This document shows positions 1-64,000 of a stretch of DNA of 64,000 nt, piece by piece. The stretch lies in IMG/VR virus record IMGVR_UViG_3300043444_000183, positions 1 to 64,000 of that record; one strand, written 5' to 3'. Within the stretch, counting starts at the first letter, position 1; every line of letters starts with the position of its first letter. The DNA is from a virus. Under the pieces are notes generated by a model. It ran no database searches. It saw nothing but the letters and a program-made list of their open reading frames with translations, and was not told the origin of the DNA. The translations under genes and the position numbers were made by a program.

Positions 1-136
1 ACTTCCCACTATCTAAGGGTGACGTTCAAGGACGTATTGATTCATTAGAAAAAAATGCTGTCTCGTTAGAGCAGTATGGTTTTGAGACAGAGCCAAGAAA
101 AGAAAAGCCGCTAAAATACACAGCAGCTCCTGCACC
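1..136. repeat. Contig-end overlap, left copy
   Basis: Bases 1-136 match 63865-64000 with one difference (G60 versus A63924, a Val/Ile change). The coding frame is continuous across the join, so this is best read as the assembly overlap of a circular or circularly permuted genome of about 63,864 bp. A true short terminal redundancy is the alternative. Confidence 0.9.
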
Positions 137-3100
137 CGCACCTATAGCAAAGCCAAAAACTGAGGCACAGAAAAGAGAGCAAGAGTTATTTGATACTTCA
201 TTTAAAGCTCTTGAAAAGACAGATCCTGAGTACTTGAGAAGAAAGGCTCAGTCAGATGCTATTGACGCTAAGGTCAATCAGATCAACGCTGACTTCATAA
301 ATGACAATGAAGAAGATGTTGTGCCTAAAGTACAGCAGCTCATAAAAGACTATCCATATCTACAGGTCAATCAATCAGGCGCTGGTTATGACGAACTAGA
401 AATAGTAAACACAGTTACCAACGAGAGAAAGAAAATCAACCTAGAGAACTGGACGTCAGATAGGGATAAAGAAGAAGCCAAAATATTGAGTGGTTTCTTA
501 GATGTTCAGATGACATCAAAAGACTATGTCAACCAATACCAAAAGGTAAATAAGATAAAGGAGCAGATGCAATCAGCTACTCCTACACAAAGAATTGAAC
601 TATCTCAACAATTACTAGATGAGCAAGCTAAGTTACAAGACCTATCTGATGGTAGATATAACTATGCTAAAAATGACAAGTATAAGTCATCAGCCATTTA
701 CGACAAGAATGCAAAAGAGAATGTAAAGACAGACTTTGCTAGATTGCAACTTCAATCTATTGACTACGCAGAAAAAGCGAAAAGCTATGCTGAGTGGAAT
801 CAAACAGTAACTGAAGCTAGACAAAAGGGATTAATTACTGAAGAGCAATATCAGAACGATTACCTTCCTAAGTTAGCTCAAGAAAAAAATATGCTTGTTG
901 ATGAGCGTAATAAAATCAATGATGACTTTAGGCAAACCCAATACAACAGCACATCAATTGATCGAATAGCAGCTGATGAGTTTGCCATTCAGTCTGAAAG
1001 AGGTAACGTATTAACAGGCGCCACATATTCAGCATTGCAAGGTGCAGAGAACTCATTAAGATTCTTACTTGAGACAGGTGACTTTCAAGATGGTGAATTC
1101 AAGGGATTCTTGACAGGAGCTGCACCGGGATCAGTTAGTGATTTCTACACATCATCTGAAAACAGAAGCGCATTTGAGCAAATCATATTTGGTCTTGCTA
1201 ACTCAGGAGGGTCTGCACTAGTTGGTGCTGCTGCCGGTGTTCCATTCCTTGGTTTATATGCATCATCTTATGTAAGCACTAAAGACCAAATGAGTGGGCC
1301 TGAGTTTAAGGATGTGCCTGAATATCAAAAGATATTATTCTCAGGAGCACTTGGTGCTACAGTTGGTTTGCTAGAAAAGTATGGTATCAGTAAGTGGTTC
1401 TCAAAGACACCTGCGGGTAAAGGCCTTACTAATTGGGTGCTAAAGAAAACAGTTGCTGAACTAGGCAAGGATGCGTCTTCAGAAGCTATTGAGTTAGCTG
1501 TAAAGAAAAACTTGGGTGCAGCAATAACCAATGGACTTATTCAAGTTACATCAGCCGGATTGGTAGAAGGATCTACTGAATTAGCTCAAGAGGCTGCTGA
1601 CATGGTCTATAAGGATGTATTCAATAGAATGTCTGACAAAGGTCAGTTTGACAATCCAAAATCATGGGCCGGGGTTGCTGATCGATTAAGCCAATCATTC
1701 ATGCTTGGTTTTGCAGGTGGTGCTGGAATGCAATCTATCACACAGACATTACAAGTTGCAGCAGGTGAAATGAATAAGGCTCAGATAAATAGTATTGAGC
1801 AGCTTATCGATAGCCCTGAACTTAAAGATACGTTTAGACTCAACATTAAAGACCAAATACTTTCTGGTCAGATAACTAAACAGGAGGGCAAAGCAATTGC
1901 TGAGAGACTGAATGAAGTAGAGGGTACTCTTAATAAGATACCAAAGAATGTAGACCGTTATGAAGCGTTCAAGTTGATCAACGAGCGTGACGAAATAAAG
2001 AAAGAAATTGCAGGGAAAGACCCTGATCTTGTCGTCGTTCAGACTGAGCGAGTGGCAGAAATTAATGAACAACTAAAACAATTAAGCAAAGATGCCGTTC
2101 AAAAGCAAACAACAGGTGAAGTATCTGTACAGCCAGGAGCCCAAAGTGGCGGAGAAATGGCGCAAGGAAAACCAGAAGCAGGACCTCAAGAAGTTACCCA
2201 AGAAGGTCAGCAAGCCCAAGAAGAAGAGTTAAAAACAATTAATGATAGAATATTAAAGATTGAAGCTGCTAATAAAAGAGGTGAATTACTTGAAGATTCA
2301 CAACCGGGTGAATTAAAAAGGCTCAAGGATAGAAAAAAACAATTAGAGAAGCAATCAGAAGCTTCAAGAGTTGAGTTTGATATTAAAGCTAAAACATTAG
2401 AAGAACTTGAAAAAATTCAATTTGAAATAGAAGAGTCTAAAGATCCTAAAGATAGAAAGCTATTTAATGATATAGATAATGAACTTCAGAGTAGAGAATG
2501 GCAAAGCGTTATAAATGCTCCATTATCTGAGGTTAATGATGTATTAGATACTTTAATAGAAAAAAATAAAACCATGCCTAATGGCTTTGGCGCTTATATT
2601 GAAAACGCAGAAGCTAGAAAAGCAAAACAGGTTATCAATAAGTATTTAGGTGAAGTATCACGAGAAGAAGCTGTAAAGGACTTTAAAGATGCATTCTTTG
2701 GATCACCTTCATCTTACTATCCAGATGGATTGCAATTGAGAGAATCTGCTAGAGTTTACATAGAAAATGGTGGAAGTATTAAAGATCTTCTTCAAAATAT
2801 TTCTAGTGAATTTATTTCTGATGGATTTACAGAGGAAGATGCAGCAAATGTAATAAGTCGTAAGCTAGGACAAGTAGCTAAAACAAATTTGCAAGAAACA
2901 GAAAAAACAATTAATTTAGCCGCAGATGAAAAAGGAAACATACAACCCGAACGCGCCGGAGACGGAAGAGGACGGACTGAGAGCAGGAAATTTACGCCTC
3001 TTGAAGGTGCGCCGTCAGTTCCAGGCATTAACGGGCCGGACCCACAACTTGTTGCCGTTGCAGAACAATACGCAGCAGACAATGGAATCGACCTCAAAAG

Positions 3101-6100
3101 ACAGTCAGAATACGTCGAAGTAGATGAGGATCGAGCTAGGAGAATTGCCGATGCTTACGAGCAGATGGCTGACGATCCACAGAATCCAAAAGTAAAAGAG
3201 GCTTATCAAGATCTTGTAAACCAAACAATAGCACAATACCAAGCTTTGGTAGATGCAGGTTATAAGTTTTGGTTCATGGATTTAAACATACCAAGCAATG
3301 CTGAGTATGCGTCTACTCCATATAATGCGCTAAGAGACCTTAGACAGAACAAAGAGATGGGTGTATTCCCAACTGCTGATGGATATGGAGAAGAAGGGAT
3401 AACACAAGAGCAGAGAGAAAATAATCCGCTACTGCAAGATACAGGTATTATGTGGCCTGTAGGTGGTTTAGATGGCGAGATGATGCCGGTACTAGCAAAT
3501 GATTTATTCAGGGCTGTACACGATACATTTGGACATGGTTTAGAAGGTGCTGGTTTCAGAGCAAGAGGAGAAGAAAATGCATGGCAGGCTCACGTTAGAT
3601 TGTTTACAGGGCCAGCTGTTGGAGCCATAACAAGTGAGACAAGAGGTCAGAACTCTTGGTTGAACTATGGTCCTTTTGGAGAAGCTAATAGAACAGCTAA
3701 AGTAGATGACACTGTATTTGCTGATCAAAAGATTGGCCTTATGCCTGAGTGGACTTGGACCGAAGGTCGTGCGGGTGATATGGAAGTTGATATCATGGAA
3801 GCTGATACCACTAAGCAAAGTAACTTACAGAAAGTACTTGACACACTAGATAAAATTGAAAAAGATCTTGACCAGTTTGGAAAGGAAACACTAGGTGTAA
3901 ATATTCCGGTTGCATTAGCCAAGACAATTGTCAAGGCAGTTAAAGCGCTTGTTAAGGCAGGCGTATCACTTGAGCAAGCAATCAAAAAAGTTGCCGCTGA
4001 GAACAACCTATCTGAAAGAGAGGTAAGTTCATTACTTAAACCAACAAAAGTATCTGAAATAGATGTTAACGAGGTAAGAGCTAAAGCTAGACCTGGAAAG
4101 CGTATATCAAAAGGATTATCAGTTAAAACAGTTGACCGTAAAAAGGTTATTGAAGAAACTGAAGACTTATCTATAGAATACGTTAAGAAAAATGCGCCAA
4201 AAGCATTTGTTTCTAATGCCAATATCATTGCTAAATACCCATTAATTGCCGGTAAAAAGAAGTTTAAAACAGCAACAACAGTTGAGCAGGCTCAAGAGAT
4301 ATATGACGTATTTGTTAGAGAAGTAGCTGACAACCTAAACTACTTAATGGCTGAATTTAAGCCAGAGTACAGAGAGATATCAACTCTTTGGTATGATGGA
4401 GCGAATGCTATAGCAAATGATTTTGCTACGCAATTTGGTGTATCAGCAGAACAGGCAGCAGGTATAATAGCGGCTATGTCTCCTCAAAAAGATTGGTATC
4501 AAAATGTTCGATTGGCAGAGATGGTGTTAATGGCCTATAAAGATAATCCAGTCATGACTAAGGAAATGATTGATTATCAAAAGGGCGTAAACGAAAAAGG
4601 TCTTTATGATGGAGCTAAATCAGCTGGCAAAAAATTAAAAAAGGCACAAAAAGAATACAGCGAATCTAGAACTAAAGCCAATAAAGAAGCCTTAGAAGAG
4701 GCAAAAGTTAACATGCAAAAAGCTATTGAAAAAGCTGACGCTGTAATAACTATGCTTAATAAATATGTAGGTAAAAAATTAAATGAAGTTCCTGCATTTG
4801 TTCAACCATATATGGTGAGAACATATCACGAGGTAAATACTACTAAAGATTACAATATTGTAGCTCCAGATGGTAGTGTTCAAGGTGTTGCAAAAAAGAA
4901 CAATGGATCTAAAGCCAAAGTTGCATGGGGATCTTATAGTGAGATTGGAAAGGCAGTTGCTATTAAAAATGACGGTAGCCAAGAAAATATCACAAGATCT
5001 TTAGGCGAGATGCATAAGATCAGAAATTTCTATAATAACATCATTGATCCAATGAGTAAAGATGGTGATGTTACCATGGATACACATGCGATCGCAGCAG
5101 CATTATTGTTACCTTTATCTGGTAAATCAACTCAAGTTGGTCAAAATTTTGGTACCAAAACCGCAAACTCTGCACCTCTTGGTATTAAAGGTCTTTACTA
5201 CGCTTATGCTGATGCTTATGCATTGGCTGCTAAAGAAGCAGGATTACTTCCAAGACAGGTACAAAGTATTACTTGGGAGGCTGTGCGCGGTTTATATACA
5301 GACACGTTTAAAGGAAATAAAGCTGAAGTAGCAAAAATTAATAATATTTGGAAAGACTATCAAGATGGAAAAATTACAATCGATGAAGCAAGAGAACAAG
5401 CCAAGCAATCAGCCGGTGGCATCAAAGACCCAACCTGGGCAGGAGGACCTCTTCAAGAAGAGCCTGGAGGAAGCGTTGGGCAGGAAAGTGTCAGCGGAAG
5501 AGGTGAAGGAGATGGACGCAATATTGTCGGGGATAGACCTGGAAGGGAGATATTAACAGCAGACACCAAAGATAAAGCAATTCTAAAAAAAGCACTTGAC
5601 TTTTTAGATAAAGCTGATAAAGACTTAGGAAAGTTTGGTAAAGAAACACTTGGTATTAATATACCAGTTGCAACTCTTCAAGCTATTGTTAAATTAGCTA
5701 AGGCATTAGTAAAAACAGGATTAACGTTACAAGAAGCCATCATCAAAGCGGCTGAACAGAAAAATGTATCCACTCAGGATGCATTGAATGCAATTATGTT
5801 TATGTCTGAGACTATCAAGCAACCTATCAAAAAGGTTCTTGTTAGTGAAGCAGCAGCCCTTAAATCACAACTTAGATTAGAAGCCAGAGCAGCGCGAGAG
5901 GCTAAGATGGATCTAAATGCTAAACGTAAGGCATTGGTTTCAGCTATATCAGCTATGGTTAAGGATGGTAAAATATCCACTCGTCAATCAAAATCAATCA
6001 TCAATAAGGTTGGTAAAGTAAACCTGGACAACCCGATTATGGTTGAGCGATTGATCAATTATGCTGAGAAGGTATTCCAAAGAGCTGACTACCAAGAAAG

Positions 6101-9100
6101 ATTGTCTGAGGCATCTAAAATCAGAAAGTCAATCAGACGTGCATTGAAGTCCAAAGAACTTCAGGCTGAGGTTGTTGGTATGGCTAAGATGTTTACAAAA
6201 GTTGATCCTTTCTTAGTTGAAAACATTGATCAATACATCTCAAACGCAGAGAACGTTCTAAATGCAGTCCGACCTGTAAGAGGTACTGAAGTTGCTATTA
6301 GACAAGCAGCTGACATTGAAGCCATCAATGAGTTCACTATGGAGCAGATTGAGCTTCAGGAAAAGAACAAGAAAGCTGAGTTAATGTCTGTACACAGCTA
6401 TTTAGTTGAATCTGGTGCTATAACTGAAGACATGACTTCTAAAGAAATGCAGGAGATCATTGACATCATTAGCACTAAAGAAGATGAGATTAACGACCCC
6501 GATAAGAAGATGAACTTCTTGAAAAATCGTTTTGAGTTCATGTCTGGTATCATAGAAAAGATGATTGTGAACAACGAAGATCCGTTCACAGAAGAGTCAC
6601 TTGATCTTACACCAAGACAAAAAGAATTAATGGGACAGCTGTTGAAAATTGACATGGATAGATTGTCAGTTAAACAGGCTGCGTTAGTTCTTGAGGCTAT
6701 GGATAACTTCATGAATAACGGTATCACAAGTGGTGTCGAGGCAGTCGTTAAGAACTACCAAGGCACACTTAATGCTGATCGATTGGCTGCTTCAGGAAAG
6801 AGATCAAGACCACTTAAGATGTATTTCAATAAAGGGATTGGTAAGTTATTTGGAGAGCAATTTGTATCGCTTCCGCTACTCATTGAGCGCATGTTCCCAG
6901 GGATGAAGAATGGTCTGAAGCTTATGTCAGACATGGGACTTACCGATGTTATTAGAGGTGCAGCAAAGGCTGACTATGAGCACAAGCAATTGGTTAAGCA
7001 ATATACTGAGCAAGGATTCTATAAGCAGAAAGGTTTTATGAATGCAGAGAATGTATACGAAAGAGGTATGCTTGCATTCTTAAGTAGAAATTTAATTGGC
7101 ACCGAGACAGAAAGACGAAATGAGTTTACACGTCGCGTCAAAATTATTGAGGAGTCAATTAAAGAACTAGAGGCTGGGTCAGCTGCTGAAGTAAAGATGG
7201 CAGATCTATATCAAAAGGCATATGACAAGTTAAAAGTATCTGAGCGTGATATTGATGTCATCAAGGCAAATGCTGAGCAGATGAACTTAGATGCAGTTGA
7301 TTGGATGACAAATCAATGGGCTTCGAAGTATGACCAACTTGCTGACGTTAGCTTAGCTGTATACAACTCAATTCTTGGTAGTGATACCAACTATACGCCA
7401 GATAGATATAAAGGCTTAGAAGGGGCTGATTTAGAGCTAGACGAAGACTTATTAAGCAGAGGTAGCGCATTCATGTCGTCACTTGATTATACCAATAAAA
7501 ACAAGTCAGGTGTATTGATTGAGACGACAAGACCTAAGAACTTACCGAAAAACAGATTTATCAGTCTTGATTTTGATACCAATAACTTTGCAAGTCTTAA
7601 AGGCGCAATGATTGACATTGAGACCGCTCCATCTATTCGTCAAGTAGATGGTTTCTTAAAGTCTGATGGTTATAAGAAAATGGTAAATGGTGATGATCGT
7701 AGAATTCTTACCTCTAGGATCAACAACTATATATCGTCAGTAAAGGGTAAGACAAACTTCAACAGAGATACACTTAAATCAGTTGAGCGTTTAGCTAACT
7801 TCCTTGGATCTTTAGGTGTTGGTAAGGCATTAGGTGGATTAGATCAGGTTGTAAAACAAACGACACCTGTTATTGTCAACACAATGATTAATGCTGGGAG
7901 ATTCACTCCATTAAACATGGAAATGAACGAGGCAATTAATAGAAGTGGAATGCCTATAGCTAATCGTGGTATTGAGTCCATTACAGCTGTTGAATCAATT
8001 GACTCATTGATTGACAAGAAATCAACGACAGCAGCAGAAGCTGTTAAGTTTGTTGAGAAGATTAGTCAGATGTACATGAAGGCGCTACTAGCTAAACCAG
8101 ATGTGTGGGTAGCAAGGTCATCATTTGTCACATACTATCAGAAGTATCTACGTGATAATGGAATGGATACTGATATTGATTGGAAAGATCATGAGTGGAA
8201 CAAAGAAGCCATGGAGTATGCTCAGATGATGGTTGACCGTCAGCAGAATATCTCAGACGAGAAACTTGCTGGTAAATTCTTGTCATCTAGAGATCCAATG
8301 ATTAGCGTGGCAAGAAAGGTTGTATTCCCATTTGCTACGTTTATTCTCAACCAAAAGGCGCGTATGCATAATGACTTTATCGCATTGTTTGGTAGCGATG
8401 TATCAACAGAGGATAGAGCAAAAGCTGTTAAATCATTAGGAGGTCTAGCTGCTGAGATGATTACATACCAAGCTATTGCATACTTTATCAAGACAATGGT
8501 ATACGATAATATTGCGGCATACATTGTAGGAGACGAAGAGGAAGAAGAGAAAAAAGAACGTTCATTCTTTGGTATCAAGATGACAAAGAAGCAATGGAAC
8601 GCAACTAAATTCCCTGTAAAAAGCTTTGTGTCTGACCTATTATCTCCGCTTCCACTTACAGATGACTTGGTGTCATTTGGATTTGATACAATGATGGAGA
8701 ACTTCCCAATGATTACTCAAGAGGAAATAACTCAATCAATAAAAGATCAAAACGATGCTAGAGCACTTAGAGGTCAGGAGCCAATGAATGCTGAGCAAGA
8801 AGCCAACTTCACTGAAAAACTTAAGCAGCAAAATATATACTCAGTTACATTTAAAAATGATGGAGCAGGTAGAGCTTACGGTGTCCCAGGTATTGCGTTT
8901 GATACATACATGGAGCTTGCAGAGATGGGTAGAATGGCAACTACAGGTGAGTTCACTGAGGACATTGGATACGGACCAAAAACTAAATACCTTACCAAAG
9001 AAGGTCAGGAATTAGTTAAGTACATGACAATACCAATGGTATTATACTCTACAGGTCTTGTACCAAAAGACTTCGGTACTGTTGCTAGAAAGGTTGTGAG

Positions 9101-9389
9101 TTCGGCTAAAAAGAAAGCTATTAGTGAGACCAAGAATAAGAACATAGGACTTCTTAAAGAAGAACTTGGTCGCAAGCCAAATGAGTGGGAGAAAAATCTT
9201 GTCATGAATACTGATAAGAGACTGACAGGTCTTGTTGATGCGATTAAGTTTGCTGAAAGATTTGGAGGGTTAACACCTGAGCAAGGAGCTGAGTATGTCA
9301 AACTAATTGAGAAGACTGGTGACTACGACTACCTAAATCTAAAAAGAATTCAGGACGGAGAAACAGCCGATCAAATATTAAAGAAGTAA
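1..9389 (+). CDS. Giant polyvalent virion protein, 3' part (gene starts at 63579)
   Basis: The frame is open from base 3 and joins in frame with the ORF starting at 63579 across the circular junction, giving 3224 residues in all. In full-length numbering, hydrophobic Gly/Ala-rich segments lie near 489-556. Charged Gln/Glu-rich linkers follow. A conserved phage domain near 1150-1360 contains H1269-D-T-F-G-H1274-G and later ETRGQN and DQK motifs. A second domain near 1510-1900 has MSPQKDW (from 1588) and D1789-T-H-A. Two copies of a segment of about 75 residues flank that domain. The rest is long and helical, with a hydrophobic stretch near 2911-2948 followed by an acidic run, like the C-terminal domain of other giant phage proteins (LPD38-type, from memory). 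Such polyvalent proteins are usually packaged and ejected with DNA. Its place last in the tail module fits that role, which is inferred. No RNA polymerase signature (DxDGD) was seen. Confidence 0.85.
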   Translation, partial: FPLSKGDVQGRIDSLEKNAVSLEQYGFETEPRKEKPLKYTAAPAPAPIAKPKTEAQKREQELFDTSFKALEKTDPEYLRRKAQSDAIDAKVNQINADFINDNEEDVVPKVQQLIKDYPYLQVNQSGAGYDELEIVNTVTNERKKINLENWTSDRDKEEAKILSGFLDVQMTSKDYVNQYQKVNKIKEQMQSATPTQRIELSQQLLDEQAKLQDLSDGRYNYAKNDKYKSSAIYDKNAKENVKTDFARLQLQSIDYAEKAKSYAEWNQTVTEARQKGLITEEQYQNDYLPKLAQEKNMLVDERNKINDDFRQTQYNSTSIDRIAADEFAIQSERGNVLTGATYSALQGAENSLRFLLETGDFQDGEFKGFLTGAAPGSVSDFYTSSENRSAFEQIIFGLANSGGSALVGAAAGVPFLGLYASSYVSTKDQMSGPEFKDVPEYQKILFSGALGATVGLLEKYGISKWFSKTPAGKGLTNWVLKKTVAELGKDASSEAIELAVKKNLGAAITNGLIQVTSAGLVEGSTELAQEAADMVYKDVFNRMSDKGQFDNPKSWAGVADRLSQSFMLGFAGGAGMQSITQTLQVAAGEMNKAQINSIEQLIDSPELKDTFRLNIKDQILSGQITKQEGKAIAERLNEVEGTLNKIPKNVDRYEAFKLINERDEIKKEIAGKDPDLVVVQTERVAEINEQLKQLSKDAVQKQTTGEVSVQPGAQSGGEMAQGKPEAGPQEVTQEGQQAQEEELKTINDRILKIEAANKRGELLEDSQPGELKRLKDRKKQLEKQSEASRVEFDIKAKTLEELEKIQFEIEESKDPKDRKLFNDIDNELQSREWQSVINAPLSEVNDVLDTLIEKNKTMPNGFGAYIENAEARKAKQVINKYLGEVSREEAVKDFKDAFFGSPSSYYPDGLQLRESARVYIENGGSIKDLLQNISSEFISDGFTEEDAANVISRKLGQVAKTNLQETEKTINLAADEKGNIQPERAGDGRGRTESRKFTPLEGAPSVPGINGPDPQLVAVAEQYAADNGIDLKRQSEYVEVDEDRARRIADAYEQMADDPQNPKVKEAYQDLVNQTIAQYQALVDAGYKFWFMDLNIPSNAEYASTPYNALRDLRQNKEMGVFPTADGYGEEGITQEQRENNPLLQDTGIMWPVGGLDGEMMPVLANDLFRAVHDTFGHGLEGAGFRARGEENAWQAHVRLFTGPAVGAITSETRGQNSWLNYGPFGEANRTAKVDDTVFADQKIGLMPEWTWTEGRAGDMEVDIMEADTTKQSNLQKVLDTLDKIEKDLDQFGKETLGVNIPVALAKTIVKAVKALVKAGVSLEQAIKKVAAENNLSEREVSSLLKPTKVSEIDVNEVRAKARPGKRISKGLSVKTVDRKKVIEETEDLSIEYVKKNAPKAFVSNANIIAKYPLIAGKKKFKTATTVEQAQEIYDVFVREVADNLNYLMAEFKPEYREISTLWYDGANAIANDFATQFGVSAEQAAGIIAAMSPQKDWYQNVRLAEMVLMAYKDNPVMTKEMIDYQKGVNEKGLYDGAKSAGKKLKKAQKEYSESRTKANKEALEEAKVNMQKAIEKADAVITMLNKYVGKKLNEVPAFVQPYMVRTYHEVNTTKDYNIVAPDGSVQGVAKKNNGSKAKVAWGSYSEIGKAVAIKNDGSQENITRSLGEMHKIRNFYNNIIDPMSKDGDVTMDTHAIAAALLLPLSGKSTQVGQNFGTKTANSAPLGIKGLYYAYADAYALAAKEAGLLPRQVQSITWEAVRGLYTDTFKGNKAEVAKINNIWKDYQDGKITIDEAREQAKQSAGGIKDPTWAGGPLQEEPGGSVGQESVSGRGEGDGRNIVGDRPGREILTADTKDKAILKKALDFLDKADKDLGKFGKETLGINIPVATLQAIVKLAKALVKTGLTLQEAIIKAAEQKNVSTQDALNAIMFMSETIKQPIKKVLVSEAAALKSQLRLEARAAREAKMDLNAKRKALVSAISAMVKDGKISTRQSKSIINKVGKVNLDNPIMVERLINYAEKVFQRADYQERLSEASKIRKSIRRALKSKELQAEVVGMAKMFTKVDPFLVENIDQYISNAENVLNAVRPVRGTEVAIRQAADIEAINEFTMEQIELQEKNKKAELMSVHSYLVESGAITEDMTSKEMQEIIDIISTKEDEINDPDKKMNFLKNRFEFMSGIIEKMIVNNEDPFTEESLDLTPRQKELMGQLLKIDMDRLSVKQAALVLEAMDNFMNNGITSGVEAVVKNYQGTLNADRLAASGKRSRPLKMYFNKGIGKLFGEQFVSLPLLIERMFPGMKNGLKLMSDMGLTDVIRGAAKADYEHKQLVKQYTEQGFYKQKGFMNAENVYERGMLAFLSRNLIGTETERRNEFTRRVKIIEESIKELEAGSAAEVKMADLYQKAYDKLKVSERDIDVIKANAEQMNLDAVDWMTNQWASKYDQLADVSLAVYNSILGSDTNYTPDRYKGLEGADLELDEDLLSRGSAFMSSLDYTNKNKSGVLIETTRPKNLPKNRFISLDFDTNNFASLKGAMIDIETAPSIRQVDGFLKSDGYKKMVNGDDRRILTSRINNYISSVKGKTNFNRDTLKSVERLANFLGSLGVGKALGGLDQVVKQTTPVIVNTMINAGRFTPLNMEMNEAINRSGMPIANRGIESITAVESIDSLIDKKSTTAAEAVKFVEKISQMYMKALLAKPDVWVARSSFVTYYQKYLRDNGMDTDIDWKDHEWNKEAMEYAQMMVDRQQNISDEKLAGKFLSSRDPMISVARKVVFPFATFILNQKARMHNDFIALFGSDVSTEDRAKAVKSLGGLAAEMITYQAIAYFIKTMVYDNIAAYIVGDEEEEEKKERSFFGIKMTKKQWNATKFPVKSFVSDLLSPLPLTDDLVSFGFDTMMENFPMITQEEITQSIKDQNDARALRGQEPMNAEQEANFTEKLKQQNIYSVTFKNDGAGRAYGVPGIAFDTYMELAEMGRMATTGEFTEDIGYGPKTKYLTKEGQELVKYMTIPMVLYSTGLVPKDFGTVARKVVSSAKKKAISETKNKNIGLLKEELGRKPNEWEKNLVMNTDKRLTGLVDAIKFAERFGGLTPEQGAEYVKLIEKTGDYDYLNLKRIQDGETADQILKK
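3807..4040 (+). repeat. Internal protein repeat, copy A
   Basis: This stretch encodes a segment of about 75 residues containing FGKETLG-x-NIPVA, then IVK, KALVK and an AI-x-K-x-A helix. It reappears at 5565-5800 in the same protein. It sits directly after the HDTFGHG domain. Confidence 0.8.
5565..5800 (+). repeat. Internal protein repeat, copy B
   Basis: Second copy of the segment at 3807-4040, again with FGKETLG-x-NIPVA and KALVK-x-G. It sits directly after the SPQKDW domain and a Gly/Glu/Arg-rich linker, so domain plus repeat looks like a duplicated module boundary. Confidence 0.8.
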
Positions 9390-10531
9390 GGCATAACAAC
9401 CTTACGATTGGACTCAAGGTCGATCTGGAAGAACACAAATCCGGATCGGCCTTTCTTAAAGTTGGTCTGAACCCATTCTGAGCTAGGCGAGAATGCCGGG
9501 AAGTTGAAGTAATCAAACTCATCGGAAGAGCAGTAGTCGAATAGCATCTGGTGAGAGTCACCCTTGCTGAACTCTACATAGTCACAAGATCTTAGCTCAT
9601 GCGAGTGTCTAATGTACTGAGATATTTTCTCAACACCTCTTGGATCAAGTTGGACCTTGAATCCGAACTTAAGGTTGCGAGAGTCTTTGCCATGGCTAAT
9701 GATAAATCCATGTCTTCCAATTATGTAGTGGTTTATAAACTTCTTGTGGTTAATAACATTGACGTTGCTATACTTACGATCAATGACATGCTTGAATGCT
9801 GAATTAACTATGTATCCAAACGCACCTGAATGGTTGTCTTCACAGATATTATTGCAAAGAATGTTCTTATACTGAGGGGCTAGATAATCAATCAACAATA
9901 CTTTAGCCTTGAGCCCCGCATCAAACGCTTCTTCGTTTGTCATGTTCTGTGGTAGCTTATGTCCCTTACGGGTAGTCTCACCATCCCATCCGTCCATAAA
10001 GTCTCCTAGATCATCTATTACAAGGCTGTCTGATGATTTATTTGCTAGAACAAATTCAGCCATCTCCTCAACTCTTTTGTTAAGTAGTTCGCTATTCCAA
10101 TCAGTAGCATATAAAGCCAATCCCTTACGACTAGCATCCATACCTACGTGAACGTCTGTCCATACCAAACGATCAACCGTCTGACCTGGCGTCCAATTTG
10201 ATTTTGGTACCGGTGACTTACCATCAATACACTTTGATATAATTGACTCGTAGTCTATTTGATCAACACGATAGGCTGGATTCTTGATGAATAAGGACGC
10301 CTGTTTGGTCTTAAGCCAAAGGTATGGAACATTTGAAGGAGCTACTTCTAAGTCATTACATGCATCCTTAACACCTTTATTATTATGCTTAGTAACAGCG
10401 CGAGAGACATATATTCTCATCGTCTCTTCTCTGGTATCAAGATTATTTTCTGAGATGATTTGCCGAGCAATATCAGCCTTTGTCATTCCCGATGCTAGAA
10501 GCTCCAGGATTCTGTCCATATACTGTTTCAT
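9371..10531 (-). CDS. Metallophosphoesterase with N-terminal helix-turn-helix
   Basis: The 386-residue product has the calcineurin-like metallophosphoesterase motif series: D126-V-H128, L-G-D177, E-D-N233-H234 and S-H280-G-K-D. These are the residues that normally hold two metal ions. The first 50 residues look like a DNA-binding helix-turn-helix (MTKADIARQII). Relatives include SbcD/Mre11-type nucleases, so a phosphodiesterase or nuclease acting on DNA is likely, though the substrate is not visible. It is the last gene of the leftward operon. Its 3' end overlaps the end of the giant rightward gene by 19 bp, a convergent junction with no terminator seen. Confidence 0.8.
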   Translation of the reverse strand: MKQYMDRILELLASGMTKADIARQIISENNLDTREETMRIYVSRAVTKHNNKGVKDACNDLEVAPSNVPYLWLKTKQASLFIKNPAYRVDQIDYESIISKCIDGKSPVPKSNWTPGQTVDRLVWTDVHVGMDASRKGLALYATDWNSELLNKRVEEMAEFVLANKSSDSLVIDDLGDFMDGWDGETTRKGHKLPQNMTNEEAFDAGLKAKVLLIDYLAPQYKNILCNNICEDNHSGAFGYIVNSAFKHVIDRKYSNVNVINHKKFINHYIIGRHGFIISHGKDSRNLKFGFKVQLDPRGVEKISQYIRHSHELRSCDYVEFSKGDSHQMLFDYCSSDEFDYFNFPAFSPSSEWVQTNFKKGRSGFVFFQIDLESNRKVVMPYFFNI

Positions 10532-10688
10532 CGTAATGGGTTTTGTGCAGATCCCGAAGGACTACGATTAGATTTTGAATTGTGGGAATCAATGCGTCAT
10601 AGTCTTCGTCCATGAGTTGCTCATAGATGCTGTCAGTTAGCTCGTTGATTTCGAGCATTGTTGAGTTGACATAGTTGACATTCTGCAT
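10473..10688 (-). CDS. Small acidic helical protein
   Basis: This encodes 71 residues and is unrecognised. The core (residues 11-55) is an amphipathic acidic helical stretch. It overlaps the start of the metallophosphoesterase gene by 59 bases in another frame, an overlap size also found elsewhere in this operon. An internal Met at residue 11 could be the start. Confidence 0.6.
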   Translation of the reverse strand: MQNVNYVNSTMLEINELTDSIYEQLMDEDYDALIPTIQNLIVVLRDLHKTHYDETVYGQNPGASSIGNDKG

Positions 10689-10712
10689 TACGCAGGCTAA
10701 TGTACGAAAAAT

Positions 10713-10955
10713 TTATACAGGATAATTAAATACAGACAAAAATTTTATCGGATCTATTTGGTAGTTTATCCGGTATTTATTAATGTTCTCTCTTTTTATC
10801 ACTTTAGCAATGAAGTATGTGTCAACAACTGACCCATCTTCCTTAAGACCAACAGGCCATTTCTCAAGAACTTTATTTACTGGTGCCAATCTAGTGCCAT
10901 GTTTTAAAGGCATAGCCTTGATCGTTATGTTGGCAGCGTATACACCTGGCTTCAT
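10713..10955 (-). CDS. Hypothetical protein, 80 aa
   Basis: The family is unrecognised. The product is basic and beta-rich in appearance, without cysteine motifs or membrane segments. Its ATG overlaps the stop of the upstream gene (ATGA), which supports translation as part of the operon. Confidence 0.65.
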   Translation of the reverse strand: MKPGVYAANITIKAMPLKHGTRLAPVNKVLEKWPVGLKEDGSVVDTYFIAKVIKRENINKYRINYQIDPIKFLSVFNYPV

Positions 10956-11212
10956 AGATTGCTAAACTTTAATCCGTAATTCAGAGAAAACCAACCCATC
11001 TGCTTTTTCGCTATGTCTTTTTTTAATCTAAGGGTTTTTCTTAGGTACTCAGTCCCCCAATTCATCCACTGATCATTCTGCTCAACGGTCATCGTCCAAT
11101 CGGTATACCAAGCATCCTTTCTGTTAATAATGTCGTCAATTGTGACGTCGTGACCTGCAATTTCAAACATCTTATTGATGATTTCTGCTACTACTTTATC
11201 TTGTTTTGTCAT
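10952..11212 (-). CDS. Hypothetical phage protein, 86 aa
   Basis: The product has a helical N-terminus (KVVAEIINKMFEIAGHDV) and a Trp-rich middle (WYTDW, WMNWGTEYL). It resembles a common small phage protein of unknown role. ATGA overlaps at both ends tie it to its neighbours. Confidence 0.7.
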   Translation of the reverse strand: MTKQDKVVAEIINKMFEIAGHDVTIDDIINRKDAWYTDWTMTVEQNDQWMNWGTEYLRKTLRLKKDIAKKQMGWFSLNYGLKFSNL

Positions 11213-11391
11213 AACTCTTTTGGTTTAATTAATATCTGCATTCTATCTAACAAATCATTAAAATCATCATCTTCAATCCATTTAGGTTTGCTAAGGTAAA
11301 CGACAGGAGAATGTACCGATCCTTTTATTTGATAGATTATAACCGACTTCCTGACAGACTTACTCCTATCTATGTAGTATTCGCTTTTCAT
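11209..11391 (-). CDS. Hypothetical protein, 60 aa
   Basis: Short basic N-terminus with an acidic patch (DDDF) in the second half. No family is recognised. The call rests on ATGA coupling to both neighbours and lack of a competing frame. Confidence 0.6.
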   Translation of the reverse strand: MKSEYYIDRSKSVRKSVIIYQIKGSVHSPVVYLSKPKWIEDDDFNDLLDRMQILIKPKEL

Positions 11392-11597
11392 ATGTAATAT
11401 TTTTTTAGTTCGTCTTTTTTTAGGCCTACTTCTAATTCTTGAAGCGTGTCAATGTATAAAAACACGGAGCGCCTTTGAACATCTAAATGTTTTTTTATTG
11501 AGCTTATAGGCTTAGGGTTTTCCTTTAGAAATTCAATCAGACCAATTACTTTAGTCTTTCTCGGGTTGCGCAGCTTATTATACTTCTCTAGGTTCAT
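11388..11597 (-). CDS. Probable winged-helix DNA-binding protein, 69 aa
   Basis: The product has a helix-turn-helix pattern (IGLIEFLKEN, then ISSIKKHLDVQRRSVFLYIDTL) followed by a short wing-like tail. It looks like a minimal winged-helix regulator or accessory DNA binder. The target is unknown. Confidence 0.6.
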   Translation of the reverse strand: MNLEKYNKLRNPRKTKVIGLIEFLKENPKPISSIKKHLDVQRRSVFLYIDTLQELEVGLKKDELKKYYI

Positions 11598-11642
11598 AAT
11601 TAATTAAGTTTTTTTCTCCTCATTTAATCGGTTTTCCTCCGA

Positions 11643-12005
11643 TTATGGATAAAATATTTTACATTTTTCGCACTTCATATCCTTGGTTAAGCCCTCAGAT
11701 ATAATCACTCCACAATCATGGCACAGCGTAGCACCTATCCCATTGTTGTACTTGTGTATCGGCTTGCCGTATTTCCTGATCAACATAAAGGTTGTCTTGA
11801 TATCTACCCAATTCAGTTTGATCTCCTCTCCATTTTTAATAGGATACCAAGCAATGGTATACCCGTGGTCAGCGTTTATCCAGTCCACACTATTTACTAT
11901 GTTGCCATTAACTGAATGAAGGTATATCCAAGGTACGTTACCAGCAAGCTTGATGTCGTAGCCAATCTTCTTAAGGCGCTCTCTAAATTTTACTACTTCG
12001 TTCAT
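11643..12005 (-). CDS. Zinc-ribbon protein, 120 aa
   Basis: The C-terminus carries a CxxC...CxxC pair (CHDC and CEKC, about residues 94-115), a rubredoxin-like knuckle. The N-terminal part holds a Trp-rich beta segment (WIYLH, WINADHGYTIAWY). Function is unknown. It overlaps the upstream gene by 23 bases. Confidence 0.65.
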   Translation of the reverse strand: MNEVVKFRERLKKIGYDIKLAGNVPWIYLHSVNGNIVNSVDWINADHGYTIAWYPIKNGEEIKLNWVDIKTTFMLIRKYGKPIHKYNNGIGATLCHDCGVIISEGLTKDMKCEKCKIFYP

Positions 12006-12372
12006 GTTCTCTATATTTAATCTCTTTTCTAATCAAATCAAGGTGCCAATCTGCACCACCATACTCAAGGACTGACTGCAAGTAGTCGTCGTCCATGTCC
12101 TTTAGCGGTATCCAAGTGAGTGGTTGCTTACCATCTTTACCTCGGCTACCTCGTGTGGCGTAGCATCGAACTACGTCAAATGGGTCGTCAGTGTAGTAGT
12201 TGTGGATAATCAACTTGTCAAGGTCCTTTGCTCCGTATCTCTCGTAGCTAAGACCACCATCCACCATTGCCTCGTTAGGACAGCTACATGTCTTGTAGTC
12301 GTGCACAGTGTAGCTGACTAATAGCTCCTTACACTCTGTGCAGGTTACTGCGTTGTATACTAGCTGTCTCAT
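11983..12372 (-). CDS. Cysteine-motif phage protein, 129 aa
   Basis: The N-terminus has CTECKELLVSYTVHDYKTCSC, a four-cysteine zinc site, followed by a VDGG-x-x-YxR motif. I recognise this pattern from small hypothetical proteins in many phages, but no function is established to my knowledge. The rest is polar and unremarkable. Confidence 0.75.
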   Translation of the reverse strand: MRQLVYNAVTCTECKELLVSYTVHDYKTCSCPNEAMVDGGLSYERYGAKDLDKLIIHNYYTDDPFDVVRCYATRGSRGKDGKQPLTWIPLKDMDDDYLQSVLEYGGADWHLDLIRKEIKYREHERSSKI

Positions 12373-12575
12373 AGCTTTTTAATTTCTCGTTTTACTTGAC
12401 TCCAGTGTAGTGATATTACAAATAATTTAAGCTGTTCAAATTGCTTAATCATCTCATCAACTAAAATCAATGCGCATTGCTTAGCTTGAATACTACATTG
12501 TATTTCCTCGGTGTATTCTTGGCAAATAATGTAATGCCTGCCGAATAGTTCTTTTGCTTTCTCTTGTGGGCTCAT
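12369..12575 (-). CDS. Small helical protein, tandem paralogue 1
   Basis: The 68 residues share their frame of motifs with the next gene upstream: M-x-P-x-EKAKEL at the start, KQCALI-x-VDE in the middle and W-x-QVK-x-EI-x-KL at the end. This is a tandem duplication of a small helical family common in Bacteroidota phages. Function is unknown. Confidence 0.7.
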   Translation of the reverse strand: MSPQEKAKELFGRHYIICQEYTEEIQCSIQAKQCALILVDEMIKQFEQLKLFVISLHWSQVKREIKKL

Positions 12576-12775
12576 AGCTTTTCAATTTCTTTTTTGACTT
12601 GTTGCCAATATGGTAAATGTGGATGCTTATTAAAGGTTGCAACTATCATGCTATTAATGATTTCATCAACTGCAATTAATGCGCATTGTTTTGTCCTAAA
12701 TTTTTTAAAGAATATACCCCGTACTTCATTTGAAAACATAAATACTAACTCTTTTGCTTTTTCTTTCGGTGTCAT
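12572..12775 (-). CDS. Small helical protein, tandem paralogue 2
   Basis: This is a 67-residue paralogue of the product of 12369-12575, with the same three conserved blocks and a diverged middle. It is coupled to both neighbours by ATGA overlaps. Confidence 0.7.
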   Translation of the reverse strand: MTPKEKAKELVFMFSNEVRGIFFKKFRTKQCALIAVDEIINSMIVATFNKHPHLPYWQQVKKEIEKL

Positions 12776-13143
12776 ATCTTCTCAACTTTAGTTATAAACT
12801 CAGGACTAATCCACGTATTTCTTTTGACATAGTAAAGCCCATTCCATTTGAATGTATGAGTTGAATTATCTTTACCATCCATTGTGGTGTAAACCATGTA
12901 CTGATTATCCGGGTCGAAGCGAGCATGGAATATCTGAGTCTCTTCTTCCTTCTCTAAACTTCGCTTGTAGTTGTCATTTCTGTTCAACCACTCAAACAGC
13001 CTATCTCTCTCTTCCTCAGACATTTGCTCCCAATACACATTAGTTAAACGTTGCCAAAACATGGTTCTAGCAATAGGATTTGGCGGGATACAGGCTTCGG
13101 CTAAGAAAGCCAATTCAAAAAAATCAATAGTGAAATTGCTCAT
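12772..13143 (-). CDS. Hypothetical protein, 123 aa
   Basis: An open frame extends further upstream, but the ATG at 13143 makes an ATGA overlap with the upstream gene and starts a sensible MSNFTIDFFELAFLAEACI sequence. The product has a helical first half (WEQMSEEERDRLFEWLN) and a beta-like second half. No family is recognised. Confidence 0.65.
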   Translation of the reverse strand: MSNFTIDFFELAFLAEACIPPNPIARTMFWQRLTNVYWEQMSEEERDRLFEWLNRNDNYKRSLEKEEETQIFHARFDPDNQYMVYTTMDGKDNSTHTFKWNGLYYVKRNTWISPEFITKVEKI

Positions 13144-13319
13144 TGTTGTTTTAAATTTTCTAATTTCTCCATTGCATCCCACACCTTTTCTCTATAAAAC
13201 ATATAAGCGTGTCGTGCTTGCATCCCTCCCTTTACTTTATACAAGTCTTCAACTCTATCATCAAGCAGTTTGCTCAAATCATCTAAAATCCTAATTGCTT
13301 CTTTTACTTCTTCTTTCAT
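13140..13319 (-). CDS. Small coiled-coil protein, 59 aa
   Basis: Starting MKEEVKEAIRILDDLSKLLD, the product is almost entirely charged amphipathic helix. Its stop overlaps the next start (ATGA at 13140-13143), which fixes the downstream start. It is the first gene left of the gene-free stretch at 13320-13705. Function is unknown. Confidence 0.65.
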   Translation of the reverse strand: MKEEVKEAIRILDDLSKLLDDRVEDLYKVKGGMQARHAYMFYREKVWDAMEKLENLKQQ

Positions 13320-13330
13320 AGTTATTTAAT

Positions 13331-13338
13331 TATATTTG
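13331..13338 (+). promoter_or_regulatory. Candidate promoter -7 box TATATTTG
   Basis: This is an exact match to the Bacteroidota TAnnTTTG box on the strand opposite to the operon, in gene-free DNA and upstream of a two-hairpin sequence ending in a T run. No good -33 TTTG was found. Confidence 0.4.
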
Positions 13339-13344
13339 TATCTA

Positions 13345-13402
13345 CCCCACTTACAGAGAAGTTTGTAAGTCCCCCTCTATTCTCCGGTGTAGAGGGTTTT
13401 TT
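13345..13402 (+). ncRNA. Candidate small RNA, about 58 nt
   Basis: Between the TATATTTG box and a T run lie two stem-loops: CTTACA/TGTAAG (13350-13355 with 13364-13369) and CCCTCTA/TAGAGGG (13373-13379 with 13390-13396). No ORF is present. The transcript would run against the surrounding leftward operon. The start point is inferred from the box. Confidence 0.4.
13373..13402 (+). terminator. Rho-independent terminator
   Basis: A seven-base-pair GC-rich stem (CCCTCTA/TAGAGGG) with a ten-base loop is followed by six T residues on the plus strand. There is no T run on the other strand, so it acts rightward. Confidence 0.6.
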
Positions 13403-13505
13403 GTTTACATTCCTCTATAGGTTATGTGGCAATTTTTACCACTTATCTTAACTTGTCTTGTAAGTCACAATTATATGTGGTTTTGTGACTTATATGACCA
13501 CTTGT

Positions 13506-13629
13506 AGTGAGGGTGAGATTCGAACTCACTCGGTAGGATTATCGCGAACTCCGTTTGAAGTACCTTATTCGGATGGTCTTATGCCGTAAGCTGCCTTCCT
13601 GTTTAACTGAACCAACAGTTTTCCTCACT
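13506..13629 (-). tRNA. tRNA-like gene, 124 nt, anticodon unresolved
   Basis: On the minus strand a seven-base acceptor stem (AGTGAGG with CCTCACT) encloses a perfect T-arm (GTGAG-TTCGAAT-CTCAC) and a D-arm (CTGTT/AACAG with GG in the loop). The segment between D-arm and T-arm is about 69 nt, roughly 40 more than a normal anticodon arm plus variable loop. I could not find a clean 5-bp/7-nt anticodon arm. It may carry an insertion or intron, a very long variable arm, or be a tRNA mimic. CCA is not encoded. Confidence 0.55.
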
Positions 13630-13705
13630 ATGTGCCTTTTTTCTCGGAAAGGCTAACCTATCTCCCTACGATGAGAACCTCAGGCCAATGCTAGGCAGGC
13701 TACGA

Positions 13706-13903
13706 TCAGCACGTCTGCTGCATATTTTTTCTATAGTCCAACCAGAATCCAAGTGCGACTATTATGTTCATGCCCATAGAGCTGATAATCTCTATGATAT
13801 CCCCATAGACAGTTGTCATCAAGTGAATATGACCAACCGTCCAAAATGGAATGGCTAGATTCTGACTGATCCAAATGATGGTATATCTTATGAAGCTAGC
13901 CAT
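13706..13903 (-). CDS. Small membrane protein, 65 aa
   Basis: Two hydrophobic stretches are visible (about residues 3-20 and 36-55), followed by a basic C-terminus, so an inner-membrane protein is likely. Its start overlaps the upstream gene by 16 bases. The role is unknown; a second holin is possible but not supported by position. Confidence 0.55.
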   Translation of the reverse strand: MASFIRYTIIWISQNLAIPFWTVGHIHLMTTVYGDIIEIISSMGMNIIVALGFWLDYRKNMQQTC

Positions 13904-14145
13904 TGGTTGAATGCAGTGCTAATGTTCTGAACCTCATCAAAAAACTCTATCGATCCATCCATATCTTTTACCGGATTAAACACAGCCTTGGATAGCTTCT
14001 CTACCTCGTCAATAAAATCATTACCGGCCTTCTTAACTCCCTTGCTGTATATTCTTGGGTAGTCTTCTCTAATGTCTTCCATGTAGTCCATTAAGACCGG
14101 AAGAACGCCCAATAAGGCTGCCATTTTTCTTTCATTCGATATCAT
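13888..14145 (-). CDS. Hypothetical protein, 85 aa
   Basis: The chosen ATG (14145) overlaps the stop of the VRR-NUC gene by 14 bases; a longer frame exists but would overlap more. The product begins with a hydrophobic helix (MAALLGVLPVLMDYM) and continues with acidic helices. No family is recognised. Confidence 0.6.
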   Translation of the reverse strand: MISNERKMAALLGVLPVLMDYMEDIREDYPRIYSKGVKKAGNDFIDEVEKLSKAVFNPVKDMDGSIEFFDEVQNISTAFNQWLAS

Positions 14146-14389
14146 AATATTCTCCATTAAACCAGGTAGCCGAGACACCATGGTTGAGCAGCTCCTTGAT
14201 TCTATAAATCTGTAGTGGCCTCGGCTTTTGTCCTGGACGTTTTACTTCAATAAATTTTACATCTGAGTTTCTTGGTATCGCAATAAGATCAGGAATTCCC
14301 GGCTTGTTTGTTACTGATAACTTCAGCACATAGTAACCCTCCTTCTCTAGGCTCTTGATTAGCTTCGCTTGTATCTGCTGCTCGGTCAC
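14132..14389 (-). CDS. VRR-NUC domain nuclease, 85 aa
   Basis: This is a stand-alone VRR-NUC fold of the PD-(D/E)XK superfamily. It has G-I-P33-D34, then I-E48-V-K50-R-P-G and a Q60 after a Pro-rich turn, matching the catalytic set. The length is normal for phage single-domain members, which are usually structure-specific or flap nucleases. It overlaps the upstream DnaA-like gene by 101 bases in another frame. Confidence 0.85.
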   Translation of the reverse strand: MTEQQIQAKLIKSLEKEGYYVLKLSVTNKPGIPDLIAIPRNSDVKFIEVKRPGQKPRPLQIYRIKELLNHGVSATWFNGEYYDIE

Positions 14390-14804
14390 CTACAAATGTA
14401 GATGTTTTTTCATAAATACCCAACTTCAACCTGCGTTTTATTCTTAAAAATTCTTCCAACCATTTAGCCTCTAAAATATCTTGTTCTAGATTGTACTCTT
14501 TTTTTCTTCTGTATGTTCCTGCGCTGTGCATAAACTTACTGTCTCCTAGATAATCAGCCACACACTTGGTCTCTGATGCATACACAGCATCTCTAAACCT
14601 AATCATGTCGCTATGCATGCGAAGGCCGTGAAATATACTTGCATGATTTTTTCCAAATACTTCAGCCGTCTGCATTAGGTTTAAGCCTGCCTCTCGTAGC
14701 TCGTTGTAGATGTAGTATCTCTTGTATACCAGCTCTCTCTTTCTTAATTTATTCTTTAGTCCATGAATTTCAATGAAGTCATGTATTAATGCTAGTCTGT
14801 TCAT
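14289..14804 (-). CDS. DnaA domain IV-like DNA-binding protein
   Basis: Residues about 25-65 (YKRYYIYNELREAGLNLMQ, then a helix ending in HASIFHGLRMH) follow the helix-turn-helix pattern of the DnaA C-terminal domain, which binds DnaA boxes. There is no AAA+ domain. A second protein of this kind is encoded at 19691-20080. A role in origin recognition or recruiting host DnaA is inferred. The final part overlaps the VRR-NUC gene by 101 bases and may be poorly constrained. Confidence 0.6.
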   Translation of the reverse strand: MNRLALIHDFIEIHGLKNKLRKRELVYKRYYIYNELREAGLNLMQTAEVFGKNHASIFHGLRMHSDMIRFRDAVYASETKCVADYLGDSKFMHSAGTYRRKKEYNLEQDILEAKWLEEFLRIKRRLKLGIYEKTSTFVGDRAADTSEANQEPREGGLLCAEVISNKQAGNS

Positions 14805-15888
14805 AGTCTTTCTTAAAAATGTTTAACGTATAACTTCTTTTACTCTTAACAGCCTTGTAGATCTTATCCTCTATTCCGCCCACACTGAATATCCAATACA
14901 CTTTATTAAATTTTCTTTCCATGGTTGTCATTCTGTCTTTTGCTTGAAAATAAGACGTCGCGCTGAAGTCAATGTTGTAGAATACCACATAGTCAGCGTT
15001 CTTGAGCGATATGCCCTCGCGGCCCGATACAATCTGCAATGCTATCACTTGACACTTACCTGCGTCGAATTCTTCCAAGCTCTCAGTCAATTGATCACCA
15101 TACACCTGCTTTAAAGCCTTTAACTCAGCTTTAAACTTATAAAATACACCAATCCTATTGGTCGCAAATCGCGACCTTATAAACTCAGCCTTTGTGGTAT
15201 CAATTACCATGCTATTGCCACTCTCAAACTTCACAGTGCCACTGCATAACTGGTGCACCTTTTGCATCAACTTAACCGGCGTGTCGGCCAAAATAACTTC
15301 TTCCCGGCCCTCCACAACCAAGTCGCGCTCTAACTTCTTCACAATCATCTTTGTCTTCTCAGACATGTCGACATAAATAATTTCCTCCTCGATTGACGTC
15401 TCAAACCCTGACTGCTGCTGCGTATGACTGATCATTAGATAGGCGAGTTTAGTCATGATGTCGATCTCCCTTCCGTTCGAGTACTCAGTTACCTTAAAAC
15501 CATTGATCACCCGGTCAAACTTAATGACGTAGTCATCTGCCCATCGGTAGAAGTTCTTGTACTCACGGAATGGCGAGTAGTCGCTTACCCAGAACTGATG
15601 GTACATCTGTGAGTATGACTCTGGGCATGGTGTACCTGATAGAAAGATCATTGGCAAATGACCAAACATCTTCTTAAACATCTTAGTGTACAACCCAGGC
15701 TTAGGGAAGGCACCACAATTATGGACTAATATACCGTTTGCTAAGTAATTATGATTATCCTCAACTTCTATATCATAGACATAACCATCTGGACACAATT
15801 CTCTAATTCTTTCTGTATCTGAGAGTTTGTAAATCTCAATACTTTCCACCCTTTCAAAGCTAACAGTTTGTTCTTTCTTTCGTCGCAT
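14779..15888 (-). CDS. C-intein plus C-terminal half of SF2 helicase
   Basis: Residues 1-57 are a C-terminal split-intein fragment: VYDIEVEDNHNYLANG, then I-L-V-H-N57, followed by Cys58 as the +1 residue. The C-extein begins CGAFPKPG. It carries SF2 helicase motif III (S-G-T-P at 84-87) and, near the C-terminus, motifs V and VI (SGREGISL, QAKDRMT). Joined to the 102-residue N-extein encoded at 16426-16998, it would give a SNF2-like helicase of about 414 residues. Its ATG lies inside the homing endonuclease gene in another frame, with an A-rich leader. Function as an active helicase requires trans-splicing. Confidence 0.9.
   Translation of the reverse strand: MRRKKEQTVSFERVESIEIYKLSDTERIRELCPDGYVYDIEVEDNHNYLANGILVHNCGAFPKPGLYTKMFKKMFGHLPMIFLSGTPCPESYSQMYHQFWVSDYSPFREYKNFYRWADDYVIKFDRVINGFKVTEYSNGREIDIMTKLAYLMISHTQQQSGFETSIEEEIIYVDMSEKTKMIVKKLERDLVVEGREEVILADTPVKLMQKVHQLCSGTVKFESGNSMVIDTTKAEFIRSRFATNRIGVFYKFKAELKALKQVYGDQLTESLEEFDAGKCQVIALQIVSGREGISLKNADYVVFYNIDFSATSYFQAKDRMTTMERKFNKVYWIFSVGGIEDKIYKAVKSKRSYTLNIFKKDYEQTSINT
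15718..15888 (-). other. C-intein fragment (57 residues)
   Basis: This covers the intein C-terminal blocks, ending His-Asn just before the Cys +1 codon at 15717-15715. Both the penultimate His and terminal Asn needed for splicing are present. Confidence 0.9.
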
Positions 15889-16445
15889 TCTTTTACTTTT
15901 AATGAGTTATGACTAATTCCATCCACTTCTATTGCAATCATGTGATATTTTGATGCAATGTCAATTTTATAGTGCCTTGGAGATTTAAATTGTTTTGCTA
16001 AGTGACCTGTCTTCTCTATATACTCCATTGAAAATGAAGAATCTAATTCAGATATCTTATTATATAGCATTAATTGATGGACAGTCGCACCGCGCCCATT
16101 GCCACCCTGAATAGCAGGCTTATGGTTAATCTCCTTTTGTCTTTCAGACGCTTTTAACCTATGTTCTTCATAGAACATTGGATTATTCTTTTTCATTCTT
16201 TCTGAAGACAACTTTCCTTGGCAAGAAATTGAACAAACTTTACCTTTAGAAAACGGTTGTCTTTGAAAATTAGATCCACATACAATGCACGTTGAATTTA
16301 ATATTTTGTGCATATTATCTTTAGATCCATATGAATGAATTAATTGAGAGCATTTTGCACTACATCCATTTCCTTTTAATTTTCCAATTAAAAAATTATA
16401 TACCTGACTATCTGTTAATTCTTTATCACACCACTTGCAATTCAT
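15768..16445 (-). CDS. Vsr/DUF559-like free-standing homing endonuclease
   Basis: The ATG at 16445 overlaps the stop of the N-intein gene by 20 bases and gives a 225-residue product; a longer frame from 16529 is possible. The N-terminal half has two zinc-finger-like units (CKWC...CSAKC and CIVC...CSISC) and a NUMOD3-like NNPMFYEEHR segment. The C-terminal half is a PD-(D/E)XK domain of Vsr type: KIDIA, IAIEVDGISH, D-E-R-K and GWKVLRF. Its end overlaps the C-intein gene by 121 bases. Position between intein halves marks it as the homing nuclease of this split intein. Confidence 0.85.
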   Translation of the reverse strand: MNCKWCDKELTDSQVYNFLIGKLKGNGCSAKCSQLIHSYGSKDNMHKILNSTCIVCGSNFQRQPFSKGKVCSISCQGKLSSERMKKNNPMFYEEHRLKASERQKEINHKPAIQGGNGRGATVHQLMLYNKISELDSSFSMEYIEKTGHLAKQFKSPRHYKIDIASKYHMIAIEVDGISHNSLKVKECDERKNKLLALKGWKVLRFTNSQIQKELENCVQMVMSMI

Positions 16446-16998
16446 CTGTGGGTAATATTTCTCTAGCTTTAACCCATCCACGCTTTGTAAATATTTCGTG
16501 GTTTTCGGTGCATATGATTTCTTTTCCATTACATCTTATTTTAACTAAACTTTCTGTTAATTTATTTTTGAATACATTTTTAACTTGTTTGTATTCATAA
16601 CATTTTTTTTCAAAGTTAAAACTTTTTTTAAAATCTCCAACATTTATGTTCTTTATCTCAACTCCATCGATTAGAGTGTTTCCTAAAAAACACCTATGAT
16701 GTTCATCATGTATCACTACGTCGTAGTCATTAGATGGTAGTTTATGCATCGACTCATCATTAATGACATCAATGTGGTATGTATGACCAAACTCCTTGTA
16801 GTCATCAAGTATTGATCCGATAGCTTTCTTTTTAGTAAGGAACAACACCCTCTTAGCGCCAAACCTATTAGCTATCTCTAAGGAGGTGCTGGTCTTACCA
16901 GTTCTCACCTCCATGGCTAGATATACAATGTTGTGCTTAAGTAGTGTGTATGTTGCTTTCTCAGCTATATCAATTTGATAGCTTCTTAGCTGCTTCAT
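16426..16998 (-). CDS. N-terminal half of SF2 helicase plus N-intein
   Basis: Residues 1-102 are the helicase N-extein, with Walker A V-R-T-G-K35-T and motif II D98-E-H-H. The intein begins at Cys103 (CFLGNTLIDG), immediately after the DEHHR motif, a conserved ATPase site typical of intein insertion. Block B (CTENHEIF) has the Thr-x-x-His of Hint domains. The frame ends with two consecutive stops (TGA, TAA), so it is not one continuous gene with a sequencing slip. The rest of the helicase is encoded at 14779-15888 in the same frame phase but separated by stops. Confidence 0.9.
   Translation of the reverse strand: MKQLRSYQIDIAEKATYTLLKHNIVYLAMEVRTGKTSTSLEIANRFGAKRVLFLTKKKAIGSILDDYKEFGHTYHIDVINDESMHKLPSNDYDVVIHDEHHRCFLGNTLIDGVEIKNINVGDFKKSFNFEKKCYEYKQVKNVFKNKLTESLVKIRCNGKEIICTENHEIFTKRGWVKAREILPTDELQVV
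16429..16692 (-). other. N-intein fragment (88 residues)
   Basis: Runs from catalytic Cys1 (codon 16692-16690) to the stop. It contains splicing blocks A and B, including the TxxH motif, and lacks any endonuclease domain. Confidence 0.88.
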
Positions 16999-17264
16999 CT
17001 TTTCAGTTTTTTGATTGCCTCACTAAGTTCCTTAGTGAGTTCATCTGAATTCCTAACCGATGACAGCTCACGACGTAAGGCCATGATAGCATGGTATGGA
17101 TCGTAGTACAGTGTATCGTTTTCACCATTAAGGAATCTCAATGCTGATACGTATGACAACATCATGCTAGACAACTCAGCATCTATCTTCTTACCTCTCG
17201 GTTTCTCAGCTACCTCTACTATTGCTTCGAAGCGCTTCTTTAAAATTACTTGTGCTAGGTTCAT
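16995..17264 (-). CDS. Hypothetical helical protein, 89 aa
   Basis: Predominantly helical, with a conserved-looking YYDPYHAIMALRRE centre. No family is assigned. It sits between two DNA-metabolism genes with ATGA overlaps at both ends. Confidence 0.65.
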   Translation of the reverse strand: MNLAQVILKKRFEAIVEVAEKPRGKKIDAELSSMMLSYVSALRFLNGENDTLYYDPYHAIMALRRELSSVRNSDELTKELSEAIKKLKR

Positions 17265-17515
17265 ACCATATACATATCATCGCACCATATAGGTGTTTGC
17301 TCACCTACATAGCTTCCGCGAATGTTAAACTCAAAATGTTCAAGCGCATCCTCAAGCTCCATCTCATCATTAGTTATTAAGATCTCAATGACCTTTGATA
17401 CTGAATAGATTAATCGCATAGGCTCTCCAATCTGAACACCAATTACAGCTTCATCTAACCCATCTGCCTTTAAGAATGTCTCGTCTGGGTAGTACTCTAA
17501 AATTTCTTCTAACAT
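17261..17515 (-). CDS. Conserved phage protein, 84 aa
   Basis: The sequence DEAVIGVQIGEPMRLIYSVS, then ALEHFEFNIRG and YVGEQTPIW, matches a small protein family seen in many phages and plasmids whose role is not established. It is acidic and compact. Confidence 0.7.
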   Translation of the reverse strand: MLEEILEYYPDETFLKADGLDEAVIGVQIGEPMRLIYSVSKVIEILITNDEMELEDALEHFEFNIRGSYVGEQTPIWCDDMYMV

Positions 17516-19821
17516 AACTTTAATTGTTTTAACTCTTTAACAACAAAATGAATCTGCTTACCAAGTGTAACTCGTATAACCCTTGGCTTCATGCCATAAG
17601 CAAACTCTCCATACGCATCTAACCAGTGGTAGAACTTGGCATTTGATATAGTATATCTACCCCTAGGCCCATAGTCAGGATATTCATCAACAAAACTATT
17701 AAGCATGTCCTTACCTAGCGTCTTAGCGTTTGGTTTGGTATCCATGTTGTCTCTTGATGATGCCCACTCGTAGAACTCTGACGATGTCTCAGCAATTAAC
17801 TTACGAACCTTTAAGTTCTTGAACTCACTACTCATCAGTCCCTTCTGAAGGTACATCTGAAGGTTTGATATCATGTAGTTGTCAAACTTGATCCACTCGT
17901 CATCATGCCATCCGCTGTACAACATGTGACCAAACTCCTGCTCAGGTGTCTTGTTCTTGGTGTAGTACTGCTTAAATTCTAAGTCCCATTTACGTCGGTC
18001 GAATGAGTTACCTGCTCCCCTGATCGCATAGTTTGTAGTGATGACAATCTTAGGTGAGCGCTCAAATGGAACATGAATCTCATCCTTGTTCTTTTTCTCC
18101 AAGCTTATGCCCTCAGTGATGACACTGAATAGGTTCTCAAACGCAAAGTTCTTAGCGACGTCATCAAACACCAACACCTGTGTGTCAACCTGAACGCGTT
18201 GGTATGGGAATGACTTCTGGAAGCTGAACCCCTTTCCGTCAATCTTAACCATCTTCTTCATGTGATTGATTGAGTTTACAAAGATACCCTTACCTGTACC
18301 ACCCTCAGGGTTGTCACTGATGACCTCATCGTTTAATATGACAGCTGGGCAATAGCTTGCTGGCTTATGGCTATGCATAAGATATCCAAGTGTCGAGCGC
18401 ATCGATCGAATTCTATCTGACTCACCTCCTGAAATATTGCTGACAAACGTATTAAACTCGCAGTCCTCAACGTTAGGACGGTAAATGAAGTCTCTTTTTA
18501 TTCGCTGCATTTCCCACACATGGCCATCCAAATCCTTGTAGTCAATCACATCCACCTTATCCTTAGTGACGTGCACAGCGCAGTTCATATAGTACAGATA
18601 GGCTGACTCATTGGTGTCCTCCTTAAACGTCGCCTCAATCTTTGGAACAAAGTTTAGGAACGCCTCTTGGAAGAACTTGGTGTTCATGGCGAAGTAGTTG
18701 TACACCATCAAGTCATCATAGTCCATCAGATAGTCAAGCACAAAGTCCTTGATGATATCCTCGTTGACATCACTTATCAGGTTGTCAATCACTCTGACAA
18801 ATACAAACGTCCTTGATCCTGGTGGGTAGTACTTAAAGAACCCATTGTTATTTAGAAACGTTCTAAATAAGTGCGGCACTGCCTCAACCTTCCCTTTGCT
18901 CGACTTGGTCCAGAACTCTTCACAATCATCTTCTTGAGGAGATGTACTCATCTTCTCAATCCTTTTGATTTCATCCAACTTCTCAACGTCCTCATAGAAC
19001 TTAGTACCAAATGATGACATGTCACGATAGGCCGATCGAACAATCGTTGGTATCTCAGCATGCATCTCACCCGATGGGTCTTGATTCATTAATACAGACT
19101 GAGCTTCAGATTGATTGACTCCGAACTCCTTTAAGGCCACAGCAAATACATACAGGTTGTTGTTGCGCTGTCCTGGAACCATACCGTAGTTCTTGCCCCA
19201 CCAAATGCTTAGTCGTCTGATGATTTCATTGGTGTCGTCTACTCGGGTGGTTGTAGTCTGAACAGCTCTTGGCTGTGCAGACATCGGCTTAACCATATCA
19301 ATGAACACCTTGCTATCCTCGTTAACATACATATCTGGGTCATACGACTCATAGCATACGCGGCTGAGGTTCTTACTTGTGGTGTCAAATTCATTGCAGA
19401 AGAACAGCGAGTGAAGGCCATCAAAGTAGTACTTATGGTTCTCAATGTCGGCAGGTATCTTTACCAATACCTTCAACCCATCACCTGATGGCGACATGAA
19501 GATAGCATAGGTGTAAGGGCTGAGCTGTAGCTCAAAGCGTTTGTCTTCTAAGGCCTGCTGATTTTCAAAGGCATCGAAATCGAGGCATATAAGACCGCTG
19601 TGCTCTATGCAGGCAGTGTCTGCACGCTTCTCAAACTTACCGCTGAAACATATGGCAGGTAGTAGTTTCTTTCGCTCATTGCGTTCGTCCTTAGTCGAGG
19701 CAGCTCTGACCGATTCTACTAGCTCCTTCGACTTCCCCTCCCTGATCCTCTTCAGCGCTTGGCTTACGTCCACGTGGAAAGGTGTGGAGGTTTGTGTAAT
19801 CGATTGAAAATAAGTCACCAT
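17509..19821 (-). CDS. Primase-helicase (VirE-N/BT4734-like plus D5-type SF3 helicase)
   Basis: This 770-residue replication protein has three visible parts. Residues 1-170 are a VirE-N/BT4734-like domain with LICLD81-F-D83 and a PSGDGLKVLVK strand. Residues about 200-275 resemble a primase C-terminal linker. Residues about 480-700 are a superfamily 3 helicase with Walker A G-G-T-G-K511-G, Walker B VLVFD553-D554, motif C IVITTN597 and a candidate arginine finger at R609/R610. It should prime and unwind at the phage origin and, with no phage DNA polymerase seen, hand over to host polymerase. The start overlaps the upstream gene by 131 bases but fits the family N-terminus. Confidence 0.9.
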   Translation of the reverse strand: MVTYFQSITQTSTPFHVDVSQALKRIREGKSKELVESVRAASTKDERNERKKLLPAICFSGKFEKRADTACIEHSGLICLDFDAFENQQALEDKRFELQLSPYTYAIFMSPSGDGLKVLVKIPADIENHKYYFDGLHSLFFCNEFDTTSKNLSRVCYESYDPDMYVNEDSKVFIDMVKPMSAQPRAVQTTTTRVDDTNEIIRRLSIWWGKNYGMVPGQRNNNLYVFAVALKEFGVNQSEAQSVLMNQDPSGEMHAEIPTIVRSAYRDMSSFGTKFYEDVEKLDEIKRIEKMSTSPQEDDCEEFWTKSSKGKVEAVPHLFRTFLNNNGFFKYYPPGSRTFVFVRVIDNLISDVNEDIIKDFVLDYLMDYDDLMVYNYFAMNTKFFQEAFLNFVPKIEATFKEDTNESAYLYYMNCAVHVTKDKVDVIDYKDLDGHVWEMQRIKRDFIYRPNVEDCEFNTFVSNISGGESDRIRSMRSTLGYLMHSHKPASYCPAVILNDEVISDNPEGGTGKGIFVNSINHMKKMVKIDGKGFSFQKSFPYQRVQVDTQVLVFDDVAKNFAFENLFSVITEGISLEKKNKDEIHVPFERSPKIVITTNYAIRGAGNSFDRRKWDLEFKQYYTKNKTPEQEFGHMLYSGWHDDEWIKFDNYMISNLQMYLQKGLMSSEFKNLKVRKLIAETSSEFYEWASSRDNMDTKPNAKTLGKDMLNSFVDEYPDYGPRGRYTISNAKFYHWLDAYGEFAYGMKPRVIRVTLGKQIHFVVKELKQLKLC

Positions 19822-20080
19822 CTCCTAATTCTTTTTTGTATTCAATTATATTGTCCTCTATGTATGGATCGCCCTTAAGCGTCCTTGCAATATGCGTGTC
19901 AATGGCGCGCATGATTGACGTGTGCCTGCGATTGAACTCACTGCCGATGTCATTAAGACTCATGTGGTAATGATGTCTCATGACAAACGCTAGGTAGTTC
20001 CGAACGTCGGCAACGGCCTTACATTGGCTGTCTCCGTCAAGATGGTCTCTCTTGATTATTCCCTTAATAACTTCTATCAT
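19691..20080 (-). CDS. DnaA domain IV-like DNA-binding protein
   Basis: Starting at the ATG at 20080, which overlaps the upstream stop, the product has about 129 residues. The centre, VRNYLAFVMRHHYHMSLNDI followed by GSEFNRRHTSIMRAI, closely follows the DnaA C-terminal helix-turn-helix signature. There is no ATPase domain. Its neighbour is the primase-helicase, so origin binding or loading is a sensible inference. The hydrophilic tail overlaps the primase gene by 131 bases. Confidence 0.75.
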   Translation of the reverse strand: MIEVIKGIIKRDHLDGDSQCKAVADVRNYLAFVMRHHYHMSLNDIGSEFNRRHTSIMRAIDTHIARTLKGDPYIEDNIIEYKKELGDGDLFSIDYTNLHTFPRGRKPSAEEDQGGEVEGASRIGQSCLD

Positions 20081-20234
20081 AACATCTCTTTTGTATTTCA
20101 GTGGTACATTCACTAAAGTCAGTTGGTATCTCAATGACAGTGTGCTCTACTTTTGGTTTGCTATAGAATAGCCAGTACCCTATAGCTATGCCTGCCAACG
20201 TGTGCAGGATTCGGTAATAGTATTCTCGTTTCAT
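20064..20234 (-). CDS. Small single-pass membrane protein, 56 aa
   Basis: The ATG forms an ATGA overlap with the upstream stop. The sequence MKREYYYRI is followed by one hydrophobic segment (about residues 9-24) and a polar, cysteine-containing tail. Function is unknown. Confidence 0.55.
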   Translation of the reverse strand: MKREYYYRILHTLAGIAIGYWLFYSKPKVEHTVIEIPTDFSECTTEIQKRCYDRSY

Positions 20235-20488
20235 TGTTGGTTTGAACTTGTCGGAATTTCCGGAGAGTTGGTAAATGTTTGGTTGTAGTATTGTTCTCCA
20301 GTTTCGGGAAATCCTTCTCCGTGCGGGCAACTCCATCCTTCAAAATATGCCTTACTTATATGCTCCTTCTCCATTTCTTTGGCTTGATTTACTACATCCG
20401 TAACGTCATCATTATTATCTATTATATATCTACCACTATTCGTTACATAACATAATTCATCTACCAACCATTCTACTGCTGTTTTCAT
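20231..20488 (-). CDS. Conserved small phage protein, 85 aa
   Basis: The start TAVEWLVDELCYV, the NQAKEMEKEHI helix and the ETGEQYYNQTF element match small proteins common in Bacteroidota phages. No function is known to me. It follows the 32-residue ORF by one base. Confidence 0.65.
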   Translation of the reverse strand: MKTAVEWLVDELCYVTNSGRYIIDNNDDVTDVVNQAKEMEKEHISKAYFEGWSCPHGEGFPETGEQYYNQTFTNSPEIPTSSNQQ

Positions 20489-20489
20489 T

Positions 20490-20588
20490 TTATTGTTGTT
20501 TAGGTTTCTTTACTCCCATCTCCTCCGGTGTTGCTGGAGATGACTTAGGTTTCTTTACCGGTTTTTCTTGTGTGATAATGATCATCAT
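20490..20588 (-). CDS. Small basic peptide, 32 aa
   Basis: An ATGA overlap with the upstream gene and a stop just before the next ATG support translation. After a hydrophobic start the peptide is Lys/Pro-rich (KPVKKPKSS and VKKPK), possibly nucleic-acid binding. Confidence 0.4.
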   Translation of the reverse strand: MMIIITQEKPVKKPKSSPATPEEMGVKKPKQQ

Positions 20589-20920
20589 AGCCCTTGTTTT
20601 AGTTGTGCAATCTTGGCCTCCATGTCTTCAAAATGAATGGTGCCCCTATCTCTCATTTGTTGCATGTACCACGCATGGTACTGATCGAGCAATTGGCCCT
20701 CGGCTCTCTTTCTCACAATCATCTTCTCTAGGTACAGCGTTAAGTCTTGAGCTTCCTCCTGAGCATGCGTAAGCCAATCAATGTCCGACAAATCATTGCG
20801 GTCCATAGTGAAGCCATACTTCTTGATTCCTGTTTCGGAACGCTGTCTATACTTATTGATTACCGACTCAACGATAGAGTCTTTTATCGGCTTGTCAGCC
20901 GTTGAAGTTTTAAACCACAT
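20585..20920 (-). CDS. MazG-like/nucleotide-hydrolase-related phage protein
   Basis: The motif KYGFTMDRNDLSDIDWLTHA followed by QEEAQDLTLYLEK is a widespread phage signature resembling small MazG-like all-alpha NTP pyrophosphatases, with the E-E-x-x-D arrangement that could bind metal. A nucleotide-pool role is plausible. Assignment to MazG is tentative because only one such helix pair is visible. Confidence 0.55.
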   Translation of the reverse strand: MWFKTSTADKPIKDSIVESVINKYRQRSETGIKKYGFTMDRNDLSDIDWLTHAQEEAQDLTLYLEKMIVRKRAEGQLLDQYHAWYMQQMRDRGTIHFEDMEAKIAQLKQGL

Positions 20921-21002
20921 GATTAAATTAGATTAAAAATGGGTGCACTAGGATACACCCATTAAACCAAAACAACAAACCTGTCCTAGCAGGTGCTATG
21001 AA

Positions 21003-21356
21003 CTAAAATGGCAGATCGTCAGAGTGACCTGATCCAGGTGTGCTAGGCGCTACGTTAGGAGCGAATGCCGGGTTAGATGTGGCCGTAACAGCAAAGCCCT
21101 CAATAGTAGAGAAGTACTTCACCTGCCCATCCTTTGGATTGGTCCACTCACGACCCTTTAAACTGAACGATACCTCAATCTCTTGGCCTTCAGCAATGCT
21201 TTCCAATAAGTCACACTTGTCATTAACAAATGTGAATGGAATGTACTGCGGATACTGAGCAGCACCGTCAGTTACAACGAACTCACGCTTACGAAATTTG
21301 TCGGAGATAGTCTCCACGTTGCCCACTTTGTAGGCAATCCCTTTGAATTTAAACAT
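21003..21356 (-). CDS. SSB-like protein (DUF3127 type)
   Basis: The 117-residue product looks like an OB fold (KREFVVTDG...YIPFTFVNDKCDLL...GQEIEVSFSLKGREW). It has a Ser/Pro/Gly-rich tail ending in D-D-L-P-F, the acidic tip by which single-stranded DNA-binding proteins recruit partners. It matches the DUF3127 pattern known from Bacteroidota genomes and phages. Its place beside the exonuclease and primase genes supports a replication or recombination role. Confidence 0.75.
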   Translation of the reverse strand: MFKFKGIAYKVGNVETISDKFRKREFVVTDGAAQYPQYIPFTFVNDKCDLLESIAEGQEIEVSFSLKGREWTNPKDGQVKYFSTIEGFAVTATSNPAFAPNVAPSTPGSGHSDDLPF

Positions 21357-21367
21357 ATAGGTATTAA

Positions 21368-21616
21368 TTAAAAGATTACGGAAATAATTATTGTAATAGC
21401 TATTGCGGTAACAACTATCACGGTAGCTACGGTTACTAATTGCTTACCAACATTGTCTTGGTATAACTGAACGATTTCAACCTCATCAGGAAAGAACACA
21501 TACTCTTGTCCTTTTACTCTAACATAGTATAGATGACCTCTCTTGTCTATCGGAAATAATTCACCGACATAGTTATACAATGATGGGTATCCACCATCAG
21601 TAAGCAATCGTATCAT
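21368..21616 (-). CDS. Small C-tail-anchored membrane protein, 82 aa
   Basis: A soluble beta-like N-terminal part (YYVRVKGQEYVFFPDEVEIV) is followed by one long hydrophobic helix at residues 60-82 that ends the protein. Function is unknown. It overlaps the exonuclease stop by an ATGA. Confidence 0.6.
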   Translation of the reverse strand: MIRLLTDGGYPSLYNYVGELFPIDKRGHLYYVRVKGQEYVFFPDEVEIVQLYQDNVGKQLVTVATVIVVTAIAITIIISVIF

Positions 21617-22398
21617 TGGTTCTTGGTATTTAAATAGTCAACGTACCACTTAGCATACTCAATGCTAGCATCTAACGCAGCGTCCATCACAGCTATCTCA
21701 TCGTCGGTCAATGTGACCTTAACAATAGTAGCGCGTAGTTGATCAGGCACGTCACCCATGTAATGCAACGTCGGCTCGTCCCATTCATTGAGCAAATCCT
21801 CAGGCGTGTCGCTTAACATGTATGCCACCTCACCATCACGCCAATCAAGACCAGTCATCTTGCGCAGCATAAATAGATAACTCTTTATCTGCCAGTCATA
21901 ACCTGCCTCTTTGACTTTCTTCTGAGCCTTACTCTCCAACTTAGGGAACGTCTTCTTAGACCATGGGCTCTTGATGTCGATGACCTTCAATCGCTTTTTG
22001 TCAGCGATGTCAGGGTGACCACCCAAGCACTTGTAAACAAGCTCATAGAACTCATCACCCTCAACTAGCTTCTTGTAGTCAGTGAAGAAGATGCGGTTGT
22101 ATAGCTCAATCGAGTCGTCCTCAACGCGCGTACCTTTGTCAGTCTCACGGCTACCAAACGAGTCTTTGTATTGGTATGCCGTGGTGTTGACGATGTCCTC
22201 GATGATAGTCTTTGCACCATCACTGAGCTCAGGCTTGGCGTCACGCTTGGCAATCAACTCATCACGCTTGGCTGCTTGAATTTCAGTTAGCTTGACCTTG
22301 GCTAGTAGGCCATCAAGAGTGGCTGATTGAACCGGGGTTAAACCTCCGCTCGCGCCCGAAAATATTCCTGAACTATTGGATGCCCTTAATTTGATCAT
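21613..22398 (-). CDS. PD-(D/E)XK exonuclease (YqaJ/RecB-like)
   Basis: The 261-residue product has the nuclease motifs of phage recombination exonucleases: an R91-V-E-D motif, G-H-P-D130, then V-I-D141-I-K143-S and a W-Q-x-x-x-Y helix. Such enzymes resect double-stranded ends for single-strand annealing or genome maturation. The neighbour at 22373-22834 probably works with it. The first 45 residues are low complexity. Confidence 0.75.
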   Translation of the reverse strand: MIKLRASNSSGIFSGASGGLTPVQSATLDGLLAKVKLTEIQAAKRDELIAKRDAKPELSDGAKTIIEDIVNTTAYQYKDSFGSRETDKGTRVEDDSIELYNRIFFTDYKKLVEGDEFYELVYKCLGGHPDIADKKRLKVIDIKSPWSKKTFPKLESKAQKKVKEAGYDWQIKSYLFMLRKMTGLDWRDGEVAYMLSDTPEDLLNEWDEPTLHYMGDVPDQLRATIVKVTLTDDEIAVMDAALDASIEYAKWYVDYLNTKNQ

Positions 22399-22834
22399 GT
22401 TGCGCCTGGTTTAAATTAAAATCACTAGTCAACTTCTCAACGGTTGTCTTGCCTTCCTGCAACGCCTGCAACGCCTTAGCGAAACGAGCGTCGTCAAGGG
22501 TTGGCTTCGCCTTCGTAGGTAATGGACGCGTGCTGAAACGCAACGCATCTACCATACCTTGTGGACTCTTGACCTTCTCTACCGACATGACAATCTGCTT
22601 GCCTAGGTAGTCGTTGAAGTCAAACGAGTTGAAGAATGTCTCTAGTCTTCTAAAGTTTGAGCGATTACACACCATGGACTTAGGGTATTCCTTGAACTTG
22701 ACGAAGACCTTGTCTTCCTTGCCCATCTCACCGACCATGACGTCTTGATAAATTTTTTCGATTGTAACGATTCGTGGCTCGTACTTGCCATCGACCTCCA
22801 AGTCCCAACTCCCTAGGTACTTGTTGTCTTTCAT
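22373..22834 (-). CDS. Conserved exonuclease-associated phage protein
   Basis: The chosen ATG (22834) starts MKDNKYLGSWDLEVDGKYEP. The pattern (YLGSWDLE, TIEKIYQDVMVGEMGKEDKV, LGKQIVMSVEKV) matches a family often encoded next to phage exonucleases. It looks like a beta-barrel followed by a helical tail. An ssDNA annealing or binding role is a guess from context. It overlaps the exonuclease start by 26 bases. Confidence 0.6.
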   Translation of the reverse strand: MKDNKYLGSWDLEVDGKYEPRIVTIEKIYQDVMVGEMGKEDKVFVKFKEYPKSMVCNRSNFRRLETFFNSFDFNDYLGKQIVMSVEKVKSPQGMVDALRFSTRPLPTKAKPTLDDARFAKALQALQEGKTTVEKLTSDFNLNQAQHDQIKGIQ

Positions 22835-22892
22835 TAAATTTCTCCAGTGCATTAGATTACAAATTTAGTTAAAAAATATTAAACATTCAAAA

Positions 22893-23366
22893 TTATTTTA
22901 CATATTCTAGGATAACAAAGTCCTCCTCAAAATCAATCGACTCGTTGGGTAGGAACTTGAACCATACCACGTAGTCATTTGACTTTGTTCTAGTGATATA
23001 AACAACGTATACCATGTGCTCCTCTTCATCTCTAATAAAGTAGTTGAACAGTGGTGTGTCAGTGTCACTCTTGTCAATAGCAAGGGTGTGCATCTTGGCT
23101 CCGTTGTGCTGCAAGGTTGGTAGAGCGATAGACAAAGCGGTGTTCATGTCAGGAGATGTGGTGTAAAAGTTACCATTTGATACCACGTTGTACTCAGGCC
23201 GATCAGGGATCCATTGGGCTGCTATGCCTTGCGTTAGAGCCATAAGACCACAGAAGAACATTGTTACAACCAATGGGATGCCGAGGCTTGCCCGTAGAAC
23301 TGTGTTGTTAATCTTGGCGACATGCAGTAACCCTGCATATGCGCCTACTGAAATTAGTGCATACAT
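22893..23366 (-). CDS. Membrane protein, 157 aa
   Basis: The N-terminus has two hydrophobic segments (about residues 1-16 and 26-50) followed by a soluble domain with a regular beta pattern (HMVYVVYITRTKSNDYVVWF). This is probably anchored in the inner membrane with the soluble part outside or inside. No family is recognised. Confidence 0.6.
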   Translation of the reverse strand: MYALISVGAYAGLLHVAKINNTVLRASLGIPLVVTMFFCGLMALTQGIAAQWIPDRPEYNVVSNGNFYTTSPDMNTALSIALPTLQHNGAKMHTLAIDKSDTDTPLFNYFIRDEEEHMVYVVYITRTKSNDYVVWFKFLPNESIDFEEDFVILEYVK

Positions 23367-23367
23367 A

Positions 23368-23544
23368 TTAATTAGGATTTATAAATTCAATTTTGATTTG
23401 TACTTTGGCTTCATTAATAGACTCTATCGGCATGCTTGACATAATAGCACATAGGTCAAGCGCCCGCCATCTGTTAACTGCGAATAGCTTTAGAGTCTGG
23501 CCATTCTCGAACGTCACGATGTATCTCTTCAAGACTGGCGACAT
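23368..23544 (-). CDS. Hypothetical protein, about 58 aa
   Basis: Compact beta-alpha-beta-looking sequence (RYIVTFENGQTLKLFAVNRW, then ALDLCAIMSSM). Starts are possible at 23562 or 23544; the later one reduces the overlap with the next gene. Function is unknown. Confidence 0.5.
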   Translation of the reverse strand: MSPVLKRYIVTFENGQTLKLFAVNRWRALDLCAIMSSMPIESINEAKVQIKIEFINPN

Positions 23545-23671
23545 AGATGATGGTGTCTTCATTGATATTTGATTTAGTGATTGCCTCTCTTATACTACGA
23601 GCCTCAACCGTCACACCTGTGCACATGATTGGACTAATGTGGTAGCACACATGATAACTACTATACCTCAT
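23474..23671 (-). CDS. Hypothetical protein, 65 aa
   Basis: The sequence MRYSSYHVCYHISPI...VEARSIREAITKSN resembles small phage proteins with an alpha/beta pattern. It overlaps its downstream neighbour by at least 71 bases in another frame, so one of the two could be spurious. Confidence 0.45.
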   Translation of the reverse strand: MRYSSYHVCYHISPIMCTGVTVEARSIREAITKSNINEDTIIYVASLEEIHRDVREWPDSKAIRS

Positions 23672-23954
23672 AAGTGATAAGCCCCCATAATAGTTTAACT
23701 ACTCGCTTCTTTGGTTTCTGCATCGACTCAAGCTCATGCTTGATACGGCCGAGATGACGTTTGGTCGGTAAACCTTTTGACCACTTGTACCATGTACCCT
23801 TGGTCTTCTGAACGTAGCCTAGCTTGACACAAATGGTGATCAGGTATGCGCTTACTCTATGCTTCGAGCGCATCTCATGCAACTTGAAACCATCGCTTAA
23901 ATACATGTCCTCTAAGACCGTCATGTACTTGGTCTGCATTCTTTCGTTCATCAT
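23661..23954 (-). CDS. Probable winged-helix protein, 97 aa
   Basis: The helices MQTKYMTVLEDMYLSDGFKL and RVSAYLITICVKLGYVQ followed by a K-G-T-W-Y-K-W turn look like a winged helix. A basic tail follows. Probably a small DNA-binding regulator. Confidence 0.55.
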   Translation of the reverse strand: MMNERMQTKYMTVLEDMYLSDGFKLHEMRSKHRVSAYLITICVKLGYVQKTKGTWYKWSKGLPTKRHLGRIKHELESMQKPKKRVVKLLWGLITYEV

Positions 23955-24056
23955 AACTTTATAGATATTCCGTGTAATAAAAAATGGATGAGTATCTCCC
24001 TGTCATCCAAACTCAGGGACACTGACAGGCCGATAGTCCTACCGGCTGGCCAACTT

Positions 24057-24314
24057 TCAGTTATTCTTATCTGCATAAAATTTAAGGGATTGTGCTAGCA
24101 TCTCAGCGCTCATGAATTCCTGATCAAACATCTCGATGAGGTAGTCCTGGAATTCAACTTGGCGTCGCGTTGATAGCGATTGATATAACTCTTTGCTCTG
24201 CTTCTTTTGGCCGTTCAGTTTGCTCTCATAGATGTAGTCGAATAACTGCTCCCATGTCTCTAGGCCTAGCAGGGTGGGTAGTACGGTTTCGGTTGGGTGT
24301 TCTAGTGATTTCAT
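24057..24314 (-). CDS. Hypothetical helical protein, 85 aa
   Basis: All-helical and acidic in its second half. It shares a pattern with the product of the next gene upstream: a helix ending near S-R, then a Q-F/QDYL helix with MFDQE or EVYYYE. The two may be distant paralogues. Function is unknown. Confidence 0.55.
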   Translation of the reverse strand: MKSLEHPTETVLPTLLGLETWEQLFDYIYESKLNGQKKQSKELYQSLSTRRQVEFQDYLIEMFDQEFMSAEMLAQSLKFYADKNN

Positions 24315-24508
24315 AGCTCATCCATTAGTTCATAGTAATACACCTCGTCTAGAAACTGCTCGAAGGCTAGCAGTTGGGAACGTGATAATTTTGATTGCAT
24401 CTCCTTAGCGATCGAGTGCTCGTTGGCCTCGATGTGTTGGCAGATTTGTTCGAAGTATTCGTCTAGATTACCATAGCCATGGTATTCTAAGTCATGTTTA
24501 GTTATCAT
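24311..24508 (-). CDS. Hypothetical helical protein, 65 aa
   Basis: Starts MITKHDLEYHGYGNLDEYFE. All-helical and similar in layout to the downstream 85-residue protein (LSRSQLLAFEQFLDEVYYYE against LSTRRQVEFQDYLIEMFDQE). ATGA overlaps both sides. Confidence 0.55.
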   Translation of the reverse strand: MITKHDLEYHGYGNLDEYFEQICQHIEANEHSIAKEMQSKLSRSQLLAFEQFLDEVYYYELMDEL

Positions 24509-24840
24509 GTTTTAAGTTTTAGTGTTCCGTTGTTATCCTTTAATTCATAGACGTGCTTGCATTCTACACATACAACTTGGCGCCCGTCCATGTCGTCAGT
24601 ATCGAATTCCCAATCCTCCCGCTCGTCAATTTCATATATATTAAAGTGCATGCAGTTTGGACATGTGAACCTAATTGTAGCGCTGTAGGTTACGGTCTCG
24701 TAGTTCGATAGCTCAGCAATTGGATTTTCTCTCATAGCGTTTGCTATCTTTAGTGCTTTGATTTGGTCGGGGTCTCCAAATTTTGCAAGCTCTTCAACAC
24801 CATTTCGGTAGAACTTGCCGTTTTTAACTACTACTGTCAT
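24505..24840 (-). CDS. Zinc-ribbon protein, 111 aa
   Basis: Two cysteine pairs (CPNC near 56 and CVEC near 92), separated by an acidic loop rich in Asp/Glu, define a zinc ribbon. The N-terminus is short and basic. Function is unknown; single-ribbon proteins of this kind are often transcription- or nuclease-associated. Confidence 0.6.
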   Translation of the reverse strand: MTVVVKNGKFYRNGVEELAKFGDPDQIKALKIANAMRENPIAELSNYETVTYSATIRFTCPNCMHFNIYEIDEREDWEFDTDDMDGRQVVCVECKHVYELKDNNGTLKLKT

Positions 24841-24846
24841 GTTGAT

Positions 24847-24924
24847 TTATTTTTTAGAGTTACTAATTGATAGCCATATAAACCAAAGTGGTAAGGCTAT
24901 AATCCATGCTGCGACTAATATCAT
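24847..24924 (-). CDS. Tiny membrane peptide, 25 aa
   Basis: An ATG-led frame encodes one hydrophobic helix (MILVAAWIIALPLWFIWLSI) and a short basic tail. It fills the space between two genes. Evidence is limited to its composition and placement. Confidence 0.35.
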   Translation of the reverse strand: MILVAAWIIALPLWFIWLSISNSKK

Positions 24925-24928
24925 ATTA

Positions 24929-25219
24929 TTAAAAATGTTTAAGTTCGAAATACCCTACGCCTGTAAATGGAATTCCGCCGTCGTAGTTGTAATTATATTG
25001 AAGTCTTAAAATTACCTCACCTGTTTTTTTACCTACGCAAAAGTTCTGAAATCTAACAAACCCCTTAATAGAATCTTTTAATATTAAAGAAACTAACTTG
25101 TAGGCTTTTTTATCCATGTCGGTTAATTTGTTATAGTCTAACTCGTCATAACCTTTCTGTTGGTAGGTTAGGTTTGGGTATTTATCATATATACCCTTTA
25201 GAATTTTCTGTGTCTCCAT
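24929..25219 (-). CDS. Hypothetical protein, 96 aa
   Basis: The helical N-terminus contains a YPNLTYQQKGYDELDY element and the C-terminal half is beta-like (GEVILRLQYNYNYDGGIPF). No family is recognised. It follows radC with four bases between. Confidence 0.55.
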   Translation of the reverse strand: METQKILKGIYDKYPNLTYQQKGYDELDYNKLTDMDKKAYKLVSLILKDSIKGFVRFQNFCVGKKTGEVILRLQYNYNYDGGIPFTGVGYFELKHF

Positions 25220-25223
25220 GTCG

Positions 25224-25652
25224 TTACATTTTACCGTCGTCAGCTAATGATGTGTAGCCTTCTCCGGGGGTTAAAATAATACTGTCTAATAATTGAATGT
25301 CAAGCGTGTCAAGACCAGCTTTCAGCTTGCGCGTTAGGTTGATGTCATCGGTCGATGGCTCAAGATTGCCAGAAGGATGATTGTGACAAAAGATTACACC
25401 GCTCGCTAAACTATCAACAGCGTACTTTGCAACTATCTTGTTGTCAACATATGTACCCGCAACACCGCCCTGACTTATCTTGGCATAGCCGATTGTCTTG
25501 TTCTGACGATTGAGCAACAAAATAAATGCACTCTCAAATACATCAATGTCGTCCCCGTAAAATTGACGGATGAAATCAGCAGCCTCCTGAGAGTTCCTTA
25601 TCTTGACTGATGGGAAGTTGGTTTGGATTTTTTTTAGCTCGAATAGTTTCAT
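25224..25652 (-). CDS. radC: RadC-like JAB/MPN domain protein
   Basis: The 142-residue product is the RadC JAB domain alone, without the N-terminal helix-hairpin-helix of bacterial RadC. Metal-binding motifs are visible: E40, then H90-N-H92-P-S-G and the D102/D103 pair. RadC-like proteins are common in Bacteroidota mobile elements and phages. Their exact biochemical role remains unsettled despite the DNA-repair name. Confidence 0.85.
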   Translation of the reverse strand: MKLFELKKIQTNFPSVKIRNSQEAADFIRQFYGDDIDVFESAFILLLNRQNKTIGYAKISQGGVAGTYVDNKIVAKYAVDSLASGVIFCHNHPSGNLEPSTDDINLTRKLKAGLDTLDIQLLDSIILTPGEGYTSLADDGKM

Positions 25653-25914
25653 GTGGATAGATATTTAGAAAGTGAAATAATTGTACTAGCTCAGCCTCAT
25701 TTTTTGCCGTCTTGAGCGGTGTGCGGAATTTAAGATACCAATAGGCCCCGAAGTTGTCCCATGTCATCTCGTCCGTGAACTGAGACTCTAAATACATGCG
25801 GAACTTCTCGCGATTTAAACAGACTAACTGCTTAACTGTCGAGTTCTTGTTCCATCGGTTTGACCTGATTGAGTCGTTTAATAATTGTCTGTAACGTAAT
25901 TTTAATTTTTCCAT
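25576..25914 (-). CDS. HNH-nuclease-like protein lacking the catalytic His
   Basis: The layout follows small phage HNH nucleases: a basic helical start, then KFRMYLESQF, MTWDNFGAYW, a P-L turn and FHFLNIYPHE with RAKKN. Where active enzymes have W-x-I-D-H it reads W-Y-L-K-F-R, so the catalytic histidines are missing. It overlaps radC by 77 bases. It may be a decayed or repurposed DNA-binding member. Confidence 0.5.
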   Translation of the reverse strand: MEKLKLRYRQLLNDSIRSNRWNKNSTVKQLVCLNREKFRMYLESQFTDEMTWDNFGAYWYLKFRTPLKTAKNEAELVQLFHFLNIYPHETIRAKKNPNQLPISQDKELSGGC

Positions 25915-25971
25915 CGTATAACTTTTTAGTTCAGTAAAGTTATACAACTTTTTTGATTGATTGGTTGATTG

Positions 25972-26304
25972 ATGTCAAAAACAATGTTGACTTTTACCTT
26001 TAATGTCGATTTCATGTTGGTTCAATGTCGATTTTATGTCGATTTTTCCCTTATAGAATAAGGAAAGTGTTGAAATGTTAAGTTTTTTCCTAATAGATTT
26101 AAAATAAAATATATAGTATAACTTATAAGTATATATATAATATAAGCTTTTTCTACCACTATGGTATAAATTACAGCATTTCGACATAAAAGAGGGTTAA
26201 ATTATTGTGAATCAAGAAGTTACGCTAAAAAAAGTTGACATAAAGTTGACATAGCGTAACATAACTTGACATTTGGTCCTGATAATCAGGCAGTTAGTTG
26301 ACAT
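25972..26304. other. Candidate replication origin: inverted 7-mer arrays around AT-rich DNA
   Basis: Four copies of ATGTCRA lie on the left (25972, 26003, 26025, 26036) and five of the reverse form TYGACAT on the right (26181, 26235, 26246, 26266, 26298). The three ATGTCGA copies extend to 11-mers ATGTCGATTTY. Between the arrays is a very AT-rich segment (about 26064-26175) and a hairpin CCTTAT-AGA-ATAAGG at 26049-26063. The stretch between 25915 and 26293 has no convincing gene. The arrangement is that of iterons flanking an unwinding element; an operator for the operon is the alternative. Confidence 0.5.
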
Positions 26305-26443
26305 ACTCCTTTATGTAGTAGGTCACTAGCTCTTTTAGAGTTAGTGAATTGGTATACTGACTGCACTGAGTGGCATACCGGCCGTTTGGTTTGACGATTA
26401 CATTGCCATCGGCGAGCCATTGCTTAAGTCGATCGAGTATCAT
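26294..26443 (-). CDS. Hypothetical protein, 49 aa
   Basis: Starts MILDRLKQWLADGNVIVKPN and ends in a helix TLKELVTYYIKEY. The ATG overlaps the upstream stop (ATGA). Its 3' end reaches into the rightmost repeat of the origin candidate. Confidence 0.5.
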   Translation of the reverse strand: MILDRLKQWLADGNVIVKPNGRYATQCSQYTNSLTLKELVTYYIKEYVN

Positions 26444-26589
26444 GGCTTAATAATAAATACTTGGTTTGACATTGGGCACTGAACTGCAATTGTGGTGTCA
26501 GTTACATTGCCGATTACTTTGTAGTCGCCCGTCAAAACGAACTGCCGACCGCTCACAATGAGGGTCTCTTGGTTGGATAGCTTTATCAT
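26440..26589 (-). CDS. Hypothetical protein, 49 aa
   Basis: A small beta-rich protein (ETLIVSGRQFVLTGDYKVIG, TTIAVQCPM) with ATGA overlaps on both sides. One TTGACAT 7-mer (26466) lies within it. Function is unknown. Confidence 0.5.
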   Translation of the reverse strand: MIKLSNQETLIVSGRQFVLTGDYKVIGNVTDTTIAVQCPMSNQVFIIKP

Positions 26590-26789
26590 AGTCTTTCGAT
26601 TATTGAATCAGTGATTATTCCGTTGATAAATGAAATGATGTCGTACTTATTATCTTCAATGACTTGTTCTAAATAAGCTTTGAAGTCGTCTATATCAATT
26701 CTCATTTGATGTTCTTCGGATAGGTTGTTGACTATGCGTTGAACGTCATCAGCACTCCATTCGAATGCTACACTTTTAATTGTCTCCAT
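26586..26789 (-). CDS. Hypothetical helical protein, 67 aa
   Basis: Amphipathic helices (WSADDVQRIVNNLSEEHQM, FKAYLEQVIEDN) suggest a small soluble helical protein. Family unknown. Confidence 0.55.
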   Translation of the reverse strand: METIKSVAFEWSADDVQRIVNNLSEEHQMRIDIDDFKAYLEQVIEDNKYDIISFINGIITDSIIERL

Positions 26790-26791
26790 GG

Positions 26792-27007
26792 CTATATGTC
26801 TTGAATGTATACTTTAATTGATTGGTCAGGCTCCTGAACGTAGAAAGATTCGAATTCGTCGGTGTAGATGTCGGTGATTGACTCATGGTCAATGATTGAC
26901 TGCCTAATCTCAGCGAATTTCTTATGGGCATCTTCGAACGTCTCGAAGTAAAAATGCTCGTTGTAGTCCATACAATCGAACGTGTGGTGAACTGCGAATT
27001 TTATCAT
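26792..27007 (-). CDS. Hypothetical acidic protein, 71 aa
   Basis: Begins MIKFAVHHTFDCMDYNEHFY and continues with a helix FEDAHKKFAEIRQSI. The layout is a common small alpha/beta phage protein. Strongly acidic; a role as a host-protein inhibitor or mimic is possible but unsupported. Confidence 0.55.
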   Translation of the reverse strand: MIKFAVHHTFDCMDYNEHFYFETFEDAHKKFAEIRQSIIDHESITDIYTDEFESFYVQEPDQSIKVYIQDI

Positions 27008-27016
27008 GATTTCTAG

Positions 27017-27166
27017 TTATTTGATTGTCCATACTTCATCGCACTCGTAGCCGAACTTGGCTTCCATGTAGCTGATGTAATTGTCTAGGTGTGCTTGGCT
27101 TTGCACTTCTTTGCTGACATAGGTGACCTTGAGCCACCTATTGACGAACTTGATTTTGAATTTCAT
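27017..27166 (-). CDS. Hypothetical protein, 49 aa
   Basis: Starts MKFKIKFVNRWLKVTYVSKE. Two beta strands, then a helix with HLDNYISYMEAKFGY. Its ATG overlaps the upstream stop. Function is unknown. Confidence 0.5.
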   Translation of the reverse strand: MKFKIKFVNRWLKVTYVSKEVQSQAHLDNYISYMEAKFGYECDEVWTIK

Positions 27167-27285
27167 ATTGACATGCCTGTGGCTTGGTTTGTAACTACTT
27201 TGTACAAGGCGAATGCTACTGCAATGCCTACTGAACTTGCCATGCAGATTTGGATGGCCTTTGCGATGATGAGTGCTAGTTTCAT
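27163..27285 (-). CDS. Tiny membrane peptide, 40 aa
   Basis: A single hydrophobic stretch (MKLALIIAKAIQICMASSVG and on through AVAFALY) makes up most of the protein. ATGA overlap with the following gene supports translation. Confidence 0.45.
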   Translation of the reverse strand: MKLALIIAKAIQICMASSVGIAVAFALYKVVTNQATGMSI

Positions 27286-27287
27286 GA

Positions 27288-27482
27288 TTATTTTATTTGA
27301 GGGTTAAGTTTCCAAAAGTTGTCTGCGCTGAACGTTTGCTCGTCATATGTCACAGTATATCCATTGTTGACATACTGTGTGCGATGCAATTTGTAGCGGA
27401 TGTCTTGGCCACCGAAATGTTGTTGGTCTACCTTTACCAACGTCCCGTTGATAAGTGCTTTGAATGTCTTTAAAGTTGTCAT
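27288..27482 (-). CDS. Hypothetical protein, 64 aa
   Basis: Polar, beta-rich sequence with KALINGTLVKVDQQHFGGQD and a Tyr/Thr-rich C-terminal half. No family recognised. Coupled to the upstream 36-residue ORF by ATGA. Confidence 0.5.
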   Translation of the reverse strand: MTTLKTFKALINGTLVKVDQQHFGGQDIRYKLHRTQYVNNGYTVTYDEQTFSADNFWKLNPQIK

Positions 27483-27589
27483 CTGTATCTAAATGGGATT
27501 AATAACTTGCGTGTCTTAACTAACACGCCTTCCTGAAAGAAGCCGATGATTTCGTAACGGCCCTCGATTCTGATTACTCTAGTTTCCAT
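27479..27589 (-). CDS. Tiny basic protein, 36 aa
   Basis: METRVIRIEGRYEIIGFFQE followed by a basic tail. The ATGA overlap with the next gene is the main support. Confidence 0.4.
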   Translation of the reverse strand: METRVIRIEGRYEIIGFFQEGVLVKTRKLLIPFRYR

Positions 27590-27591
27590 GA

Positions 27592-27810
27592 TTATTTGTT
27601 TATTAATTCAATAAATGCCTGCTTTGCTGCTTTCTGTGTTGCGTAAATTTCACTTTGAACTCCATTGTATATGAAGCTACATTCACGCCTGAAGCCACCA
27701 AGCATAACTCTTTTTGTTTTACTTCTAGGTGGGCATTCTACCCAAACATCTATCCAAGTAGCTGTCTTATCGCAGTAGGTAATTGTTTCGTTTTTTATAA
27801 CCGCTTTCAT
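27592..27810 (-). CDS. Hypothetical protein, 72 aa
   Basis: Two strands with CDKTATWIDVWVECPP, then a GGFRREC turn and a closing helix TQKAAKQAFIELINK. Three cysteines could bind a metal. Function is unknown. Confidence 0.55.
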   Translation of the reverse strand: MKAVIKNETITYCDKTATWIDVWVECPPRSKTKRVMLGGFRRECSFIYNGVQSEIYATQKAAKQAFIELINK

Positions 27811-27815
27811 TATTT

Positions 27816-27983
27816 CTATTTTTTAAATACATTAAGACCAAGTACATCATCAATTTCTTTACTGAAGAATACTTCTTTATTGTTTTTTTTCTGAGCTTCT
27901 TTACTTTCTATTTGCTTACATAGGTCTAGCATTAATAGTCTGAAGTCTGCTTTGTCTTTTTTATTTGCTTTAGGCTTATTCAT
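27816..27983 (-). CDS. Hypothetical charged helical protein, 55 aa
   Basis: The ATG at 27983 begins MNKPKANKKDKADFRLLMLD after an A-rich leader; an earlier ATG at 28022 is possible. Lys/Glu-rich and helical. It is the first gene after the long leader of the leftward operon. Confidence 0.5.
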   Translation of the reverse strand: MNKPKANKKDKADFRLLMLDLCKQIESKEAQKKNNKEVFFSKEIDDVLGLNVFKK

Positions 27984-28022
27984 GATTTCTAAGTTTAGTG
28001 GTGCAGTGAGTATCGCTCTCAT

Positions 28023-28410
28023 TAATTAGTCATTCTAACTGCACCTAATGCTTGCACGTCACGTGAAACTACGTGCTCTCTTTTAGTCTATCAGGTATCA
28101 CCATTTGGCCTGATAGTTTAACGTCGACCACCTGAGTAGTGTATCGAGCGCCCCGACGTAGCGGAGTCTTTATACTTACCGCATCGGCCTAGTGTGACTC
28201 ACCTAGTTAGTTTATAGTCTTACCAATATGTCAATTAACTTCTTGTTTGATGTAGCAGACCTACCTTTGAACCACTTTACCTCGGCGTGCTCCCCGAAGG
28301 GCGCTTAGTAAAGCTTTATCGTTTCGGTCACCCTGAGTATACTGATTCGTCATCGTAACGCCTGAGGGCTTGCTAGTAAGAAGTGTTGTTGTTAGCTCGT
28401 TTGCTTGATA
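28023..28410 (-). other. Gene-free leader of the leftward operon
   Basis: About 390 nt separate the promoter from the first gene. A hairpin CTATCAGG/CCTGATAG (28088-28095 with 28109-28116, 13-nt loop) and a smaller GCACGT/ACGTGC repeat (28056-28078) are present. Three stretches read like protein but lack an intact gene: a 30-codon ATG frame from 28353, then a piece with AEVKWFKGRSATSNKKLIDI in another frame, then a piece ending KLSGQMVIPDRLKEST that has no start codon. It may be a decayed gene, a regulatory leader, or both. Confidence 0.45.
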
Positions 28411-28441
28411 CAAATATACGGCAAGTTTTTAAATGTGCAAT
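28411..28441 (-). promoter_or_regulatory. Promoter of the leftward operon
   Basis: On the minus strand ATTG (28441-28438), a 19-bp spacer and TATATTTG (28418-28411) match the Bacteroidota -33/-7 layout (TTTG, about 19-20 bp, TAnnTTTG), with one mismatch in the -33. It faces the leader and the whole leftward gene block. Confidence 0.6.
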
Positions 28442-28959
28442 ACTTTTCTACAATTATTTTCACTTTTCATGCTAATTTATAATCATTCTAAATAAGAGAC
28501 ATGTTTGTCTAGCGCCTAAATGCTTGATAAATAGATAGTTACGTACTATATATGCGCAGAATGCTAGCTAAATGTTTATTGTGTGTAATGGTTACGGGGT
28601 GTAACCCCTTCCCTTCAGGCGCGCAACTAACCGCGCAAACGAACGAACGAACGGCCTTCAGGCGGGCAGATTGGATGGCCAATCGATTGGTCTCAAAGTC
28701 TATTCTATTTAACATAATGCAAATTATAAGACAAGCCTAGCAAACGTAACGACAAACGGCATAGCGGCCTAGGGCACGTCTGTATTGGTTTCCATGACAA
28801 ACGGGCAGCACCAACCAAAAGCCAAAAAGTTCGGCCGAAAAGTTCGAAAAGCAGACCCCCCACCCCGAAATGCAAACCGTTTTCCTTTCGCGCCGGCTCG
28901 CGTGGATTGGGGGTATTACCCGCTACTTCTATATATCTGATAATCCTTATATTTGTACC
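28442..28959. other. Divergent intergenic region rich in palindromes
   Basis: No gene is convincing here. Visible structures: hairpin GGTTAC-GGGGT-GTAACC (28590-28606), direct repeats CCTTCAGGCG (28612-28621 and 28655-28664), CGAA repeats (28640-28653), palindrome CCAATCGATTGG (28679-28690), palindrome TTCGGCCGAA (28830-28839) inside two AAAAGTTCG repeats, and a C run (28855-28865). Parts are more GC-rich than the rest of the genome. It lies between the divergent gene blocks, so a control region or second origin is plausible. Confidence 0.5.
28948..28955 (+). promoter_or_regulatory. Candidate rightward promoter -7 box TATATTTG
   Basis: Exact TAnnTTTG box four bases before the ATG at 28960, at the head of the rightward gene block. 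No clear -33 TTTG is visible. Confidence 0.45.
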
Positions 28960-29097
28960 ATGACAATCCTACTCGTACCTACTTTCGGCCTAGCGGTCGG
29001 TCTAGAGATCTTTCCGGCAGACGTTGACTACGAAGTGAATGAGTTGGTATTTAATATAGTAATTTTTAAAATCGTTATACAATGGCAAGAAAGATAG
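28960..29097 (+). CDS. Small hypothetical protein, 45 aa
   Basis: Starts MTILLVPTFGLAVGLEIFPA just after a TATATTTG box and overlaps the next gene by 16 bases. Hydrophobic ends and an acidic centre. It may be a leader peptide or simply the untranslated leader of the next gene. Confidence 0.4.
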   Translation: MTILLVPTFGLAVGLEIFPADVDYEVNELVFNIVIFKIVIQWQER

Positions 29098-29837
29098 TCG
29101 ACCCAAAGACGGGCGCAAGGGTAGCCGATCCAGAATTTGTTGGTGCTAAACTTACAAGTGGATCAACAGGTTCAAGTTGGCCTGAAGTAAGATCACAATA
29201 TCAAAAAGGTCTTCGTTCGGCTGAATTCAACAGAAGAGGTGTAGACCCTGAATTGAAAAGCTACCTAACAGGCAAAACCAATAAACTCAGCGAGGATTTT
29301 GATGAGCCTATGATTTCAAGTGGTGGTGACGTTCGTTGGACAAAAACATTAAAGAATCCACCAAAGGCTGATTTTAATCCTACAATGGCTAAAATGCCGA
29401 CCAAACGTCCTACAAAGATTGAAACAAACAAATCACTTAAGGGGCCACAAGCTAAAAAGACAGCTACACAGGGTTGGTTTGGTGATATCAATCCAAATAC
29501 AGCGGGTACTTCTAACAAGCAGTTAAAGCAATTTGCTTCATATGCGTCTAAAACCAATCTTGGTGAGAGCTTTATTGCAAAGCCAAAGACAGCCATTAAT
29601 GAATATAAGGGCGAGATGAAGTCTCAGCGCAAGCAGTATATCAAAGAAGGCAACAAAGCTGGTGTTAAAGCGACTACTGCTGACATTCGTCAGGCAAGAA
29701 GTGCTGCTAAGTTTACCGGATCGAATAATCCACTTGACGTTCCTGGCATGGCTACTGGCTACAGAGCTGCTCAAGACAACGCTGCCAACCGAAATACTAT
29801 AAAGGCACAGGTCAGCAATCTAAAGAAGCTACGATAA
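29082..29837 (+). CDS. Basic low-complexity protein, 251 aa
   Basis: Rich in Lys, Thr, Ala and Gly with little predicted order and no membrane segment (MARKIVDPKTGARVADPEFV at the start). Unrecognised. Its basic, disordered character and position heading the virion gene block suggest a virion or DNA-associated protein. A strong terminator follows. Confidence 0.7.
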   Translation: MARKIVDPKTGARVADPEFVGAKLTSGSTGSSWPEVRSQYQKGLRSAEFNRRGVDPELKSYLTGKTNKLSEDFDEPMISSGGDVRWTKTLKNPPKADFNPTMAKMPTKRPTKIETNKSLKGPQAKKTATQGWFGDINPNTAGTSNKQLKQFASYASKTNLGESFIAKPKTAINEYKGEMKSQRKQYIKEGNKAGVKATTADIRQARSAAKFTGSNNPLDVPGMATGYRAAQDNAANRNTIKAQVSNLKKLR

Positions 29838-29844
29838 ACAACTC

Positions 29845-29870
29845 AAACCCCTCCAAGTGAGGGGTTTTTT
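29845..29870 (+). terminator. Rho-independent terminator
   Basis: CCCCTC-CAAGT-GAGGGG (29848-29864) followed by six T residues. It isolates 28960-29837 from the chaperonin operon. Confidence 0.85.
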
Positions 29871-29902
29871 CATTATAATTAGACAAATACCATAAAATAT
29901 AC

Positions 29903-29910
29903 TATTTTTG
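29903..29910 (+). promoter_or_regulatory. Candidate promoter -7 box TATTTTTG
   Basis: TAnnTTTG match in AT-rich DNA after the terminator and 18 bases before the groEL ATG. The -33 element is not clear. Confidence 0.45.
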
Positions 29911-29928
29911 TGGTATAAATCTAATAAA

Positions 29929-31497
29929 ATGGTAGTAAAACATGTTCATTTAGGCGATGAAGGTCGCAAAAAGCTCATTAAAGGCATCAAAACGATCGCT
30001 GGAGCAGTAAAAAGCACATTAGGTGCGCGAGGACGCACTGTTCTCATTGAATCAGAGCATCATGTGGGTGGTATCACGGTCACAAAGGACGGTGTAACGG
30101 TCGCTAAGTCGATCAATCTATATGACCCGGTTGAGAACTTGGCTGTTATGATGGTCAGACAGGCTGCTGAGAAGACAGCAACCGTTGCAGGTGATGGCAC
30201 CACGACAAGTGTGGTCTTAGCTGAGGCTATTGTTGATGCAGCTGAGGAGGTACTCTCTTCGGATGACAACGTCACTGAGGTAATTCGTGAGATTAATCAA
30301 ATTACTGACAAGGTTGTCAGTAACCTAACCAAGCGATCAAAGAAGTTATCAGGCAAGAAGCTCCGCGATGTGGCTTCAATTAGTGCAAACAATGACACTG
30401 AGATTGGTGGTATGATCGCTGACGCGTTCAGTGAGGTCAAGATGGTGTCAGTTGAGAACAGTAAGGACCATAACACATACGTTGAGGTGATAAAGGGGAT
30501 CAAGGCTGACCGTGGTTGGACTAGTCGTCACTTTATTACTGACTACAAGCGTCAAGAGGCTGTGTTGGACAACCCATACGTGTTGATCACTGACCAAGAG
30601 ATCAGTAATTTGTTGAACATTGAGAGAATCCTACAGCACATTGTAGCGCAGAACAAGCCATTACTTATCATTGGTGAATTGAGCCCTGCTGCACTTAATA
30701 CGCTGAATATCAACGTGGTCCAGGGTAAAATAAAGGCTTGTAACATCCTGCCTCCAAACTTCGGGTACCGTCAGAAAGACTTACTAGAGGATCTAGCAAT
30801 CGCTTTGGACGGCACATACTTCAGTGAGGACACTGGTGATGACCTATCGCTTATTGACGTGACACACCTGGGTAGATGCGCCAAGGTAATCGTTGGTAAG
30901 GATAATACGATCTTTATGCCTTATGCTAGCTCTCAAGATAGCATAGACAATAGAATCACCGATATCACCGAGACAATCTTCGAGAGCGTAAGCAAAGAAG
31001 AGACTGACTTCCGTAAGGAGAGAGCTGCCAACCTATCAGGTGGTGTTGCTGTCATCTATGTTGGAGCGTTAAGTGACATCGAGCAGAAGGAGAAGAAGGA
31101 CCGCATTGACGACGCTGTGTGTGCTGTTGAGGCGGCCTTAGAGGAGGGTATTCTCCCTGGTGGTGGTGTAGCATTGTTCAACGAGGCAACAGAGCTTGGA
31201 CGCAGCGAAATCACTCCTGCATTAAATATTATGATCAAGGCTTTGAGAGCTCCAATGTGGCAGATCATCACAAACGCAGGTAAGGACGCATATAGTATCA
31301 TGGATGGAATCATGCCAATCCCTAACGAGGGCTATGACGTGAAGGCTGAGCAGTACGTTGATATGATCAAGGCTGGTATTGTTGACCCAACGAAGGTGAC
31401 AAAGAACGCCCTGTTAAACGCTGTGTCGGTCGCTACGACAATCTTAAGTACAAACGCTATCATTACAAATATCAGAGCAGATGAGAGTACTAAATAA
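29929..31497 (+). CDS. groEL: Phage GroEL-type group I chaperonin
   Basis: The 522-residue product aligns by eye along the whole GroEL length. The ATP site G88-D-G-T-T-T matches GDGTTT of GroEL, and the equatorial DDAVCAVEAALEEG then LPGGG (near 404-413) matches the signature before the Gly-rich loop. The start at 29929 is the ATG after an A-rich leader. The Gly-Gly-Met tail of bacterial GroEL is missing; the protein ends with charged residues. It should form a folding chamber, probably for capsid or tail proteins, which is inferred. The co-chaperonin gene overlaps by 17 bases. Confidence 0.95.
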   Translation: MVVKHVHLGDEGRKKLIKGIKTIAGAVKSTLGARGRTVLIESEHHVGGITVTKDGVTVAKSINLYDPVENLAVMMVRQAAEKTATVAGDGTTTSVVLAEAIVDAAEEVLSSDDNVTEVIREINQITDKVVSNLTKRSKKLSGKKLRDVASISANNDTEIGGMIADAFSEVKMVSVENSKDHNTYVEVIKGIKADRGWTSRHFITDYKRQEAVLDNPYVLITDQEISNLLNIERILQHIVAQNKPLLIIGELSPAALNTLNINVVQGKIKACNILPPNFGYRQKDLLEDLAIALDGTYFSEDTGDDLSLIDVTHLGRCAKVIVGKDNTIFMPYASSQDSIDNRITDITETIFESVSKEETDFRKERAANLSGGVAVIYVGALSDIEQKEKKDRIDDAVCAVEAALEEGILPGGGVALFNEATELGRSEITPALNIMIKALRAPMWQIITNAGKDAYSIMDGIMPIPNEGYDVKAEQYVDMIKAGIVDPTKVTKNALLNAVSVATTILSTNAIITNIRADESTK

Positions 31498-31738
31498 ATA
31501 CTTGCTTGCTCAGAAGATTTCTGAGCAAAAACAAACAAAGAGTGGTCTTCTATTAACCGGTGAGGACTCAAGCGATATGCGTTACCACAAGGCGACTGTC
31601 TTTGACGTTGGTATTCAAGTGTCTGGAATTCAGTATGGCGACGTCATTCTGTACGACAAGGTGAACAGCCATGACGTGTTGATCAACGAAACTCGCTATG
31701 TAATTCTCCAGGAGAAGGACGTTGTTGTTGTTCTTTAA
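31481..31738 (+). CDS. groES: Phage GroES-type co-chaperonin
   Basis: The 85-residue product follows the GroES pattern: an opening strand VLNKYLLAQKI, a mobile loop KQTKSGLLLTGEDSS (with LLL where GroES has IVL), YGDVILYDKV and a closing ILQEKDVVVVL. The start lies within the end of groEL, as expected for coupled production. It is slightly shorter than bacterial GroES (about 95). The last 56 bases overlap the opposing regulator gene. Confidence 0.85.
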   Translation: MRVLNKYLLAQKISEQKQTKSGLLLTGEDSSDMRYHKATVFDVGIQVSGIQYGDVILYDKVNSHDVLINETRYVILQEKDVVVVL

Positions 31739-32189
31739 GTCGGTCGTTAAAATCTAGTATAGCTTTTGCTAATGTTTTTTGATGGAATGGGGCGTTCTTA
31801 CGGAACGCCTTATTTCGTCTAGATGATGTCGGAATTGGCTCTAGGCCGGTCAGTTTCTTATAGATAGACGTCACCATCTTCTTAGCCTTAAATGACACCT
31901 CATACATATTGGTCTCACCGAACCCGCGCTTACGCCATATATAGACCCATTCCTCTCTTAGCAGCCTATCAAAGCGGTTGCGATCCCACAGCATGAAGTT
32001 TGCGTAGTCGGCAAAGTCTGCCCTTGTGAACAGTCTCTTTTTATGTAAGAACAGGATCATCTCTAGGTCTGATCGACTGAGATTGTAATTAACTTGTGCC
32101 CATCGTCTGACGATCGCCCATTCTCCAAGGAAGTCATACGTCAACTCACGTCTTTCGTATGCCTTATCGCGTTTGATTATTCTTTTCAT
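31683..32189 (-). CDS. Winged-helix (MarR-like) regulator
   Basis: The 168-residue basic protein has a winged-helix layout: LSRSDLEMILFLHKKRLFTR, FADYANFMLWDRNRFDRLL, then a wing with WVYIWRKRGFG. A basic tail follows. It is the only leftward gene in the rightward block. Its start abuts an 18-bp palindrome it could bind, and its end overlaps groES by 56 bases, so it may control itself and the virion genes. The binding idea is inference. Confidence 0.7.
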   Translation of the reverse strand: MKRIIKRDKAYERRELTYDFLGEWAIVRRWAQVNYNLSRSDLEMILFLHKKRLFTRADFADYANFMLWDRNRFDRLLREEWVYIWRKRGFGETNMYEVSFKAKKMVTSIYKKLTGLEPIPTSSRRNKAFRKNAPFHQKTLAKAILDFNDRLKEQQQRPSPGELHSEFR

Positions 32190-32207
32190 TATATTTGTAC
32201 AAATATA
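32190..32207. promoter_or_regulatory. Divergent palindromic promoter/operator
   Basis: TATATTTGTACAAATATA is a perfect 18-bp palindrome. Each strand contains TATATTTG, an exact -7 box, so opposed promoters for 31683-32189 and 32214 onward overlap face to face. On the minus strand GTTG lies 20 bp upstream, a fair -33; the plus strand has TTTG at 14 bp. The regulator's ATG begins one base past the palindrome, so its mRNA would be nearly leaderless. Confidence 0.6.
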
Positions 32208-32213
32208 TTCATT

Positions 32214-32384
32214 ATGGGACTATATAGCAACATTCACGCAAAGAGAGAGCGAATTAAAGCTGGATCAGGAGAGAAGATGCGTAAACCAGGCGAGAAGGGA
32301 GCACCGACTGCTCAGAGCTTCAAAGAGGCCGCTAAAACAGCAAAAGATGGCAAAGGATCCAAGACTAGAAAGAGCGGGCGTTGA
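32214..32384 (+). CDS. Small basic phage protein, 56 aa
   Basis: Starts MGLYSNIHAKRERIKAGSGE and ends in Lys/Ser/Gly-rich sequence. This pattern recurs in many crAss-like and related phages near virion genes. Probably a minor virion or DNA-binding protein. The chosen start follows the palindromic promoter. Confidence 0.75.
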   Translation: MGLYSNIHAKRERIKAGSGEKMRKPGEKGAPTAQSFKEAAKTAKDGKGSKTRKSGR

Positions 32385-32652
32385 TGGCTTTAACAAGCCC
32401 AAACGCACGCCTGGCCACGCTACTAAGAGCCACATTGTGGTTGCCAAGGAGGGTGATCAGGTGAAGACCATTCGCTTTGGTCAACAGGGTGTAAAAACCA
32501 ATCAGACGGTTGGTCAGCGTGAGGCGTTTAAGAGTCGTCATGCAAAGAACATTTCAAAAGGCAAGATGAGCGCTGCTTATTGGGCCGACAAGGTGAAGTG
32601 GAGTCCAAGTAAGACTGCATCACCTAGTGCTAAATGGAAAAAAGGGTCGTGA
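32347..32652 (+). CDS. Conserved basic phage protein, 101 aa
   Basis: Starting at MAKDPRLERAGVDGFNKPKR, the protein continues with FGQQGV, FKSRHAKNI and AAYWADKVKW, a pattern I recognise from many phage genomes. Highly basic and without a known function. It overlaps the previous gene by 38 bases in another frame. Confidence 0.75.
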   Translation: MAKDPRLERAGVDGFNKPKRTPGHATKSHIVVAKEGDQVKTIRFGQQGVKTNQTVGQREAFKSRHAKNISKGKMSAAYWADKVKWSPSKTASPSAKWKKGS

Positions 32653-33431
32653 TGGATTACAATAGCATAGCATTTAAGAACGCAGCAGTTGATCGCTTAA
32701 GCAAGATGACAACTGACCCTGCATTGATCACAAGGAATAGAGCCAAGGCTGCTCGTGACATGCGTAAGGATGTTATACCAATGCAGAACGCAGATGGAAC
32801 TACATCTACTCATGTTATGGCAGGTGGTGAGGGTGGATCTGGTAAATTTAAATATACCGTGAATCCAACTGTGTTCCCTAATGATGGTGGCAAGACATGG
32901 ACTGACTTACGTGAGGATCCTTGGGGAGCTTATGATGAGGCGAGCAAAAGAGGCGAATTAATTGGATTCAAGTCTGAGCGTCGCGCTGAGAAGTTTGGCA
33001 TGGGATCTTGGAAGAAAGGTCAAGCTGGTCGTGAGGCTATGCAGATGTACCGTGAAGAGAAGAAAGCAGGCAATCTTTATACTCAAAAGAAAAAGGTAGA
33101 GAATAAGATCGCCAATATCGACAATAATAAGCGATTAAATCGCGTTGTAGACCGTCGTTACGAGCGAATGGATAAGAAGTATGACAGAGCAGCTAATAAT
33201 CCAGCTAAGCTATCTAAATTAGACAAAAAATACGGCTACAATTACGAGGCCGCCAAGGCGGCCGGTATTCAGCCTGACGAGACAGGACATTGGGGATCTA
33301 TCGGTAATGATGGTATGATTCTCAAGGGACCAAAGCATCCTTCAATGATTAAGACCAAAAAGGTTGAGGGGTTGTTGGGTAACAAGATTGTAAAGAGAAA
33401 CGGCAACTTATATAGCGTTCCTAAAAAATGA
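32652..33431 (+). CDS. Conserved virion-type protein, 259 aa
   Basis: The ATG sharing a base with the previous stop gives MDYNSIAFKNAAVDRLSKM. The C-terminal half contains DETGHWGSIGNDGMILKGPK, then a KHPSMIKT element, found in many phage virion proteins. A Lys-rich helical middle separates the parts. A structural or ejected role is inferred from its neighbours. Confidence 0.65.
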   Translation: MDYNSIAFKNAAVDRLSKMTTDPALITRNRAKAARDMRKDVIPMQNADGTTSTHVMAGGEGGSGKFKYTVNPTVFPNDGGKTWTDLREDPWGAYDEASKRGELIGFKSERRAEKFGMGSWKKGQAGREAMQMYREEKKAGNLYTQKKKVENKIANIDNNKRLNRVVDRRYERMDKKYDRAANNPAKLSKLDKKYGYNYEAAKAAGIQPDETGHWGSIGNDGMILKGPKHPSMIKTKKVEGLLGNKIVKRNGNLYSVPKK

Positions 33432-33646
33432 TCATCCTAAAAAGACACAAAGGGTTAGGTGATACTGTAGCTGCTATTACTAAGGTCACCCGACTAGACC
33501 AGCTAGTCGGAGACGACTGCGGATGCAAAGAGAGACAAGAAGCGCTAAACGATCCTAACCTACTGATAAACAAACTACTATATGGGACAAAGCAAGACAT
33601 CGAAGTATTACGCGGCCAATCCGAAGGCAGCGGAGAAGAGGCGTGA
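33428..33646 (+). CDS. Small protein with CGC motif, 72 aa
   Basis: LGDTVAAITKVTRLDQL, then C-G-C and ERQEALN. This short pattern is shared by phage proteins encoded beside virion genes. The ATG overlaps the upstream stop and the end overlaps the next gene by 65 bases. Confidence 0.6.
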   Translation: MIILKRHKGLGDTVAAITKVTRLDQLVGDDCGCKERQEALNDPNLLINKLLYGTKQDIEVLRGQSEGSGEEA

Positions 33647-33842
33647 ATATCAGCGTGAGTTGAACGCTACTCCTGAGCGAAAGAGATACCGAGCTGAGCA
33701 CAATGCTGCCCGTCGAGCCAACGGCATCGACGGCAAGGGTGGCCCAGACATGAGTTCCACAAAAAGTGGTAAATTTGTAAAAGAAAACCCAAGTAAAAAC
33801 AGAGCTCGAAACGGTGCAAACGGCAAGAGCGTAAAAAAATAA
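33582..33842 (+). CDS. Conserved basic phage protein, 86 aa
   Basis: The sequence SKYYAANPKAAEKRREYQRE followed by TKSGKFVKENPSKNRARNGA matches a small protein common in crAss-like phages. Strongly basic and helical first half. Probably DNA-binding or virion-associated; function unproven. Confidence 0.7.
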   Translation: MGQSKTSKYYAANPKAAEKRREYQRELNATPERKRYRAEHNAARRANGIDGKGGPDMSSTKSGKFVKENPSKNRARNGANGKSVKK

Positions 33843-33845
33843 GAC

Positions 33846-34112
33846 ATGGCATATCAAAAATTACAGGTACAACGTGCAGCTGTAGTAACTCCTAGTGACA
33901 CTGTGAACATCCCATACGTTGGTGGCGATGGAACAACTCCATCATGGGCTTGCACTTTATATATTGGCACTGGTGGAAACCTTCGCGTATTGACTGAGGG
34001 TGGTGACGACATAACATTTGTTAATGTTTTGGGTGGAACTACACTTCCGGTTAACGTTGTAAGAGTATTTGCAACTAGCACAACAGCTTCAAATATTGTA
34101 GCTCTTTGGTAA
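33846..34112 (+). CDS. Small beta-sandwich virion protein, 88 aa
   Basis: MAYQKLQVQRAAVVTPSDTV, LYIGTGGNLRVLT and PVNVVRVFATSTTASNIVAL form a pattern I know from phage head or tail decoration-type proteins. All beta, without cysteine. The exact place in the virion is not determined. Confidence 0.7.
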   Translation: MAYQKLQVQRAAVVTPSDTVNIPYVGGDGTTPSWACTLYIGTGGNLRVLTEGGDDITFVNVLGGTTLPVNVVRVFATSTTASNIVALW

Positions 34113-34113
34113 T

Positions 34114-34278
34114 ATGTGGATTTTTAATGCCATAGTAAATGCAATTGGGGCTACCTTCATTGGTGAGCCTGGTTATATTGTCAGATCGTTTGAAAATCGG
34201 GTGGCAGCTGATGGCGGTCGTTTTGAGGCTGAGTCATGTTTGATAAGCACGCTTAACTTTCTAAATAGCATTTCATGA
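34114..34278 (+). CDS. Small phage protein, 54 aa
   Basis: Starts MWIFNAIVNAIGATFIGEPG and holds the recurring RVAADGGRFEAESCL motif seen in short proteins before phage fibre genes. Its stop overlaps the next ATG (ATGA). Confidence 0.6.
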   Translation: MWIFNAIVNAIGATFIGEPGYIVRSFENRVAADGGRFEAESCLISTLNFLNSIS

Positions 34279-35969
34279 GTTTATTACAACAGGCTTCTTT
34301 AATCGTAACCCCCAATGCTTACAAAGAAGGCAAACTATATTCCGTTATTCCGTCCGATGGTTCAGGTGATTTATCGGTAACCCGAGCGACTACTGCAACG
34401 AGAGTGAACTCAGCTGGCTTGGTTGAGCTTGTGCCTTATAATTTAGTAGGTTACTCTGAGCAATTTGATAATTCGTATTGGATTAAGCAAAGTGTAAACA
34501 TTACTTCAAACTCTATTGCCGCGCCAAACGGAACTTTAACGGCAGACACATATCAACCTACTTCTAATGATTCATACATTTTTCCAAACGCAAATTTAAA
34601 TCTTTCTTTAGGTAGCTTTTCTGCTCAAATTTGGATAAAGGGTAGTCCTTCTTCAATTGGAAATACTGTACGTTTTTGGTTGTGGCACTTAACTAGCACA
34701 GGAAATACAGGTCTTACAACGGTAACCTTAACTGCGGATTGGCAGCTTGTAACAATATCAGCATCAGTAACAGGAGCAGGAGACACACGATTGCGCATTG
34801 ACACAACTAATCACACAAATCCATTTTACATTTGGGGTGTTCAGCTAAATGAAGGTACAATTGCAAAGCCATACCAACGTACTGAAACACGATTAAACAT
34901 CCCACGTTTAGACTACTCAAATGGTAGTTGCCCAAGTTTGTTAGTAGAGCCGCAGAGGACTAATTTGGCTTTGTATAGTGAAGAATTGGACAATGCATAT
35001 TGGACAAAAGTAAACGCAACGCTATCCGCAAATAGTGTAGTATCTCCTAGCGGCGTTCAAAACGCAGACCAAGTAACATTCACTTCAGGTGGATTTGTGC
35101 GATTCAATCAAACTCCTATAACACCACTTACCGCCTACACGATTTCAGCGTGGGTTAAAAAACCTGCAACAGGTGGGGCAAATTCAATCCGAATTACAAC
35201 AAATAACACAGCAGCTTGGAACACGGGTATATCTCAAGAATATACTCTCACAACTGAATGGCAAAGAATAGTTCTAAGCGGAAATATTATTTTAGCAGGT
35301 ACGGGGGCTTATGTTATTATCGGTGGAGTAGATGCTACAGGCGCAACTGATACTGATGCTATTGGTATTGTTCACATTTGGGGAGCGCAGTTAGAATTAG
35401 GCGCATACGCTACATCTTATATTCCTACTACATCAGCTTCAGTAACACGAAATTTAGATTCTATTTCTAAGACTGGTATTTCGTCTTTGCTTAACCCCAG
35501 TCAGGGAACTTTTTTCGTTGAGGCATCTACTTTACAAGGTACTGAAGAGAAAGCTATCCAATTATCCAACGGAAGTGATTTAAATGTTGTAATGCTTCAC
35601 TATTACGGCGGTAATGAAGTTCGATGTACAGTAGTTGGTGGCGGTTCAACATATTTGAGAATTGTAAGCATCAATGTAAACAATGTCAAAAAAATGGCGG
35701 TTTCTTGGAAATCAACAGGTGTATTTTTGTACATAAATGGTGTTCAATACTCAGTACCTTTAACCGCAGGAAGCGGAGGCGGTGTGCCATCTGTATTAGA
35801 TAGATTGACATTTAGCTATTGGTGGGGTGGATTCCCATTCCTTACAAATACTAAATCAGTGGCAGTATGGAAAACTGCTTTAACTGATAATCAATTGGAG
35901 ATACTAACAGGTACTTCATTCGATACATATGCCGAAATGGCTTCATATTATAACTATACTTTACAATGA
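34275..35969 (+). CDS. Receptor-binding/adhesin-type tail protein A, 564 aa
   Basis: The N-terminal RATTATRVNSAGLVELVPYN leads into repeated carbohydrate-binding-module-like beta-sandwich units, each ending with IWGAQL-type strands, with a link containing SYIPTTSASVTRN. The C-terminal third looks like a concanavalin-type jelly roll. It is a paralogue of the next gene, sharing the opening, the central LLVEPQRTNLAL and the IPTTSASVTRN elements. Probable role is binding host glycans at the tail tip; which of the two copies binds what is unknown. Confidence 0.75.
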   Translation: MSLLQQASLIVTPNAYKEGKLYSVIPSDGSGDLSVTRATTATRVNSAGLVELVPYNLVGYSEQFDNSYWIKQSVNITSNSIAAPNGTLTADTYQPTSNDSYIFPNANLNLSLGSFSAQIWIKGSPSSIGNTVRFWLWHLTSTGNTGLTTVTLTADWQLVTISASVTGAGDTRLRIDTTNHTNPFYIWGVQLNEGTIAKPYQRTETRLNIPRLDYSNGSCPSLLVEPQRTNLALYSEELDNAYWTKVNATLSANSVVSPSGVQNADQVTFTSGGFVRFNQTPITPLTAYTISAWVKKPATGGANSIRITTNNTAAWNTGISQEYTLTTEWQRIVLSGNIILAGTGAYVIIGGVDATGATDTDAIGIVHIWGAQLELGAYATSYIPTTSASVTRNLDSISKTGISSLLNPSQGTFFVEASTLQGTEEKAIQLSNGSDLNVVMLHYYGGNEVRCTVVGGGSTYLRIVSINVNNVKKMAVSWKSTGVFLYINGVQYSVPLTAGSGGGVPSVLDRLTFSYWWGGFPFLTNTKSVAVWKTALTDNQLEILTGTSFDTYAEMASYYNYTLQ

Positions 35970-37726
35970 TAGAACAAGCAAGTTTAATAATTGGAGATGG
36001 TAATTGGGCTGTTAAATCAGACAATCTATTAGGATATGCTTTGCCTCAAGGTAAGTATACGCCTAGAGAGATGTCAGTCGTTCGCGCTACCACAGCTACA
36101 CGCGTTAATTCGTTAGGACTTGTTGAGCTTGTGCCTTACAATTTATATGAGCACAGCGAGCAATTTGATAACTCTTATTGGACTAAAGCAGCAGTAACAA
36201 TTTCAGCTAATGCCACTACTGCGCCAAATGGAACGTTGACTGCTGAAAAAGCAATAGGAACTGCAACAACTACTGCTCATGATGTTACTCGAAATTTAAC
36301 TAGACCATCAGGTAGCTATACTACAACGATGTCAATTTATGCTAAGAAATCGGAAGATAAATATATCTTGTTGCAATTAGCAGATGGAGGCGGAGGTATT
36401 GGTATTACCTTTGATGTTGATTTAGGTAATGTATCCGCTGCTGCGGCTACTTACGGAACTGGTTGGTCTGCCGTTTCAAACTCAATTAGCTCAGTTGGCA
36501 ATGGCTGGTTTAGAATTATATTTACGGCTACTACAACAAATGCTTCTACAAGTTTAAATACATCTTATAGGGTTGGTAATATAGCTAATTTATTTGGTGG
36601 AAGTACGGGTAATGGCGTTAATGGCGTATTCATTTGGGGAGCGCAAATTGTAGAAGGCTCAGCCGCCAAAGACTACCAACGCACAGAAACACGATTAAAC
36701 ATCCCAAGGATAGATTACTCATTAGGAAGCTACCCAAGTTTGTTAGTAGAGCCGCAGAGGACTAATTTGGCTTTAAGAAGCCAAGAGTTTGATAATCCTA
36801 CATGGCAGAAAGCTGGTGGCACAACAATTACAGCAAATTCCACTACTGCTCCTGATGGAACATTGACTGCTGATACTTTTAATGCCAGTCAAACTAATTT
36901 GCTTTGGCAAAATCTAAGCGCATCAAATAATACTACCTACACACTATCTTTATGGGTGAAATTAGGTACGGCAACAAACATTTGCCTAATTGCTAATAAC
37001 ACATTAGGTTGGAATACAATTGGTGGTCAAAGTTTTAATGCTTCAAATGGTTTAAATACATCTACTTGGACAAGGATTTCATTTACATTTACAACCCCTG
37101 TCTTGCCTGTTGGCGCAATTAATATACATTTTGGAGGAAATTCACAAACTGGCTTAACTCAATCAACAGGAACTGTATTTATATGGGGCGCACAACTCGA
37201 AGCTGGTGCATATCCAACCAGTTACATACCGACTACATCAGCAAGTGTAACTCGAAATGTTGATATATTACAACGCACAAACGTTTATACTAATGGACTA
37301 ATAACCGCAAGCGGTGGTACTTGGTATGGTGAAATAAAAAACAACCAAGCATTGGTTCGTGATGCATCAAACTATTCATTTGCTTTAAAAAACGCTACCG
37401 CATTCAATAGCGGTATTTATTTAAGACAAGCAACTGGTGGCGCACAAAGATTAGCTATTGTGCCTTACTCTTCAGGTTCGATTCCTTCAGGGGGTGCATA
37501 TACCACCTTGACTGATATGGTTAAATTTGCAGCCAAATGGAATGGAACAAGTTACAATCTTTTCGTTAATGGTGTTCAAGTAGTATCGGGAATCCCTTAT
37601 ACACCTACTCAGTTTGAATTTTTAGAGTGCCCAAGCGGTAGAGATATTCCGTTATTTATTAGTGCAATGGCTTTGTTTCCTAGTCCATTAACCGATGCCC
37701 AATGTATCACCTTAACAACTTTGTAA
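35966..37726 (+). CDS. Receptor-binding/adhesin-type tail protein B, 586 aa
   Basis: Paralogue of the preceding gene with the same order: RATTATRVNSLGLVELVPYN, a first beta-sandwich with SEQFDNSYWTKAAV, the LLVEPQRTNLALRSQEFDNP segment, a second beta-sandwich and a jelly-roll end. Near-identical short blocks at the DNA level alternate with strongly diverged blocks. The ATG overlaps the previous stop. It probably gives a second binding specificity. Confidence 0.75.
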   Translation: MIEQASLIIGDGNWAVKSDNLLGYALPQGKYTPREMSVVRATTATRVNSLGLVELVPYNLYEHSEQFDNSYWTKAAVTISANATTAPNGTLTAEKAIGTATTTAHDVTRNLTRPSGSYTTTMSIYAKKSEDKYILLQLADGGGGIGITFDVDLGNVSAAAATYGTGWSAVSNSISSVGNGWFRIIFTATTTNASTSLNTSYRVGNIANLFGGSTGNGVNGVFIWGAQIVEGSAAKDYQRTETRLNIPRIDYSLGSYPSLLVEPQRTNLALRSQEFDNPTWQKAGGTTITANSTTAPDGTLTADTFNASQTNLLWQNLSASNNTTYTLSLWVKLGTATNICLIANNTLGWNTIGGQSFNASNGLNTSTWTRISFTFTTPVLPVGAINIHFGGNSQTGLTQSTGTVFIWGAQLEAGAYPTSYIPTTSASVTRNVDILQRTNVYTNGLITASGGTWYGEIKNNQALVRDASNYSFALKNATAFNSGIYLRQATGGAQRLAIVPYSSGSIPSGGAYTTLTDMVKFAAKWNGTSYNLFVNGVQVVSGIPYTPTQFEFLECPSGRDIPLFISAMALFPSPLTDAQCITLTTL

Positions 37727-37727
37727 A

Positions 37728-38018
37728 ATGAACATATATAAGCTCACATACACAAACAAGGAGCAAGCAGTTGCAGACCTTGAAGCAAAACAAATCCTAA
37801 CTGAAAACGGATACGGAGAAGGCGTTCAGGCTGTCGTTGAAATCGGTCTGATAGTTTTGGACGTAGTAGACGAACAACCTATCTACGCTGATGGATACCA
37901 TTACGATGTGATGTCAACTGAAACTTATGACTTTGGAGCAAACCTTGTCGTACCTAAGAACCCAAAGCACGCCTTTGCAGGCTATCCTATAACTGAAGAA
38001 GTACATGAAGTTCAGTAA
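37728..38018 (+). CDS. Fibre-associated small protein, 96 aa
   Basis: The sequence YADGYHYDVMSTETYDFGAN followed by NPKHAFAGY recurs beside phage fibre genes. It could be a fibre chaperone or adaptor, but I know no proven function. The end overlaps the next gene by 14 bases. Confidence 0.6.
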   Translation: MNIYKLTYTNKEQAVADLEAKQILTENGYGEGVQAVVEIGLIVLDVVDEQPIYADGYHYDVMSTETYDFGANLVVPKNPKHAFAGYPITEEVHEVQ

Positions 38019-38328
38019 CCAAGGCACTATTTCTACATCAGGGACGATTATACATACGGCCCCTGACAATAATGTATCTGAACTTCGTTATATGCGATTT
38101 AATAATCCGGCTGCATATGTCTTGACGGTATCAAAATATACCGCATCTACAACGACAACAACTCAAGTATATTCTGTTACATTGAGCGCAGGTGATACTA
38201 TCACTGACTCATTTCCATATTTTTTAAACGAAGGTGATTATATAACCGTCACATCTAGTGTTTCAGGTACAACATTTATAGCTGAGGGTGAAGATATGCC
38301 TAATATAAATGTTGTGAGATGCAGGTAG
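38005..38328 (+). CDS. Beta-rich virion protein, 107 aa
   Basis: A Thr/Ser-rich all-beta protein (YVLTVSKYTASTTTTTQVYS) with no transmembrane segment, set between fibre genes. Probably a small virion protein such as a decoration or fibre adaptor. Confidence 0.6.
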   Translation: MKFSNQGTISTSGTIIHTAPDNNVSELRYMRFNNPAAYVLTVSKYTASTTTTTQVYSVTLSAGDTITDSFPYFLNEGDYITVTSSVSGTTFIAEGEDMPNINVVRCR

Positions 38329-39749
38329 TTGACGCAAATGGTAATATGTTCGGATATGATCATCTAGAGATCATAGGGGTAGACGGTAAGCCAAAAACCA
38401 CAGGTGGTGGAGGTGGTCCTTATGTACCATATACTGGGGCAACCGGAGATGTTGACCTTGGTGAGTATGAGTTGAAAGCAGGTCAATTAGAGTTAGATCA
38501 AACACCTACAGGAACAGCAGGTGTTGCTGTCATGAGATGGAATGATCAAGATGGTACTGCGGATCTTGGATTAAAGGGTGGAAATGTAACACTTCAGATA
38601 GGTCAAGAGCAGGTAACTAGGGTTGTTAATAAGACAGGATCTGATTTATTAGAGGCTAACTATCAAGCTGTAAGAATTAGTGGTGCTCAGGGTAATCGAT
38701 TGAAAGTTGACTTAGCTCAGGCTAACAATGATGCTAATAGTGCTGATACAATTGGTATTGTTACTGAGACTATATTAAACAATCAAGAGGGCTTTGTTAC
38801 TACTAGTGGATTAGTAAGAAATATTGACACCACTGGTACGTTGCAAGGTGAAACCTGGTTAGATGGTAATTTGCTTTATTTAAGTGGGACTATTGCTGGT
38901 CAGATAACAAATGTAAAACCGACAGCACCTATACATACTGTCATAATGGGTTATGTTGTAAGGGCTCATGCTACTCAGGGACAGATATATGTGAAGGTTG
39001 ATAATGGGTATGAGTTAGATGAGCTTCATAATGTTGCTATCACATCTCCAGCGAATAATGACTTACTTCAGTACGACTCAGCTACATCACTATGGAAAAA
39101 TGAGTCATTGTCTTCAGCTGGAATACAACCTTCAATCACGTTAACTACTACTGGAACAAGTGGAGCGGCTACTTTGGTTGGGGCAACTTTAAATATTCCT
39201 CAGTATGGCGGAGGCGGCGGAGGCGGTGTTCACGGATTTTTAACTCCAAGCGGAATGGGAGTTACGGCTATGGTCATAACTTCGGGAACTAATACTGCTG
39301 TGCCAGCATCAAATACCATGTACGCATATCCAATCATTATGGCAAAAGATTATACATTCAATTCTATGCAAATGTATTGCCAATCATTGTTAGCTGGAGC
39401 TAATGCCCGAATACTTATTTATTCAGATTTAAACAGCGCCCCAAATACCAAATTATATGAAAGCACAACTATTGATTTGTCTACTACGGGAACAAAAACA
39501 ATAACAAATACCATGACATTTACCAAAGGAACTATTTATTGGATGGTTCTACATTGCGGTAATGGAGGCTCTCCACTTTCGATTCGCAGCATGAGTGCAT
39601 TAACTACAATGCCTATTGGATATCAAAGTAATAATGCTACATATAATCTAATCAGTAAATCATCAATTCCATTAGGGAGTGCACCAACGACTTTTGGAGC
39701 ATCGTCAGTGTCCACACTTAATGCACCACTAATTGCATTATTTCAATAA
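38319..39749 (+). CDS. Tail fibre protein, 476 aa
   Basis: The opening PYVPYTGATGDVDLGEYELK and the section MRWNDQDGTADLGLKGGNVT, NNQEGFVTTSGLVRNIDTTG, ATQGQIYVKVDNGYELDELH are typical of phage fibre and baseplate-spike proteins. A poly-Gly hinge (GGGGGG, near residue 300) separates this stalk from a C-terminal jelly-roll domain that may bind the host surface. Confidence 0.8.
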   Translation: MQVVDANGNMFGYDHLEIIGVDGKPKTTGGGGGPYVPYTGATGDVDLGEYELKAGQLELDQTPTGTAGVAVMRWNDQDGTADLGLKGGNVTLQIGQEQVTRVVNKTGSDLLEANYQAVRISGAQGNRLKVDLAQANNDANSADTIGIVTETILNNQEGFVTTSGLVRNIDTTGTLQGETWLDGNLLYLSGTIAGQITNVKPTAPIHTVIMGYVVRAHATQGQIYVKVDNGYELDELHNVAITSPANNDLLQYDSATSLWKNESLSSAGIQPSITLTTTGTSGAATLVGATLNIPQYGGGGGGGVHGFLTPSGMGVTAMVITSGTNTAVPASNTMYAYPIIMAKDYTFNSMQMYCQSLLAGANARILIYSDLNSAPNTKLYESTTIDLSTTGTKTITNTMTFTKGTIYWMVLHCGNGGSPLSIRSMSALTTMPIGYQSNNATYNLISKSSIPLGSAPTTFGASSVSTLNAPLIALFQ

Positions 39750-39757
39750 CTAATATT

Positions 39758-39913
39758 ATGGCACAAATTAGGGAAGAAATATATAACGAAGACGGACTAG
39801 TAGAAGTTCGTTTTATCGAAGTAGACGAACCTACTACAGAAGAATTGATTGCTCAAAAAGAGGCGGAACTTCTTGCGATGTATAACGAACTTAAACAACT
39901 TAAAGGAGAATGA
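39758..39913 (+). CDS. Small acidic coiled-coil protein, 51 aa
   Basis: MAQIREEIYNEDGLVEVRFI followed by a helix rich in Glu/Leu (TEELIAQKEAELLAMYNEL). Stop overlaps the spanin ATG. It resembles short fibre-linked phage proteins; function unknown. Confidence 0.6.
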   Translation: MAQIREEIYNEDGLVEVRFIEVDEPTTEELIAQKEAELLAMYNELKQLKGE

Positions 39914-40338
39914 AATACTTATTAATAATACTGATAATATTAACATCTTGCAGCCCAATAAAACGTTTTACTCGTCTAGTTGAGAAGTATCCATACCTAC
40001 TTACTCAGGATACATTGATCATCCATGATACTATCAATCTATACATACCTGAGGTGCATACAGACACTGTAGTAACATTGAGAGAGCTTATTGATACAAT
40101 AACTCTAACTAAGGACAGAGTTACTGTTAAAACGTGGTATGTGCCAAAAGAAAAGAAGGTATACATACAAGGCAAATGTGATCCGGTCTATATCACTAAG
40201 ATAGTTGAGCGTAAGGTGCCTATTAGGACATTCGAGAAGTACCCGTGGTGGAAGAAGTTGGTCAACAACATGTTGGCTGTTTTTATTATCTTTGTTATCA
40301 TCTATACAGGCTATAGATTGTTTAAAAGGCTAGTATGA
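39910..40338 (+). CDS. Candidate unimolecular spanin, 142 aa
   Basis: The N-terminus is a lipoprotein signal with lipobox L11-T-S-C14, and the C-terminus has one transmembrane helix (about residues 117-136) with basic ends. The middle is a periplasmic segment with many Thr/Val strands. Outer-membrane lipid anchor plus inner-membrane helix on one chain is the u-spanin layout, which fuses the membranes at the last step of lysis. Its position before holin and endolysin genes fits. Confidence 0.75.
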   Translation: MKYLLIILIILTSCSPIKRFTRLVEKYPYLLTQDTLIIHDTINLYIPEVHTDTVVTLRELIDTITLTKDRVTVKTWYVPKEKKVYIQGKCDPVYITKIVERKVPIRTFEKYPWWKKLVNNMLAVFIIFVIIYTGYRLFKRLV

Positions 40339-40760
40339 AAACTAACACATTAATTGTTTTGTCTGCATTATTTACGGTGATTACACCAGCAGTACCTCTT
40401 ATCTTGGTATCGTTGATGGCGATCTTTGTTGACGCCTGTTTCGGTATCTGGAGATCTGTTAAGAAGAATGGTTGGGTGTCCTTCCAAAGTAAAAAACTTA
40501 TAGCTACTGTACAAAAGTCGTTCTTGTATTCAGGAGCGATTTTGTTTTTCTATATGATAGAGAAGTACATTGCAGGTGACATCATTGCTCACTTTATATC
40601 TGTTGAGTTGCTGATCACAAAAGCAGTTGCATTCTTTTGCGTATTCACTGAGGTGAAGTCAATTAATGAGAACTATAAAGATGTAACAGGGGTAGATATT
40701 CTTACTAAGTTTAAAGCCTTCATGACAGGCCTTAAGAAGGAAAGCGATAAGTGGAAGTAA
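40335..40760 (+). CDS. Holin, 141 aa
   Basis: Four hydrophobic segments (about residues 6-21, 20-40, 61-80 and 92-108) with a basic amphipathic stretch RSVKKNGW and a charged tail resemble the phage holin family found in Bacteroidota phages. It would open the inner membrane for the endolysin. Coupled to the spanin gene by ATGA. Confidence 0.75.
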
Positions 40761-40761
40761 T

Positions 40762-41226
40762 ATGTTAACTACAGCTCAAATTACAGCCAAGTATGGCAAG
40801 CCTAATGAGAAGGGCACATATCTAAAAACAATTAACCTTCCTTACCCAATGCGTATAGCATGGGATACCGATACTAAGGTAACAAAGATGAGATGCCATA
40901 AGGATGTCGCTGATGCCTTTTTGGCTGTGTTTAACGACATTTTAGATGCCTATGGGTATGAACGTATTGTCGAGTTAGGGATAGACCTTTACGGAGGATG
41001 TTTTAATTTCCGTAAGATGCGCGGTGGTAACTCTTGGAGCACTCACTCTTGGGGAATTGCCATTGATCTAGATCCTGCGCGAAACACATTAAAGGAGACA
41101 TCTAAGACAGCTCGCTTCGCTCGTGCTGAGTATAAGGAGATGATTGATATCTTTTACAAGCATGGTTTTATTAGCCTTGGTCGTGAAAAGAACTACGATT
41201 GGATGCACTTTCAAATAAATCACTAA
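40762..41226 (+). CDS. Endolysin: M15 D,D-/L,D-type peptidase
   Basis: The product shows the M15 zinc-peptidase signature S93-x-H95-xx-G98-x-A100-x-D102 and the final zinc ligand in WMH149F. At 154 residues it is a single catalytic domain without a signal peptide, so it should depend on the holin. It cuts the peptide stems of peptidoglycan, as do VanY-like and phage L-alanyl-D-glutamate peptidases. Confidence 0.9.
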
Positions 41227-41231
41227 ATTTG
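41224..41231 (+). promoter_or_regulatory. Candidate promoter -7 box TAAATTTG
   Basis: A TAnnTTTG box overlaps the endolysin stop and lies four bases before the ATG at 41236, implying a nearly leaderless transcript. ATTG lies 22 bp upstream, slightly too far for an ideal -33. Confidence 0.4.
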
Positions 41232-41235
41232 TACA

Positions 41236-41367
41236 ATGAAGAAGGTTGAGCAGTCAGCAAAGAAGAATGTTAAAGTGAGTCGCCCAGGCATTCACGCTAA
41301 AACAAAAACATCTTGTTTAAAGTCTTCAAAAAGTTACAAAAAGAAATATAAAGGCCAAGGACGATGA
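41236..41367 (+). CDS. Small basic phage protein, 43 aa
   Basis: MKKVEQSAKKNVKVSRPGIH is followed by AKTKTS and a SKSYKKKYKGQGR end, a pattern repeatedly found near terminase genes of Bacteroidota phages. Highly basic. Stop overlaps the next ATG. Confidence 0.7.
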   Translation: MKKVEQSAKKNVKVSRPGIHAKTKTSCLKSSKSYKKKYKGQGR

Positions 41368-41765
41368 AAGTACAAAATTATAACACTGAAACTCCAAGCA
41401 CAGGATCAAAAGTATTTGGTTCTAATGATGCTGGTAATACTGTTAATTTCAGCGTACCAGCTTTATTGGCCTTAAATCAGTCTCCTTCAGTTATCTTAAC
41501 AAATGCGCTAACTGCCGCTACGTTGACAAACGTAAACACATACTTTACAGGAACAGCTGGACCGTCTTTTGCGGTCACTCTTCCAGCCGCTAGTTCAAAT
41601 CTTGATGGCGTCAAGTATGTTGTTATGTCAACAGCTACTCGCGCAACAACAACTTGGTCTTCAAGTGGCGCGTCAGTTGTTGGTGCCCCGTCTACACTTA
41701 CGGCAAATACACCGGTATGCTTGCAATACAGCCATGCATTTTTAACTTGGTATATATCAATCTAA
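41364..41765 (+). CDS. Beta-rich virion protein, 133 aa
   Basis: Ser/Thr/Ala-rich, all-beta, without signal or membrane segment; the end (CLQYSHAFLTWYISI) resembles the trimer-forming ends of fibre or decoration proteins. Family not recognised. Confidence 0.6.
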   Translation: MKVQNYNTETPSTGSKVFGSNDAGNTVNFSVPALLALNQSPSVILTNALTAATLTNVNTYFTGTAGPSFAVTLPAASSNLDGVKYVVMSTATRATTTWSSSGASVVGAPSTLTANTPVCLQYSHAFLTWYISI

Positions 41766-41771
41766 TATAAT

Positions 41772-42008
41772 ATGAATAAAATCACAAAAGAAGAGCTCGA
41801 CAAATTAGTCGCAGCCAACAGAATGTATCGCGACTTAAAGTTTGCGGTCGCTGATATTGAAATGTCTTTTGAGCGCCTTAAAGAGCAGAAGACTTTAACC
41901 ATGGAACAGCTTAAGGCAGCAACTGTGGATTTATCTGGCACACAGCAGGAGATCTATGACAAGTATGGCGATGTTCAGGTAAACCTTCAAACAGGTGAGT
42001 ATAATTAG
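41772..42008 (+). CDS. Coiled-coil protein, 78 aa
   Basis: Helical heptads (ELDKLVAANRMYRDLKFAVA...FERLKEQK) followed by QQEIYDKYGDVQVNLQTGEY, a motif familiar from small phage proteins just before packaging genes. Function unknown. Confidence 0.65.
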   Translation: MNKITKEELDKLVAANRMYRDLKFAVADIEMSFERLKEQKTLTMEQLKAATVDLSGTQQEIYDKYGDVQVNLQTGEYN

Positions 42009-42216
42009 AAAAATATCGATTGGTCCTGACTACATGAAGTCTATGCACTACATGGTAGGACAGGAAATCCTTGATAAGACATGGAAGATCAATACCATCA
42101 GAATTGAAAATGATGGCAGCATCTGTGTTTGGATTATCAAGGATGGAGAGATTATTAGATGGAAGTCTTTCTCTCCGACAATGCCAATTGCAATTGAGTA
42201 TAAAATAGACTACTGA
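41995..42216 (+). CDS. Conserved phage protein with GTG start, 73 aa
   Basis: The GTG at 41995 begins (V/M)SIIRKISIGPDYMKSMHYM. The IIRKI-x-IGPDY opening matches related phage proteins, so GTG is probably the real start. Beta-rich and short. It overlaps both neighbours. Confidence 0.65.
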   Translation: MSIIRKISIGPDYMKSMHYMVGQEILDKTWKINTIRIENDGSICVWIIKDGEIIRWKSFSPTMPIAIEYKIDY

Positions 42217-42770
42217 TGAAATCCCCATACTGCTTCATTGTAGAACCAATTGGTCTGAGGCGGTACGATAACATTAAAAAATACGGAGACGTAGATTTTA
42301 TAATTAGTTCCTCTCAAGAAGACCACAAGGCTTCTAATCGTTTTGCAAAAGTAATTGCAACTCCTATTTACTATAATGGTCCTGTACAACCAGGAGACAC
42401 CGTCATAGTTCACCACAACGTATTTAAGTTCTATAACGACATGAAGGGCCGCCAAAAGAGCAGCTGGAATTATGTCATGGACGATATGTTTTTAGCTGAG
42501 CTTGATCAGGTATATGCGTTTAAGCGTGATGCTGATTGGCAGGCCGTTGAGCCATTTGTATTCATTAAGCCTGTGCCATCAGAGGATAAGGTATTTAGCA
42601 CACTAGGTGGATTCGAAGAATTGTGGGGAGAGGTTGTTTATCCTAGCAATAGTTTCGTGTCAAAGGGAGATGTTGTATCTTTTACGCCAGATAGTGAGTA
42701 TGAGTTTAGGATAGATGATCAATTACTCTATAGAATGTATAATAAGAACCTATGTCTAATACAAAAATAA
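42216..42770 (+). CDS. Protein with two GroES-like units, 184 aa
   Basis: Two halves show the GroES strand order. The first has CFIVEP, a long flexible loop, FAKVIATP, PGDTVIVHHNVF and FLAELDQVYAF. The second has VFIKPV, a shorter loop, WGEVVYPS, KGDVVSFTPDSEYEF and LLYRMYNKNLCLI. These correspond to the opening strand, mobile loop, GD-x-V strand and closing strand of GroES. A phage co-chaperonin or a GroES-derived structural protein is possible. The assignment is by pattern only. Confidence 0.5.
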   Translation: MKSPYCFIVEPIGLRRYDNIKKYGDVDFIISSSQEDHKASNRFAKVIATPIYYNGPVQPGDTVIVHHNVFKFYNDMKGRQKSSWNYVMDDMFLAELDQVYAFKRDADWQAVEPFVFIKPVPSEDKVFSTLGGFEELWGEVVYPSNSFVSKGDVVSFTPDSEYEFRIDDQLLYRMYNKNLCLIQK

Positions 42771-43036
42771 GAATCATAGAGGCTGGTAAGAAGGCTATAA
42801 ATGAACTGATCAAGGTTCTTGAACAACCTATCATTACACATGCTGAGGACGATATATCTGCCGATAAGATGAAGAACGCAGCATCGGCAAAGCGTTTGGC
42901 ATTTGAGGATGCCATGTTTATGCTTCTAAAGATTGATGAGGAGGAGAACAAACAGTCTGAAACACCAATAGCTGAGGTTACTCTAGGTAAGAGTGGTTTC
43001 GCTGAGGGAAGAGCAAAGATGAAAAATGGAAAATAA
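42752..43036 (+). CDS. Putative small terminase subunit, 94 aa
   Basis: A helical, charged protein (AGKKAINELIKVLEQPII, DKMKNAASAKRLAFEDAMFM) directly upstream of and overlapping the large terminase gene by 11 bases. Position and helical build suggest a DNA-recognition small terminase. No helix-turn-helix is certain. Confidence 0.5.
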   Translation: MSNTKIRIIEAGKKAINELIKVLEQPIITHAEDDISADKMKNAASAKRLAFEDAMFMLLKIDEEENKQSETPIAEVTLGKSGFAEGRAKMKNGK

Positions 43037-45245
43037 TCTGTACCGTATAGTCACTGATCATATTCAAAAGACTGCTCTTACTACTAAGAACAGTAAGAAA
43101 AGTTGGGACTATGGGTACAATAAAGAGTATGACATTATCGTTATATCTAAGGACGGAACAATCGGTGAGATATACGAGATTAACGGATTAAAGATTGCTA
43201 TTCCCGCAACGCCAAAGAATATAGACGACCGCGGCAACAAATGGGTTGCACAAGAATACCCTGCAGAACTACAGAAAATAAAGTCAATCTTTGACTGGAA
43301 CCGAAGAGATAATTCGTTTAAGTCGAAGTACGTCGACATGATCGAGACTGAGTTTGATCGTAGGGATTATGGCTATTGGTTTAAGAACAATGGCAAGCCA
43401 ACATACATGACCGGCACGCACTATATGTACTTGCAGTGGACTAAGATTGACGTTGGTCTTCCTGACTTCCGTGAATCCAACCGAATATTCTTTATATTTT
43501 GGGAGGCCACTAAGGCAGACAGCCGTTCATTTGGCATGTGCTACCTAAAGAACCGCCGTTCAGGTTTCTCGTTTATGTCTTCAGCAGAGACGTCCAACAC
43601 AGGTACAATTGTTAGAGACGCGCGTATTGGTATCTTGTCTAAGACAGGTTCCGATGCCAAGAAGATGTTTACCGATAAGGTGGTGCCTATCGTTAGAAAT
43701 TACCCCTTCTTTTTCAAGCCGATCCAAGACGGTATGGACAACCCGAAGACGGAGTTGGCCTTCCGTGTTCCTGCGAGTAAGATTACGCGCAAGAATATGG
43801 ATGAGGAGCGCGATGATGACATAGAAGGGTTAGATACTACCATTGACTGGAAAAACACAGCAGACAACAGCTATGACGGCGAGAAGCTGCTTCTACTTGT
43901 CCATGACGAGAGCGGGAAATGGGAGAAGCCGGAGAACATCCTAAATAACTGGCGAGTCACTAAGACGTGTCTTCGACTAGGATCTAAAATCATTGGTAAG
44001 TGTATGATGGGTTCTACCTCAAATGCACTTAGTAAGGGTGGTGAGAACTTTAAGAAGTTGTACTATGACAGCGAGCCAACCAAGCGATCTGCCAATGGTC
44101 AGACCAAGTCGGGGCTATATAGTCTTTTTATTCCTATGGAGTGGAACATGGAAGGCTTTATTGATGAGTATGGATGGCCTGTGTTTGATGATCCAAAGAA
44201 ACCAATCTTGGGTATCGATGGTGAGGAAATAACAATGGGTGTTATTACCTATTGGAACAATGAGGTGGCTGCACTTAAGACTGACTCAGATGCACTCAAT
44301 GAGTTCTATCGTCAGTTCCCACGCACAGAGTCACATGCTTTCCGTGATGAGTCTAAGTCATCACTATTTAACCTCACAAAGATCTACCAACAGATTGACT
44401 ATAATGACGCATTGATCAAGGACCGCGTCCTAACTAAGGGCTACTTCCATTGGAAGAACGGTGAGCAAGACAGCGAGGTCATTTGGACGCCTGATCCAAA
44501 CGGAAGGTTTTTGGTGTCATGGATTCCTGAGCAAGCTATGCGGAACAGAGTGATTGTGAAGAATGGCCGCAAGTGCCCAGGCAATGAACACATCGGTGTG
44601 TTTGGGTGTGACCCGTATGACATATCAGGTGTAGTTGGTGGAGGTGGATCTGCTGGTGCGCTTCATGGATTGACTTCATTTCACATGGAAAATGCACCAA
44701 CAAATCAATTCTTTTTGGAGTATATTGCTCGTCCTCAGACAGCTGAGATATTCTTTGAGGATGTATTAATGGCCTGTCATTTTTATGGAATGCCAATACT
44801 TATTGAGAACAACAAGCAGCGACTACTCTACCATTTTAAGAATAGAGGATACCGAGCGTTCTCATTAAATAGACCAGATAAACACACCTCAAAACTATCA
44901 AAAACAGAGCTTGAACTTGGCGGTATTCCTAACTCATCTGAGGACGTAAAGCACGCCCACGCTAACTCCATCAACACATACATCGAGGAATATGTTGGTC
45001 TTGATCAAGAGGGAACATATAGAGATTCAGACACTATGGGTAGTATGTATTTTAACAGAACACTCAACGATTGGGCTCGATTTGATATTAATAACAGGAC
45101 AAAACACGATGCCTCGATTAGCTCAGGACTTGCTATCATGGCGTCTAGAAAACACCTATTTATACCTAAGAAAGAGGAATCTAAAATAAGTGTTAAATTT
45201 GTAAGATATAAGAATACAGGCATTAGAAGCGAAATCATCGAATAA
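43026..45245 (+). CDS. terL: Large terminase subunit (ATPase-nuclease)
   Basis: The 739-residue product carries a degenerate Walker A (KNRRSGFSF, near 176-183), Walker B LLLLVHDESGKW (near 288-298) and an RNase H-like nuclease domain starting at GVFGCDPYDISG (near 526). It pumps DNA into the prohead and cuts it. The atypical Walker A is shared, as far as I recall, with TerL of crAss-like and related Bacteroidota phages. The stop is followed at once by the portal gene. Confidence 0.9.
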   Translation: MENNLYRIVTDHIQKTALTTKNSKKSWDYGYNKEYDIIVISKDGTIGEIYEINGLKIAIPATPKNIDDRGNKWVAQEYPAELQKIKSIFDWNRRDNSFKSKYVDMIETEFDRRDYGYWFKNNGKPTYMTGTHYMYLQWTKIDVGLPDFRESNRIFFIFWEATKADSRSFGMCYLKNRRSGFSFMSSAETSNTGTIVRDARIGILSKTGSDAKKMFTDKVVPIVRNYPFFFKPIQDGMDNPKTELAFRVPASKITRKNMDEERDDDIEGLDTTIDWKNTADNSYDGEKLLLLVHDESGKWEKPENILNNWRVTKTCLRLGSKIIGKCMMGSTSNALSKGGENFKKLYYDSEPTKRSANGQTKSGLYSLFIPMEWNMEGFIDEYGWPVFDDPKKPILGIDGEEITMGVITYWNNEVAALKTDSDALNEFYRQFPRTESHAFRDESKSSLFNLTKIYQQIDYNDALIKDRVLTKGYFHWKNGEQDSEVIWTPDPNGRFLVSWIPEQAMRNRVIVKNGRKCPGNEHIGVFGCDPYDISGVVGGGGSAGALHGLTSFHMENAPTNQFFLEYIARPQTAEIFFEDVLMACHFYGMPILIENNKQRLLYHFKNRGYRAFSLNRPDKHTSKLSKTELELGGIPNSSEDVKHAHANSINTYIEEYVGLDQEGTYRDSDTMGSMYFNRTLNDWARFDINNRTKHDASISSGLAIMASRKHLFIPKKEESKISVKFVRYKNTGIRSEIIE

Positions 45246-47668
45246 TGGATAAACCATCAGTTGTTATCTCTGCACTACCTTTCCCGGACCAAATGGCTCC
45301 AGACGAGGTTAAGGCTACATATGAATATGGTCTAAAGGTAGGTAAAGCCATCGAAGGAGAGTGGTTTAAGAGGAAATCAAACTCAAGTAGATTTTATCAA
45401 CAGTGGGGTGAATTCCACCGTTTGAGACTATACGCTCGTGGAGAGCAACCAGTACAAAAGTATAAAGATGAGCTTGCCGTCAATGGTGACATATCTATGC
45501 TCAACCTAGACTGGACTCCTGTTCCTATCATCCCTAAGTTTGTTGACGTTGTCGTAAACGGAATGATAGACCGACCATATACTGTAAAAGCTGAAGCCCA
45601 AGATGTAATGTCTGCCGAGAAGAAGAATATCTTCCAGGATATGATCGAAGCTGATATGGTTGCTAAGGACTTCCTTACACTTACACAGGAGCAGTTTGGT
45701 ATTGATGCGTTTAACGTTAATCCAGATGAACTTCCTGCTAATGATCAGGAGCTATCATTGTACATGCAGATGAACTATAAGCCATCTGTAGAGATTGCTG
45801 AAGAGATTGCTATTGACACTGTCATGAAAATGAATGAGTACGAAGACACACTTCGTCTCTACTATTATGACGTGGCTACTCTTGGCCTTGGTGTTGTCAA
45901 GCATGAATTCTTAATTAATGATGGAGTAAAGGTCGAGTATGTAGATCCAGCTAACTGGATTCATAGTTATACAGAAAAGAATGACTTCTCAGATTGTTTT
46001 TATTTTGGTGAGGTTAAGCAGGTGCATTACACTGAGCTTCTAAAAATGAATCCAAATCTAACAGATGAGGAGCTTACTGAAATTAAGAACGCCGGATCAG
46101 CATGGTATGACTACTTCCCTGTAGTTAGAAACTACCAAGATGATGCATTCTTGAATGAGGTTGTAACGTTATTGTATTTTAATTACAAGACACACAAGAA
46201 GTTTGTTTGGAAGAAGAAGATTCTTGAGAACGGCGGTGAGCGAGTTATTCGTAAAGAAGATACGTTCATGGCTCCAAACGGTGAATACTTTGAGGTAATT
46301 GAAGCAGTTCGCGACGTTTGGTATGAAGGTGTTCTTGTTGGTGGATCAAACATAATGATCAAGTGGGAGATGATGAAGAACATGGTTCGTCCTAAGTCTG
46401 CATCACAGCGCGCACTTCCAAACTACATTGCTTACGCTCCACGTTACTATAAAGGAAACATTGAGTCGTTAGTTCGACGCATGATTCCATTTGCTGATCA
46501 GATTCAGTTGACGCACTTGAAGCTGCAGCAAGTTATGGCTCGCATTGTTCCTGATGGTGTATTTATCGATGCCGATGGTATTAATGAAGTTGACCTAGGT
46601 ACAGGTGCAGCATACAATCCTGAGGACGCGCTCAATCTATACTTCCAAACGGGTAGTGTGATTGGCCGATCTTATACTACAGAGGGTGAGTTCAATAACG
46701 CTCGCATTCCTATCCAAGAGTTAAATACAAATAGTGGTCAGGCTAAAATGGCTGCCCTTATCGGTAACTACAACCACTACTTAAATATGATCCGCGATGT
46801 GACGGGTGTAAATGAGGTGCGTGATGCATCTACACCACATCCAGATGCATTGGTTGGTGTTCAAAAACTTGCGGCACTAAACTCAAACACAGCCACTCGC
46901 CACATCTTAGATGCTGGTATTATCACAACTAGACGTGTAGCTGAGTGTATTTCTATACGTATTGCAGACATCTTAGAGTATTCTGACTTTGCTGAAGAGT
47001 TCGCTATGCAGATTGGTAAGTATAACCTATCGATCTTACAGGACGTTAATGAGTTATACCTACATGACTTTGGTATCTTTATTGAGGTAGCTCCAGATGA
47101 AGAGCAAAAAGCTCAGCTTGAGCAAAACATTCAAATGGCACTACAGCAGCAAACGATTGATCTTGAGGATGCAATTGATATCCGTATGATCAACAATGTT
47201 AAGCTTGCTAATGAGATGCTTAAGATGAAGCGTCGTAAGCGAATGGAGCAAAAGCAGAAAGAGAAGGAGATGGAGTTCCAAATGCAGATGCAGACAAACA
47301 TCCAATCTTCTCAAGCAGCTTCTGAAGCCAAGGCACAGATCATTCAATTGGAAGGTCAAACCAAAGCACAGATCAAGCAGATGGAAGTTCAAGGCGACAT
47401 TCAAAAGATGCAAGCCGAGGCTGAGCTCAAGAAAGAGTTGATGGCTATTGAGTTCCAATATAACATGCAGCTTAGTGGTATGCAGATGCAAACATTGAAA
47501 GATCGTGAGTCTGAGAAAGAGAAAGCCAAAGATAAACGAGTAGACCTACAGGCAACTCGTCAATCTGAACTTATTAACCAACGACAAAACAACCTACCTC
47601 CACAAAACTTTGAGAGTACTGAGGATTCCCTTGATGGCTTTGATTTAGAGTCATTCGGGCCTAAATAA
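45245..47668 (+). CDS. Portal protein
   Basis: This 807-residue protein lies between TerL and scaffold genes. It ends in a long Gln/Met/Lys-rich coiled coil (residues about 650-790), like the barrel of P22-type and crAss-like portals. The stretch YLNMIRDVTGVNEVRDASTP is a typical portal motif. It forms the dodecameric DNA gate at the head vertex. Confidence 0.9.
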   Translation: MDKPSVVISALPFPDQMAPDEVKATYEYGLKVGKAIEGEWFKRKSNSSRFYQQWGEFHRLRLYARGEQPVQKYKDELAVNGDISMLNLDWTPVPIIPKFVDVVVNGMIDRPYTVKAEAQDVMSAEKKNIFQDMIEADMVAKDFLTLTQEQFGIDAFNVNPDELPANDQELSLYMQMNYKPSVEIAEEIAIDTVMKMNEYEDTLRLYYYDVATLGLGVVKHEFLINDGVKVEYVDPANWIHSYTEKNDFSDCFYFGEVKQVHYTELLKMNPNLTDEELTEIKNAGSAWYDYFPVVRNYQDDAFLNEVVTLLYFNYKTHKKFVWKKKILENGGERVIRKEDTFMAPNGEYFEVIEAVRDVWYEGVLVGGSNIMIKWEMMKNMVRPKSASQRALPNYIAYAPRYYKGNIESLVRRMIPFADQIQLTHLKLQQVMARIVPDGVFIDADGINEVDLGTGAAYNPEDALNLYFQTGSVIGRSYTTEGEFNNARIPIQELNTNSGQAKMAALIGNYNHYLNMIRDVTGVNEVRDASTPHPDALVGVQKLAALNSNTATRHILDAGIITTRRVAECISIRIADILEYSDFAEEFAMQIGKYNLSILQDVNELYLHDFGIFIEVAPDEEQKAQLEQNIQMALQQQTIDLEDAIDIRMINNVKLANEMLKMKRRKRMEQKQKEKEMEFQMQMQTNIQSSQAASEAKAQIIQLEGQTKAQIKQMEVQGDIQKMQAEAELKKELMAIEFQYNMQLSGMQMQTLKDRESEKEKAKDKRVDLQATRQSELINQRQNNLPPQNFESTEDSLDGFDLESFGPK

Positions 47669-47676
47669 ATATTTAT

Positions 47677-47684
47677 TAACTTTG
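47677..47684 (+). promoter_or_regulatory. Candidate promoter -7 box TAACTTTG
   Basis: TAnnTTTG in the 32-bp gap before the scaffold gene, 16 bases ahead of its ATG. It could boost scaffold and capsid expression. No clear -33. Confidence 0.45.
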
Positions 47685-47700
47685 TTGAAAATTAAATTAA

Positions 47701-48810
47701 ATGGAAGGTGAATTTAAAGTGAGAGCTGTAGATTTCGAGGAGAAGTCTGTGGCCGAAAAAGAAGCTGAGCTTCTAGAAGGTTTAGAAGATCATACTGGCG
47801 ATCAAGACACAGTAAAGATTGACTTAACTGAAGAGCAGCCAGTAGCAGATCCAATTCAACCAGTAGAGGTTGATTTAGATGATAATAAAGTTCTTTCATA
47901 TCTTGGTAAAAGATGGAACAAGGAGATTACATCTTTGGATGAATTAGTTCAAGAGCGCGAACAAGCTGAAGAACTACCTGAAGATGTATCTGCGTTCCTA
48001 AAATACAAAAGAGAAACAGGACGTGGCATTGAAGACTTCATGAAGTTGAATGTCGACTACAATGCCATGGATGAAGACTCTCTACTTTATCAATACGCTA
48101 AAGAACAAAACCCAGGGCTAGATGCTGATGAGGTTAAGTTCGAGTTAGAAACCAAGTTTTCATATGATGAAGACTTCGATGATGACAAGCATATTAAGAA
48201 GGTAAAGCTAGAGAGAAAAAAAGAGCTCAATAAGGCTCGTGAGTATTTTAATAAGCTTAAAGAACAGTACAAGGCGCCGCTTGAGTCAAGGGATGCCTTT
48301 GTTCCGCAAGAAGAAAAGGAAGCTTACGAATCTTATAAGCAATATAAACAAACCGCGACTAGCGAGCAAGAGGAGCAACAAAAGCGGTCTAAGTATTTCG
48401 CCGATAAGACGAATGAATTATTCTCTGATAAGTTTGAAGGTTTCAAATTTAATATTGACGAGAATAAGGCAGTAACGTTCAAGCCAGCAGATGCAAAGAC
48501 ACTTCTTAACGAGCAGTCTTCATTAGGTAACTTTGTAAATAAGTTCTTAAACGAAGATGGCTACTTAAAGGATGCTGAGACGTTCCATCGAGCAATAGCG
48601 ATTGCTTCGAATCCCGAAAAGTTTGCAAAGTTCTTCTATGAGAAGGGTATGACAGAAGCTGTTGAGACAGTTTCTAAAGAGTCTAAAAATATTGACATGA
48701 CTCGTCAAGCCACTCAGGTGACTAATAAAACTGAAGGTACATTCCAAGTAAGAGCCGTAGAGTCTGGTTTCGGTAACAGATTAGTTATTAAACAAAAACC
48801 TAAAAATTAG
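47701..48810 (+). CDS. Scaffolding-type protein, 369 aa
   Basis: An acidic, largely helical protein between portal and major capsid genes, the usual place and character of a capsid scaffold. The short element EG(E/T)F(K/Q)VRAV appears both at the very start (residues 2-10) and near the end (about 345-353), which is unusual. No protease motif is apparent. Confidence 0.75.
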   Translation: MEGEFKVRAVDFEEKSVAEKEAELLEGLEDHTGDQDTVKIDLTEEQPVADPIQPVEVDLDDNKVLSYLGKRWNKEITSLDELVQEREQAEELPEDVSAFLKYKRETGRGIEDFMKLNVDYNAMDEDSLLYQYAKEQNPGLDADEVKFELETKFSYDEDFDDDKHIKKVKLERKKELNKAREYFNKLKEQYKAPLESRDAFVPQEEKEAYESYKQYKQTATSEQEEQQKRSKYFADKTNELFSDKFEGFKFNIDENKAVTFKPADAKTLLNEQSSLGNFVNKFLNEDGYLKDAETFHRAIAIASNPEKFAKFFYEKGMTEAVETVSKESKNIDMTRQATQVTNKTEGTFQVRAVESGFGNRLVIKQKPKN

Positions 48811-48815
48811 AAAAA

Positions 48816-50240
48816 ATGGCTGGTACATTACAGGCGTCTCCGGGTGTAAATTTAACCCCAAGCGCAGTCAAGGCAACATTGCCTACAAACTACATCACTA
48901 ACTTCGATTTCTTGAATCAGTATCTTCCTGATACTTATGAGCAAGAATTCGAGCGCTATGGTAACCGTTCAATCGCATCTTTCTTGCGTATGGTTGGTGC
49001 CGAGCTTCCTACTAACTCTGACCTCATCAAATGGGCAGAACAAGGTCGTCTTCACACAAAGTACACGGCAGTTACTGCTGTTGGCGCTGCAGGTGGTGAT
49101 GATACTGCTACTTTTGATATCGGTACAGGAACTTGTGTTTTCCGTATTGGTCAAACAGTTTTCCTTTCAAACAATGCATCTTCTACATCTTCTTACAAAG
49201 CTGTAGTAACTGCTCTTCCTGCTGCTGACCGTTTCACTGTTGCTTTCTACAATGCTTCTGGTATTGCTGCTGGTGACACTGGTGCTACATTCACTGCATT
49301 TGTTTATGGTTCTGAATTCCAAAAAGGTACTAGCGGTATGCAAGGATCTTTGGAAGCACAAGATTTGTTCTTCGACAACAAGCCAATTATCATCAAAGAC
49401 AAGTACACTGTTGCTGGTTCTGACATGGCTCAAATTGGTTGGGTTGAAGTAACAACTGAGAATGGTGCTACTGGATACTACTGGTACATGAAGTCTGAGC
49501 ACGAAACTCGTTTGCGTTACGAAGACTATCTTGAAATGTCAATGGTAGAAGGTGTTCCTGCTGAGGTTAACTCAGGTGCAGCTGCTGCATTAGGTAATGC
49601 TGCATATCCTGCAGGATCTACAATTCCTTACAACGCTGGTACTCAAGGTATGTTTGCTGCTATTGAATCTCGTGGTAACGTTTGGGCAGGTGGTAACCCA
49701 TCTTCTTTAGGTGACTTCGATACAATCGTACAACGTCTTGACAAGCAAGGTGCTATCGCTGAGAACGTATTGTTCTTGAACCGTCAGTTCTCTTTTGACA
49801 TCGACGATATGTTGGCTGCTCAAAACTCTTACGGTGCTGGTGGTACTTCTTACGGTTTGTTTGACAACAGCGAGCAAATGGCTCTTAACCTTGGTTTCTC
49901 TGGATTCCGTCGTGGTTATGAGTTCTACAAGACTGATTGGAAATACCTTAACGATGCTACTCTTCGCGGTGGTCTTGTTGGTGGTGCTATCAACGGTGTT
50001 TTAGTTCCTGCTGGTACAATGAGCGTTTACGATCAAGTACTTGGTAAAAATGCTAAGCGTCCATTCCTTCACGTTCGTTACCGCGCTTCTGAAGCTGAAA
50101 ACCGTCGTTACAAAACTTGGATGACTGGTTCAGCTGGTGGTGCACAAACTAGCGACCTTGATGCTATGGAAGTCAACTTCTTGTCAGAGCGTGCGCTTTG
50201 TACAATGGGTGCTAACAACTTCTTCATCTTCAAAGGATAA
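48816..50240 (+). CDS. Major capsid protein (HK97-like fold expected)
   Basis: A 474-residue protein directly after the scaffold gene, with codon use tuned toward frequent codons and a terminator after it, as expected for the most abundant protein. Sequence features include NFDFLNQYLPDTYEQEFERY near the N-terminus and a beta-rich middle insertion rich in Ala/Gly/Thr. Residue positions of the E-loop cannot be fixed without alignment. Confidence 0.9.
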   Translation: MAGTLQASPGVNLTPSAVKATLPTNYITNFDFLNQYLPDTYEQEFERYGNRSIASFLRMVGAELPTNSDLIKWAEQGRLHTKYTAVTAVGAAGGDDTATFDIGTGTCVFRIGQTVFLSNNASSTSSYKAVVTALPAADRFTVAFYNASGIAAGDTGATFTAFVYGSEFQKGTSGMQGSLEAQDLFFDNKPIIIKDKYTVAGSDMAQIGWVEVTTENGATGYYWYMKSEHETRLRYEDYLEMSMVEGVPAEVNSGAAAALGNAAYPAGSTIPYNAGTQGMFAAIESRGNVWAGGNPSSLGDFDTIVQRLDKQGAIAENVLFLNRQFSFDIDDMLAAQNSYGAGGTSYGLFDNSEQMALNLGFSGFRRGYEFYKTDWKYLNDATLRGGLVGGAINGVLVPAGTMSVYDQVLGKNAKRPFLHVRYRASEAENRRYKTWMTGSAGGAQTSDLDAMEVNFLSERALCTMGANNFFIFKG

Positions 50241-50255
50241 GAACACCAATAATAC

Positions 50256-50286
50256 GAGAGGGGTTACGGCCCCTCTCTATTTTTTT
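50256..50286 (+). terminator. Rho-independent terminator after capsid gene
   Basis: GAGAGGGG-TTACGG-CCCCTCTC (50256-50277) followed by TATTTTTTT. Perfect eight-base-pair stem. Confidence 0.9.
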
Positions 50287-50306
50287 AATAATTTAAATTA
50301 TATCAA

Positions 50307-51065
50307 ATGAACAGAGTAAAACTAGAGGCGAAAGATCGCACCTATCTATTAAAGATTGACAATGCTCCATTGAGCTATTTTATTGCGCATAAAGACACTC
50401 CGCGCAAACGTCTTCTTTACTACAATGAAGAGACAAATACAAACCACCCACTTCGCTATGCGCGAAATTCAAATTCACCATTTCAAGACGAACAAGATGC
50501 CAATGTTATTGTTGAGCCTATTGTATTTGAAGATGGCGTATTAAATGTTCCAAAAAACAATCCTGTACTTCAAGAGTTCTTACATTATCATCCAGGTAAT
50601 GGTTCTGAATTTTATGAATTTGACTCAGAAAAAGATGCTCAAGAAGATGTTGAGGAATTATTCTCAGAAATTGATGCATTGCTATTAGCTCGTGATTTAG
50701 CAGACAAAGACATTAATACATTAGAAGCAGTCGCTAGATTGGTTTTAAAAGGTAATGTAGATAAGATGAGTTCTGCTGAGATCAAGAGAGATATGATGTT
50801 ATTCGCTAAGAGATACCCTCAAGACTTCATGGAAGCAGCATCTGACCCAATGCTTAAGATCAACAACTTTGCAGCTCGCGCATTTACGGCAGGATATTTA
50901 ACATTCAGAGGAAACAAAGACATCCATTATAACTTCAAGGACAATAAGAAGCGTCTAATGACCGTTCCTTTTGGTCACGACCATATCCATGCATTGGCTT
51001 CTCATTTACAGTCTGATGAAGGGTTAGAGCTATACAAGTATCTAGAAGATAAGTTTTCAGAGTAG
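50307..51065 (+). CDS. Conserved head-module protein, 252 aa
   Basis: YYNEETNTNHPLRYARNSNS followed by PFQDEQDANVIVEPIVFEDG forms a strongly conserved opening that I associate with head genes of crAss-like and Cellulophaga phages. The second half is helical and acidic. Its function is not known to me. It has terminators on both sides. Confidence 0.7.
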   Translation: MNRVKLEAKDRTYLLKIDNAPLSYFIAHKDTPRKRLLYYNEETNTNHPLRYARNSNSPFQDEQDANVIVEPIVFEDGVLNVPKNNPVLQEFLHYHPGNGSEFYEFDSEKDAQEDVEELFSEIDALLLARDLADKDINTLEAVARLVLKGNVDKMSSAEIKRDMMLFAKRYPQDFMEAASDPMLKINNFAARAFTAGYLTFRGNKDIHYNFKDNKKRLMTVPFGHDHIHALASHLQSDEGLELYKYLEDKFSE

Positions 51066-51093
51066 CTTAATCATTAGTAAACTACTACTAAAA

Positions 51094-51122
51094 GGGCACT
51101 TCTAATGGAGTGCCTTTTTTTA
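51094..51122 (+). terminator. Rho-independent terminator
   Basis: GGCACT (51095-51100) pairs with AGTGCC (51109-51114), followed by eight T residues. Confidence 0.8.
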
Positions 51123-51124
51123 TT

Positions 51125-51132
51125 TATCTTTG
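51125..51132 (+). promoter_or_regulatory. Candidate promoter -7 box TATCTTTG
   Basis: Exact TAnnTTTG box directly after the terminator and 15 bases before the ATG at 51148, so the connector/tail operon likely restarts here. Confidence 0.5.
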
Positions 51133-51147
51133 TACAAAAGCAGTCAG

Positions 51148-51867
51148 ATGATCAATGACGTTCGAAATACCGTCCTATCAATAATTAGCAAAGACAACCG
51201 TGGCTTCATTACGCCATTTGAGTTTAACTTGTTTGCAAAGCAGGCACAGCTTGAGATTTTCGGGCAGTATATGTATAATTACAGCAATGCAATCAACAAG
51301 CAAAATGCTCGCATGCATGGTGAGGGGTATACTGACATACCTAAAAACATGGCTGAGGTGATTGATACTTTTTCTGTATTTACATCGGCAACATATAATG
51401 GTGCTACTAATAAGTTTAATTTTCCGGTAGATCCATTAACTAATATTGAAAACTATTTCTTCTTAGAGAAGCTTGTTTACAATAACTCAACAGAGATTGA
51501 GAAGGTTAGCCATAGAAAGATATTGAATCTAGTAAATTCAAACCTTACGGCTCCAACGACAAAATACCCTGTATACACAATGGATCAAAATGGTTTATTG
51601 GTTTATCCTACGACTATTACATCTAACGTCACTATACAGTATTTAAGATACCCAAAAGATCCAAATTGGACCTATTCAACAACTCCACTTGGTGATCCTT
51701 TATTCAATCCTGGAGCTGCTACATACCAAGACTTTGAGTTGCCGTTAGATGACTTTGCAAATTTAGTTATCAAGATACTAGAGTATTCTGGCATATCAAT
51801 CAGAGAGCAGGACGTTGTATCTGCTGCTAAAGCTGAAGAAGTACAAGACATTCAACAGAAACAATAA
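51148..51867 (+). CDS. Head-tail connector/ring protein, 239 aa
   Basis: MINDVRNTVLSIISKDNRGF followed by ITPFEFNLFAKQAQLEIFGQ is the conserved opening of a connector-type protein in related phages. The frame is open further upstream, but the ATG at 51148 follows the promoter box and matches the family start. It precedes another adaptor gene and overlaps it by one base. Confidence 0.7.
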   Translation: MINDVRNTVLSIISKDNRGFITPFEFNLFAKQAQLEIFGQYMYNYSNAINKQNARMHGEGYTDIPKNMAEVIDTFSVFTSATYNGATNKFNFPVDPLTNIENYFFLEKLVYNNSTEIEKVSHRKILNLVNSNLTAPTTKYPVYTMDQNGLLVYPTTITSNVTIQYLRYPKDPNWTYSTTPLGDPLFNPGAATYQDFELPLDDFANLVIKILEYSGISIREQDVVSAAKAEEVQDIQQKQ

Positions 51868-52775
51868 TGGCATATATAACTAATTATCAGTACTATACCA
51901 ACAATGGTAATGTCCCTGAAGATGCAAACTGGGGATCTTATCAATATGTTACGCTTGACTATATGGTCAACAACTTCATATTAAATTATGTTGGGAATGA
52001 TAAGTTGATTAACAATGTAGATCGATATACCATTCTATTTCACGCAAAGAGAGCCATTCAAGAGTTAAACTATGACGCACTCAGAAACATCAAGGTTCTT
52101 GAGTTTGAGTTGGGTGATCAGCTTAAGTTGGTATTGCCTCCTGACTACGTTAACTACGTTCGTATCTCAATGCTTAGAGGTGGTGTATTATATCCACTTA
52201 CAGAGGCTAGACAAAGTATTACAGCTACAGCATACCTTCAAGATAATAACGGTCAGGTTATATTTGACTCGAATGGAGAGGTAGTTATTGGCGAGTCAAG
52301 ACTAGATATTTTACGCCAAGAAAACAAGTTATATGTAGGTCCTGGCGCATACTACAACCAATGGGGTTGGGAGTATGACGGGGAGTGGTATTTTGGATAC
52401 CCAGTTGCACAGAACTTTGGATTAAACACAGCTGACGCAAATATCAATCCCAAATACTACATCAACAAAGCAGCCGGTGTAATTGACTTTACATCAGGCG
52501 TAGAGAACTCTTATATTGTACTTGAGTATATATCAGATGGCATGGAGAACGGAGATACAAGCGCTATCTCTATCAATAAATTAGCAGAAGAATATATCTA
52601 TGCTTACTTGAAGTGGGCCTTACTCACCAATAAGTTTGGCATCCAAGAGTATATTGTTAGCAGGGTAAAGAAAGAAAAAACAGCTGCCCTTAGAAATACC
52701 AAAATCAGATTGAGCAACATGCACCCAGGCCGATTGTTAATGGCAATGAGAGGCAAGGATAAATGGATTAAGTAA
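51867..52775 (+). CDS. Head-tail adaptor protein, 302 aa
   Basis: HAKRAIQELNYDALRNIKVL, then KLVLPPDYVNYVRISMLRGG and a beta-rich middle, are typical of P22 gp4/T7 gp11-like adaptors in Bacteroidota podoviruses. It lies between the ring protein and the tail hub gene, as expected for the ring under the portal. Confidence 0.75.
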   Translation: MAYITNYQYYTNNGNVPEDANWGSYQYVTLDYMVNNFILNYVGNDKLINNVDRYTILFHAKRAIQELNYDALRNIKVLEFELGDQLKLVLPPDYVNYVRISMLRGGVLYPLTEARQSITATAYLQDNNGQVIFDSNGEVVIGESRLDILRQENKLYVGPGAYYNQWGWEYDGEWYFGYPVAQNFGLNTADANINPKYYINKAAGVIDFTSGVENSYIVLEYISDGMENGDTSAISINKLAEEYIYAYLKWALLTNKFGIQEYIVSRVKKEKTAALRNTKIRLSNMHPGRLLMAMRGKDKWIK

Positions 52776-52777
52776 TT

Positions 52778-55700
52778 ATGGCTGACCTACAAAGAACATT
52801 TCTTGCCGGGAGAATGAATAAAGACCTCGATGAGAGGTTAGTTCCTGATGGAGAATACCGTGATGCGGTAAACATTACTATTGATACATCTGAGGGATCA
52901 AATATTGGAGCTGTTCAGAATGCACTTGGTAATACAGTAACAACAAGTATAAATACCATACTGTCTCAATATCAAATATCCGGAGCTGTAAATGCAGTTA
53001 CGATTGGGGCTTTAGCATATGAGCCTTCTAATTTAATATATTGGTTTGTAAAAGCAGACAACTTTGAGGGTATATTTGAATACAATCAGATTACTAATGC
53101 ATCAGTGTTAGTGCTTGGATGTCAAATACCAAACTCTAATGGAGTTAGATTGAATTTTGACGCTAATTACCTAATCACTGGTGTTAACTATATCACTGAT
53201 GGAATGGGTGGTGGATTCCTTATCTGGAATGATAACTTAAACCCACCTAGAAAAATCAACATTAATAGATGTAAGACATATAGCATTAATGATCCTAGAA
53301 TTAATGATGACATCAATTTAATTGTCGCTCCTCCACTTAATTCACCTTTTATATCATTAAGCACACTTCAGTCTGCAACATTAGATCCAAATAATATTGA
53401 AGATAAGTTTATTTACTTCAGCTACCGATATAAATATTTGGATAACGAGTACTCATCGATGTCTCCATTTTCAGCTACAGCATTTAATCCGAAGGCTTTA
53501 AATATTGACATAGAGACAGGCGAGAACAAAGGAATGCTCAACAAATTCAATCAAGTTGAAGTTAGTTTTGAAACTGGTAATGAGTTTGTTACAGAAATTC
53601 AACTATTGGTTTGGGAGTCTAGAACTCTTAACGTAAAAATTGTTGAGACGTTAAATAAAGAAGAACTAGGCATACAAGATAATTCTACGTATAGCTTCTT
53701 CTTTATGAATAACAAAACATACGCAGCTCTTCCTTCAGATCAAGTAACTAGATTATTTGACAACGTACCTCTTAAAGCTTTAGCTCAAGATGTTATTGGA
53801 AGTAGATTGGTTATGGGTAATTATACTCAATTCAGAGACTTAATAGGATACAGCACAAATGATTTTATAGATGTCAATTATACTGTAGATTATATATCTG
53901 AGCCTGTTACATCGCTTCCTAAACAAACCTGGAGAAGTGATCGTGACTATGAGATTGGTATTGCATACTTAGATGACTATGGTCGAATGACCACTGTATT
54001 AACATCTGTTGATGGTACATCCACTAGTTCAATATCAGGTAATAATCAGTCAAACTCTGTATACATATCACCTGATAACTCAAGCACTGCTAATTCATTA
54101 GTAGTCAATATAAAGAATGAGGCTCCTATATGGGCAACTGGGTATAGGTTATTTGTTAAGCAGTCAAAGACTGAGTACTATAACTTATTTCCTGTAACGT
54201 TCTTAAAGAGTGGTAATTACAGATATTTCTTAATCAATGAAGCTGATAGGGATAAGATAAAAGTAAATGGATATATCGTATTCAAATCATATGGTTCAGG
54301 ACCAACGAACTCAAACAAAAAATTCAAAGTTTTAGAGCTTGAATATAAGCCAGTTGGTTTTATAGCTGGCGCCTTAGAGGGTTTATACTTTAAAATTAAG
54401 GCTGATGCTTCAGATACTTTTTTAAATGTTAGCTCACAACAGATTTTTAATTTTAATGGCTCAGGAAGGGGTTTAAGAACACCTGTATTCAACAGATCGC
54501 AACATGTTGATACAGCTTACTATAGTTATACTGGAGATAATACAATAACCCCAACTGCTCAAGATGTAACAGCTTCAGCAATTTCAACCTCTGATTTTAG
54601 GATTAATGTTGAAATACTTGCAAATGATGAGTTCAGATGGACTTCAAATTTAGCATTATCATCGTGGTCTGCTAATATACCAATTCCATTTGGAGGTAGT
54701 TACACATCTACATCAACCGTTCTTAGCATGGTGTTAAATTTTGCTAACACATCATATAATGTTGGAGATAGATGGGTTTTTAATATTAGAGGATACGGCA
54801 ACTTAGCTGGAACACCTAGCTATCCTTATGTTGGGTATGGATTAGGTACATCTATTAATACTTCTTATGGTGGAGGATCTATACTTAAGGGACCTGGAGC
54901 TATATTTCCAGGATCTGTTATAGAATTAGAGGTTTTATTTGACTCTGATCCTCAGAACCCAACAGGTGCTACAGGTACTCAATCTTTCACTTCTAATAGT
55001 TATTACAAAAACTTAGAGGAGTGGTTTTATGAATCTGGTGCATATGCCACTTATATACAATATAATCCATTAGGCACAAACATTGGATCACGTGGCGTTA
55101 CATTTAGATATGGAACAAACTATCAAAATACTGGCAACCCTGTAAGTAATCAAATAGATCAGTCCAACGTTGGAGGTGATATTTATATGATTATACAAGG
55201 TTTTAATGATGGATCTAATTCTAGTCTAAATGAAATTAAAACTAGATTAAAGGTGACGCAGACACCTATGGGTGGCAAATTAAATGCTGAAACAGTACCA
55301 GCAAATGACGATGTGGATATCTACTATGAAATGAGTAGAACATATTCTATTGAGGCAGGTAATCACATGGTATTATGGAAGTATGATATATCTACAATTG
55401 CAGCCAATACTACGTTAATACAAAACGGAAACAAACAACCACATTATTTTGATGTAGGTCAATCTGTTTATATTACTGCATCAAATATACCTCCAGCTTA
55501 TTATACAATTGTTGCTACACCAAGCAGATACGCTATAACGATTAATCATGCTGCAGGTTCTTCAGCTCCTGGTTCGGTATCAAATAGTGATATTGAGAAA
55601 GACCAATCAGGTACTTTAAATCAGGCAGTTATTAAATTAAATAACACAGATAACAAGAATTCAGACTACAATGCATACTGCTATGGCAATGGCGTTGAAT

Positions 55701-56653
55701 CTAATAGAATTCTTGATGGATTTAATCAGCCGTGGTTAAAGTATAGTTTAAGAGCTAGTGGCGTTATTGAAGACTATGAACAACAAGTCAAAGACGCATC
55801 ACTCACCTATAGTGGTCTCTATAGATGGGATTCATCAATAAATAGACTCAATGAGTTTAACCTATCTACAGCAAACTTTAAAAACTTAGATAAGAACTTT
55901 GGGTCTGTTCAGAAACTATATGCTAGAACTACTGACTTAGTTGTACTGCATCAGGATAAGATTACATCAGTTTTGTATGGTAAAAACTTATTGGTTGATG
56001 CTGTTGGTGGTGGATCAGTTGCTTCGGTTCCTGAAGTACTTGGAACTCAGATTGCTCTACCTTATGAGTTTGGTATATCATCAAATCCTGAAAGCTTTGC
56101 TACTTGGGGTAGCAAGATATACTTCTCTGATGCTAGAAGAGGTGCTGTGCTTGAAATGCAAGGTGATCAAGTAATGGAGATATCTAGAATGGGTATGTCT
56201 GACTACTTTAGAGACTTGATGATTAGCACACCAAATACAGCTAAGCTTGGGGCTTATGACCCATACAATCAAAACTATGTATTTTCATCTACAACTAGAA
56301 GAAATACACCTTGCGATATAACCATCAATCCAACTGCAGATAGTTTCCCGTATAATACTGCAGGTGGGCTTGAGTATTTATTTGCTTTATCTGGAACTAC
56401 AAGTTGGTCTATTACTGTAATCAATAATGGTTTTGGAACCAACTGGGTTGAATTACCTCCATATTGCCAATCAGGTGTTGGGTCTCAAGATATATACGCA
56501 AGAATCCAAAATAATACTACACTTGCCCAAAGAAGCGTGGTATTTAGAGTTGCTTATTGTAGTACATATGTGGATTATACACTTACACAAGGACGTGGAC
56601 CTAGAACAGATTTTAATATTATAACGTTAGGTAAAGATGAGTTCAAAAACTAA
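52778..56653 (+). CDS. Tail hub/stabilisation protein (P22 gp10/T7 gp12-like)
   Basis: The N-terminal FLAGRMNKDLDERLVPDGEY, then RDAVNITIDTSEGSNIGAVQ is the hallmark of the large tail tubular/stabilisation protein of crAss-like and marine Bacteroidota podoviruses. The rest (1291 residues) is mostly beta-propeller-like and beta-sandwich sequence. A C-terminal BACON-like segment (about 1185-1270: CDITINPTADSFPYNTAGG ending VDYTLTQGRG) is recognisable and may bind glycans. Confidence 0.85.
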   Translation: MADLQRTFLAGRMNKDLDERLVPDGEYRDAVNITIDTSEGSNIGAVQNALGNTVTTSINTILSQYQISGAVNAVTIGALAYEPSNLIYWFVKADNFEGIFEYNQITNASVLVLGCQIPNSNGVRLNFDANYLITGVNYITDGMGGGFLIWNDNLNPPRKININRCKTYSINDPRINDDINLIVAPPLNSPFISLSTLQSATLDPNNIEDKFIYFSYRYKYLDNEYSSMSPFSATAFNPKALNIDIETGENKGMLNKFNQVEVSFETGNEFVTEIQLLVWESRTLNVKIVETLNKEELGIQDNSTYSFFFMNNKTYAALPSDQVTRLFDNVPLKALAQDVIGSRLVMGNYTQFRDLIGYSTNDFIDVNYTVDYISEPVTSLPKQTWRSDRDYEIGIAYLDDYGRMTTVLTSVDGTSTSSISGNNQSNSVYISPDNSSTANSLVVNIKNEAPIWATGYRLFVKQSKTEYYNLFPVTFLKSGNYRYFLINEADRDKIKVNGYIVFKSYGSGPTNSNKKFKVLELEYKPVGFIAGALEGLYFKIKADASDTFLNVSSQQIFNFNGSGRGLRTPVFNRSQHVDTAYYSYTGDNTITPTAQDVTASAISTSDFRINVEILANDEFRWTSNLALSSWSANIPIPFGGSYTSTSTVLSMVLNFANTSYNVGDRWVFNIRGYGNLAGTPSYPYVGYGLGTSINTSYGGGSILKGPGAIFPGSVIELEVLFDSDPQNPTGATGTQSFTSNSYYKNLEEWFYESGAYATYIQYNPLGTNIGSRGVTFRYGTNYQNTGNPVSNQIDQSNVGGDIYMIIQGFNDGSNSSLNEIKTRLKVTQTPMGGKLNAETVPANDDVDIYYEMSRTYSIEAGNHMVLWKYDISTIAANTTLIQNGNKQPHYFDVGQSVYITASNIPPAYYTIVATPSRYAITINHAAGSSAPGSVSNSDIEKDQSGTLNQAVIKLNNTDNKNSDYNAYCYGNGVESNRILDGFNQPWLKYSLRASGVIEDYEQQVKDASLTYSGLYRWDSSINRLNEFNLSTANFKNLDKNFGSVQKLYARTTDLVVLHQDKITSVLYGKNLLVDAVGGGSVASVPEVLGTQIALPYEFGISSNPESFATWGSKIYFSDARRGAVLEMQGDQVMEISRMGMSDYFRDLMISTPNTAKLGAYDPYNQNYVFSSTTRRNTPCDITINPTADSFPYNTAGGLEYLFALSGTTSWSITVINNGFGTNWVELPPYCQSGVGSQDIYARIQNNTTLAQRSVVFRVAYCSTYVDYTLTQGRGPRTDFNIITLGKDEFKN

Positions 56654-59279
56654 ACAATCTTTTAGCTACACAGGTAGCTCAACATATACCATTGACAATG
56701 TAGTGCTAAGTGGAAGCGCAATTGCTTTGTTTGATTCATCAACAGGAATTGGTGGTGTTGGGTATGTGCCATATGATGGTGCATCAGTAACTGTTGTAGC
56801 TGGAGATGCTTTATCAGATTACAGAAAACTTGCCCCAACGTTAAATAATAAGCTATACTATTTGGTTTCAAATGTAGCGTATACTGCTGACGAAAAAACA
56901 ACTATACTTAGCCTAGCTACTGAAATTCCTGTTGTTTATTCGGCTGGTGTTTTTACCGGGCAGTTTGTGTTTTTAAATCCAAACAACTATGAGTACGTCT
57001 ATTTGTTGTGGGATTATGAAGATAAAATGGATACAGTTGCATCTTACAAAGGCATAACTGAAAGCCGTTCTATCGACATGAATTACGGCTCTAATATTGG
57101 GCGTGCTGGTATTAGTTTTAATACCATTGATCCTGATCAACCAACAAGATACCAAGTTGAGTGGAATGGAGAGATTGTCGTTGATACTAAATATGTTGGC
57201 GTTAACTCAACAGTTAATTACGACGCTCTTATTGCGGCAGGCATTCCAGCTGATGAGATTGGATTAGTCGCTCCATACGACGGACTTGTTGACAATGGTA
57301 CTGGTGTTATTGAGTTTTATAAAAATTTACCTACCGGAGAGGCAAGCTTAATTGTATCATCTCCGTTTAGCGGATCAACATGGATAGTTAATAAAATTAG
57401 CCCATACTTAACTAGGTTGTTTATAGATACAGCACCTGGAATACCTTCTGATGTCTGTGCTCAAACTCCTGCGGATGAAGTATGGCATAACGGCGTTGAC
57501 TGGCTGCCCAATATCGGTGATCAATTGTTTGCCACAACAGATGGTTTAGAAGTTTATATTGGTGATGAATATTTACATTTAATAGACTCTCCTGCTGGCG
57601 GTTCAGCTATTTACTATATAACCACAAGCTTAACAGGAGAAGTTTTATCAAAAGAAAGTTGTACATGCTCTGAGTTTGCTGTTCCTTTTATTATTGCAGA
57701 TCCAATCGCAGTAAATACTAATGTAACTGAATCTGTAATTATAGAAACTATCAATAATCCAACATCATGGGATTTACTTGCTAGCACGTTGCCTAGTGAG
57801 GCAACTTTTTCAAGCGGAATTGTATACTTTGATAATTGCCCTGCAGGTGTTTACTCAATAACAGTTAGAGCTACCAATTGTTTTGGGACTAGCTCATCAG
57901 CTGTAATATCTGTAACCGTATCTGATCCAGGAGATATGAAGCCATTCTTAATTGATGTTGAGCAATTTAAGGAGTCTGGATCTGATGCTTGTTTAGTTAT
58001 TCCTACATTCACTCTAATGTACTTTGATGGTGATGGCTATATACCAAATACAGTTGACGCAATTTTCTATGACTCAGAAGGAAAGCGTCCATTTATGGGT
58101 GGTAAAAAATGGTACCAAATAAATGATTCTGATTACACAATACAGATTGATCAAAACGGAACAGTAATTGGTAAATCTACCTGTGCTGGTACAACTACAA
58201 CAACTACAACAACTAGCACAACTACACTTCCTTCAGGTACATATTTTACAGCTACATCTTGTGTTGATAATACAGTAAATGTTGTATTAAGAAATTCATT
58301 AGGAACTTCAATAACTACTGGCTTAATTATAAAAACAACAGATGGCAACTGCTGGAGAATAGATGGATCAACAACAGCCACATTTCCATACTATAATGTT
58401 ATTACACCTATAGTTACTTATGCAGACTGCACAGCATGTACAGGCACTACGACAACTACAAGTACTACGACAACCACAACAGCAACTCCTGTAACTGGTT
58501 TTGATTTAGATGTAAGTGGATTTACATCAGCTAGATTAGCTTGTACATCTACTCCTACATATGTTACTCATTACCATACAGGTACGTTTGCAGTAAACAG
58601 TTTTGTTTACACTGATGCAGGGGCTACAACATTATTTGATGGAGCTTTCTTATGGTATCTAGTTAGAAAGTCTGGTGTAACTTATGCCTGCTTAATTGCT
58701 GATACAGGTCAAATATTAAACTTGTCAGCATGCTCAGGAGTTACCACAACTACAACCACAACAACTATTCCTGTTAGATATTATTCAGGAACAAAGTGCG
58801 TTGGTGGTGCTGCTGTATTACTATCCTATACAGGTTTTAGTGCATTAAGTCTACCTAATTACGTAAAGGATAGCAATGGAGATTGTTGTAACATAACAGC
58901 ATCTGTGGCACCTGGAGTGGTTGATGGAACTATATTGTATACGTATGGAAGCTGCTCAGAGTGTGCGGCAACTACAACTACGACTACAACTACAACGACA
59001 ACTACAACGACTACAACGACAACGACGACAACTACGACGACAGCTGCACCGTTGACGCCTATTACACTGTCATACTCTTCTTCACAATCATCTGTTTGCT
59101 CAGTTCTTGATATTGATAATTATTATGTCAATGGAGCAATTGGTGTCCCTGGAAATTATATCTTTACAAACTTAGTTGGCTCAGATCCTGCGCCTGCTGG
59201 TTGGTACTTAAATTTAATTACAAATGTTGCGTATGAGTGGGACGGATCAAACTGGACCGTCGCAAGTAAAACCTGTTAA
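56637..59279 (+). CDS. Tail fibre with poly-threonine linkers, 880 aa
   Basis: After a beta-rich N-terminal region the protein becomes beads on a string. Small disulfide-type beta modules of about 80-95 residues (each with paired Cys and a C-T-C, CTAC or C-S-E-C signature) are joined by threonine tracts near 58189-58228, 58444-58488, 58741-58767 and the longest at 58971-59042. Thr tracts with Ala/Pro flanks resemble mucin-like, glycosylatable linkers. The next gene, a glycosyltransferase-like one, overlaps the stop. Confidence 0.75.
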   Translation: MSSKTKQSFSYTGSSTYTIDNVVLSGSAIALFDSSTGIGGVGYVPYDGASVTVVAGDALSDYRKLAPTLNNKLYYLVSNVAYTADEKTTILSLATEIPVVYSAGVFTGQFVFLNPNNYEYVYLLWDYEDKMDTVASYKGITESRSIDMNYGSNIGRAGISFNTIDPDQPTRYQVEWNGEIVVDTKYVGVNSTVNYDALIAAGIPADEIGLVAPYDGLVDNGTGVIEFYKNLPTGEASLIVSSPFSGSTWIVNKISPYLTRLFIDTAPGIPSDVCAQTPADEVWHNGVDWLPNIGDQLFATTDGLEVYIGDEYLHLIDSPAGGSAIYYITTSLTGEVLSKESCTCSEFAVPFIIADPIAVNTNVTESVIIETINNPTSWDLLASTLPSEATFSSGIVYFDNCPAGVYSITVRATNCFGTSSSAVISVTVSDPGDMKPFLIDVEQFKESGSDACLVIPTFTLMYFDGDGYIPNTVDAIFYDSEGKRPFMGGKKWYQINDSDYTIQIDQNGTVIGKSTCAGTTTTTTTTSTTTLPSGTYFTATSCVDNTVNVVLRNSLGTSITTGLIIKTTDGNCWRIDGSTTATFPYYNVITPIVTYADCTACTGTTTTTSTTTTTTATPVTGFDLDVSGFTSARLACTSTPTYVTHYHTGTFAVNSFVYTDAGATTLFDGAFLWYLVRKSGVTYACLIADTGQILNLSACSGVTTTTTTTTIPVRYYSGTKCVGGAAVLLSYTGFSALSLPNYVKDSNGDCCNITASVAPGVVDGTILYTYGSCSECAATTTTTTTTTTTTTTTTTTTTTTTTAAPLTPITLSYSSSQSSVCSVLDIDNYYVNGAIGVPGNYIFTNLVGSDPAPAGWYLNLITNVAYEWDGSNWTVASKTC
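58971..59042 (+). repeat. Poly-threonine codon tract (24 Thr)
   Basis: Twenty-four consecutive ACN codons using ACA, ACT and ACG in mixed order. Three shorter tracts lie upstream in the same gene. Mixed codons suggest selection on the protein rather than recent slippage alone, although length polymorphism is likely. Confidence 0.9.
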
Positions 59280-60196
59280 TGAAAACACTTAGGATGTTGT
59301 CAGCGCAGCCAGCGCTTGACTATTACGCATGGCAGATTGAGGTATGTATACACAACTTCGCTTCGCTAGGTTACAAAAATATTGACATAGTTGCCGGTTA
59401 TCAAGATGAGATACCTGAGTCGTGGAATAAATTATACCAAACGTACAGCGATATTGCTAGGTTCTTTTTCTATAAAGACACCATGGGCGAATGCGACTAT
59501 CCGCCAGCTATACAGGCACACCTATTGCAAAAGCATTTCAAAAAGCATCCTGATCTGACAAACGATGCTATCTTTTTTCATGACGCTGACTTTGTATTCA
59601 CTAAATACTTAGACTTTACACCATACCTAGATAATAATATTTGGTACTTCTCAGACACTATCTCATACATAGGCTATGATTATATCATGAGTAAGGGTGA
59701 AGAGGTGTTAAAGGCCATGTGCAACCAAGTAGGTATATCTAGAAAACTAGTTGAGTTTAATAAGGATAGAAGTGGTGGAGCTCAAAAGCTAATGAAAAAC
59801 TTGACGCATCACTATTGGAAGAAAGTAGAAGAGGACAGCAAAGGGCTATACAAACTACTGACTAGTATGCAGGACGTCAAAAAGGAAGGCGATCCAAACG
59901 GCATACAAGCATGGACGGCTAGCATGTGGGCCGAATTATGGAATGCTTGGTTTTTTGGACATCACGTAACGGTGCCAAAGAACTTTGATTTTGCTTGGGC
60001 TACATGTCCATCAAGTATATGGGATGACGTATATTTTTTCCATAATGCAGGTGTGATGAATAACCAGCAGGGTATGTTCCATAAAGCATCATACATGCAT
60101 ACATTACCGTTTGGTACAGATCTGACGGTAGACCCTAATAGATGTTCATATCACTATTATGAAATGATCAAAAGCATGAAAAGCTGCTTGGTCTAA
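59279..60196 (+). CDS. Glycosyltransferase-like protein (GT-A, DxD), 305 aa
   Basis: The product has a GT-A-like alpha/beta N-terminus and the nucleotide-sugar/metal motif F-F-H-D102-A-D104-F-V-F, followed by DNNIWYFSDTISYIG and later W-A-E-L-W-N-A-W and YFFHNAGV segments, as in small glycosyltransferases of the hydroxyproline/serine-linked type. No membrane segment. Its ATG overlaps the stop of the poly-Thr fibre gene, so the fibre is the obvious acceptor candidate. That link is inference. Confidence 0.65.
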   Translation: MKTLRMLSAQPALDYYAWQIEVCIHNFASLGYKNIDIVAGYQDEIPESWNKLYQTYSDIARFFFYKDTMGECDYPPAIQAHLLQKHFKKHPDLTNDAIFFHDADFVFTKYLDFTPYLDNNIWYFSDTISYIGYDYIMSKGEEVLKAMCNQVGISRKLVEFNKDRSGGAQKLMKNLTHHYWKKVEEDSKGLYKLLTSMQDVKKEGDPNGIQAWTASMWAELWNAWFFGHHVTVPKNFDFAWATCPSSIWDDVYFFHNAGVMNNQQGMFHKASYMHTLPFGTDLTVDPNRCSYHYYEMIKSMKSCLV

Positions 60197-60202
60197 AATT
60201 CG

Positions 60203-60210
60203 TAACTTTG
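60203..60210 (+). promoter_or_regulatory. Candidate promoter -7 box TAACTTTG
   Basis: TAnnTTTG in the 18-bp gap, four bases before the ATG at 60215. No -33 seen. Confidence 0.35.
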
Positions 60211-60214
60211 CTAT

Positions 60215-61000
60215 ATGGTTATAGATACGATTACTTTTTCTGACAAGTCTGAGGGATGGACTTCTAGATGGACTTATCGACCTGAGTGGATGATTGGTTT
60301 AAATAGCTCATTCTATTCATTTAAGGATGGTAATCTATATAAGCACGATACCAATTCAAATAGAACTACATTTTACAATACAATAGGTGGGTTTTCTATA
60401 TCAACTGTAATGAATCAATCACCAACAGAGATAAAGATGTTTAAGACATTAGCTCTTGATTGTACTCATTCATTAAATTTTGTTGGTTATACAGATCTTG
60501 ATCAGACTGAGATGAGCATGTCTCAGTTTGTAAACAAAGAAGGTGAATGGTTCTCATACATGAGAAGACCTGTGAATGATAATAATTTGCAGTTAATATC
60601 AGCGCAAGGTGTAGGCATTATAGACTCTATAGCTGGATTTCAATTAACAATGGATTCAGAGGTTAGTAACGCATCTACAGGTGACTTAATAATAAGTGGT
60701 ATCGTTGATTCAAATAACAACATAGTAACAAATACACAGGTTGGATATGTTGTAGATGTAGTTGGAAATATAATATCTGTATCAAATAACAACCCTACTC
60801 CACCTACTCCACCTACTCCTGGATTCATAAATGCACCAACAGCAGGTAACTACGTTTATATACTTAAAAGCTCTGTGGCTGAGTCATACGGGACTAGAGG
60901 TTACTTTCTTCATCTTGCATTATCAAGAAGTGGTGTTGATGCTACTTCAGAGATAGAGCTATTTGCTGTAAGTACTGAAGTATTCAAAAGTTTTCCTTAA
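60215..61000 (+). CDS. Tail virion protein, 261 aa
   Basis: FSDKSEGWTSRWTYRPEWMI followed by GLNSSFYSFKDGNLYKH is a conserved domain in tail proteins of crAss-like and related podoviruses. A Pro/Thr linker (PTPPTPPTPG, near residue 195) leads to a C-terminal beta domain. Probably part of the tail tip or fibre attachment. Confidence 0.7.
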   Translation: MVIDTITFSDKSEGWTSRWTYRPEWMIGLNSSFYSFKDGNLYKHDTNSNRTTFYNTIGGFSISTVMNQSPTEIKMFKTLALDCTHSLNFVGYTDLDQTEMSMSQFVNKEGEWFSYMRRPVNDNNLQLISAQGVGIIDSIAGFQLTMDSEVSNASTGDLIISGIVDSNNNIVTNTQVGYVVDVVGNIISVSNNNPTPPTPPTPGFINAPTAGNYVYILKSSVAESYGTRGYFLHLALSRSGVDATSEIELFAVSTEVFKSFP

Positions 61001-61005
61001 ATTTG
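60998..61005 (+). promoter_or_regulatory. Candidate promoter -7 box TAAATTTG
   Basis: TAnnTTTG overlapping the previous stop and four bases before the ATG at 61010, the same spacing as at 41224 and 60203. Confidence 0.35.
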
Positions 61006-61009
61006 TTAC

Positions 61010-61417
61010 ATGGAAGTTAGGTTTTTAGATGACCACGACTACGATGTATTATCCCAATGGTGGAAGGACTGGAGATGGTCAGCACCACCTAAGGATATGC
61101 TACCACAGGATGGCCGAGGTGGGCTGATGGTAAGTAAAGACGGTGAAGATATTTGCGCCGGATTTGTTTACTTCACTAACTCAAAGACAGCTTGGATTGA
61201 GTACATTGTGTCAAACTTTCACTATAGACAAGACGATCGCAAAGAGGCGATAGAATTATTGATTAACTCACTTGTTGAGGTCGCTGCCGAAACAAATGGA
61301 ACTAAATACTTCTACACCTCTTTAAAGAACGAAAATTTGATTAACCGATATGCAGCATGTGGATTCCAAAAAGGGACAAGCAACTGCACTGAAATGATAA
61401 AGATATGGCAGCAGTAA
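61010..61417 (+). CDS. GNAT acetyltransferase-like protein, 135 aa
   Basis: The order of strands and helices fits the GNAT fold: AGFVYFTNSKTAWIEYIVSN, then a helix after YRQDDRKEAIELLINSLVE and the end KNENLINRYAACGFQKG with NCTEMIK. Similar genes sit in tail modules of related phages. The substrate is unknown, and the acetyl-CoA binding loop is not canonical. Confidence 0.65.
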   Translation: MEVRFLDDHDYDVLSQWWKDWRWSAPPKDMLPQDGRGGLMVSKDGEDICAGFVYFTNSKTAWIEYIVSNFHYRQDDRKEAIELLINSLVEVAAETNGTKYFYTSLKNENLINRYAACGFQKGTSNCTEMIKIWQQ

Positions 61418-62094
61418 CATCAACATTAGTAGCCTTAGGCGGGATTGGCGTTAGTGCCGCTCAGGCTATCAAATCACAAAGCCAAATGAAACAAGCTGAG
61501 CAAGCTAGTGCATTGGCAAAACAGCAATTAAAACAAATTAAAGAAACCAACCCATTCAAGGCGCTGCAGGTGCCTACACTTGGTCTTGAGATGGCTCAAC
61601 AACAACAGTCTCAACGAGAGGCTCAGATGGTTGGAGCACTACAAGGTGTAGGTGCAGAGGGTGTCATTGGTGGAATTGGTCAAGTAGCTGCAGCAGGTAA
61701 CGAGCAAGACATGGCTCTTGCAGCTCAAGCAAATCAAGCTCAGTATAATAGAGATGTGGCTCAAGCTGAGGCTCAACTTGGTATTGGAGCTCGTCAAGCT
61801 GAGAGAGATTGGATGGCAGGCATTGGTGAGGTTCAAGAGCAAAATATGCGTCGATCTGAAGCTCAAGCAAATCGTAATGCTGCTATTGAGGGAGCACTTG
61901 GATTTGCAGGATCAGCAGCATCAAGTTTAGATGATATTATTGGTCTTTATAAAAAACAAGGTAACAAAGCACAACAAAGCTGGAATGCATTAACTGCTAA
62001 TACAGCATATACTGCTCCAGGTGGTCCACTTACTAAAGAACAGCAAGCTGCTTATGGTCTTAGTATATTACAAGGAACAAACTACCAACCATAA
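61405..62094 (+). CDS. Internal virion protein (T7 gp14-like), 229 aa
   Basis: Starts with a hydrophobic helix (STLVALGGIGVSAAQAI) and continues as Ala/Gln-rich coiled coil. Size, composition and place before the giant protein resemble the small ejection protein of podoviruses that forms a pore in the outer membrane. Inferred from layout. Confidence 0.6.
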   Translation: MAAVTSTLVALGGIGVSAAQAIKSQSQMKQAEQASALAKQQLKQIKETNPFKALQVPTLGLEMAQQQQSQREAQMVGALQGVGAEGVIGGIGQVAAAGNEQDMALAAQANQAQYNRDVAQAEAQLGIGARQAERDWMAGIGEVQEQNMRRSEAQANRNAAIEGALGFAGSAASSLDDIIGLYKKQGNKAQQSWNALTANTAYTAPGGPLTKEQQAAYGLSILQGTNYQP

Positions 62095-63578
62095 TGGCAA
62101 CTAGCAATCAAAACATATTTGGCTATATTCCTACCGAGTCGGTAGATTGGTCTAAAGCATTGGGTGGTCTTTATACCACTGTCAAAGGTATTGAGGAAGG
62201 CCGCGAAGAACTGAAATTAGAGCTCGATCAGCTTAAGACTGACAACATAAAGACCGTTCAACAGGCTGATAATTTTACTAGTCAGACGTTTCAACAAATG
62301 ATGCTTGGCGCGTCACAGGATGCTGTTTCAATCATAAAGTCATGGAATGATGCACTCAAAAGGGGCGAATTAGACCCTAAGCAATATAAGCAAAACATGA
62401 ATAACCTAATGGGAAATTGGGGAACTCTAGCTAATAATGTGAAAAGCTTTGATGCCAAGAATGCAGACATTCAAAAGCAAATACAAGATGGTACATTGTC
62501 TGAATTATCAGTAGATGCTGCTGAGTATTTTGCAAGATCTGCGGATCTTAAAAACCTTAAAGTATTTGTTGATCCATCAAACGGTGGAGTTAATACAGGT
62601 AGATTAGATGCGGCAACCGGACAAGTTATTCCTGATACCATTGAAAGCACAAAAACAACTGGAGATTTAAGTAACGCCATATTTCCTAAGGTTGATCTCA
62701 CAGCTGAAGTTAAAAAAGTGGTTAGTACATTTGGAGTTGTTGTTCAAGAGGATGGAATTACTACAGTTACAGATGCCACAAAGAACCCTAGATTTGCAGC
62801 TAAATTAGCTGACCTTACTGGATCATTAACTAATAATGACAGATATGCTGCAAGTATATTAAGAAGTAGCGTAGGCGATGGGTATAAAAGTTACTACACT
62901 GAGCAAGATAGACAGAGTCTATTAATGCAAGCAGTGGAAAGACAAAATCAAATTTTAGATTACCAAGGGAAAACAAGGTTATCTGGAGAGGAATTGGATG
63001 CGTTTCTTCAAGAAGCTGAAGGTAAATTAATTCCTATGAAGAAAGATTCTTCAGGTGTATATCAGCCAATGATCACAGATGAACAAAGAGCTAGAGCTAA
63101 AAAGGCTGTTGAGGATACAGTATTCTCTCAGATTGATTTTAAGTCATTACAGGATGATAATACAAGTAGATTATCCACAACTACTACTAAAAAAGAAGAC
63201 GATCCTCAATATTATAGAATTGCCACTAATGTAATAAACGCGTGGACAGGAGGTGACGTTCAAAAATTAAATGAGCTTTCTGAAGGCAAGTATTTGTTTG
63301 AGAAAAAAGGTACGAATACATATTTAATTATTGACGCGCAGAACCCTAAAAAGGTATTTGGACCTATCACTAGTATAGATAATGCTGGTAATTTCTTTGG
63401 CGAAACAACTAATTCAACATGGGCAAGAAAATTAGGAAGAGCTAGATCTGCTGCCAAAACTCCTGCACAACCTGCCAAAATAACACAAGCTGACTTTAAT
63501 GCTAAGTGGGCAAAATTAAAACCTGGGCAAACATTAGTAGGGCCTGATGGTATAACTTATACAAAGAAAAAGAAATAG
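62094..63578 (+). CDS. Internal virion/ejection-module protein, 494 aa
   Basis: A mostly helical, charged protein (QQADNFTSQTFQQMMLGASQ, DPKQYKQNMNNLMGNWG) with a Pro/Ala hinge before a short C-terminal motif (KWAKLKPGQTLVGPDGITYT). It sits between the T7 gp14-like gene and the giant polyvalent gene, so it is likely ejected with DNA. No enzymatic motif recognised. Confidence 0.6.
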   Translation: MATSNQNIFGYIPTESVDWSKALGGLYTTVKGIEEGREELKLELDQLKTDNIKTVQQADNFTSQTFQQMMLGASQDAVSIIKSWNDALKRGELDPKQYKQNMNNLMGNWGTLANNVKSFDAKNADIQKQIQDGTLSELSVDAAEYFARSADLKNLKVFVDPSNGGVNTGRLDAATGQVIPDTIESTKTTGDLSNAIFPKVDLTAEVKKVVSTFGVVVQEDGITTVTDATKNPRFAAKLADLTGSLTNNDRYAASILRSSVGDGYKSYYTEQDRQSLLMQAVERQNQILDYQGKTRLSGEELDAFLQEAEGKLIPMKKDSSGVYQPMITDEQRARAKKAVEDTVFSQIDFKSLQDDNTSRLSTTTTKKEDDPQYYRIATNVINAWTGGDVQKLNELSEGKYLFEKKGTNTYLIIDAQNPKKVFGPITSIDNAGNFFGETTNSTWARKLGRARSAAKTPAQPAKITQADFNAKWAKLKPGQTLVGPDGITYTKKKK

Positions 63579-64000
63579 ATGGAAAACGAGTGGACACCCC
63601 CTAGCGATGCAGTAGAAGTAAAAGGATCATCTAGCTTTGTTCCCCCTTCAGATGCTGTTGAAGTAGTAAAAAAAAAAGATCTTACGGGATCTGGATTGGA
63701 AGAACCTTCATCGGAGCGCTTAACCACAACGACAACAAAGGCTACGGTATCTTCGTCTTCAAAAGGAAAACCTGATGGTGTATACTCATTCCCTGGCCAA
63801 GATAATGCTATATACAAAAAAGAAGGCAACCAGTGGTTTAAGGCATCAAAGTCTGACTATAAATACTTCCCACTATCTAAGGGTGACGTTCAAGGACGTA
63901 TTGATTCATTAGAAAAAAATGCTATCTCGTTAGAGCAGTATGGTTTTGAGACAGAGCCAAGAAAAGAAAAGCCGCTAAAATACACAGCAGCTCCTGCACC
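63579..64000 (+). CDS. Giant polyvalent virion protein, 5' part (continues at base 1)
   Basis: The ATG at 63579 follows the previous stop directly. The first residues repeat a short element, P-P-S-D-A-V-E-V, twice (residues 7-14 and 23-30), like the start of other giant phage proteins. Residue 96 spans the circular junction; the frame then continues from base 3 to the stop at 9389. Domains are described under the 3' part. Confidence 0.85.
   Translation, partial: MENEWTPPSDAVEVKGSSSFVPPSDAVEVVKKKDLTGSGLEEPSSERLTTTTTKATVSSSSKGKPDGVYSFPGQDNAIYKKEGNQWFKASKSDYKYFPLSKGDVQGRIDSLEKNAISLEQYGFETEPRKEKPLKYTAAPA
63865..64000. repeat. Contig-end overlap, right copy
   Basis: Matches bases 1-136 except A63924 against G60; see the left copy. 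Confidence 0.9.

What the first reader, a model, noticed from the sequence alone, without database searches (positions are those of the whole stretch)
14779..16998. Fractured SF2 helicase: split intein with a Vsr-like homing endonuclease gene nested between the halves
Three leftward genes overlap. The first encodes the helicase N-extein (Walker A, DEHH) plus an N-intein from Cys103. The second encodes a zinc-finger/NUMOD3-like/Vsr-type nuclease. The third encodes a C-intein ending His-Asn, then Cys and the remaining helicase motifs. The N- and C-parts share frame phase but are separated by two consecutive stops (16423-16428), and the nuclease is in another frame overlapping both (20 and 121 bases). 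This matches the 'fractured gene' arrangement reported from environmental metagenomes, but with overlapping genes and an insertion right after the ATPase motif. The new parts are the helicase host gene and the compact triple overlap. Splicing would be needed for an active helicase.
Basis: partly seen in the sequence, partly recalled or inferred. Interest (0 to 1): 0.9.

Follow-up and report, generated by a model that had tools for sequence, protein, structure and literature searches.

The report
Split phage helicase with overlapping nuclease
A phage helicase gene is broken in two by a split self-splicing protein element whose DNA-cutting "homing" gene overlaps both halves in another reading frame; relatives carry the same cutter hidden out of frame inside unbroken versions, which suggests how split inteins can arise.

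Summary
Observation confirmed. Three overlapping leftward genes lie at the stated coordinates, with the stated 20- and 121-base overlaps and double stop: helicase N-part + IntN, an EDxHD/Vsr-type nuclease, IntC + helicase C-part. The break is real and old: it recurs in six lineages (nucleases under 90% identical), with 144 stops in the intein frame against 157 expected without constraint. Window and L082 share 98.6% identical inteins inside 80% identical helicases, the mark of recent homing. All intein-bearing alleles have Cys at +1; none of 77 intein-free relatives does. AlphaFold folds exactly the two encoded halves as a HINT domain. The nuclease's best structural match is homing endonuclease I-Bth0305I.

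The larger result is its origin. Of 68 distinct relatives of the nuclease, 56 lie hidden in the +1 frame inside continuous inteins, mostly at the Walker B motif of phage helicases; their intein frames hold 0 stops against 640 expected. The fractured form is one clade among them. An overprinted intein probably became split once an internal start freed the linker frame. Splicing and cleavage are untested. One preprint that could bear on novelty could not be read.

The parts
16693..16998 (-). Helicase N-extein, 102 aa (Walker A region VRTGKT, motif II DEHH)
   Evidence: Pfam ResIII 1.9e-7, PHROG 62 DNA helicase 6e-12; dN/dS about 0.09 against L082
16429..16692 (-). IntN, 88 aa from Cys103 to ...DELQVV
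   Evidence: Pfam Intein_splicing profile 9-93; AlphaFold pLDDT about 90 or more over intein residues 1-90
16423..16428 (-). Two stop codons TGA TAA that end ORF1
   Evidence: Read directly; a stop at the same place, of varying sequence, ends ORF1 in all relatives of the clade
15768..16445 (-). EDxHD/Vsr-type nuclease gene (225 aa), +1 frame relative to the intein
   Evidence: Pfam DUF559 3e-11; best PDB match I-Bth0305I 3r3p; E173, D175, H179, D188 invariant; dN/dS about 0.21 against L084
16426..16445 (-). 20-base overlap of ORF1 end with nuclease start (ATGAATTGCAAGTGGTGTGA)
15768..15888 (-). 121-base overlap of nuclease end with IntC start; double-coding
   Evidence: Same overlap in five of six lineages; DNA identity 83-93% in the IntC-core part against 63-67% in nuclease-only DNA
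15718..15888 (-). IntC, 57 aa from ATG, ending ...ILVHN; ordered part from about 15867
   Evidence: Pfam Intein_splicing profile 124-155; AlphaFold pLDDT about 90 or more over intein residues 276-325
14779..15717 (-). Helicase C-extein, 312 aa, from the +1 Cys codon (15717-15715)
   Evidence: Pfam Helicase_C 4.4e-7 and PHROG 62 3e-41; +1 residue is not Cys in any of 77 intein-free relatives

Best explanation
A mobile split intein in a phage SF2 helicase, whose own homing endonuclease gene overlaps both intein halves in the +1 frame. ORF1 and ORF3 are made as separate proteins; IntN and IntC associate into one HINT domain, Cys103 and the +1 Cys carry the acyl shifts, the last Asn cyclises, and a 414-residue helicase results (inferred). 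The nuclease is translated separately from its own start, cuts intein-free helicase alleles near DEHHR/F, and repair copies in the whole cassette with its +1 Cys codon (transfer is shown by sequence, cutting is inferred). The element descends from a continuous intein whose linker frame lay over the out-of-frame nuclease gene and was kept open. Once an internal ATG upstream of IntC let that half be made alone, the linker frame was freed and filled with stops.
For: Layout conserved in six lineages with the same stop position and, in five, the same IntC start. All parts under purifying selection. 144 intein-frame stops against 157 expected in the fractured clade; 0 against 640 in 56 overprinted relatives. 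Fractured form is one clade, support 100. Intein 98.6% against extein 80% identity to L082 with sharp edges; dS 0.02-0.12 against 1.1-1.5. +1 Cys in all carriers and in none of 77 empty alleles. AlphaFold: the two encoded halves fold as HINT, the region between them is disordered. Nuclease matches I-Bth0305I.
Against: No splicing or cleavage data. Shine-Dalgarno support for the nuclease start is modest in overprinted relatives and absent in the fractured clade. Many branches of the nuclease tree and its root are weak. Intein Pfam scores lie just under the curated cut-off. L105 has its IntC ATG at a different place.
Confidence: 0.86

Rival explanations
1. Programmed frameshifting: ribosomes shift +1 into the nuclease frame near 16430 and back near 15860, making one IntN-nuclease-IntC precursor that splices in cis.
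For: The nuclease frame is open throughout and overlaps both halves; the phases of ORF1 and ORF3 match.
Against: Two shifts in opposite directions are needed, and no canonical slippery heptamer is seen by eye. IntN is complete at the stop and IntC has its own conserved ATG. The nuclease ATG is conserved at the IntN end.
Confidence: 0.05
2. The two helicase fragments do not splice and act as a two-subunit enzyme, or the helicase is dispensable and decaying.
For: No splicing has been shown; each half carries only part of the helicase motifs.
Against: Both intein halves are conserved (IntN dN/dS about 0.23 against L084). C1, TxxH and the last Asn are invariant, and the +1 Cys is found only in carriers. 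Exteins are under strong purifying selection.
Confidence: 0.06
3. Assembly or sequencing error, or a recent inactivating mutation in an ordinary continuous intein.
For: Close kin of the nuclease sit in continuous inteins.
Against: About 24 stops, not one, in the frame; the same in six lineages and independent contigs.
Confidence: 0.01
4. A self-splicing RNA intron with an intron-encoded homing gene.
For: The nuclease's structural match I-Bth0305I belongs to the EDxHD homing endonucleases, which are reviewed among group I intron enzymes (PMC3943268).
Against: No Rfam family reaches threshold in the window, L084, L095, L134 or L143. Both intein halves are present and conserved as protein.
Confidence: 0.01

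Closest known systems
Fractured genes with split inteins (Dassa et al. 2009, doi 10.1093/nar/gkp095; text not held, known by title and from memory); gp41-1 loci in IMG/VR examined here
   Same: Host gene in two pieces, each fused to half an intein, with a homing endonuclease gene between them.
   Different: In 17 of 18 gp41-1 loci looked at the halves do not overlap the nuclease in this way: a spacer of about 40 bases follows IntN, the nuclease looks like a GIY-YIG protein, further genes may intervene, and IntC is in any of three phases; two loci have no nuclease of that size between the halves. Here the nuclease overlaps both halves, the phase is constant, and the host is an SF2 helicase.
I-Bth0305I and the EDxHD (Vsr-like) homing endonucleases
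   Same: Catalytic-domain fold (3r3p, TM-score 0.71 on the target, probability 1.00) and the E-D-H-D residues.
   Different: Encoded inside or overlapping inteins in the +1 frame; N-terminal Cys-rich region; only 18% sequence identity.
ShiLan domain and other out-of-frame HNH insertions in phage methylases (PMC11855218)
   Same: A hidden nuclease gene read out of frame within an insert whose host frame stays open, with signs of mobility (matches the overprinted relatives here).
   Different: HNH, not EDxHD; no splicing domain found; no broken host frame. Here the insert is a true intein, and in the window it is split.
Ordinary bifunctional inteins with an in-frame nuclease domain
   Same: HINT domain with C1, TxxH, terminal Asn and +1 nucleophile; nuclease promotes mobility.
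   Different: Nuclease is a separate overlapping gene; a distant member of the nuclease family in L092 shows the ordinary in-frame form.

Membership tests
Fractured genes / natural split inteins | Host gene in two ORFs, each fused to half an intein, with no continuous frame | tested here: met
Fractured genes / natural split inteins | Homing endonuclease gene between the halves | tested here: met
   but it overlaps both halves, unlike gp41-1 loci
Fractured genes / natural split inteins | Halves splice in trans | not testable with these tools
   Residues and modelled fold are intact; no assay
Class 1 inteins (HINT) | Cys1, block B TxxH, terminal Asn, Cys at +1 | tested here: met
   fold matches inteins and HINT domains
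Class 1 inteins (HINT) | Pfam Intein_splicing above curated cut-off | tested here: inconclusive
   31.4 and 34.5 bits for the two halves apart, cut-off 35.8 for the whole domain
EDxHD homing endonucleases | Vsr-like catalytic fold | tested here: met
   Best PDB match is I-Bth0305I (E-value 5e-3, probability 1.00)
EDxHD homing endonucleases | Conserved E, D, H, D residues | tested here: met
   E173, D175, H179, D188 invariant in alignment A1
EDxHD homing endonucleases | Cuts the insert-free allele | not testable with these tools
   Only indirect: near-identical inteins in diverged helicases
Out-of-frame nuclease insertions (ShiLan type) | Nuclease read in another frame than the host gene | tested here: met
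Out-of-frame nuclease insertions (ShiLan type) | Host frame stays open through the insert | tested here: not met
   24 stops in the window; met in 56 distinct relatives
Self-splicing intron with homing gene | Catalytic intron RNA | tested here: not met
   No Rfam match at gathering score

The most novel reading that the evidence does not exclude
Phages carry a widespread class of inteins whose homing endonuclease is a separate gene overprinted in the +1 frame of a continuous intein, usually in the Walker B motif of helicases and other ATPases. Split inteins of the fractured kind can be born directly from this class: when an internal start frees IntC, the linker frame decays and the intein becomes trans-splicing, with no gene inserted between the halves.
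Probability: 0.72. Interest if true: 0.86.

Novelty: new variant of a known kind. Interest (0 to 1): 0.8.

Why it matters
How natural split inteins and fractured genes arise is, to my knowledge, an open question. Here an apparently ancestral form (continuous intein with an overprinted nuclease) and a derived form (split) exist side by side in phages at nearly the same helicase motif, so the transition can be tested directly. The overprinted forms are annotated only as helicase or hypothetical protein in cultured phages such as CP-T1, MR14 and phi673, so the hidden nuclease genes have been missed there. The split halves are also candidates for new protein-ligation tools.

Tried and rejected
Assembly error: rejected by six lineages with neutral stop counts. 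RNA intron: no Rfam match. Nuclease start at 16529: rejected, since residues 1-28 are the IntN DNA in another frame and ATG 16445 is at the homologous place in relatives. L171 first scored as fractured; next to its close kin L149 it looks like a single frameshift near IntC, so it was set aside as error or decay. Shine-Dalgarno scan for the hidden gene: 24 of 56 starts with a match of 4 or more, against 10-19 in shifted controls; suggestive, not decisive. Dassa 2009, Taylor 2011 (I-Bth0305I) and Gosselin 2025 (bioRxiv 10.1101/2025.01.02.630785) are not held.

Full report
THE OBSERVATION. All coordinates hold. On the minus strand ORF1 is 16998-16426, the nuclease 16445-15768 and ORF3 15888-14779. 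ORF1 and ORF3 are in one phase and the nuclease is in the +1 frame. Pfam finds ResIII and Intein_splicing on ORF1, DUF559 on the nuclease, and Intein_splicing and Helicase_C on ORF3. The record is a 64,051-base IMG/VR virus with terminase, portal and tail genes. A relative of the cassette lies in a contig binned with a Lacinutrix genome and the neighbouring primase is BT4734-like, so a Bacteroidota host is likely (inference).

THE BREAK IS REAL AND OLD. The same layout is found in L082 and L083 (nuclease 100% identical), L084 (70%), L100 (62%), L103 (60%), L104 (53%) and L105 (56%). In every case IntN ends where the nuclease begins (DELQVV-stop in the window, L082, L084 and L100). In five of six lineages IntC starts at the same ATG, exactly 121 bases before the end of the nuclease gene, behind a conserved A-rich leader. 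That ATG arises from a Cys codon of the nuclease (GAATGCGAC, Glu-Cys-Asp); the continuous relatives inspected have Gln, Ile or Ala there. In the fractured clade the intein frame holds 144 stops across the nuclease gene against 157 expected from synonymous shuffles, so no constraint is left.

WHERE IT COMES FROM. A search with the nuclease in cultured phages hit genes annotated as helicases, but in the wrong frame. In Vibrio CP-T1, 159E43 and 1.088.O, Pseudomonas MR14 and Corynebacterium phi673, one open helicase frame runs through IntN, a long unrelated stretch and IntC, and the nuclease gene lies in the +1 frame of that stretch. An alignment search raised the set to 68 distinct nucleases: 56 overprinted in continuous inteins, 6 fractured, 1 fused in frame (L092) and 5 unclassified. 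Two of the unclassified ones, L134 and L143, look free-standing; L134 stands next to an intein-free helicase. In the 56 overprinted loci the intein frame has 0 stops against 640 expected; the third frame, as a control, has 1325 against 1230. In near pairs the nuclease protein is better conserved than the linker read in the intein frame, and changes fall mostly on third positions of the nuclease. So the nuclease is the selected protein, and the linker is selected mainly to stay open. Insertion is nearly always DE/C...N/CH, inside Walker B, mostly in helicases; L159 and L172 (clamp-loader-like) and L120 (terminase-like) are other hosts by flanking motif only. In the window's clade the site is three residues further on, DExHx/C. 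The fractured form is one clade (support 100) among the overprinted ones. The root and many branches of that tree are weak, but the reverse change would need some 25 stops to vanish from an unconstrained frame.

MOBILITY. Window and L082 are 98.6% identical in the intein and 80% in both exteins, with sharp edges. dS is 0.02-0.12 in intein parts and 1.1-1.5 in exteins. This is recent transfer of the cassette between diverged helicases. Of 80 related helicase loci fetched, 77 could be read through the site and lack the intein, two carry it (L030, L057) and one is a fragment. None of the 77 has Cys at +1 (62 have Phe), while all carriers do. The Cys thus travels with the intein or is required by it.

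MECHANISM. AlphaFold on the read-through window intein gives pLDDT about 90 or more for residues 1-90 and about 276-325, with disorder between. The ORF1 stop comes after residue 88 and the IntC ATG is residue 269, so the breaks flank the two folded halves. PDB matches are inteins and HINT domains. C1, TxxH and the last Asn are invariant. The nuclease model (pLDDT 81) matches I-Bth0305I best, with E173, D175, H179 and D188 invariant. Where IntC and nuclease overlap, DNA identity is 83-93% against 63-67% in nuclease-only DNA, as double coding predicts. Shown: layout, conservation, selection, transfer. Inferred: trans-splicing, cleavage, separate translation starts.

COMPARISON. In the gp41-1 fractured genes examined a spacer follows IntN, the nuclease looks like a GIY-YIG protein where present, further genes may intervene, and the phase of IntC varies. 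The window differs in each respect. The nearest precedent for overprinting is the ShiLan element, a hidden HNH gene in an insert without a splicing domain (PMC11855218). The preprint by Gosselin et al. on 'non-canonical architecture' of phage inteins could not be read and may describe related cases. Hence the rating 'new variant of a known kind'.

Noticed in passing
window 29908-31497 (+): The phage encodes a GroEL chaperonin (PHROG 5725, 1e-129).
   Followed up: no
window 234-9389 (+): A 3051-residue open reading frame at the start of the window, not analysed.
   Followed up: no
L134:1513-3370: A free-standing member of the same nuclease family overlaps the start of an intein-free SF2 helicase ORF, possibly a collaborative-homing arrangement.
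   Followed up: partly
L092:2507-4675: A distant relative of the nuclease is fused in frame within an intein of a phage head-type protein, the ordinary bifunctional layout.
   Followed up: partly
L159:3697-4716; L172:1300-2406; L120:3134-4015: Overprinted inteins apparently outside helicases: clamp-loader-like (LLDEAH/C) and terminase-like (W/CEEAQ) hosts, judged by flanking motif only.
   Followed up: no
L171:4640-4670: An overprinted intein with a frameshift just before IntC, next to its close kin L149 which is open; error or early decay.
   Followed up: no
L180:4001-4918; L182:4001-4918: Two gp41-1 fractured loci have only about 200 bases between the halves and no nuclease gene, i.e. split inteins that seem to have lost it.
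   Followed up: no
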